Under the pieces are notes generated by a model that was not told the DNA's origin, made no database searches, and worked only from the letters and a program-made list of their open reading frames with translations. Positions 1 through 39,170 of a DNA stretch of 39,170 nucleotides are shown here, piece after piece (position 1 is the first letter of the stretch; each line of letters begins with the position of its first letter). Made by a program: the position numbers and the translations under genes. This stretch comes from Rhodothermales bacterium (GTDB taxonomy: Bacteria; Bacteroidota; Rhodothermia; Rhodothermales; Bin80). The stretch is from the NCBI GenBank assembly GCA_012271185.1, contig JAAXGV010000207.1, positions 1 through 39,170 on the forward strand. The letters are read 5' to 3'.

Positions 1-47
1 ACAGCACGATTGGGACTTGACTCGGATATTCACAGTGACAAAGGTGC

Positions 48-380
48 TTATGTGGGACGCCTTTCCACGCGGTCCACCCACATTGAATGCTGCTCTTTGG
101 CCTGGCAGGGGTAATAGGTGTTGTAACGAATAGCCCGTGGCACGATGTCCATGAGGTGTGGCTCCTTCTCAAACAGGCGACGCAAGATTGGCAGGAGCAC
201 CAGGTACACGAATGCGCATGCGCCCAGCACGATCGGATCAAGACGTGACGCAATGCCCATGCATGCCATGAGCAAGGCAAGAAGCAGGAAGGCATCCTGC
301 GGCAGACCAAAAAGCTGCGGGCGGCGATGAAGAGAGTCATGCACAGCAGCTCGTTGCAGGTATTCATGCGCGGGTGGCAT
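48..380 (-). CDS. VirB3/TrbD-like type IV secretion protein
   Basis: 110-aa C-terminal part of ORF 48..758, starting MPPAHEYLQRAAVHDSL...; a hydrophobic segment (DAFLLLALLMACMGIASRLDPIVLGACAFVYLVLLPILRRLFEKEPHLMDI) typical of VirB3/TrbD. ATG at 378-380 overlaps the TGA of the VirB2-like gene. Confidence 0.6.
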   Translation of the reverse strand: MPPAHEYLQRAAVHDSLHRRPQLFGLPQDAFLLLALLMACMGIASRLDPIVLGACAFVYLVLLPILRRLFEKEPHLMDIVPRAIRYNTYYPCQAKEQHSMWVDRVERRPT

Positions 381-703
381 CAAAGCACTGCGCCCTGAAA
401 CGCGAAGAACTCTGAAATCTGTGCCGCGCCGAAGATGATGACCGCACCCACGACCGTGCGCCCAAGCACTTCGCCAGCCCGGTTGGACCGCGCGATCCAC
501 CATGCAATGCCACCCAGCACTATGATGAGGAGAAAGGCGGCTGTGGCCAGGTCGCCGGTAAGCAGTGCCACCAGCTTTCGTACCGTGCCAGTCGCGATCT
601 CTATGCCGCCGATGCCGCTGGCAGATGCCAGCGCAGGAAAGAGGAGCAGTCCTCCGATGGTTAGCGGCAGTGCCGGAAAAAGGCGTTCCCAGGTGCGTGT
701 CAT
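380..703 (-). CDS. VirB2/TrbC-like conjugal pilin
   Basis: 107-aa protein with signal-like N-terminus (LFPALPLTIGGLLLFPALASASG) and two hydrophobic segments (TGDLATAAFLLIIVLGGIAWWIA; VLGRTVVGAVIIFGAAQI), directly upstream of the VirB3-like gene. Confidence 0.7.
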   Translation of the reverse strand: MTRTWERLFPALPLTIGGLLLFPALASASGIGGIEIATGTVRKLVALLTGDLATAAFLLIIVLGGIAWWIARSNRAGEVLGRTVVGAVIIFGAAQISEFFAFQGAVL

Positions 704-773
704 TGAGCTGAAGGTATGTTGTGCCGATTATACCGTGGACACCAGTGAGCAGACGCACGGGTGCAGCTACGAT

Positions 774-2888
774 TCAGGCAATGTTGCGCCGAAGATCGGC
801 AATCAGGGGGCTGGGCGTGTCGTAGCTCGATATGAGCAGCGTCTTGCGGGCCCGTGTACAGACGACATAGAGCAGCGAACGCTCCTTCCTCAGGAACTCC
901 GCACGTCCAGCGGCACCGGCTGCAGCCTTCATATGTTTGCGGGAAGGCAGGTGTTCGTCGGTCACGCTTGCAGCAATGACATGGTCAAACTCCAGTCCCT
1001 TAACCCGGTGCATCGTTCCAATGCGAATGCCTGGCTTGGCCAGGTTGTCAGGACGAGAGCTCTTGATGGAAAACGTTGGTACGGAACGCATCATCAGCGC
1101 ACCTTTGTATTGACTGACCAGGTCATTGGAGCGCGCCACAAGGCAGATGCGGTGCCACTCGTCGCCACAGCGCAGTTCGGTGATGTACTCCAGGATCCCA
1201 TCGACCTCTTCCTGGAAGGAATTGTAATGGTTGATGACAGGGTCCTCGCCATGCATCAGTGACGTGTAGCCTTTAACCGTGTCGCACGATCCATCGAGAT
1301 CGTCGTAGGGTACGCCTTCAAGAACACCTACTGCACATTCGCGCACTTCCTCGGGAGTGCGGTAGTTGACGCGCAGTCGCCGGCTGCGGCCCTGGATGTT
1401 TATACCGCAATGGCTCAGCACCAGGGGGCGGCCGAAGATACGCTGGTGCGCATCGCCGACAATCATCAGGTTGTTGCTGTCACCCCGCGGCGCGATGGCG
1501 CGAACGAGACGCATAGCTGCGGCAGGCAGATCCTGGGCCTCGTCAACAATCACGCTGCGATACCTGCACGGCTGCTCTTCCAGCCTCTTGGCCATCTCGT
1601 GCATAGTGTCTTCCGGCTCCCGGAGGCCGATGCTCAAAAGGTTTGAGCGATATGCAGAAAAGATCTGCCACAACTTCTGTCTGGACTTGCGGTGCAGCCC
1701 TTTTCCGCGACCTTTTCGCGATACACCCAGGTACTCAGATTCTGTTTCGATGCCGTGGGCCAGCACCACGGCGCTGAACTCCTCCTTGATGAAGTTCAGC
1801 GAATGGGAGAACTCAAAGTCCTGACTGTCAACAGCTTCCTGCCAGTATGTGTTTTTCTCAGCTTCTCTGTAGGCCATACGCCAGTGCAGATCCAGCCGCT
1901 TGCCCTCTCTGTTGACCCAGGCATCAATGTTGATGACTTCAATACTCCAAACGCTTCCGCACTGCACATCTTCTTAAGGTTTGCGCGGACATCCGCCACA
2001 AGGTTCTTGCTGAAAACCAGAAACAGGATTCTGTCCTCAGGCCCGTTAAACACCTCCGTTGCAAGGCGTTTAGCGCGATGCATGGCCACAACAGTCTTTC
2101 CAGTACCGGCTCCGCCAAGCACCCGCATGGGGCCGCGGGCATTCATGTTGACCAGGCTGCGCTGAGCAGGATGCAAGAAGATGCGCCATTCACCCAGTGG
2201 CGCATCTATCATCTCACGCAGTGACGCATCGTCGCGAATGATAACGAATGCAGGTTGGCCCTTTGGGTGCTTGAGAGCATCGCTGTAGTCGTCTCCAGCG
2301 ACCTGCCGGGCCATCACATCAATTTCGCGCACAAGACTGTCATAGTCTGCCCCATCGGCAAGCTCGCTTAGCACAAGTGCTGCGTCCTCGGGGAGATCGT
2401 CCATGTGATCCTCAAGGTCGGACTTTGTGGCAAACGTGCGAACAAGCGCTATCAGATCCTTTGGCACTCCGAGCCGGCAAAGCTGACGATCCCGCCAGGC
2501 AGAAAAAAGATCCTTATCAGCGGGCTTCGTGTCGGTTTCAGCACTGATATGCTGAGTTTCGTAAATCTGGATAACCTTGGTGTCCGGATGGATCGCCACC
2601 TTGTTCTGGCATGCCCACTGGTATGCAGCGTCATGGTTGTCTACCCGCAAACAGATGAGCGTGTTATCCTTTTTTTTCCTGCAGGACGATGGCGCGGTAC
2701 TTCCGGTCAATACGGATCGATCGCAGGTTATCGCTGCCGGCGTTCGTGATAGGTTCAAAATTGAACCCTCCTGAGGTAGGATTAAGGCGGTAACGCTTTA
2801 CGAACTTATTGACTTTATTCCGAATCTGCTGTGGCAAGCGATCTTTCATCGCCATAAACTCGGTCGTCATCGCCAGTGCAACATTCAT
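774..2888 (-). pseudogene. RelE/ParE-like N-terminal domain fused to UvrD/REP-type helicase, disrupted by two frameshifts
   Basis: Three overlapping ORFs form one protein. 2664..3002: MNVALAMTTEFMAMKDRLPQQIRNKVNKFVKRYRLNPTSGGFNFEPI...RSIRIDRKYRAIVLQEKK. 1796..2758: DNTLICLRVDNHDAAYQWA...VLGGAGTGKTVVAMHRAKRLA. 774..1967: IEVINIDAW...VIVDEAQD...RIGTMHRVKGLEFDHVI...LLYVVCTRARKTLLIS. The first and third ORFs share a frame; the middle one is shifted. Confidence 0.75.
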
Positions 2889-3086
2889 GGGTCGTACGGT
2901 CTTAACTGGTGTGATTTCAGGCCATTTCTTGTGGACTCGTGTACGCTGGGAAAGGTCCAGCCGGCTGCGCAGTCTTCGAGCTCGCCGTGGGGCCACAACC
3001 ATGCTGCGGATGCCCTCACAGTGCCACTGTCATCACAGGCGCTTTCACCTGCCTCTGGCGCCGGAACCACGCGGGTGTGCAGCTCT

Positions 3087-6000
3087 TTAGCATAGGGCGT
3101 ACGGCTCGCCTTCGCACCTTTCTTCCCGGCCGGTTGCGAGAGCGTCATGCTTCGGACAGGGTGTGCTGGGTTCCAGCCCATCGTACCGGTCCTGCTCCAT
3201 GCCTGTGGTGCAGAAGAAGCCACGCTGCGGCAAAAACTGAAACAGGTTCATTAGGCGTAGGAACCCGTTCCAGGCGGCTTTAAATCCTTTGCGCCTGGGC
3301 GCTCCGTCATCCAGGTGCACGCATATGCTCACAGCACTTGTATCATAAGCGCTGACTGCAGCCCTGCTGGTTCGCACCAGGATTGTTGCACTGTGGTCAC
3401 TGTCATCCGTGCGCTGGCCCACCAGCGTATCCTCGCCCCTGTCCAGACCAAACCACCGGGGTGCCAGGCCCGAAGCAGCCTCTGACCAGTCTTTTCGGGT
3501 CCAGTCCTGGACACACAATACTGCATGAGCGTAGGCCAGCACGGTCCATCTGGCACGGTGCGGCTCTTTCAGGAAGGCCATGAACAGGTCCATGCTGCCA
3601 GCGGTCCGCACGCTCTTCATGGTGCCGAGGTCGCCGCATGCGTCAGCCAGGTGGTTCAAGAAATGCTCAATCTTTGCTTCCTTGCCTGCATCCAGTGCGA
3701 TGTAGTCCTCGTAATGCGTACCACCGTCGTTTGCTGTCAGATCGTTCCAGGTCAATGACCATACATGGTACCGGCCCGATGCCAGTATGGCCATCCGCTT
3801 GGCGGTATCCTCTGCAAGCTGGCCGCAATGATATGCATAGCCATCAGTGAACACGGCTACTGGCAATGCCCCGCACTGCGAGGCCGGCCTGAAAACGAAG
3901 TCCGGGCGGGACCATTCTGCCAGGTTCTCTTTTGGTCCAAGCGAGACCTGGCATTCTATCTCCCACGTTTGATCGCCATGCGTTAGCCTGTATCCCTCCT
4001 TTCCGTTCCTGAAAACCCTTTCGAACGCGCCGTCGGCTCTCTGCTCCAGCTCCTCCACCAGCTTAACCTCACACTGGCTCTCCAGGAACGGGTTCAGGTC
4101 CACCTGGTCCAAGGACTGTATCCTGGCAAGGTCTGGGCCCTGTTCCAGGATCTTCTCCAGGGTTGCGCTGGCAACCTCCCGCGAAATGCGATCTCTGACC
4201 CAGCTGTTCCGGTAGGCGTACAGGCAGCGGTAGCACCCGTCTTTTGTTGCATCCTGCGCACATTCACACTGCTCAAGGCGCTTCTGCGCGATGCGGAGCA
4301 CCTCCAGAATCTTCTCAGGGCTACGGGCAAGCCCCTTCAGGTATCCGGTGCCCCCTGGCACTGAGTCGTAGATAAAAACGAAAACCTTCCGCCTGGAATC
4401 ATCAGCAAGGGGAGCGCTCTGGATCATGGTGCGCAGGTGGCTCACCCGGCCGCGGAAGTACTCTTTGAGTCCCATGTTGAGTGCTGCACAAAACGAGTCC
4501 GCTTCGCGGGATACCGGGCCGTCCGCAGCTGCGGGCAGCAGTATCCGGACAGCTTCCGAGGTGAACGCATGATACAGGAAGAGCTCGCTGCCGGCGTCAG
4601 GGCCTTTGCCGCGAAGGCAGCAGTCGTAGGCGTGCCTGATGGCACTGTCGCCGTGCATCCGGACCATGCCACATTTCGGGCAGCACGCGAAGCCACGCGT
4701 GTTCTTTTCCTCTCCGGCTATGACAACCGGTATGCAAGGATGCTCATGGCCGAAGTTGACAGTCCGCAGTGCAGCCTTCCGCACATACTCGAAGCCAAAA
4801 GGCACGATGGCTTTCCTGGATACGTAAGCAGGGCTGGCGTCACGACGGCTGAACTGCACGTGTGTGCGGACATGGTACTGCGTCCGCTCGCGCACCTCAG
4901 CGTCATCATATGAGCGACTGGCACGGTCGTTTGACACAGATGCGACGCGTAACATGCGCACCATAGCATGTTTGCGCCCCGTATCACGCCATGTGCTGCT
5001 TTCACACTCCGGGCATCGGGGCTGTGTGGCCGTAGCCACGCGTTCGAGATACATGCAGCTGTCGCAGAAGCGCCAGTCTTCTATGTCCCCGTCCTTAAGA
5101 GTGATCTGTGAAATTCTGACACTGCGGCCACCCGCGTAAAACCTGTTACCTGGCGCAAGCTCCCGGATGGCTGACGCGCCCAGGCGGGTGTATTCATCGG
5201 TTGACACATTTTTGGTGTCCCCTTCGCTGTACAGTATCGTAGACTGCAGTGTGACCAGGCTCTGGGGGAAGGCGTAGTTGGGCAGTATCCCTTCCTTGGT
5301 CAGGAAGTTGAATACCGGCATCTTGTTAATGGTGGCCTTTATAGAGCCAAGCATCCTCCGGTGGCGATGTAGCTCCCTTTCTTCCTGAGCGAAGTTCTGA
5401 TCTTTTGGGCGGGACTTCAGTTGCTCTATCTGCCGCCAGACTCGCCCGATATCTTGTGTCAGCTTTGTACGCTCGTCACGTTTGGTTGCAAACGCTTGCA
5501 GAACGGCAAACCTGAGTGTCGGGTCGCTGCTGGTGTTATCCAGGTTCAGGTAGCACTGCAGCTGCTCCCGACACTGTTTGTCGATGTGTTCTCCAAAGAG
5601 CCCGATGAACTGCTCGAACAGGCTTTCTGCATTCTCGTCAGCGTATGCAAGCCAGCTGTACGGAAACCGCATTTCGTCCTCCTTGTCCAGGTGGCCGAGC
5701 ATCAGGCGCAGGTTAGGGGGTACAGCCTTCTCGCTGACACCGCTGGCGATCCACGAGTCAAGCGTGAACGCAGCCAGCTGGCGCTTAAGCACGGCCGGCG
5801 CGCGCAGGAATGTGCCGGGCACGTGGACATCGCCGGCGATCATGTCTTCCGGTTCTGCAAAGTAGTACAGATCATGCGGCTGTGCAGCGGCGACGGTAAG
5901 CCCGAACGCGTTGCCGTCGCGTCGTCCTGCGCGTCCGATACGCTGCACGTAGTTGGCCTGAGTCGGTGGCACGCTGCAGAGGATAACCGATGATAGGTCT

Positions 6001-8999
6001 CCGATATCAACACCCAGCTCCAGCGTGGGAGTGCAGGAGATGATGTTCGGGTCCCAGGGCAGTGAATCCTGGCGCATGAAGTCTTTCTCCAGCTGCTCCC
6101 GCTCCTTTCTCGCCAATAGCCCCGTATGCTCTTTCGCAACAATCCGCCGCACGTCCGCAGACCGGTATCGTGCACGGTAGTAATCCAGCTGACCCGTATC
6201 GGCGGCCTCGAAGGCTCCGAAGCAGGCGTGCCGTACACAGGGCATACCGACCCACAGCGCGTGCTCATGCTGCGGTACGGTTACCTGGTAGCTGCACTGG
6301 TTGCACCTGCAGCTGTTCACGCTGGTAGTAATCTGGAGCGCATCAGGCCGCAGGCCCCATACGGGGTGCTTTGTGCTGTCCTTTCTGGCCAAGACCTGCA
6401 CCCGCGCGGCCTCGCCAAGCACATAACGGTACAGCTGGTCCTGGATCCAGGGAATCTCGTCGTCAGCAAACAGACTCCTCCTGGCCCACCCGCCAAGCCA
6501 GGTTCTGCGCTGTCCGCTGCCAATGGTCATGAACGTGTCGCTCCGGCCTGACGTGATGAAGGCCGGGCGGGGACTGCGAGGCCCCATGCGGGGCATATGT
6601 TTGATGTGCAGGTCGCTCATCACGCCGTACTGCCTGCCCATCCTTTTGATGTAGTTGCCCAGTACCTCGTGCAGGATGCCTCCACTGACCCGCAGCCGGT
6701 AAATCAGGCCGATCAGGAACTGGTGCAACCTGCGGGCTGTCAGGTTGCGAAGCCCCCCAAGCTCGTTGCGAAGCCGCTCAAGTAAGGGGTCACACGCCAT
6801 CAGCTCCGCACGGGCAAAGGCTGTGGCTGACAGCGTGTTTTCGAGGCTTCGCCCGAGGCGGGCGTTGAGGCCAAAAGCCTGATACACTTCCCATTCGAGC
6901 CGTTTTTCGACGTACGCAACAAGGTCGGAACCTTTGGGCAGCTCGCCGTGCTGCGTCAGATACGCATAGTCTGCCAGCCAGCAGAGGTTGGGCGCGATGA
7001 AGGTGCCGACAAAGTCTATGTCACCGTACGCATCGCGTGCTGCCTGCACATAGCGCGCTGCCAGCACATCGAGTGCTGCGTTTTGCTCATCCTGCAGGAT
7101 ATGCTGCAGCAGTGATGTTCGGACGTTGAATGAAAACGTGCGTGCCTGAAAATAGCCGGCGCGATGCGACGCATCCTGCACTGAGTCAGAGAATGCCAGC
7201 ACCTTCTTGTCATCGTTGTGTCGGGACCCGAAGAGCTGCCCGATCGCTACGGATGTCAGGCTGGCTGCCTGTGCGCCGACAATGCTGACCGTGTTCACAG
7301 CGCCACAGGAGGCGCATGTTATCCGGGACCATGATTTGCCATCCTTCTGGTTTATCAGGTCCGGGACGCTGACGGTAAGGTGGTCCGTACAGTCCGCACA
7401 CGCCTGGGCACTGAGTGGATGGAGGATGCGGCACTTCAGGCAGAGCCGGTACTGGGGGGATTCGATGCGGCTGTCCGGGTACAGGAGGCGAAACTCGGCA
7501 CTGCGACCAAAAAAGGCCCGATAGATTGCGGCGGGGCTGGCTTCAATCACCGGATCGTTCAGCCGCTGTCGCGCCGCCCACCCGGCTGCGCCGCAGTTGC
7601 GGCAGACCGCCAGCGGCAGATGGTTTATTTCCTGCCTGTCCTCCTCCGAATCCTCGAGATCATCGTACCACACCAGGCGTGCATCTTCACGTGTGGATAC
7701 CAGCATCCGTCGGAGCTCGCGTATCCACAGCTGGATGTGCACGTTCAGCAGCGGACGGCTGGGATCCTGGGGGTGACGCGCATAGCTGACCAGGGCCAGC
7801 AGACTCTCCAGCAGCAGGCCCGGGGCCTCAGCCTCCGGTGCAAGCCTGCGCGCAACTGCACGCCATGGCACCGTCGCCGCCTCAACAATCTTGATAAGGT
7901 TGTGAAAGGCCACATGCTGCCTCAGGGACTGCCCCAGCCGGGATCGCCAGCTGCCGCTGACAACCTCATCGGCTGTGATTTCCGTGCCAAACCATGCGTC
8001 ATGCTGCGCTGCAACATATTCCGGCAGTGTGCCGTGGCGGGCTGGCGCGAGGGGCTCCAGGCTTGCCGGAAACGCAACATGTCTGATAAGCTCTTCCCCG
8101 AGAAAATCCCTGGCCGTCAGGCGGTCTTCTGATATGATGGCGTTCTTATCGAACGCTTCGCCAAAGATCTTCTTTGCGTAGTCTTGAAGCGCGTCGGTAT
8201 GCTGTGGCGCCAGTGTGGCTGAGGTTCCGACGGGGCATGCGTCTGGCGCGCGGAGGCGATGCTTCAGGCGTCTCAGCAAGCAGGTCAGATCTGTTTCCTG
8301 AGCGCCGTCGAAGGTGTGCAGCTCGTCCACAACGATAAAACGCAGCGCGCCGGGGCGGTTGTCCTTCCATATCCTGGCATCGCGCGGCCGAACCAGAAGG
8401 TAATCCAGCATCGAGTAGTTGGTGAGCAGGATATCTGGCGGTTTCTGCTGCATGGCCTGCCGCCGGGTGATGATGTTGCCTGCGGTCATACGCCCCTGCG
8501 GCACCGCATCCTGGCCGCCTATGTACAGCCCTGCTGTGACCCGGCCGCGGAGGTCCTTATTGCCATGGACTATGCCCGCGATGCGCAGCGCCTGGTCCAT
8601 AGCTAGCGCATTCATAGGGTATATCAGTATCGCCTTGATGCCTGGCTCACCGGCATGTTGACGGCAGTAGTCCAGGACCGGGTACAGGAACGCTTCGGTC
8701 TTGCCGGAGCCGGTCCCGGTGGCTATGATGGTCGGATCCGGTCTCTTAAGGCGCGCAAAGGCCTTCTCCTGGTGCACGTACGCTGCAAAGGGCAGGGAAA
8801 GCCCGGGAAAGTATGCTGCGCCCTGCGTGCCCACCTTGAAGGGCAGCTGGAACGACACGTAGGCTCCCTTGAACGCTTCTCCTCGCGCCACAAAGTCCGA
8901 TATGGTTCTGGCAAACCGTGACGTGGAGATCCGGTACTGCGTCTGCAGAAAGTCTTCTACGGCCTGCCTGACCTGGCTGCTGAGTACGGAAGGGATCAT
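3087..8999 (-). CDS. Large DEAD/DEAH-box helicase with DUF1998-type C-terminal region and Vsr-like nuclease motif (DISARM-like)
   Basis: 1970 aa. Helicase motifs TIIATGTGSGKTEAFLYPVLDY, FIVVDELHTFDGAQ, PVGTSATL, LGVDIGDLSSVI and YVQRIGRAGRRDGNAFGLTV; DUF1998-like DSVPGGTGYL...CECAQDATKDGCYRCLYAYRN; several Cys pairs; C-terminal RPDFVF...LPVAVFTDGYAYH. Start codon overlaps the methylase stop (ATGA). Confidence 0.85.
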   Translation of the reverse strand: MIPSVLSSQVRQAVEDFLQTQYRISTSRFARTISDFVARGEAFKGAYVSFQLPFKVGTQGAAYFPGLSLPFAAYVHQEKAFARLKRPDPTIIATGTGSGKTEAFLYPVLDYCRQHAGEPGIKAILIYPMNALAMDQALRIAGIVHGNKDLRGRVTAGLYIGGQDAVPQGRMTAGNIITRRQAMQQKPPDILLTNYSMLDYLLVRPRDARIWKDNRPGALRFIVVDELHTFDGAQETDLTCLLRRLKHRLRAPDACPVGTSATLAPQHTDALQDYAKKIFGEAFDKNAIISEDRLTARDFLGEELIRHVAFPASLEPLAPARHGTLPEYVAAQHDAWFGTEITADEVVSGSWRSRLGQSLRQHVAFHNLIKIVEAATVPWRAVARRLAPEAEAPGLLLESLLALVSYARHPQDPSRPLLNVHIQLWIRELRRMLVSTREDARLVWYDDLEDSEEDRQEINHLPLAVCRNCGAAGWAARQRLNDPVIEASPAAIYRAFFGRSAEFRLLYPDSRIESPQYRLCLKCRILHPLSAQACADCTDHLTVSVPDLINQKDGKSWSRITCASCGAVNTVSIVGAQAASLTSVAIGQLFGSRHNDDKKVLAFSDSVQDASHRAGYFQARTFSFNVRTSLLQHILQDEQNAALDVLAARYVQAARDAYGDIDFVGTFIAPNLCWLADYAYLTQHGELPKGSDLVAYVEKRLEWEVYQAFGLNARLGRSLENTLSATAFARAELMACDPLLERLRNELGGLRNLTARRLHQFLIGLIYRLRVSGGILHEVLGNYIKRMGRQYGVMSDLHIKHMPRMGPRSPRPAFITSGRSDTFMTIGSGQRRTWLGGWARRSLFADDEIPWIQDQLYRYVLGEAARVQVLARKDSTKHPVWGLRPDALQITTSVNSCRCNQCSYQVTVPQHEHALWVGMPCVRHACFGAFEAADTGQLDYYRARYRSADVRRIVAKEHTGLLARKEREQLEKDFMRQDSLPWDPNIISCTPTLELGVDIGDLSSVILCSVPPTQANYVQRIGRAGRRDGNAFGLTVAAAQPHDLYYFAEPEDMIAGDVHVPGTFLRAPAVLKRQLAAFTLDSWIASGVSEKAVPPNLRLMLGHLDKEDEMRFPYSWLAYADENAESLFEQFIGLFGEHIDKQCREQLQCYLNLDNTSSDPTLRFAVLQAFATKRDERTKLTQDIGRVWRQIEQLKSRPKDQNFAQEERELHRHRRMLGSIKATINKMPVFNFLTKEGILPNYAFPQSLVTLQSTILYSEGDTKNVSTDEYTRLGASAIRELAPGNRFYAGGRSVRISQITLKDGDIEDWRFCDSCMYLERVATATQPRCPECESSTWRDTGRKHAMVRMLRVASVSNDRASRSYDDAEVRERTQYHVRTHVQFSRRDASPAYVSRKAIVPFGFEYVRKAALRTVNFGHEHPCIPVVIAGEEKNTRGFACCPKCGMVRMHGDSAIRHAYDCCLRGKGPDAGSELFLYHAFTSEAVRILLPAAADGPVSREADSFCAALNMGLKEYFRGRVSHLRTMIQSAPLADDSRRKVFVFIYDSVPGGTGYLKGLARSPEKILEVLRIAQKRLEQCECAQDATKDGCYRCLYAYRNSWVRDRISREVASATLEKILEQGPDLARIQSLDQVDLNPFLESQCEVKLVEELEQRADGAFERVFRNGKEGYRLTHGDQTWEIECQVSLGPKENLAEWSRPDFVFRPASQCGALPVAVFTDGYAYHCGQLAEDTAKRMAILASGRYHVWSLTWNDLTANDGGTHYEDYIALDAGKEAKIEHFLNHLADACGDLGTMKSVRTAGSMDLFMAFLKEPHRARWTVLAYAHAVLCVQDWTRKDWSEAASGLAPRWFGLDRGEDTLVGQRTDDSDHSATILVRTSRAAVSAYDTSAVSICVHLDDGAPRRKGFKAAWNGFLRLMNLFQFLPQRGFFCTTGMEQDRYDGLEPSTPCPKHDALATGREERCEGEPYALC

Positions 9000-11900
9000 C
9001 CGAGGCGCTCAAAGTAGTTCCATGCCACCTTGTAGTCTTCTTCGCGATCGCACCGGTCGAAGGGTGCATGGAGCTCAACGGTTCGCTCCCTGGGTCCGCC
9101 TGGCAGGGTATCGTCCATGAATGTGCAGGTCACAGTGCCGTGCTTCATATCCCGTACATCCTCCCAGCCCAGGGCGATATTGGTGCTTTCGCCTTTGATG
9201 CCGTAGCCTGTGTCGCCGCGCTTCTTTCTTCGAGGCAGGTAGCCCATCCCTTTCTTGCTTGAAAACACGCATCGCCCCCCCGCGTCGTACCAGGTATCAT
9301 GCTCGTACATGTACAGCACTGGAAACTGTATCCGGTATACGGCGCACAGCTCATCGAGTGTGAGCCCCAGCGCCTGTGCGCAGAGCACATCCAGTTCAAC
9401 CAGGGCCTGGCGGCGGGCGTAGTCGGTTCTGAGGGCGCTCTCACGCTGCCAGGGGACGTTGAACAGGCTGAAGTAGCCGTCGTGCAGACGGGGGTCTGAT
9501 TTGGTCCAAGCCGCTATGGAAGCGCTGGTAACGGATACGTTCCACAGGTCTCGGTAGTCTGCTGTCACGCAGACGAGCCCGAACACTCGGGCGGCAGCCG
9601 CAGCGCTGAACGGCATCAGCGGCAGAAGCGAGGTTCGCCCTGCGTGAAGATTATGACTCCCGGCTGTTTTGACATAGCCGTCCATGATGATCGTCAGCCA
9701 TCCCTGCAGTGCACGCAAGAGGTTCTGCACCTTCCGGAAAGCGATTGAAGTTACCGCATGTACATGAGCGGCTCCCGGAGGCATCACCGCTGCGATGAGC
9801 GTTCGCTCGTTGTCCAAGCTTAACAGTCTTCTACAGGCTATGCGGTAATAGCCGCTGTGTGGTTTTTCCCAAGGAGTCGAGGGGATCTGCCGGGCGTATT
9901 CCGATGGGTCGCAGGCGATCGTGTAGTTGGTGCGGGGGCGGTACGCATCGGGCAGACGCACAAGGTCCAGGCGGGTATAGTCCCCGTGTGATTTGCAGCC
10001 GCTGTTCGGGGTGCTGTAGAGCGGGTTACCCACATGAAAGTGGGGACCGGACAGGATCCATTCCTGCGCCGAGCCGGCAAATCGGGTGCTTCTCTGGATG
10101 ACGCCGGCCTTCTGTGCGTTTGTCTCATTCCACATTGCGCTGATGCTGAACTGTCCGCTCAGGCTGCGCAGCCGATCTGCTGTGAGCCGCCGCAAAACCG
10201 CATGGATGGGTGTGGAGTGAATCTCAGGCAGCTGCGCCTGCAGTGAGCGCGTGCCTGCCGGGTCGAACAGCCGGGCATACAGCGAGAGCTCTTCCGGTCC
10301 TGTCCGGATGATGCGTTCACGGTGCCCTTCCAGGACCCACTTGTTGTCCTTTGTCTTGATGCCCGGCACCGGCCCGTAGCCCGCATGACGAAAGGATGCG
10401 TCGATCGTGCCGGGATGCAGCAGATGTGACATGCAGGTGAAGGCAGGGTTCGCTTGGGGCTGCGCATACACGTTTATACTGAATCTGACTCCGTGGCCAA
10501 TCTCAGGAAAAAGGCGCTTTTCATTAGTAAACCGGAAGTGGCGGCGCAGCCGGGGATACAGCGCTTCTCTCAGCGGTCCGCCCTTGGCGTCATCATACAC
10601 GCCCGTGGGATGCAGTAGCCCAATGGCGCCTGTGGAGAGCGACAGGGCTGCGGCCAGAAAGGACTTGTACAGGTTGGCCTTCATGCCCTGCAACAGCGGA
10701 TAGTTGGCATTCTGAAAGGCGGCTTCCGCCTTTGCGGCGCCGAACGCTTTCAGGTATCTGCTGCGGTTGGTCGCCTGCTGAAGCCACGCTGCACGCAGCT
10801 TTGCCGTCTGACTTGCGCTGAACCGCTTGGTCGCGAAGCGTGGCTCCGTATCGGCCAGGATGTTCTGCTCAACGAAGGAGGCCTTCTTCCACGGCGGATT
10901 CCCTATCACGATATCAAACCCTCCCCGCACTGCGAACTGGTCGGCATACTCCAGCTGCCAGTGATGAAACCGGAATTGCTTGGACAGCTTCGCTACCAGG
11001 CCCAGCCGGGGACGCTGTTCCTTCAGGGTATCCAGGTCCACGTAACCGATTGCGTCGCGCTCCACAGGTATACCATCCACGACGCTGGTCTGCACTACCT
11101 CGTCCCGTCCGGCCAGTATCCGGCTGAGATCGCTCAGGTACTCATCGCGTGCAGGCAGCAGCTCAGTCTTTTCGATGGGCCAGTATCACAGTGCACACCA
11201 GTAGTCCATAACCAGCTTCAGCCGCTGGTAGGCGCTGGCATGGCCGCCCGGGCTCAGGACCTCGCGCAGATGCCGCTCCTTCATGCGGGTATCCGTGCGT
11301 CGCGTATATGCACGATCCTTGTCCGGATAGATGGCAAACGCGTCGGTGGTGCGATCGTCGAGACGTGTCAAGTCGCGCACATGCTGCGCCCACAGCCTGT
11401 CAATGATGCCCGAAAAGTGCTCCAGGAGCACGCATTCGCGTGCGCTGATCCGGGCAGTGAAGTGCTTCTTCCACCGGTCAGCCTGTTTGAGCTCCGCCGC
11501 GGCGATCTGCTTGACGACCTTGCCGCGGTAGTCCATCATACCGGGGTCGCCTACCAGAAAATGGTATATCGTCCCGTCTTTGGCGAACTCCACGTCTTCC
11601 GGAGGCTGTTTCCACCATCTGCCCTGCATCAGCTGATCCTCGGAATACACGCGGCGCCACGCTCCCACGAGTGAGTTGCCGCACTTGAGCTGGTTGCCGA
11701 ACCAGGGCACAAAGCCGTCCGGAACCAGCGTGTTAAGCCACAGAGATACCCCGCCCAGCTCCACCGCGATAGGGTTCAGGTCAACGCCATACGCGTTGTT
11801 GTCCGCCAGATACATCTTCACGCGCTGCAGCTCTTGGGCATACCGCTCAGCGGACAGGGATTCGCCCCGCTCGCGGGTCTTGCGCCGCAGATATGCCTCC

Positions 11901-13564
11901 GCGAGCTGCGAAACCGCTTCATTCAGGAATGCGGCTGAGCCCATCGCAGGCTCGCAGACGGTGAGGTCCAGAATCTCGTCTGCGGACAGGCCGTGCAGCA
12001 CCTCCTCCAGGGCATGCTGTACCACACACTGGGTGAGAGACTCCGGTGTATAGTAAGAGGCGGACTCCTCGCGTGCGCGACTCGTCAGGCGGTATATGAA
12101 CGAGCCCTTCCTGTGGCAGACCAGCCGGCCGCCGCTGTCATACACGCGCTCCTCCTCATCGTAATGCGCTTCCAGCGCCGCCGCGTTCACGAAGTATGTG
12201 GGCGAGAGCATATCCGGGTACGTGCCGCGCTTTTTGACCTCGTACAGGTCTTCTTGTGCAATGAAGCCCTGATAGCTCAGCAGGGCCTCGTAGACCTCGC
12301 CCAGGTGGTTGACCCCGAGCTGCGCATACGAGATGCGGCCCTTCCGGCCCGGATAGCCCTCATGGCCAAGGGACATCATCCGGATGATCCGCTGCCATAC
12401 CCGGTTGCGGATGCGGATCGAGTTCAAGAGCGGTGTCTCCTTCGGGTCAAACAGGCTGCATTGCAGGGGTGCTATGCTGAATGTGTCCTCGCTTCCCTCC
12501 ATGGTACGCTGCCGGCCCTCCTCCTGCCTGCCGGCAAACACCAGCTTGAAAAGCCTCAGCAGCGATTCGTGCAGGAAGTACCCTTCCGAGCTGTCACCCT
12601 CCTCCAGGGATACCATCTCCAGGTCACGCAGCAGCTCCAGGCTGTATCCCTCGCGGTACAGTATGGCGTTCATGGGGAGGTACCCGAGCTCCTGGCGCGA
12701 CTCCACCGTGAAAAGGAACAGCATCCGGTACATGTAGCGCAGGCACTCAAACGACAGTGCCTTCTCATCCACGCTGGTGGCTTGGCGTCGCGCCGTGCGA
12801 CGATAATGCAGGAACTCATTGCCCAGGAGCTCCACGGCTTCCCGGAGCGCATACTTGAGGCTGCCGGACACGCCTTGCGCATGCGCTTTGGACCGCTGAT
12901 CGATACGGTCAAGCTCAGAGGTCAGGCCACTGGCCGGGCAGAGGCTGTCCCGGCTCAGCAGCATCGCCACAAGCTGGAAGGTGCTGATGGGTGTGCGACG
13001 GTTGAAGAGCTCCGCCCAGTCAACACGGAGCGCCCGGTGCCCGGACCACTTGGTCCGGTCCAGCAGCACAAAGACGTGCAGCGAAACGATAAGCAGCCAG
13101 CGCGGCGGCGCGTCACAGAAGAAGGCCTCCCCAACCAGCCGCTCCAGCGTGGCGCCCTCTGCTGCAAGCTGCATGATGTCGTCCCCGGTATGGGCGCCGT
13201 CCAGTGCCTCCACTATCCACAGGTAGGGTCGACTTTCCCGCTCTACCTGCCCCAGCCGTGTGAGTGTGCCGCTGTTCAGGTGCGCGGTCGAGATCTCCGG
13301 ATTGTAGCCCAGAGCACCCAGAAGAGGCCACACATGGCGCCGCTGGATCTGCAGCCGCTCCGGTGCGCGGGCCCGCCGGAAATCCTCGCGGTGCTCCAGG
13401 AACTGGCGAGCCATACGCTGGAGCATGACCCAGCGGGGGGTCTCCCCATTCACCGGGCGCCTGGCTTTGACCCACTGCTTCAGGTCCTTCTCCAGGATCA
13501 CCTGCAGATAGTGGTCCGAGTAGAACTCGTTCTCATTCCTGATGCCGGTCAGGTCCAAGGCCAT
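8996..13564 (-). pseudogene. N6-adenine DNA methylase (Eco57I/DrmMI-like), interrupted by one in-frame TGA at 11186-11188
   Basis: ORFs 11186..13564 (YYTPESLTQCVVQHAL, VCEPAMGSAAFLNEA, GVDLNPIAVELGGVSLWL) and 8996..11095 (FDIVIGNPPWKK) are in the same frame (offset 2469 nt = 823 codons). The sequence between them, ...LVMDYWCAL-TGA-YWPIEKTELLPARDEYLSDLSRILAGRDEV-, is open except for that TGA. Confidence 0.85.
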
Positions 13565-13568
13565 GCCG

Positions 13569-16394
13569 CTACCCTCCAGCCAGCACGGCGACTACCTGCA
13601 TGTAGGGGGTTTCCTCTATGTGCATGGTGTCATGGATCCATTGCCGGTATGTGTTAAACTTCTCTTCTACTCTGCGCAGCGCATGCACCCTCCGGCCTGT
13701 TGTGAGCTGATCCTCGGCCATGAAGCGCTCTCCGACATGCGTCTCGTGGCGAGCCTTAAGGTGCTTGAGGTCCGCGAGGTGCGACTGTAGCTTCGGATCG
13801 AGCTCGGATACAAACCTGTCGCGCTCTGCGCGTACAAATTCCGCAGCCTGTTCGACAGCGTCCGGGAGCATGCGGCGTGCAACCTCAATGGCCTGCTGTT
13901 CACAGCCTGCGTTTGCCAGCCTGCTCGACTGCAGGGCCGCAAATTCCGGTGATCCTTGAAGGCGCTCAACGTGGAAGACCCCGCCTGTGGCCCGGACCAC
14001 GCACCACTCCTGGAACACGGTGCGCCCCTTGCGATTCGGATAGGAGATCGAGATGATGTAAGAGATGGCCTGTGCATTGGCACTCGGCAGCGCGATGACC
14101 GGCGCTTCCAGGCGCCTGAACGATGCGCGCACCTTGTCGGTCGCCCAGTCCATCAGCGGGTGCAGCGGCCACAGATAGTGCATTTGCGGCCACGTTTCTT
14201 CGGTTGCACGGGCGGCCCTGATGCCTGCCATCATGACCTTGGGCTGCGCAGTTAAATCAAAAATGTTGTGCTTCGGCCGGGCTTCGCGCGGCAGCGTATC
14301 TGTCACGTTCTGCAGGGCGTTGGAAGCCGTGAGCTGAATGCGCTGTTCGTGGTCCCACATACGCAGCTCAAAGTCCAGCGAGTCGCCTTTGATGCGTGTT
14401 AGGGCGGACTTCAGGTAGTCATAATCCGATGCATACAGCGACGGCATGGAGCGTGTGCTGTGGACTGAAGGCTGGGTGCCTGTCCCGAGCAGCGCAGCAA
14501 CCGGATCGAAAGGGTCCTCTTCCTGCTCGCAGGTGAACAGCCCTCCGGTGGAAGTAGTGCCCTCAATGACATCGCGAACCCTCAGCTCCTCCTTTTGCGC
14601 ATCGTACAGCCCCATCAGGATGGCGGGGTCTCCGATGTTCTTGTGTGCCTGCTGCTCCTTCTCGACGAGAATCTTGAGGATGCGCTGGTCATCCCTGAAC
14701 TTCTTTGCCGAGCAGCTGGTCACCAGGTACACAATCTGCGGCTTGCGCTCCTGCCCATACCGGTCTATGCGCCCATTGCGCTGCTGCAGCGTCATGAGCG
14801 ACCACGGGATATCAAAGTGGATAAGCCTGCGACAGTGGTAGTGCAGGTTCAGTCCTTCTGAGCCCACGTCCGATGAGAGCAGCAGCCGCACCGGCGACCG
14901 GTCGCTGCCGAATGCTTCCACGATCTCCTGCTGATCCACATCCTTCATCGTCCCTTTGAGCACGCGGACAGTGTTAGGCCCAAGTTGCAGGTCAGCCTTC
15001 AGGCGCTCATGCAAGAAGTCAAGCGTCGCGATACGTTCCGTGAAGATGACGACCCGATCATGCGGATCCCGAATGTCCCAGCTCCAGTGCCTGAACACCT
15101 TCAGGAGGCGCTGATACTTGGAAAAGGTGTCGGGCCGGACGTGCCCGAGCCGGTCGGCGATGCGCTGGAGAAGGCCCGTGGCTTTGGGCCCTTTGCCTTG
15201 CTTCCGGAGCTTTGTGATGCGGGCCTGTATGGTTTCCAGGCAGGCCGCCGGTGACGACAGCACGGCTTTTTCCAGCACGGTTCGCAGCAGCCATCCGTTG
15301 CCCACCCTGGCAGAGAGCTGCTCGTTTGTGGTGTCTGCCAGCGCCGAAAAGACGGCTTCTTCGGCCTTCGAAGCCTCAGTCGGCAGGATATGGGTGTCGC
15401 GCTCCTTAAAGGCCGCCGCGACTTCGTGCCGGATATCTTTCTTGAAGCGGCGCACAAACAGGTTCTTACCTTTCAGGTCTTCTCTGGTGTACTGATCCGG
15501 GTTGGCTATGGCTGTCGGGTCCAGCATGCTCATGAGGTTGGCGAAGCTGCGTGCCCGTCCGTCGTGCGGTGTCGCACTCAGCATGATGAGTGCATCGGAG
15601 CGGTCTGCCAGGATCTCCGCCAGCTGATTTCGCAGCGACCGGGTGCCCCGGTTGGCCACGTTCTGGGCTTCATCGATCACGATGATATCCCAGTAGGCCT
15701 GCTCAACGAAGACGCGGTAGTCTGCTGCTAACTTGAGCGTGTCGATCGAGATGATCGACTTATCAAAGTGATTAAAGGGGTTGTGTCCTACCGGAATCTG
15801 GTTACGCACGCGCTGTATACCTGCAGAGTCCAGCCGTACCAGCGGGATCGCAAAGCGGGTCCACAGCTCTTTCTGAAACTGCATGAGCATGCTCTTGAGC
15901 GTCACCACGAGGATGCGCCGTCCGCGTCCGCGCCGCATCAGCTCCGCAATGAGGATGCCCGCTTCCAGCGTCTTGCCCAGTCCGGTGCCGTCTGCAATCA
16001 GTATCCTGGGCCGGGGCTGCTGCAGCGCCAGCACCGCAGGCAGACGCTGATAGGGAACGTTATCCATAGCGCCGCGATGTCCCAGATACAGGTGTTCGTC
16101 GGTAGGGGGCGTGGCGCGCAGCTGACTTTCTATGTGAAGCTTGGCTGCCAGATAGCCTGGCGATTCATCGTGAACCAGCCTCACCTTCTTCGGATCGACT
16201 TCGGCGAACTTCTCTAGCTCTGTCAGGAACTTCCAGTCGCAATCCCGGACCAGCGGGCTTACGCCGGTGACTGACAGTATGTAATGGCCATCAAAGGTGC
16301 GATCGGCACGGCGCACGATCCACTCTTCGCCTCGGATTTCCAGCCGTGCCCCCGGTGCAGGCGGTCGCTCTATTGCAGAACTCATACGTAGCAT
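13569..16394 (-). CDS. SNF2-family helicase, DrmD-like
   Basis: 941 aa. Motifs RILIADGTGLGKTLEAGILIAELMRRG, WDIIVIDEAQNVANRG, LIMLSATPHDGRA, LLSSDVGSEGLNLHYHCRRLIHFDIPW and QQRNGRIDRYGQ. 4-bp gap to the methylase start. Confidence 0.8.
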   Translation of the reverse strand: MLRMSSAIERPPAPGARLEIRGEEWIVRRADRTFDGHYILSVTGVSPLVRDCDWKFLTELEKFAEVDPKKVRLVHDESPGYLAAKLHIESQLRATPPTDEHLYLGHRGAMDNVPYQRLPAVLALQQPRPRILIADGTGLGKTLEAGILIAELMRRGRGRRILVVTLKSMLMQFQKELWTRFAIPLVRLDSAGIQRVRNQIPVGHNPFNHFDKSIISIDTLKLAADYRVFVEQAYWDIIVIDEAQNVANRGTRSLRNQLAEILADRSDALIMLSATPHDGRARSFANLMSMLDPTAIANPDQYTREDLKGKNLFVRRFKKDIRHEVAAAFKERDTHILPTEASKAEEAVFSALADTTNEQLSARVGNGWLLRTVLEKAVLSSPAACLETIQARITKLRKQGKGPKATGLLQRIADRLGHVRPDTFSKYQRLLKVFRHWSWDIRDPHDRVVIFTERIATLDFLHERLKADLQLGPNTVRVLKGTMKDVDQQEIVEAFGSDRSPVRLLLSSDVGSEGLNLHYHCRRLIHFDIPWSLMTLQQRNGRIDRYGQERKPQIVYLVTSCSAKKFRDDQRILKILVEKEQQAHKNIGDPAILMGLYDAQKEELRVRDVIEGTTSTGGLFTCEQEEDPFDPVAALLGTGTQPSVHSTRSMPSLYASDYDYLKSALTRIKGDSLDFELRMWDHEQRIQLTASNALQNVTDTLPREARPKHNIFDLTAQPKVMMAGIRAARATEETWPQMHYLWPLHPLMDWATDKVRASFRRLEAPVIALPSANAQAISYIISISYPNRKGRTVFQEWCVVRATGGVFHVERLQGSPEFAALQSSRLANAGCEQQAIEVARRMLPDAVEQAAEFVRAERDRFVSELDPKLQSHLADLKHLKARHETHVGERFMAEDQLTTGRRVHALRRVEEKFNTYRQWIHDTMHIEETPYMQVVAVLAGG

Positions 16395-16458
16395 TGTTCA
16401 CATTCATAATACTACTCTCCGTCTCAACTGTATTTCTGCCTCGCCGCTGATATTTACC

Positions 16459-16503
16459 CGTCAGGCAGCGGGCGGGTTCAGCTTGATCGTCCGCTGCCTG
16501 ACG
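16459..16503. promoter_or_regulatory. 13-bp perfect inverted repeat upstream of the DISARM-like operon
   Basis: CGTCAGGCAGCGG (16459-16471) and CCGCTGCCTGACG (16491-16503), 19-nt spacer, 65-109 bp upstream of the drmD-like start codon. The regulatory role is inferred. Confidence 0.5.
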
Positions 16504-16849
16504 ACCGGTTCACCTGCGTACAGCCGCCGGCCGCACGGCAAGCCTTCTCGGGTCCACACTTGGGAGATCAAGCTCCCTGATCATTTCCTCTTGCCGAGCA
16601 CGTTGTTCTCCGGCAGCGCGTGCGACCAGGCTTACCTCTTAGCCGATCCCGGCAAGTCTGTGGTACTGTTACACAGCAACCTTCGCGTCTCTCGAAGCCA
16701 TGCCCGCGATTGCGGAGCGGAAGCATTTTTCGCGCCAGTCTGCCGCTGCTCCCACCTGAAGGTGCCTGAGTCCAAGTGAGGCACCAGTCGCAAAACAAGA
16801 CGATGGCCTTGCCTGCCCTGTCAAGCAAGGCATAGCCTGCGTTTCCGGT

Positions 16850-17437
16850 GATCGGTCAAGCTGGCGTATCCGGTTTCTGTGGAAGAAACCAGGGGGTCAT
16901 GCGTCCTTCTATCCGCGCAAGGCGTTCAGACACGTCCGCGATGCGTCTGTCAAGGCGTTCTGATACGTCAGTGATGCGCCTGTTCAGAGTGGTATACAGT
17001 CCTCCAATGGCCAACAAAATGGTAACCGTAGCGCCTACGGCAGAAAGTATCGTGGTGATCATGGGGCTGCATAGTGAGTGTGGTGATAGAACGCCGTCAT
17101 ACGAGATTCGTTCAGCAGGGGGCACGCTGTTCGGCATAGCCATGCGCTATGGCGAATCCCTGGCTACGTGGTGCGGGTAGCTCACAGGCCAGCCGATACT
17201 GTTCAAGAACGCGTTGACAATGCTGGCGCGTCTGATTCTCTGTGGTCACATGCGGCGGCGCTTGGTCGACATGGGCTTGGTCCAAGTGCCCACGCTGCAG
17301 TTCCCTATCTTGTGAGCGTACTTTTTGGGCTGGTCTGGTGGCAGGTTGTCATCGATTTTCGTGCCTGCCTTCTTTGCTTCGATGATGACGATGGCCTCGT
17401 CTGCCTTGTCAAGCAGGGCGTAGTTTGCGTTCCCGGT
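16850..17437. repeat. Tandem repeat unit 1 (588 bp): TM/coiled-coil cassette plus decayed 5' HsdR_N gene fragment
   Basis: Begins GATCGGTCAAGCTGGCGTATCCGG; the same sequence recurs at 17438 and 18029. High identity by eye across the unit. Confidence 0.85.
16856..17062 (-). CDS. Small membrane protein with coiled coil, copy 1
   Basis: 68 aa from MITTILSAVGATVTILLAIGGLYTTLNRRITDVSERLDRRIADVSERLARIEGRMTPWFLPQKPDTPA. Open frame conserved in all three repeat units. Confidence 0.55.
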   Translation of the reverse strand: MITTILSAVGATVTILLAIGGLYTTLNRRITDVSERLDRRIADVSERLARIEGRMTPWFLPQKPDTPA

Positions 17438-18028
17438 GATCGGTCAAGCTGGCGTATCCGGTTTCTGTGGAAGAAACCAGGGGGTCATGCGTCCTTCTAT
17501 CCGCGCAAGGCGTTCTAACACGTCTGATATGCGTCTGTCAAGGCGTTCTGATACGTCCGAGATGCGCCTGTCAAGACCCTCGATGCGCCTGTTAAGCGTG
17601 GCATATAGTCTTCCAATGGCCAACAAAATGGTAACCGTAGCGCCTACGGCAGAAAGTATCGTGGTAATCATGGGGCTGCATAGTGAGTGTGATGATAGAA
17701 CGCCGTCATACGAGATTCGTTCAGCAGGGGCACGCTGTTCGGCATAGCCATGCGCTATGGCGAATCCCTGGCTACGCCACAGGCCAGCCGATACTGTTCA
17801 AGAATGCATTGACAAGGCAGGCACGCGCCTGGCTCTCTGTGGTCACATACGACAGCGCTTGGTCGGCATGGGCTTGGTCCAAGTGCCCACGTTGCAGTTC
17901 CCTATCTTGTGAACGTACTTTTTGAGCTGGTCTGGTGGCAAGTTGCCATCGACCTTCGTGTCTGTTTTTTTCACCGTGACGATGACCTCGTCTGCCTTGT
18001 CAAGCAGGGCGTAGTTTGCGTTCCCGGT
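17438..18028. repeat. Tandem repeat unit 2 (591 bp)
   Basis: Same organisation as unit 1. Lacks about 13 nt (TGGTGCGGGTAGC region) after GGCTACG; has a 21-nt longer coiled-coil segment than unit 1. Confidence 0.85.
17444..17671 (-). CDS. Small membrane protein with coiled coil, copy 2
   Basis: 75 aa, MITTILSAVGATVTILLAIGRLYATLNRRIEGLDRRISDVSERLDRRISDVLERLARIEGRMTPWFLPQKPDTPA. Confidence 0.55.
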   Translation of the reverse strand: MITTILSAVGATVTILLAIGRLYATLNRRIEGLDRRISDVSERLDRRISDVLERLARIEGRMTPWFLPQKPDTPA

Positions 18029-18568
18029 GATCGGTCAAGCTGGCGTATCCGGCTTCTGTGGTGGAAACCAGGGGGTCATGCGCCCTTCTATCCGCGCAAG
18101 GCGTTCAGACACGTCTGAGATGCGTCTGTTAAGGTGTTCTGACACGTCCGAGATGCGCCTGTCAAGGCCCTCGATGCGCCTGTTCAGCGTGGCATACAGT
18201 CTTCCAATGGCCAACAAAATGGTAACCGTAGCACCTACGGCAGAAAGTATCGTAGTGATCATAGGGCTGCGTAGTGCGTGTGATGATAGAACGCCGTCAT
18301 ACGAGATTCGTTCAGCAGGAGGTACGTTGTCCGGCGTAGCCATGCGCTATGGTGAATCCCTGGCCACTCGGTGCGGGTAGCTCACGGGCCAGCCGATACT
18401 GCTCAAGAACGCGTTGACAAGGGCTGGCGCGCGTCAGGCTCTCTGTGGTCACATACGGCAGCGCTTGGTCTGGGAAGCTTCCAGCTCTCGCCGCAGGTTC
18501 TCCTTTATCATTACTGATTTCCGAATTTCTGGCACCTTCAAAGGACGGGCAGCGTGGTCATCATGCTG
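18029..18568. repeat. Tandem repeat unit 3, running into the HsdR_N gene 5' end and its upstream sequence
   Basis: Begins GATCGGTCAAGC. After the cassette it continues through CTTCCAGCTCTCGCCGCAGGTTCTCC to AAAGGACGGGCAGCGTGGTCATCATGCTG, matching 19887-19980 around the intact gene start. Confidence 0.8.
18035..18262 (-). CDS. Small membrane protein with coiled coil, copy 3
   Basis: 75 aa from the conserved MITT start: MITTILSAVGATVTILLAIGRLYATLNRRIEGLDRRISDVSEHLNRRISDVSERLARIEGRMTPWFPPQKPDTPA. Confidence 0.55.
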   Translation of the reverse strand: MITTILSAVGATVTILLAIGRLYATLNRRIEGLDRRISDVSEHLNRRISDVSERLARIEGRMTPWFPPQKPDTPA

Positions 18569-18749
18569 TCAGGTTCGCTCAAGAGACAACAGCGCCAGGA
18601 TTGAATCATTTCACAGCAGAATGCTGCTCCGACCCGCTGGCTGCCAGCAGCGGCACAGGAAATACTGAATCAATCCACGGGAGTCTTGGCGTGGCCACCT
18701 CTGTGATATGTGCAGTCGCTCTTGAGGTGGCAACCGAGTGCTGTCACAA

Positions 18750-19922
18750 TCAGTCTTTTTTCCGTATCCAACTGGGCAGCCATACCTCAAAGTCTGTGCC
18801 GGGCTGTGGCACCAGGCCTTCTTGGTTGCTAGCTAAGCTTGCAAGCCACCTCTCTTTGGCAGCATTACCTTTATTTGTATCAACGTATGCTTTTCCGTCA
18901 AAAATGGCTCGGTACCCCTTAAACTTGCCGTCCGGAGGCTGCGGGCCGAGCGATATGCCAGGACCTCCTTTGAACGAATCAAGGCCGCCACCCCATTCAA
19001 TCAGCCACTCAGCCACCCTTGCCTGAACGTCGGCGCCGCTGCTTTCCACCTTCCATTCGTCCCAGTCACCGGAGGCCTTATTCCGGGTTCTCCAAGCACG
19101 CTTTTGCCCCTTCTGAGTCAGTATGGTACCATCGGCCTGCCTAAAGGTCGTGGGAGGATTCCCAATTGGTCCGGGCTTATTAGTGCCGTTTGGCGGAGGA
19201 ATTATGATAACCGGTCCATTTCCATTTGGTTCAGTCGCCGAATGTAGCCTGATCCAGGCGCGCTTCACAATGATCAGATCGCGCGCACTGGCTTTTGTTT
19301 TTGACAGACCGAGCTCCTTCCACACAAGCTGTGCAAGTTTGTCTGACGGCTCCTTCCTTGCAGATTCCCACCAGTGCTGCATTTTTGAGGTGACTTCATG
19401 CGTCCTCGCATCGTACAGCAGTCGCGAAGGGTCCGGATCGGAGAACTGGCTCCTGACAGAAGCCAGCCAGCCCAGCACAGAAGGGCGGAGCCAGCCCTTG
19501 CTCTGCACATCATATGTGACAAACGGCGCTTCACCCAGCGTGTTTGTAGGGTCCAGGCAAAACCAATACCACTCCAGACCATTGGTCCAGGCGCCCACGT
19601 TGCAGGTCCCTATCTTGTGAACGTACTTTTTGAGCTGATCTGGTGGCAGGCTGTCATCGATCTTCGCGCCCGCCTTCTTTGCCTCGATAATGACGATGAC
19701 CCTGCCTGCCTTGTCAAGCAGGGCGTAGTCTGCGTTTCCGGAAATCGGCACGGGAAACTCCTGGGCTACGCGGTGCGGGTGGGCCACAGGCCAGCCGACC
19801 CTGTTCAAGAACGGATCAATGAGGCTGGTACGCGTCAGACTTTCTGTAGTCACATACCGCAGCACCTGGCCGACATGGGCTGGGAAGCTTTCCAGCTCTC
19901 GCCGCAGGTTCTCCTTTTCCAT
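18750..19922 (-). CDS. HsdR_N-like (type I restriction R protein N-terminal domain) stand-alone protein
   Basis: 390 aa from MEKENLRRELESFPAHVGQVLRYVTTESLTRTSLIDPFLNRVGWPV...FPVPISGNADYALLDKAGRVIVIIEAKKAGAKIDD...QLKKYVHKIGTCNVGAWTNGLEWYWFCLDP; D(x)n-IEAK nuclease-type signature. No helicase motifs follow. Confidence 0.7.
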   Translation of the reverse strand: MEKENLRRELESFPAHVGQVLRYVTTESLTRTSLIDPFLNRVGWPVAHPHRVAQEFPVPISGNADYALLDKAGRVIVIIEAKKAGAKIDDSLPPDQLKKYVHKIGTCNVGAWTNGLEWYWFCLDPTNTLGEAPFVTYDVQSKGWLRPSVLGWLASVRSQFSDPDPSRLLYDARTHEVTSKMQHWWESARKEPSDKLAQLVWKELGLSKTKASARDLIIVKRAWIRLHSATEPNGNGPVIIIPPPNGTNKPGPIGNPPTTFRQADGTILTQKGQKRAWRTRNKASGDWDEWKVESSGADVQARVAEWLIEWGGGLDSFKGGPGISLGPQPPDGKFKGYRAIFDGKAYVDTNKGNAAKERWLASLASNQEGLVPQPGTDFEVWLPSWIRKKD

Positions 19923-20202
19923 TGTTGATTTCTGAAAATCCGGAATCTTCAAAGGACGGGCAGCGTGGTCGTCATGCTGCCAGAAGGCAGCAGCACGAAG
20001 GTTGGGCCGTCCCGTAGCGGAATATACTGCGCACAGCATAATTCTATCCCGAGCCGCGGGCTGGAACTGCAGGAGGCGCTGACGGAAACCAGCCTCGCAT
20101 GGCGAGAGCACAACTGCCAGCCCCTCAGTCTGCCGCGACGGAGGGGGTTGGTATACTGCGCCTGCCAGCAGTACCTTTCATGCCGGAATTACCGAGCACA
20201 CG

Positions 20203-21606
20203 ATGCCAGCGATCGGATCAGAGGAAACACCCCTGCGCGTAGCCATCATCGGGGCAGGACCCGCAGGGTTCTACGCGGCAGGACATCTCTTCAAGCAGCG
20301 ATCATGCTGCGTGACAGTGGACATGTACGACAAGCTGCCCACACCGTTCGGGCTCGTCCGCTGCGGTGTGGCACCGGACCACCAGAAGATCAAAAACGTG
20401 ACCCGCGTCTATACCAGGACCGCAGCCCATACAGGGTTCAGGTTCTTCGGTAACGTGGAATACGGCCGGCACCTCTCGCTGGATCAGCTGAAAGCACACT
20501 ATCACCAGATCTACTTCTCCACCGGCGCACAGGTGGACCGGCGCCTGAACATTCCGGGCGAAGACCTGGGACGCAGCTACTCCGCGACAGACTTCGTAGC
20601 ATGGTACAACGGCCACCCCGAATACCGCCACCTGGAGTTTGACCTCTCCCGCCCGTGTGTCGCCGTCGTCGGCGTAGGTAACGTGGCCGTAGATGTTTGT
20701 CGGGTCCTCTGCCGCACCATAGAGGAGCTGGCGGCCACAGACATTGCCGACTACGCCCTGGAAGCGCTCCGCGAAAGCAGGGTACGCGAGGTGCACATGC
20801 TGGGCCGCCGCGGACCAGCACAGGCGGCGTTCACCAATCCCGAGGCCAAGGAGCTGGGCGTGCTCCCGGGTGCCGATATCCATGTGCCACCCGGTGAAGC
20901 GGCACTGGATGCATGCACGACAGCACACCTTGGAGAAAAACCCGACCGCCTTACGCAGAAAAAGATCGGGATGATCCGGGACTTTTCCATGCGGCAGCGT
21001 ACGGGCAAGCCAAGGCTGCTGACGATACGCTTTCTTGTGTCACCCGTAAAGCTCCACGACGACGGTACAGGCCACGTGGGAGGGGTGCAGCTTGTCAGGA
21101 ATGAGCTGTACGCCGTCGGCGACGGCCGCCTCAGGCCCCGCGCAACGGACACGCTGGAAGAGCTGCCGGCGGAGGTGGTCTTTCGATCCGTAGGGTATCG
21201 AGGCGTACCCCTCTCAGGTCTACCCTTTAATGACAGCTGGGGCGTGGTGCACAGCAGCAAGGGGCGCGTGATGGATCCGGAGATCCAGGCTTCCGTGCCG
21301 GGCGTCTACGTGGGTGGCTGGATCAAGCGCGGCCCCACGGGGGTCATCGGAACCAACAAGGCGGATGCCCTGGAGAGCGTCAAAGCCATGATGGAGGACG
21401 TACAGAACGGGTGCTGCCTGAATCCTGCAGCGCCCAGTGTAGAAGCCGCAGAAAGGATGGTCCGCGCATGTCAGCCTGACTACGTGTCGTGGGAGGACTG
21501 GGAGCGCATAGATGCGCTGGAGACCGCCCGCGGCAAGCCGGCAGGGCGGCCCAGAGTCAAGTTTGTTGACACAAGCGAGGTCCTGGCGGCACTGGGGCGT
21601 GCCTAA
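20203..21606 (+). CDS. fprA: FprA/adrenodoxin reductase-like ferredoxin-NADP reductase
   Basis: 467 aa. LRVAIIGAGPAGFYAAGHLF, DKLPTPFGLVRCGVAPDHQKIKNV, VAVVGVGNVAVDVCRVL, VHMLGRRGPAQAAFTNPEAKEL and GVYVGGWIKRGPTGVIGTNKADA are family hallmarks. Confidence 0.9.
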   Translation: MPAIGSEETPLRVAIIGAGPAGFYAAGHLFKQRSCCVTVDMYDKLPTPFGLVRCGVAPDHQKIKNVTRVYTRTAAHTGFRFFGNVEYGRHLSLDQLKAHYHQIYFSTGAQVDRRLNIPGEDLGRSYSATDFVAWYNGHPEYRHLEFDLSRPCVAVVGVGNVAVDVCRVLCRTIEELAATDIADYALEALRESRVREVHMLGRRGPAQAAFTNPEAKELGVLPGADIHVPPGEAALDACTTAHLGEKPDRLTQKKIGMIRDFSMRQRTGKPRLLTIRFLVSPVKLHDDGTGHVGGVQLVRNELYAVGDGRLRPRATDTLEELPAEVVFRSVGYRGVPLSGLPFNDSWGVVHSSKGRVMDPEIQASVPGVYVGGWIKRGPTGVIGTNKADALESVKAMMEDVQNGCCLNPAAPSVEAAERMVRACQPDYVSWEDWERIDALETARGKPAGRPRVKFVDTSEVLAALGRA

Positions 21607-22598
21607 AGCGAGCCGCGCTCACGGTCCATGCTGTTGTTTAGCCGTGCCAGCCGTAGCATCAGCACCTCAAGCTCGTCATAGTAGGCGTCCACATTCATGG
21701 TGGACTTGCGCGCCTTCAGCGCGGCAATCTCATGTTCTATCGCCTCCTTGCTCTGCTGCATGGCCGTGAGCATCTTCGTGGCGCCTTCAAGCGAGGGTCG
21801 CCGCAGAAAGGTCACAGCGGCCAGGTGGCCGTCCTGACTGTCGCGCAGCTGCTCCAGGCGCGTGCCTTCACCGTCGCCGGTGTCGTCAATAAGAGGGTGC
21901 TCAGTCGCCAGGAGGCCCTCGCCTTCAAAATGTCCGGCCGTCTGTATCGCCGCATAGTTGAACACCTCCAAGACGGAAAGGCTGCCGTCACGGTCCAGAT
22001 CAGCCGAAGGGCTGGACAGGGCCTCCACAAAGAAGCGCGGGAAGATCGTCTGGTTGCGCTGCGTGCCGCTGCGGGTGGCCGTTATCACAACACGCTCCGG
22101 TGCGCTTAGCGCTGCAACAAAAGGGGCACTGGCGCTGGCGGTGTTGACGAAAACGATGCGTGCCGCCGGTAACGCATTGATCAGCAGGGCATAGTCAGCG
22201 CTGGAAAGGTCCCTCCGGGCGATGTTCAGCATAGCATCGCGGCCGTCGAAGCTGCCATGCCCGAACAGCACGACATAGACCTGATCCTGAGGGGTGACCA
22301 GGCCTGCCAGCGCAGTGAAGGCGGCCCTGATGTTCTCCGCATTGGCGATGGCATCCACGACAGGCTCCCCGGCCGTAGCCGGCTCAGACAGAACCGTCAC
22401 ATTGCTTTCCTCGAAGCCCAGCGGCCCTACAAGTGCCGCATGTGCATCAAACAGGTACTGCCGGAGCGTGCCGGTATACTCCGGCGATCCTCCAAGCCCG
22501 CCAATGAGCACGGCGTACTGGGTCTGTGCCAGGCATGGCCAAGCCACCAGACACGCGTAGAGCGCTACGGTAAGCCTTGCTGTCGCCGATAGAGCCAT
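21603..22598 (-). CDS. Secreted caspase-like (C13/C14-type fold) protein, catalytic Cys apparently missing
   Basis: Signal peptide MALSATARLTVALYACLVAWPCLAQ, then YAVLIGG...YVVLFGHGSFDG...ARIVFVNTASASAPFVAALSAPERVVITAT. EF-hand-like DLDRDGSLSVLEVF. Confidence 0.6.
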   Translation of the reverse strand: MALSATARLTVALYACLVAWPCLAQTQYAVLIGGLGGSPEYTGTLRQYLFDAHAALVGPLGFEESNVTVLSEPATAGEPVVDAIANAENIRAAFTALAGLVTPQDQVYVVLFGHGSFDGRDAMLNIARRDLSSADYALLINALPAARIVFVNTASASAPFVAALSAPERVVITATRSGTQRNQTIFPRFFVEALSSPSADLDRDGSLSVLEVFNYAAIQTAGHFEGEGLLATEHPLIDDTGDGEGTRLEQLRDSQDGHLAAVTFLRRPSLEGATKMLTAMQQSKEAIEHEIAALKARKSTMNVDAYYDELEVLMLRLARLNNSMDRERGSL

Positions 22599-24847
22599 TC
22601 CGCACAGAGCAGTAGCAGGGCCAGAAGAAAAAGTGCCGGCATATCCCACAGGTATTCAGCGTGATACACCGACGTGCTGGTGCGGCGCTCACGCAGGTTC
22701 ACTGGCACAGCGCCGGCCTCCGCGGGCGTATAGTAATAGCCAGCCACCTCAGCCAGCTGCTCCAGCACAGGACGCTTGAGGGTGGCATCATAGTACTCCA
22801 CCTGCTTCGTGCGGGCCAGGACGCTGTGCTGCTCCCGGCCAATGAGAAGGCCTCCATGCCGGGCCGTCACATCCAGCTCGTACAGTCCCTCGGCAGCAGG
22901 CGCGATGCGTGTGGTGTAGGTGCCGGAGCGGGTCAGCTCCTCATCAAAGCGAAGCGGCACGATACTGCCGTCAGGTGCCGTCAGCACGCCCTCCACCTCC
23001 GCATGCTCAAGGGCGCTGTACACGTCATCGTACACGTTCACACTAAGCTGCGTCGCGTCACCGGTGCTCAGATAGTTCTGGCCCGTCTGCAGGTCCACCT
23101 GTTCAGGTGCGGACGCTGCCAGCCATCGCGCCAGCTGCTGCCAGAAGCGCTCATGCCGATAGTCGGTCGCGTCCAGCAGCATCTGCCAGCGCCAGGTGCT
23201 GCTGGTCGCCAGCGCCGCCGTGCGGCCCTTGCCGTAGCGCTGCACGATAAGGAGCGGCTCCGCTGCGCCATACCGGTCAGCAGGCTTCTGGGCAAGGACC
23301 TGCGCACCCGCCTTGGGGGTACCAAGGTAATTGATGCTGGTCAGAAGCGGCATGCTGCTCCACAAGCCGCGGTTGGTGACAAGCTCTGAGGACAACTTGA
23401 GTATGGGGCTTTCCAGGCCGGCAGGCGTGGGCTCAAACGCAAACCCCGCCGACTCCTCGCCGCCTTCCAGGGGATGGCTGAAACGCACAGGCACCACCTG
23501 CGCGCGCGTGGCGTCCAGATACACGGGGAGCACGTCCGCAACAGGGCCGGTCACATAGACGCCCTCGGCAAAAGTCTTGCGCCCGCCCATCATGAGGAAG
23601 CCGCCGCCACGGACACGGACAAAGGATTCGATGAGGCGCAGCTGCCCGGGCGAGAACGCGGTAGCCTCCACATCTCCCAGGATCAGGGCATCGAAAGCAT
23701 ACAGGTCTCCGGCCACGCTCGGGAAGCCCCCCGCCAGCTCCGCAGGGCTGCGGATGCCCTGACGATAGAGCTTGCCGGTCCCCGTGCGCGTGATCGACGT
23801 GAACTCCACAACCTGATCGTCCTCAAGTGCGCGCTTGATGAACTTGAAATCCTGCCGGAGATGCCCCTCGAAATACAGCACGCGGAGCGTGTCCGTGCGG
23901 GCATCCACCAGCATCGATAGCGCATTGTTGGTGGTGTTGAGCTCGCCCGGTGCTGTGTCGACAGCTATGCGGTAGGCATGCGCGCCATCAAGCGGCGGCT
24001 CGAAAAAGAAGCTCAGATGGTCAATCCGGCCATCACCTTTCAGTGTGCGTGCTTCACTGAAAATAACCGCATCCCCGGCGTAGATGCTGAAGGTCACTGG
24101 GTCAGGCTCACGACCCCAGCTGCGAACCTTCACATCAATCTCAGCCCCGGCATGCTTGCCCACGCCCTTGCTCACCAGGACATCCACCAGCTCCCGCTCG
24201 GCCGCGAACGACTCCTGGCCCATGCCGATGATGTGCAGGCCGATGCCGGCGGAGCGCAGCGCTTCTGCCTTGTCCAGCGGATGCTGTGCGGTGTTGTCCG
24301 CGCCATCGGTCACCAGCACGACACCGGTCAGCGGAAGGCCCCGGAAGTCTTTGATCACCCGGTCAAGCGCGGCAGAGATGTTGGTGCCCACGCCGTGCGC
24401 GCCGCCGTCCAGTGAGTCGGCCCGCACGGTACGCTCATCAAACGTGTACAAGCGCACCTGAAAGTCCTCCTCAGCAGACTGGATAATGCCGCCATCGTCA
24501 TGGTAAAGCAGGTCATACGCCTGCGCTATGCGAGACTGGCCGTTATCTCCGTCTGTGACCGACATGCTGCCGGACACGTCGACCAGGACAGCGACAAAGT
24601 TTTCGTCAGGGATGACGCTGGGAGTGATCAGGGCTGGCTCGAAGAGCGGGGTGACAAGCAGCAGGGCGGCTGCCAGACGCAGGCTGAGCGATACCAGCCG
24701 TACGCGCCGCGGTGCGCTGGCCCGGAGCAGAAAAACACACACAAGGACGGCAAGCCCAGCCAGCACCAGAAGGGCAGGGAAGGGCTGTATGCTGACAACG
24801 CCCTCGGAAAACTGAAGTGGACTGAACTTGAGCAGTCGCTCTGCCAT
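22565..24847 (-). CDS. VWA-domain membrane protein with glutamine-amidotransferase-like region (BatA-type operon)
   Basis: 760 aa. N-terminal TM helices; FVAVLVDVSGSMS (MIDAS), VVLVTDGADN; FDALILGDVEATAFSPGQLRLIESFVRVRGGGFLMMGG resembles the amidotransferase-like domain of this family. Confidence 0.75.
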   Translation of the reverse strand: MAERLLKFSPLQFSEGVVSIQPFPALLVLAGLAVLVCVFLLRASAPRRVRLVSLSLRLAAALLLVTPLFEPALITPSVIPDENFVAVLVDVSGSMSVTDGDNGQSRIAQAYDLLYHDDGGIIQSAEEDFQVRLYTFDERTVRADSLDGGAHGVGTNISAALDRVIKDFRGLPLTGVVLVTDGADNTAQHPLDKAEALRSAGIGLHIIGMGQESFAAERELVDVLVSKGVGKHAGAEIDVKVRSWGREPDPVTFSIYAGDAVIFSEARTLKGDGRIDHLSFFFEPPLDGAHAYRIAVDTAPGELNTTNNALSMLVDARTDTLRVLYFEGHLRQDFKFIKRALEDDQVVEFTSITRTGTGKLYRQGIRSPAELAGGFPSVAGDLYAFDALILGDVEATAFSPGQLRLIESFVRVRGGGFLMMGGRKTFAEGVYVTGPVADVLPVYLDATRAQVVPVRFSHPLEGGEESAGFAFEPTPAGLESPILKLSSELVTNRGLWSSMPLLTSINYLGTPKAGAQVLAQKPADRYGAAEPLLIVQRYGKGRTAALATSSTWRWQMLLDATDYRHERFWQQLARWLAASAPEQVDLQTGQNYLSTGDATQLSVNVYDDVYSALEHAEVEGVLTAPDGSIVPLRFDEELTRSGTYTTRIAPAAEGLYELDVTARHGGLLIGREQHSVLARTKQVEYYDATLKRPVLEQLAEVAGYYYTPAEAGAVPVNLRERRTSTSVYHAEYLWDMPALFLLALLLLCAEWLYRRQQGLP

Positions 24848-24855
24848 GCCTGCCT

Positions 24856-27800
24856 CTACTGCCGCGACAGCGACTCATAGTACTTCTCCACCATACCGGA
24901 ATATTCCGGTGGCACCTCCCCGCGGCGGCTGCCGTACAGCCGGGTCTCCATCTGCACCAGATCAAGCGCACGCGCGATCTTTTCCTCCAGCTGATTCAGT
25001 GCGTCGTAGACACGCCGTTCGAAGAAAGCTTTGGCGGATTCCTCATCCAGCAGGACACCCGTATGGTCAGCGCGCGTCAGCGCATTCTGGACCCCTGCCA
25101 GCGCCTGTTGCGTGGCGTTGTCACCGCCCTGCTGCATAAGGTCCTGCAGCCGTGCCGTGGCCCTCGACAGCTGGCTCCGCATCCGTGCCTCAAGGCTGCG
25201 GCTGTCCGCTTCAGGGTCGCTTTCGCGCAGCCGTGCCGCATCGGATTCCAGGCGCCGCAGCTGCTCCTGCAGGTCCTGCACCTCGCGCAGCGTGGCGGCG
25301 AGTGACTCCTCCTCCGTAACCGGCAGCGACTGTTCCAGGGCGCGGCGGCTTTCGTCCAGGTTGGCAAGGTCGCGCAGAATCTCTTCTTCTAGGCGCTGGG
25401 CGCTCTCCAGCCAGCCATTGCGGAGCGCCCGGTAGGAGCTTGCCATGTCGCCCGCAAGGTCATCGCGCCGCACCTGCTGCTGCAGGTTGCGCAGGCTGGC
25501 GGTCATCTCAGGGTCCTGGCTCTGTGCTTCCATCCGTGCAGCCTCTTCCATCGCCTGATGCAGCGCATCGACAAGCGCCAGGCGCTCATCGTCCAGCGGG
25601 CGCATCTCCGCCTCAGTGGGACGCGTGGATCGGGAGGCCAGCTCCTCAATGTCCTGGGCCAGGCGCTGCTCCCGGTCCGACAGGTCCTGCAGATCGTCCG
25701 TCAACGCTTGGAGCTGTGCACGTCTTGATCCGCGGGTGGCCATCTGCAGGTCGGGCTGCAGCTGCTGCAGGTCCCTCAGCGCCTGCTGCTGCCGCTGAAC
25801 GGCCTCGTCCAGATTGCCCCGGCGGAGCGCTCGGTCAGCTTCGCGCATATTGCGCAGTGCGCTGGCCATGCGTCCCTCGGTCTGCTGCATGTCGCGGGCC
25901 ACCTGCTCCAGCTGCTGGCGGACCTCCTCCTGATCCCTGCGCAGCTTGTCGACAAAGCGTTTGCGGTCCTCGCCCTGCAGGGTTTCGGGGCGCTGAAGGT
26001 TGGCCAGATCCTGCTGCCGCCGTGCCAGGTCCTTTACCCGGCGCAGAGCATCATCGAACTGCTGCGTTTCTTGCGCCCGCTGCTGCTGTACCTCGTACTT
26101 GTCCTTGGAGATATCCAGCTCAAGGTCCATGAGCTCAGACATACGCTCCTCCGTGGCCGACATGCCGCCGCCCTGGCCACGCTGCTGTTGCTGCGCAACC
26201 TGGTTCTCCCTGTTTTGGGCATCGGCACGAAGCAGCGCGGTCAGTGCCTTGCGCTGCGTCGGCAGCGCATCCCGCAGCGCATCCCGCTCCAGCTGCTCCA
26301 CGGCGTGGCCCATGCTAAGGACCGCATCCTCGAGGTAGCGGACAGTCTGCTGCTGCATCTCGTTGCCGCGCAGCTCCAGCGAGAAGGCAGTGGACTGTAT
26401 ACGCTCTTCAATGCTGCGCTGGAGGCTGGACTGGGCCCCTATCAAGGCCCGGAGCGCACCCGCATAATCTTCATGCGTGTCACGCTCGCGGACCAGGCGC
26501 CAGGTGGCGGCGATAAGCTCCTGCTGGCTGACCACCAGACCGCTCTGCTGCCGGCCGCTCTGCCCGCCCGCCGCTGCGGAAACCTGCGTATAGGTCTGAT
26601 CAAAGGGGATGATCTCAATGAAGTACATGTCCGTCACAGCATGCTGCAAGGCGTCCTGCGCCTCGAGATAGTACGTGATCACATCACCTGGCTGCAGGCT
26701 GTAGTCCTCCAGGAACAGTAGGTGCTCGCCTGCGCTTTGGCGTGCGTCTGGCGTGTCCAGCAGGCTGATGGTCTGCGCCTCCCCGCCCCCGACAAAGAAG
26801 ACCAGACCAAAAGCCTTGACGCCATAGTCATCGTCGACGTCGGCGGCGATCAGTACCTCTTCGACAGCGTTGGCGCGCACATCCCGCCCCGGATCCTGTA
26901 CAGTGATGTGCGGCTCGCTGTCGGGCACTGGAATGATAGCATACTGAGCCGGAAACAGGTTGCGCTTGCCGTTGGCGTCGGTCAGCCTGAGCGTGTACAG
27001 GTCCTCTTCCTCCAGCGTGATCTGCCCTGAAAACAGGCCGCCGTCCCGTGCGGCAAGAGGAAGGACCACGCCGCTTTCGAGGAGCATCTCGGCGGTCTTG
27101 GGCATGCCTGTGGTATGCACCGCCAGTGTCACGGTGGACCCGGCAAGACCGTGTATGTCGCCCGTGTCCTCTTCCGTGCGGGGGGGCAGCGGGATATGGT
27201 CCGGGTACTCATAGGTCAGGTCAATCTGATTCACGGCCGGAAACTCATACACGGAGATCACGAAAGGCTCCGAGCGGCGACGCCCAGCCTCCACATAGTA
27301 TTCTATCGGGTCCTGTATGCTGGTGAATTCGGCCATGAATGCTGTGCCTTCCAGGCCTGCCTTCATAACCTGCCGGACCCATGTGCCGCCGGACTCCCTG
27401 AAGACGATGAGAATATCGCTGCCGGGGTCGTTGCGCAGCTCGGCTACAACAGTCTGGGATTCGCCTTTTTCCACCTCCACGTTGCCTGGCAACACCGTCA
27501 TGAAGGGTCGTACCGCTGCGGCGCTGTTTGATGCGACGAGGCGCACCTTGTCCAAGTTCAGCCCGCCCACAAGCAACAGCGCAGCTGCGGCAACAGCGCA
27601 GGCGCCGGCGATGGCACGGGCTCGCAGCTTGCGCACCAGCGTGCGCGGAACGATGCCGCGTGCCATGCGGCCCGCATCCTCCAGGAGGCCGGACAGGACC
27701 GCGTCAGCACCCTCAACCCTGTTGGCACGCGCCTCTATGGCACTGTTCAGGCGGTCTTCAAGGCCTGGCGCCTGCTCCTCAATGAACAGGGCGATCCGGC

Positions 27801-28056
27801 GGTCGCTGATCTTGCGCAACACAGGACGGACAGCATACCAGAAGGTCGCGCCGCCCGTGATAACTGCACCGCCTGCTGCCGCGAGCCAGAAAAGGAGCCT
27901 GTGCCCGCGCAGGAAGGGGTAGGCCAAGAGCAGCGTGACCGCGCATGCAAAGAAGATGACCAGCGCCACGGCGCTGCCCTGCAGCAGTGCACGCCGCCTG
28001 AGCTGGGACCGGACGGCCCGGATCAGGCGCTGAAGGTGTATCGGTGCGTTGTTCAT
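24856..28056 (-). CDS. DUF4175-like membrane protein with long Gln-rich coiled coil
   Basis: 1066 aa. Two N-terminal TM segments; DDDYGVKAFGLVFFVGGGEAQ; ITYYLEAQDALQHAVTDMYFIEI; long R/Q/E-rich coiled coil. ATGA overlap with the upstream gene. Confidence 0.7.
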   Translation of the reverse strand: MNNAPIHLQRLIRAVRSQLRRRALLQGSAVALVIFFACAVTLLLAYPFLRGHRLLFWLAAAGGAVITGGATFWYAVRPVLRKISDRRIALFIEEQAPGLEDRLNSAIEARANRVEGADAVLSGLLEDAGRMARGIVPRTLVRKLRARAIAGACAVAAAALLLVGGLNLDKVRLVASNSAAAVRPFMTVLPGNVEVEKGESQTVVAELRNDPGSDILIVFRESGGTWVRQVMKAGLEGTAFMAEFTSIQDPIEYYVEAGRRRSEPFVISVYEFPAVNQIDLTYEYPDHIPLPPRTEEDTGDIHGLAGSTVTLAVHTTGMPKTAEMLLESGVVLPLAARDGGLFSGQITLEEEDLYTLRLTDANGKRNLFPAQYAIIPVPDSEPHITVQDPGRDVRANAVEEVLIAADVDDDYGVKAFGLVFFVGGGEAQTISLLDTPDARQSAGEHLLFLEDYSLQPGDVITYYLEAQDALQHAVTDMYFIEIIPFDQTYTQVSAAAGGQSGRQQSGLVVSQQELIAATWRLVRERDTHEDYAGALRALIGAQSSLQRSIEERIQSTAFSLELRGNEMQQQTVRYLEDAVLSMGHAVEQLERDALRDALPTQRKALTALLRADAQNRENQVAQQQQRGQGGGMSATEERMSELMDLELDISKDKYEVQQQRAQETQQFDDALRRVKDLARRQQDLANLQRPETLQGEDRKRFVDKLRRDQEEVRQQLEQVARDMQQTEGRMASALRNMREADRALRRGNLDEAVQRQQQALRDLQQLQPDLQMATRGSRRAQLQALTDDLQDLSDREQRLAQDIEELASRSTRPTEAEMRPLDDERLALVDALHQAMEEAARMEAQSQDPEMTASLRNLQQQVRRDDLAGDMASSYRALRNGWLESAQRLEEEILRDLANLDESRRALEQSLPVTEEESLAATLREVQDLQEQLRRLESDAARLRESDPEADSRSLEARMRSQLSRATARLQDLMQQGGDNATQQALAGVQNALTRADHTGVLLDEESAKAFFERRVYDALNQLEEKIARALDLVQMETRLYGSRRGEVPPEYSGMVEKYYESLSRQ

Positions 28057-30050
28057 GATGCGTCTTGTTCCTTGCGGTTACGGTGCGCCAAGAGCGTTTC
28101 CAGAGCAAACAGCCCTAGAACAGCTATTATAGCGAAGCGCCACAGCTTATGCTTCTGTTCCGCCTCCTCGCCCGAAAAGGCAGCCTCGCCGGGTGTCGCG
28201 GCTGCCTCACCTATGCCGCCAACGATAGCGGCGTAGACCTCCCCTTCGCTTCGCGCGGTGAGAGCAGACTCGCGAGAGTCTGTGTTCACAGAAAAAGGGT
28301 AGGTATCCTCTCCCAGCACGGCCGTGTAGTGACCGGGCTCGTGCAGCTCCCGGAAGAGACCCGTCCCCGTGGTGTCCATCACCACCTTGTACACCTCGCT
28401 GCCTGGTGTGCTGACATCCCAGGCAGCGCCCGGTGTGCCATACAGAGGCACCGCATCGCCTACAGTGAACTGCCTGGGCCGCTCCGTTAGAGTGGTCGCG
28501 TATGAGGCAATCTGGTGGACAAGCGGAACATAGAGTTCGTGCAGCACCAGGTCGGTCCAGCCGGTACTGAAGCTGGAGGTATAGACGATCACCGTGCCCA
28601 GCCCGACCCGGCGCTCAATGACAAACGGGTCGCCGTTGTCGTAGCTGCCCAGCACCAGGCTCCCGGTGGCTGGCGTCACCTGCACGTATGTACGAAACTT
28701 CGGCCTGATCAGCGCGCTTGACCCAGCGAGGCTGGCGAAGATGGGGTGCTGGGCCTCGACCTGGCCGATGAAGGCGTCTTCGCCGGTATGCACAACACCT
28801 TCGAGGTGTCCTGTGCCAAGCTGCTCCAGCCCATAGTCGCTAGGTGCCAACGTATCCCCGAAAGAAAGCACAACGCCGCCGCCCCTGTCGGCGAAGGCCC
28901 GCAGGGCCGCCACCTGGGCCTGTGTGAGGCGTTCTGCGTTAGCAACAAACACAACATCATGCCGGTACAGCGCGGCGCCTGTGATTCGCTGGCCACGCTC
29001 AAAGTCGAAGCGGGACTGCTCTGCAAGCGCAAAGGCGCTGCGCAGAAAGAAGGCATCACGATCGGCGGCAACCGCCAGCACCGAGGGCCGGGAAGCCACC
29101 GCATAAGTGAAGTAGTGCCTGTTGTCCCTGTCCAGGTCGTCCCTGTCCAGCGCCAGGTAGCCCTGGTGCAGGCCTGCACGCGGTGCTGTATGCTGAAAAG
29201 TCACCGACCCAAGGCCTGGGGTGGCTGCAGGCTTCCGGTCGGCTGCACGGTTCCCCAGCACCAGGCTGATGCCGTCACCTGCTGCCAGCGCCAGGTGGCG
29301 GGCATCAAAGCGCGTGACGGTGGTTTCGCCGCGTTGGCGCATCGTGAGCGCAAAGTCGTCAAAGTACCGGTTGACGCGGTTGTCTTGTCCAACCTTAATA
29401 GGCTCAAATATGACACCGTCAGGCAAGGTGTACTCAGCCATGGAAGGGCTGAAGCCGTTCTGCTGCAGATCCGATATGAGCACGACGCGCTGCGACGCGT
29501 GCTGCGCTTCCATCAAGATATCCTCTGCCAGCTGAAACGCGGGAAAGAGGTCCGTGGCATGACTGGTTGGGCGCAGCGCCGGGATCGAGGCCTGCAGCAG
29601 ATCCCGGTCGCGGGTCAGTGGCACCAGCTGTGTCGCCTCGCCCGCAAATCCCACCAGGGCCAGCTCATCGCGCCCGTCGGACTGCGCCAGGATCTGGTCC
29701 AGCGCCTCCAGCGCTTCATCAAAGGTGTTCCCGGCCTGCATGCTCATCGACTGGTCGAACAGGATCACCACGGACTCATCTTCCCGCTGCGGGATAAAAG
29801 GTAGGCTTTCACGGATCATGTAGGGGCGGGCGAAGGCCGTGGCCAGGAGCACGATCATGGCCATACGCAGGGCGAGCAGCAGAATGTCGCGCAGCCTGCG
29901 CCGCCGGATACGCTCCATCGGTGTGGCCTGCAGGAACATCAGCGAGCTGAATGGCACCTCCCTGGCTCTCATCCTTCGCACAAGGTGAAAGAGCACAGGC
30001 AGCAGTGCTGCACTGGCAGCAGCCAGGAAGAGGGGCGAAAGAAAGGACAC
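28053..30050 (-). CDS. BatA-domain/VWA membrane protein
   Basis: 665 aa. N-terminal BatA signature MSFLSPLFLAAASAALLPVLFHLVRRMRAREVPFSSLMFLQATPMERIRRRRLRDILLLALRM; VILFDQSMSMQ; C-terminal TM segment. Confidence 0.85.
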   Translation of the reverse strand: MSFLSPLFLAAASAALLPVLFHLVRRMRAREVPFSSLMFLQATPMERIRRRRLRDILLLALRMAMIVLLATAFARPYMIRESLPFIPQREDESVVILFDQSMSMQAGNTFDEALEALDQILAQSDGRDELALVGFAGEATQLVPLTRDRDLLQASIPALRPTSHATDLFPAFQLAEDILMEAQHASQRVVLISDLQQNGFSPSMAEYTLPDGVIFEPIKVGQDNRVNRYFDDFALTMRQRGETTVTRFDARHLALAAGDGISLVLGNRAADRKPAATPGLGSVTFQHTAPRAGLHQGYLALDRDDLDRDNRHYFTYAVASRPSVLAVAADRDAFFLRSAFALAEQSRFDFERGQRITGAALYRHDVVFVANAERLTQAQVAALRAFADRGGGVVLSFGDTLAPSDYGLEQLGTGHLEGVVHTGEDAFIGQVEAQHPIFASLAGSSALIRPKFRTYVQVTPATGSLVLGSYDNGDPFVIERRVGLGTVIVYTSSFSTGWTDLVLHELYVPLVHQIASYATTLTERPRQFTVGDAVPLYGTPGAAWDVSTPGSEVYKVVMDTTGTGLFRELHEPGHYTAVLGEDTYPFSVNTDSRESALTARSEGEVYAAIVGGIGEAAATPGEAAFSGEEAEQKHKLWRFAIIAVLGLFALETLLAHRNRKEQDAS

Positions 30051-30053
30051 GAG

Positions 30054-30953
30054 CTACGTTCGGCGCCGGCTACGGGCAGAAAGATACTGAAACAGCGCCC
30101 CGTCCAGCGGGCGGTCTGTGGTGATCATGATGTAGTCTGTGCGCAGGAGTCCGCAGGCCCGCCGGATACGCTTCTGGAAGCGGCTGAAGTTCTCCTGATA
30201 GAGCTTGCGGGCGCTGCTGCCTTCGACAAGGAGCCGAGTGCCGGTTTCAAGGTCCCTGATCCGCATCACATCGTCGAAATCGAATGCGACCTCCTGCGGA
30301 TCCAGTATGTGAAAAATCAGCACCTCGTGTCCGCTGAATCTGAAGTGGCGCAGTGCCTCAATGAGCTGATCCGGATCGGACAGTAGGTCGCTCACCAGAA
30401 CAATGAACCCCCGCCGCTGCTGCTGATCCGCGATGGCGTGCAGCGGCTTGTCGAAAGAGGTACCCGTGCCCAGGGACAGGTTACTAAGACTGGTCAGCAG
30501 CGTGTGCAGGTGTCCTTTGCTGCTGCGCGGGGAGAGGGTTTCGCGGATGTCGTCGTCGAAGAGCACCAGGCCGGCGGCGTCCCGCTGGCGTATGGCCAGA
30601 TAGGCCAGCGAAGCGACCAGGTAGCAGGCGTATTCCAGCTTGCTTACGCTGTGTGACCGGTACCCCATGGAGCGGCTGGCATCCAGCACGAGGTGAACAC
30701 GCGTATTGGTTTCGCCTTCGAACTCTTTGACGAGGAAGCGGTCGGTCCGTGCGTAGACCTTCCAGTCCACCCGTCGCAGGTCGTCTCCGGGCACATAAGG
30801 CCGGTATTGCATGAAGTCCACACTGAACCCCTTGTAGGGGCTCCGGTGCAGGCCGGCGATGAAGCCTTCAACCACAGTACGGGCGAGCAGCTCCAGCCCG
30901 GAAAGGCGTGCCAGAACCTGGGGCAGGATAAATCGTGTGGCTGCGCTGGACAT
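30054..30953 (-). CDS. DUF58 domain-containing protein
   Basis: 299 aa. FIAGLHRSPYKGFSVDFMQYRPYVPGDDLRRVDWKVYARTDRFLVKEFEGETNTRVHLVLDASRSMGY is the DUF58 signature. Confidence 0.92.
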   Translation of the reverse strand: MSSAATRFILPQVLARLSGLELLARTVVEGFIAGLHRSPYKGFSVDFMQYRPYVPGDDLRRVDWKVYARTDRFLVKEFEGETNTRVHLVLDASRSMGYRSHSVSKLEYACYLVASLAYLAIRQRDAAGLVLFDDDIRETLSPRSSKGHLHTLLTSLSNLSLGTGTSFDKPLHAIADQQQRRGFIVLVSDLLSDPDQLIEALRHFRFSGHEVLIFHILDPQEVAFDFDDVMRIRDLETGTRLLVEGSSARKLYQENFSRFQKRIRRACGLLRTDYIMITTDRPLDGALFQYLSARSRRRT

Positions 30954-30955
30954 CG

Positions 30956-31984
30956 TCAGTGGGTGTGCGCCATCTTCCAGAAGGCGATGCCGCCGGCCTG
31001 ACGCCCGACGTTCGCGGTGGCAACGCGCGTCAGCGCAGACAGATCAATGACATCTACGGTGCCAGGCTCACTCCCAACACCTTCGGCAGTAACAAAAGCA
31101 TACCGCCCATCCGGTGAAATGGTTACGCCATGCGGGATGCTGCGCGTGCTCGCCAAGCGGGCAATTTCCAGGCCGGTGGTCACATCGTATATCCCGATAG
31201 CCGCTGCGCCTTTCAGTGTAACAACCATGCGGCGGCCGCTTGGCGTTACCGCAAGGTTGTAGGGGGCGCCATCCGCGGGGATGCGCCTGGTGATCTTCCA
31301 GGCTGTGACATCCACCTCGATGATCTCATCGCCGCCATTGTCGGCCACAAACACGCGGTCGGCATGCGGGTGGTGCACCACCCACGTGGGTTTTCTGCCG
31401 GTTGTGAGCGTGCGGGTCGCCTTTAATGATAGGGCGTCAACCTCGTGGAGGGTCCCGCCCATCATAGATACGGAGTAGTGCTTTGTGCCGTCCGGCGAGA
31501 GCCGCGACCCATGCGGCATCGCTCCTGTAGTGATCCGGCCCACTTCCATCATACGCTCAGGATCCACGACAGACACCGAGCTGGGTTCCATGGTGCCATG
31601 CAGGTTGAAGTTCGCCACGTAGAGCAGCCCCGTTGTCCGCGAAACCGACATGGTGGCCGGAAAAAGGTCCAGGGTCACGCTGCCTATCTTTTGGTCGGTG
31701 GTGGTATCATACTTGTCCACGGATCCGAACGGCTGCCCGTGTGCGAGGGATACGTACCAGTATCTTCCGTCCGGGCTTACAGCCAGTCCGTGGGGACCTT
31801 CGATCTCCGTGGGGATATTACCTACGGGAATGGTCCTGACAGACGCAGCAGTCTTCTGGTCAAAACGTACCAGTGAGACGGTGTCATCCGACTCATTGGC
31901 CACGTAAACGTAGTACTGCTGGGCGCTGGTGCGGTTGCTGCATACCAGGAGCAGCAGTGCCAGGAGGGGCGTTGGCGCAGGCAA
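30956..31984 (-). CDS. YVTN-type beta-propeller repeat protein, secreted
   Basis: Signal peptide followed by repeated blades: YYVYVANESDDTVSLVRF, HGLAVSPDGRYWYVS, NLAVTPSGRRMVVT, HGVTISPDGRYAFVTAEG. Confidence 0.8.
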   Translation of the reverse strand: MPAPTPLLALLLLVCSNRTSAQQYYVYVANESDDTVSLVRFDQKTAASVRTIPVGNIPTEIEGPHGLAVSPDGRYWYVSLAHGQPFGSVDKYDTTTDQKIGSVTLDLFPATMSVSRTTGLLYVANFNLHGTMEPSSVSVVDPERMMEVGRITTGAMPHGSRLSPDGTKHYSVSMMGGTLHEVDALSLKATRTLTTGRKPTWVVHHPHADRVFVADNGGDEIIEVDVTAWKITRRIPADGAPYNLAVTPSGRRMVVTLKGAAAIGIYDVTTGLEIARLASTRSIPHGVTISPDGRYAFVTAEGVGSEPGTVDVIDLSALTRVATANVGRQAGGIAFWKMAHTH

Positions 31985-32013
31985 AGTGTCTGTCGTTATG
32001 TATCCGAGCGATT

Positions 32014-32670
32014 ATGCTGCTGTTCTACTGCACGTCCCTTGACCGGTTGCCTCGGCTGCGTGCATGCGGCGTCCGTGACGCCCTTTTGTGGCGTACGCTG
32101 GGCGATGCCCGCCTCCTCGCAAGTGAAGCCATTGTCGTAGCAGACGGCACAGGCTTGGGAGAGACCACAGATGAGGGTGGGCCTTCCCTGCGAGCACGCA
32201 AGGTGCCTGCCGCAGCCTTCGTGAACCTCTCCCCCTATCTGCCTCCTGCCTCCGTGCGGGCGGCAGGGGGTGTGGTACTTCGCAGCGGTGTATGGCCGCT
32301 GCAGGTGCTGCTCATACATCGTAAGGGATACTGGGACCTGCCAAAGGGCAAGTGTGTGCCCGGTGAGGTGCTGCGCGAATGTGCTGAGCGTGAGGTGCAG
32401 GAGGAGACAGGGATTGGCGAGCTCCGCACCTTTGGCTGCCTCGGAGCGACACGGCATGGATACGCGCAAGGTGGTGAGTATCACATCAAGCACACCTACT
32501 GGTACCATATGCAGAGCCCGGCCATAGCATTTACGCCGCAGGCAGACGAAGGCATCACAGGCGTGCGCTGGATGCGATGGGAGGAGGCGGTGTGTATGCT
32601 CGGCTATGAATCCCTTCAGCGCCTACTGCGAGGCGCTGCTGATGCGCTCGGCAGCACGGAGACAGGCTGA
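32014..32670 (+). CDS. Nudix hydrolase
   Basis: Nudix box GKCVPGEVLRECAEREVQEETGI; preceded by AAGGVVLRSGVWPLQVLLIHRKGYWDLPKGK. Confidence 0.9.
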   Translation: MLLFYCTSLDRLPRLRACGVRDALLWRTLGDARLLASEAIVVADGTGLGETTDEGGPSLRARKVPAAAFVNLSPYLPPASVRAAGGVVLRSGVWPLQVLLIHRKGYWDLPKGKCVPGEVLRECAEREVQEETGIGELRTFGCLGATRHGYAQGGEYHIKHTYWYHMQSPAIAFTPQADEGITGVRWMRWEEAVCMLGYESLQRLLRGAADALGSTETG

Positions 32671-32915
32671 ATAACGCCTTCCACTGCACAAGCGGCGCTT
32701 CGCCGGTTCGGCCTTCGCTCAGGCTGTATCTGCCGCGCCTGCACCGGTGCTTGCATACAAGGCGGGAAGGGCCGATGCAAGGCTGTGCGAGGTTTGGCGG
32801 CGATGCCTTGCCGAGTCCTGATCAGACCAGAGCCATCCTCGTAGCTGCCTTCCAGCCCCCTGCACCGGCCTCGCACAGAGAGGGTTAGGAACCGCAAAAG
32901 GATGATGCTGGAAGC

Positions 32916-34085
32916 TCAGTGCTGACCCGGGAAAACGGCAGGGCTGTGCTGCGGCCGGGGTGGGTCCGTGCTGGTGACGAGGTCGTCCCCGCTCTTGAGC
33001 AGTCTGTCCAGGTCGCGCCCGACAAATTCATAGCGCCACCCGGAGCGGAGCGGGCTATGAAATCCCGCCACGTGAGCCTTTACCTCTTTCAGGGAGGCGA
33101 CCCGCTGAGGTGCCACGTGCCTGTTCTCCGCCCGTTCCCGCACGAATGCCGCAGCGGATGCCGCGCGCGCGGTGAATGCATCATCTGACGGCAGGCTGGG
33201 AGGTTCAGGGGGGTAGTCTTCCGGCGACAGTGCACGAACCGACTGCACTTCGAGAAGCAGCTCCTGGCCGTAGCGGCCAACGAAACCGTCTGGCAGATCC
33301 CGAATCCGTCCCAGATGGCGCAGGTTGCGTGGCAAACGTATCGCAATGGCCTTAACCGCGCCGTCAGGCAAGAGCCACCTCCGTGGCGTGTCCAGCTGCC
33401 GCGCCTTTGCTTCACGCCATGCTGCTACGGCTTGGATAGCTGCGCGCTGTTTGCCTGTGAGCCTGTTAAGCCTTCTAAACCTCAGGTACGCAGTGCGCAC
33501 ATCCGCAGGCGTGTACAGGGCGCGGTCGCTGTATCCCTGCATCTCTTCGGCCAGCCATGCCTCTCGTCCCAGCCTTGCTAGCCGTCCTTGGAGCACCTTG
33601 TAGGCTTGACACAGGTAGCGTACATCGTCACAGGCATAAGCCAGCTGCTTCGGACGCAGGGGGCGCCGGAGCCAGGCCGTTACCGTCTCCGACTTGTTAA
33701 GCACCTCATTGAGCAGAGCGGCAACAAGGCCTGCCAGTGAAACTTGCTTCGGCAGACCCACAAGGCTTGCCGCACACTGCGTGTCAAAAATGTTGCAGGG
33801 TACTGTTCCGGTGGTGTCATGCAGCAGTGCAAGGTCTGTTTCTGGAGCATGAAGCACCTTGACCACATCGTCGTGGCCAAGCAGCATGCCCAGCGGTGTC
33901 AGGTCTCTGATGACCAACGGGTCAATCACGGCCACATCCTCCGAATCCAGGGCGACCTGGATAAGCGCCAGCTTGGGATAGTATGAGTTGTGCGAAACAA
34001 ACTCTGTGTCCACCGCCGCCAGTCCGGTTGCAACGGCACGTGTAACCAGGGTGCGTAGCGCCTCGGATGTCGTAATCAAGTGCAT
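32916..34085 (-). CDS. rnd: Ribonuclease D
   Basis: Start at MHLITTSEALRTLV. DEDDy motifs AAVDTEFV, KVLHAPETDLALL, NIFDTQCAASLVG and LAYACDDVRYL; C-terminal HRDC-like region. Confidence 0.88.
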   Translation of the reverse strand: MHLITTSEALRTLVTRAVATGLAAVDTEFVSHNSYYPKLALIQVALDSEDVAVIDPLVIRDLTPLGMLLGHDDVVKVLHAPETDLALLHDTTGTVPCNIFDTQCAASLVGLPKQVSLAGLVAALLNEVLNKSETVTAWLRRPLRPKQLAYACDDVRYLCQAYKVLQGRLARLGREAWLAEEMQGYSDRALYTPADVRTAYLRFRRLNRLTGKQRAAIQAVAAWREAKARQLDTPRRWLLPDGAVKAIAIRLPRNLRHLGRIRDLPDGFVGRYGQELLLEVQSVRALSPEDYPPEPPSLPSDDAFTARAASAAAFVRERAENRHVAPQRVASLKEVKAHVAGFHSPLRSGWRYEFVGRDLDRLLKSGDDLVTSTDPPRPQHSPAVFPGQH

Positions 34086-34254
34086 CGAATGAAAAGCAGG
34101 TTGCTCAGGCTCCGGAGGCAGGCCCGTTCCGGAGCGGCATGCCACGATCCGGGATCACTGTGCAGGCAGACCTGCGGACCTCCGAAGAGCACACATCGTA
34201 AGAGAGCAACGCATTATCTTCTGCCCGACCAAGCCTCAGCTGCCCTGGAGCCCT

Positions 34255-34596
34255 ATGCCGTACGTCGTTGCCGAGCCGTGCATCAACTGCAAGCACACGG
34301 ATTGTGTGGAGGTGTGCCCCGTAGACTGTTTTTATGAAGGGCCCAATTTCCTTGTGATTCACCCGGACGAGTGCATTGACTGCAATGCCTGCGTTCCTGT
34401 CTGCCCGGTTGAGGCCATCTATCCTGACGATGAGCTGCCGGAGGAGTGGGAGCACTACATACAGTGGAACCAGTACCTTGCTGAAAAATGGCAGGAGGAT
34501 GGATATAACATCGTTGAGCGCAAGGAGCCGATGGACGATGCGGAGGAATGGAAAACAAAAGATAAGTCCGAAGAGCACATCCTTGATTGGGAGTAG
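34255..34596 (+). CDS. fdxA: 7Fe (3Fe-4S/4Fe-4S) ferredoxin, FdxA type
   Basis: [65 protein letters not shown]. Confidence 0.95.
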
Positions 34597-34613
34597 CCTT
34601 CCCAGGTACGCGT

Positions 34614-34649
34614 GTCAGCGTCTTTATGCCGCTGACTGGCCTGGCCAGT
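34614..34649. terminator. Possible bidirectional terminator between convergent fdxA and ahcY
   Basis: GTCAGCG (34614-34620) pairs with CGCTGAC (34630-34636), overlapping the 15-bp palindrome ACTGGCC-T-GGCCAGT (34635-34649). No clear U-tract. Confidence 0.35.
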
Positions 34650-34745
34650 GCATGAAAGGGAGACTGGTGTACATGGTTCCAGTGCAGTCCTGGCATCTTA
34701 CCGCGCCACGCGGGCATCTGGCCTGAATGCCGGGCGTCAGCTCCC

Positions 34746-36023
34746 TCAGGTGCCTGCGGAGTAATCTGTCGCGTAGACAGTCTGTTCCGGGGTCAGCGTA
34801 TCAATCCTTAGGCCCATCGACTGCAGCTTCAAACCGGCGATATGCTGGTCAATGCTGCCGGGAAGGTTCATGACGGTGTTGGCGAGTGCCTCGCCGCGCT
34901 CATGCTGCTGCACCAGGCTGAGGTGCGCCATAAACTGGTTCGCGAAGCTCATATCCATCACTTCGGAAGGGTGGCCTTCCGCCGCAGCCAGGTTCACCAG
35001 CCGCCCCTCGGCCAGGACAAAAAGCTTGCGTCCATCGGACATGGTGTATTCCCGGTTGTCGGGCCGAATCACCCGTGAGCATGCCGATACCTCTGCGAGC
35101 TCCTTCAGGTTAAGCTCCACGTCATAGTGACCGGTGTTGCATACGACAGCACCATTCTTCATGGCCTCAAAGTGGCGTCCCCGTATGATGTCCTTCATAC
35201 CGGCCGCGGTAACGAACACATCACCAATGGCAGCGGCTTCATCCATGGGCATAACACGCATGCCTTCCAGCGTTGCCTTGAGGGCGGCGGTGGGTTTGAC
35301 CTCGGTCACGATGACATTGGCCCCCAGGCCTTTGGCGCGCATAGCCACGCCACGCCCGCAATGGCCATACCCTGCTACAACAAAGTTCTTTCCGGCCACC
35401 AGTATGCTGGTGGCGCGCAGGATCCCGTCCAGCGTAGATTGCCCTGTGCCATAAACGTTGTCGAAGTCCCACTTCGTTTCCGTGTCGTTTACGGCATAGA
35501 CAGGATAGAGCAGCTTCCCGTCCTGAGCCATCGCACGCAGGCGCTGCACACCGGTGGTCGTTTCTTCGCTGCCGCCGATAATGTGATCAGCCAGGTGTGG
35601 GAAGCGATGGTGCACCGTGAAGATGAGATCGGCACCATCATCCAGCGTCAGGTGGGGCGGCTTGTCAATGGTGCGGTCAATGCTCCAGTAGAATTCCTCC
35701 ACACTTTGGCCGTACCAGGCATAGATCTCAATCCCGTGCCTGGCAAGGGCGGCTGCCACCTCGTCGTTGGTCGAGAGCGGGTTGCACCCGCTCCAGGCCA
35801 CCTCGGCGCCGCATGCCGCGAAGCTTTCCACAAGCACGGCGGTTTCCTTCGTCACATGCAGGCAGCCGGTGATCTTGTAGCCCTTAAATGGCTGTGTCTT
35901 CGAATATTGGGCGCGCAGCCGGGCCAAAACCGGCATCCGGCTCTCTGCCCACTCAATACGCATCCGCCCGGCATCTGCCAAGGCTAGGTCCCGTACCTTA
36001 TACGCGCCTGCTTTGTGGTCCAT
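34746..36023 (-). CDS. ahcY: S-adenosylhomocysteinase
   Basis: 425 aa from MDHKAGAYKVRDLALADAGRMRIEWAESRMPVL. ITGCLHVTKETAVLVESF, YAVNDTETKWDFDNVYGTGQSTLDGILRAT, VAGYGHCGRGVAMRAKGLGANVIVTEV. Confidence 0.95.
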   Translation of the reverse strand: MDHKAGAYKVRDLALADAGRMRIEWAESRMPVLARLRAQYSKTQPFKGYKITGCLHVTKETAVLVESFAACGAEVAWSGCNPLSTNDEVAAALARHGIEIYAWYGQSVEEFYWSIDRTIDKPPHLTLDDGADLIFTVHHRFPHLADHIIGGSEETTTGVQRLRAMAQDGKLLYPVYAVNDTETKWDFDNVYGTGQSTLDGILRATSILVAGKNFVVAGYGHCGRGVAMRAKGLGANVIVTEVKPTAALKATLEGMRVMPMDEAAAIGDVFVTAAGMKDIIRGRHFEAMKNGAVVCNTGHYDVELNLKELAEVSACSRVIRPDNREYTMSDGRKLFVLAEGRLVNLAAAEGHPSEVMDMSFANQFMAHLSLVQQHERGEALANTVMNLPGSIDQHIAGLKLQSMGLRIDTLTPEQTVYATDYSAGT

Positions 36024-36264
36024 ATGAAATCTGGTGTGCGTGCCGCTGCAACGATCTGAGCCCGGAGCCGTTTCCCGGATGAAGATGAAGAGGTCTTCAA
36101 GATTGCCCCCTACAGAGGTCTTTGCGGTGCGGGGAGCAGCGGACTGGCCTGGAGCGTGGCCCGTCATCCGCGTCGGGTTCCAGCGCAGACCGCCCCAGCC
36201 TGGGCGCAGGATGCATGGGCCGGGACTGTTTGCCGGAGGCTGTACTGCCCGCAAGCGGTAACGC

Positions 36265-39170
36265 CTACCGGGAAAGGATAAGAGCCTCGGAAAACACCGC
36301 GCCTCCCGCGCGCATGTGCAGGAAATACAGCCCGGCTGCAAGGCCAGGGAGCTCCAGATGCACCGTGTGTGTGCCGGCCTCCTGGGTGTGATCAGCCAAC
36401 ACCTCCACACGCTGTCCGAGTGCATTGTAGAGTTCCAGCACTATCGGCATGGCCTCCGGAAGCGAATAGCTGAACGTCGTGTGCCCGGAAAACGGCTCAG
36501 GGTAGTTGCTGAACAGCTCAAGCCCCGGGTCGGCGACAAAAGCCTCTTCACTGGTGGAGCTCTCGATGGCCACTGAGCGCACCAGCCACGACTCAGCGTC
36601 ACCGAACGTGCCACCTGTGCCAAGATCAATACGCAGCCAGACACTTGCGCCAGTATGCCTTGTCAGGTCAAACAGCGTAACCTCGTCTCGCGCCATGGCA
36701 AAAACCGGCTCGCCAGCCATCGGATGCGTCTGGGGCAGGTCATCGGATGCGTCATACCCGTCCCGGGGCGCAAGCACCTCCCAGCGGGCACCATTGTTGG
36801 CTGATACCTTGACGTTGCCGCGAGCGTCTTCAAAGCGCATGGCATGGTCCAGGCGGAGCGTGATGTCACTGGCATTGGAAGGCAGCTCCGCCGGAATCAG
36901 CACAATGCTTGATACCAGATCGTTGCTGCTGTTTGTCGCAGCGTAGCCGCCATTCTCGTCAGACGCCCACAGCCCTGTGGTGGTGGCCCGCGCAAGCACC
37001 GCAATGCGGTCTACCAGGCGCGCTTCCACCAGAAGAGGCGGAGCACCCTGCGCCGGAAACTCCAGCACGTTGCCGTCAAAGTCCTGGATATGCAGGCGGT
37101 ACCGGATCCGATCTCCCGACTGGAGCACTTCCGGTTCCTGGAACGTTCCGACAAATGTGATGATACTGGATGGATCCATCGCCAGCCGCAGCGTGCCGTG
37201 CTGGTCGGCAGTGCCGCTCCGCTCAAAGGTATAGTCTGCTGTGACAGCATCTATTCCCGTATTGTCCGTAGCGACGACACGGGCGGGCGTGGGGGCCTCA
37301 CCAGCCGGTATGGCAATAAGCGGCGCAGGCGCCCTACCCAGCAGCGCTGGGGCGGTGTCATCGGTCGGGAGCTGCTCCAGTATGCGTATACCGCCAACGA
37401 CCCAGCCCGCGTAGTCGTGCGCGGAGGTCTGTGCATTGCCTTGGCCGGTACCGGCAGTCAGGCGCAGCTGCAGGTGCGGGACATGTGGGAGGCTGAAGAG
37501 CGCCCGTCGCCAGCCGTAGCTGTAGCCCGCAAAAGCCGGCTGACCGGCCAGCGGGTTGGAATCATCCAGCATTGCCGTGTAGCCGGCCTGCGGCACGAGC
37601 ACCTGCCAGGTTGCGCCGTCATCTGTGGAGGCCCTGACATTGCCGCCGTCAAAGGCCGTGCCGCCGGGGCTGTGCACTGGTGCGGAGATACCCGAATGCT
37701 CAAAGTCGTGCCAGTGCCAGATCTCCAGAAAAGCCTCAGGGAAGTTGATCAGGTTGATCCCGGGAATCTCCAGTGCGCTGATGCTGGAGTGATCCGCATA
37801 GGGGCCGTCCGCAGTCATCAGCCACACCTGTTCGCCCGAATGTGCAACCAGGAGGCCATACGACGGCTTGGCGCGTCGCCACGCGCCATTGGCAGACAGC
37901 ACCGCACCCTCGTCTGCGTGATAAGAGGCCAGGATGCCTTTTTCAATGATGTCGACAGCGAACGCCGGCGCATCCACCGGGGGCAAGGTGCCCGTGTTCT
38001 GCGCGCCTGACGCATCAGTCGCCCATATCCGGTAGTGGACGCGGCTTTTGACCTGGAGGTCCATCGCTGGAAAGCTTCCCGTAAACAAGGCATCGTTGCC
38101 TGTCAGCGTAAATGTCTCGCCGGACAGGCGCGACCCATCCGGCAGCTCCACATCATACTCCACCCAGGCTGAGGCTACGGGCATGGCATCGGCGATGGCA
38201 GCAGAAACAAGGGGTGGCCAGTCCTCTGCTGCAATGTGCGTGAAGTACTGATGAGTGATGACGGGCGCCTCAGTGTCCTTCATCACATCAGTAGTGAACA
38301 CGGTCTGCGGCGCGTCGGCAGGAAGGTATGCGACATTCCCGTACGGGCTTTCCACCCTGAAGTAGTATGTGACCGTTTCCGCGCTCGCCGAGAGCGGGAC
38401 CGTAAAGGTGTACAGGTCGTCCCCGGTTTGCGCCATCGTGGCGATCTCCCACGTGCCGCCGTTGACGGCATAATGCACCTCGGGACTGATCGCGTCGTCG
38501 CTGCAGCTCTGGATGTGCAGCTCCACAGTGAGCGGAAAAGCGAAGTCCGGCAGCGTGGCTTCCGGCGTGTGCGAAAGCACAAAAGTGCCAGGCGTACAGG
38601 TGATGTAGCCGCGGTCCACCAGGATCGGGGCGATAGTGGACACGTGACTGCCCTGATGGAGGTCGCGGTCAGCCTGGATAATCGCCTCGGCTGCGTCAGG
38701 AAACGTGACGGGCGCATTCAGATAACGGTGCGAAGCCAGCACCAGCCTGTCTGTTACCTCCTTGCCTGCCGCGTCATAGAGGTCATGCAGGGACGTGGCC
38801 CATATGATCCCGTCACGGTAGATGTTGCAGGGCGGATTGCTGACACACGTGAAACCACTGGGGTAGGTGGCGGTGGTGCCCAGCCTTCGCCCGGGCCATG
38901 TTTCATTGCCGTCCCAGGCAAACACTTTTTCCCAGTCGCCCGCAGGGATGGTACCATCGTCCATGAGCCCCCGCGTATAGGTGCTGGCCCAGTAGTCTGA
39001 AAATCCCTCGTGCAGGGCGCCGCCTTCCCCGGTATTGAAAAGGTGCGGTGTGGTGCCTTCAAGCAGCGCATGGCCGTACTCGTGCCAGATCACTTCCGCA
39101 TCTTCTCCATCGTCAATACCGCCATCACCAAAAGAGACGGCGTTCAGATGGGGGTAATAGGCTGAGTTGT
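36265..39170 (-). CDS. HExxH metallopeptidase (M36/fungalysin-like) with type IX secretion C-terminal sorting domain; 5' end lies outside the window
   Basis: Open to the window edge: NSAYYPHLNAVSFGDGGIDDGEDAEVIWHEYGHALLEG...GALHEGFSDYWAS. C-terminus LELFSNYPEPFSGHTTFSYSLPEAMPIVLELYNALGQRVEVLADHTQEAGTHTVHLELPGLAAGLYFLHMRAGGAVFSEALILSR. Confidence 0.82.
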   Translation of the reverse strand, partial: NSAYYPHLNAVSFGDGGIDDGEDAEVIWHEYGHALLEGTTPHLFNTGEGGALHEGFSDYWASTYTRGLMDDGTIPAGDWEKVFAWDGNETWPGRRLGTTATYPSGFTCVSNPPCNIYRDGIIWATSLHDLYDAAGKEVTDRLVLASHRYLNAPVTFPDAAEAIIQADRDLHQGSHVSTIAPILVDRGYITCTPGTFVLSHTPEATLPDFAFPLTVELHIQSCSDDAISPEVHYAVNGGTWEIATMAQTGDDLYTFTVPLSASAETVTYYFRVESPYGNVAYLPADAPQTVFTTDVMKDTEAPVITHQYFTHIAAEDWPPLVSAAIADAMPVASAWVEYDVELPDGSRLSGETFTLTGNDALFTGSFPAMDLQVKSRVHYRIWATDASGAQNTGTLPPVDAPAFAVDIIEKGILASYHADEGAVLSANGAWRRAKPSYGLLVAHSGEQVWLMTADGPYADHSSISALEIPGINLINFPEAFLEIWHWHDFEHSGISAPVHSPGGTAFDGGNVRASTDDGATWQVLVPQAGYTAMLDDSNPLAGQPAFAGYSYGWRRALFSLPHVPHLQLRLTAGTGQGNAQTSAHDYAGWVVGGIRILEQLPTDDTAPALLGRAPAPLIAIPAGEAPTPARVVATDNTGIDAVTADYTFERSGTADQHGTLRLAMDPSSIITFVGTFQEPEVLQSGDRIRYRLHIQDFDGNVLEFPAQGAPPLLVEARLVDRIAVLARATTTGLWASDENGGYAATNSSNDLVSSIVLIPAELPSNASDITLRLDHAMRFEDARGNVKVSANNGARWEVLAPRDGYDASDDLPQTHPMAGEPVFAMARDEVTLFDLTRHTGASVWLRIDLGTGGTFGDAESWLVRSVAIESSTSEEAFVADPGLELFSNYPEPFSGHTTFSYSLPEAMPIVLELYNALGQRVEVLADHTQEAGTHTVHLELPGLAAGLYFLHMRAGGAVFSEALILSR

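Follow-up and report, generated by a model that had tools for sequence, protein, structure and literature searches.

Organization of the repeat array

The window, that is, the whole stretch of 39,170 nucleotides analysed here, makes up the whole of contig C22, which belongs to a draft genome of 2.70 Mb. On its minus strand lies an intact gene (18750..19922; ATG at 19922, stop at 18750) that codes for a stand-alone HsdR_N-type (PD-(D/E)XK-like) protein of 390 aa. Residues 50-125 matched the Pfam family HSDR_N_2 (PF13588, type I restriction R protein N terminus) with 26.5 bits, above the cut-off of 25, and the gene is therefore a member of this family. It resembles the type I R protein in this domain, as do the gene pieces described below, but differs from a full HsdR in being a separate 390-aa gene, whose sole Pfam matches were to HSDR_N families and in which no helicase domain was found. 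A genome of the same genus carries a homologue with 36% identity.

Beside this gene, from here on called the parent, a tandem array is found. Self-comparison of the window gave 300-nt direct repeats at 16798, 17386 and 17977, with a spacing of 588 and 591, and parent-matching restriction-gene pieces at 17277, 17874 and 19582. Copies of an insert were located at 16850, 17438 and 18029, with 89-100% identity to the query and E-values from 1e-131 to 1e-176, far above chance. Both the array with its pitch of 588 and 591 and the intact parent-like gene next to it, as put forward in the original prediction, are borne out by this dot-plot-type check and by the positions of the insert copies. Read on the minus strand, each unit is made of an N-terminal piece of the HsdR_N-like gene, an insert of about 310-330 bp with a small ORF, and a C-terminal HsdR_N piece.

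Unit 1 retains a parent-like start and upstream region in its N-terminal piece (18362..18643), which is 79% identical to the parent over 18362-18572 and shows weak in-register homology on to about 18643 (18643/20063). This indicates that the gene hosting the array was a tandem duplicate of the parent that took in the upstream region as well. The insert of unit 1 (18035..18361), which alignment showed to be absent from the parent, is followed by a C-terminal piece (17874..18034) with 83% identity to the parent. Unit 2 comprises an N-terminal piece with a 13-bp deletion (17776..17877; 78% to the parent), the insert (17444..17775), identified by the insert copy search and by alignment, and a C-terminal piece (17277..17443; 87%). 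In unit 3, an N-terminal piece (17162..17280; 79%) and an insert 89% identical to that of unit 2 (16856..17161) precede a truncated C-terminal piece (16799..16855; 86%), and the array ends at 16799, where the unit breaks off. Alignment to the uninterrupted parent puts the EFP codons on one side of the insert and the PISGNA codons on the other. The unit junction reads GGACCA before the join and AGCCCATG after it, so that mid-gene sequence is joined to the beginning of the gene; this is an illegitimate join with little or no microhomology. The three units differ from each other by 6-12%, which argues against a duplication introduced by the assembly.

The restriction fragments had been described as decayed. 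This is true of the N-terminal pieces, which contain frameshifts and stops in every unit, with unit-specific indels of 1, 2 and 13 nt. In units 1 and 2 it does not apply to the C-terminal pieces, which are open in the same frame as the small ORF right after its TGA and stop at a TGA shortly past the unit junction; the C-terminal piece of unit 3 is truncated.

The small ORF is under purifying selection

Starting from an inner ATG (18262, 17671 and 17062), the small ORF consists of 75, 75 and 68 codons plus stop in units 1 to 3 (18035..18262, 17444..17671 and 16856..17062, all on the minus strand). These limits derive from the comparison of the units (units 1 and 3), from the ORF list (unit 2) and from the substitution test (all three units). 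The copy in unit 3 has a 21-nt in-frame deletion in the coil region, the sole indel among the three copies, which show no frameshifts. The ORF is thus open in all three units, as expected from the earlier analysis, provided that it is counted from the inner ATG. The longer forms assumed initially (102 and 95 aa) find no support, since in unit 2 a 1-nt deletion lies ahead of the ATG within the insert and the purifying signal is slight in that stretch.

The substitutions found in the three copies, just 23 changes in an ORF of 225 nt, include 15 synonymous ones as compared to 6.6 expected from random placement. When the same base changes were placed at random, at least 15 synonymous changes were obtained about once in 10,000 (P about 1e-4). 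Pairwise pN/pS values were 0.14, 0.28 and 0.26 (Fisher p 3e-5 to 0.014), whereas the C-terminal restriction pieces compared between units gave a dN/dS of about 0.5, on few changes. The small ORF is under purifying selection and, with more synonymous changes than expected and copies free of frameshifts, belongs among selected protein-coding genes. The suggestion that the small ORF, and not the restriction debris, is the target of selection is supported both by this comparison of synonymous and nonsynonymous changes (15/23 synonymous; pN/pS 0.14-0.28) and by the frame-breaking indels of the N-terminal pieces.

These data bear on the view that the array is neutral debris, namely a tandem-duplicated pseudogene with no selected product, whose frames are open by chance. 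Short young sequences often remain open, and in fact the probability that 23 random changes create no stop is 0.45. However, the synonymous excess (P about 1e-4), the recurrence of this signal in independent family duplicates and the conservation of the protein across genera speak against this view, which we consider very unlikely.

A plus-strand antisense frame is also open in all three units (16848-17180, 17436-17747 and 18027-18380; 110, 103 and 117 aa), and shows a weaker synonymous excess (P 0.015). It might be supposed that this frame of 103-117 aa, and not the minus-strand ORF, encodes the selected product. Its third codon positions coincide with those of the small ORF, so the antisense signal is taken as an inherited shadow; moreover, the minus-frame architecture (TM helix, coil and RLARIEG end) is common to many relatives. 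An antisense product is hence scarcely credible.

The small protein belongs to an unnamed family

The product of the small ORF is predicted from its hydropathy to be a single-pass membrane protein: an N-terminal hydrophobic helix (best 19-aa window about 2.1-2.2; 2.16) is followed by a polar coil, whose coding region holds 33-nt tandem repeats, and by the end RLARIEGRMTPW. Upstream of the ORF, unit 1 contains GCGTTCTATCATCACAC (18278..18294, minus strand), which a motif search also located in the other units at 17687-17703 and, with one mismatch, at 17078-17094. A paralogue on contig C195 of the same genome has the same ends, including RLARIEGRM, a different coil and unrelated flanks; its upstream block is conserved and GCGTTCTATCATCACAC is identical. 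This 17-mer was discarded as the mark of a wider regulon, being present in family copies only, plus one unrelated site with two mismatches. A structured RNA in the conserved upstream block was also rejected (no Rfam match; folding not above that of shuffled sequences, z 0.74 and 0.31).

Outside the array, a single diverged copy is detectable at the DNA level in the genome (84% over 110 nt). An alignment of four sequences (the three units and the C195 paralogue) found relatives in the same order, with a best E-value of 3.8e-7, and a wider alignment recovered 8 family ORFs at 6 places in the genome itself; one alignment (A2) already included some of the sequences that it later retrieved. The same architecture was observed in g1, g7 and g21 genomes, with up to 15 matches per genome (g7 and g21 relatives). 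Four genomes with an Acidobacteria or Acidobacteriota label gave weaker matches. Between distant members, coiled-coil matches may owe part of their score to composition. Many family coils are made of 21- and 33-nt repeats, and their lengths differ by 7 or 11 residues. The small protein is a member of an unnamed, lineage-expanded family present in some Rhodothermales MAGs, with a TM helix, a variable coil and a conserved RLxRIEG end. In genome G016, two loci have coils of near-identical 33- or 54-nt repeats with 96-97% match (L191, 2658-2827; L192, 2342-2614), which suggests recent repeat expansion.

No profile in Pfam, NCBIfam or PHROGs matched over the curated cut-off (the best PHROGs match for the window ORF had E 0.011), no close relative of the window ORF was confirmed in the genome-contig collection, and literature searches found nothing on the small-protein family. 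One TM segment together with a coiled coil is an arrangement also known from small single-pass membrane proteins such as the LapA-domain or XhlA/holin-like ones, to which Pfam and PHROGs gave weak matches. The small protein differs from these in matching no family over cut-off, in its RLxRIEG end and in a coil that varies by 7 or 11 residues.

Local duplication recurs in relatives

Local copying is a property of the family and not a curiosity of one genome. Three tandem units with 82-86% identity, the first two at a pitch of about 1.3 kb, occur in G465:C45. A 344-bp tandem pair (87%) is found in G465:C26 and another tandem pair (72%) in G011:C124, while G465:C32 and G030:C35, from two species, contain inverted pairs of about 510 bp adjoining a DUF4268 gene. 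In all these local duplicates the small ORFs have pN/pS values of 0.26-0.45 (p 0.006 to 1.6e-7), and one g21 branch of the family includes copies with values of 0.10-0.24. The three TM/coil-ORF units of G465:C45 (locus L178, 1267-7014) lie beside a pair formed by an AAA_15 ATPase and an HNH gene, resembling Septu.

It is conceivable, although we advance it tentatively, that this undescribed, lineage-expanded Rhodothermales family of small coiled-coil proteins with a single membrane pass acts as a generator of dosage or variants, changing coil length by 21- and 33-nt units and being repeatedly duplicated in place with whatever flanks it.

Order of events and proposed origin

The insertion points are common to all three units, and so is a 1-nt deletion beside the insertion, which breaks the host frame. 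Interruption and loss of the frame consequently preceded amplification. Compared with the parent, the N-terminal pieces diverge by 24%, and the C-terminal ones by 13-15% in units 1 and 2. Between units it is 10-12% in the N-terminal pieces, 10% in the C-terminal pieces and 6-8% inside the small ORF.

The reading that we regard as quite probable is that of an insertion followed by tandem amplification of a selected small membrane-protein gene, with restriction debris as passenger. In this reading, an additional HsdR_N-type gene copy next to the first was interrupted at about codon 67 by the small gene with its own upstream region, which broke the host reading frame. A segment of about 590 bp across the insertion was then amplified in tandem via the illegitimate junction, giving three units, and the remainder of the host copy was lost. 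The nuclease pieces are passengers, mostly decaying, and the small ORF is the selected element. Its product may cross the membrane once, with a coiled coil that is probably cytoplasmic and with the RLARIEGRM end. Most likely it would form a membrane-anchored oligomer, and extra copies might provide dosage or variants.

Such an array resembles the tandem partial gene duplications and amplifications of bacteria in its head-to-tail units, illegitimate junction, divergence between units and decaying passenger. It differs from them in that the selected gene is the inserted small ORF and not the gene that flanks it in pieces. Selection retains a small membrane-protein gene while the restriction pieces amplified with it decay, and the array also points to an unnamed multi-copy small-protein family that gene callers easily miss. 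Considering that local duplication recurs in relatives, a copy-number benefit becomes accessible to testing.

That the insert sits within a gene, and that a related copy with the conserved upstream block occurs on another contig with unrelated flanks, might also be explained if the cassette were a small mobile element inserting into genes, with the small ORF as cargo. However, comparison with the uninterrupted parent revealed neither terminal inverted repeats nor a target duplication at the borders, the genome contains elsewhere a single diverged copy at the DNA level, and matches were found neither to Rfam nor in plasmids, phages and viral contigs. A mobile cassette is accordingly unlikely. 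An insertion element or MITE in the strict sense was rejected, as neither of these border features was seen, inverted repeats of at least 40 nt are absent nearby and there are no near-identical dispersed copies. A phage or plasmid origin was likewise dismissed after the searches of plasmids, phages and viral contigs gave no match. As to an integron gene cassette, whose marks would be an attC site and a nearby integrase, the analysis covered an Rfam scan, which found nothing.

Genomic surroundings

Judging from the ferredoxin-NADP-reductase-like gene at 20203, the closest named relative is the Rhodothermales MAG chromosome OX638318.1 (83% identity, same genus). Rightwards of 20203, collinearity with this chromosome extends to about 32,600 (58-87% amino-acid identity), with one further homologous gene to 33,809; on the left side, comparison with the neighbouring 17 kb of OX638318.1 gave no similarity of note. 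Synteny therefore begins abruptly at 20203, and positions 1-20202 are a lineage-specific island. This left part of the window contains a DrmD-like helicase, an IIG-type methylase, a DruE-like helicase and UvrD/GajB-like pieces; the array sits inside a lineage-specific defence island.

Since the array lies between the HsdR_N-type gene and the DrmD-like helicase with the IIG-type methylase, and some family members elsewhere are near AAA_15/HNH or DUF4268 genes, it could be thought that the array contributes to the function of the neighbouring restriction/DISARM-like defence island, with the small protein as membrane partner of the nuclease. Against this, AAA_15, HSDR_N or N6_Mtase genes occurred within 6 kb at about 5 of the 27 family loci, as compared to about 4 expected from gene density, in a rough hand count that took AAA_15 genes among the matches listed. 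As defence genes are not clearly enriched around family members in other places, the location of the array may be due to chance, and a role as defence partner appears decidedly improbable.

The genes at 3087-8999 and 13569-16394 (minus strand), in which a DruE-like helicase with an MrfA Zn-binding domain lies near the DrmD-like helicase and the IIG-type methylase, form a mixed DISARM/Druantia-like set. The IIG/DrmMI-like methylase (8996-13564, minus strand) is split into 792 and 699 aa by one in-frame TGA (11186-11188), which may be a point nonsense change, a sequencing error or a sign of decay. Similarly, the UvrD/GajB-like helicase (774-2758, minus strand) is contained in two overlapping frames, 774-1967 and 1796-2758, which may reflect either decay of the island or a sequence error.
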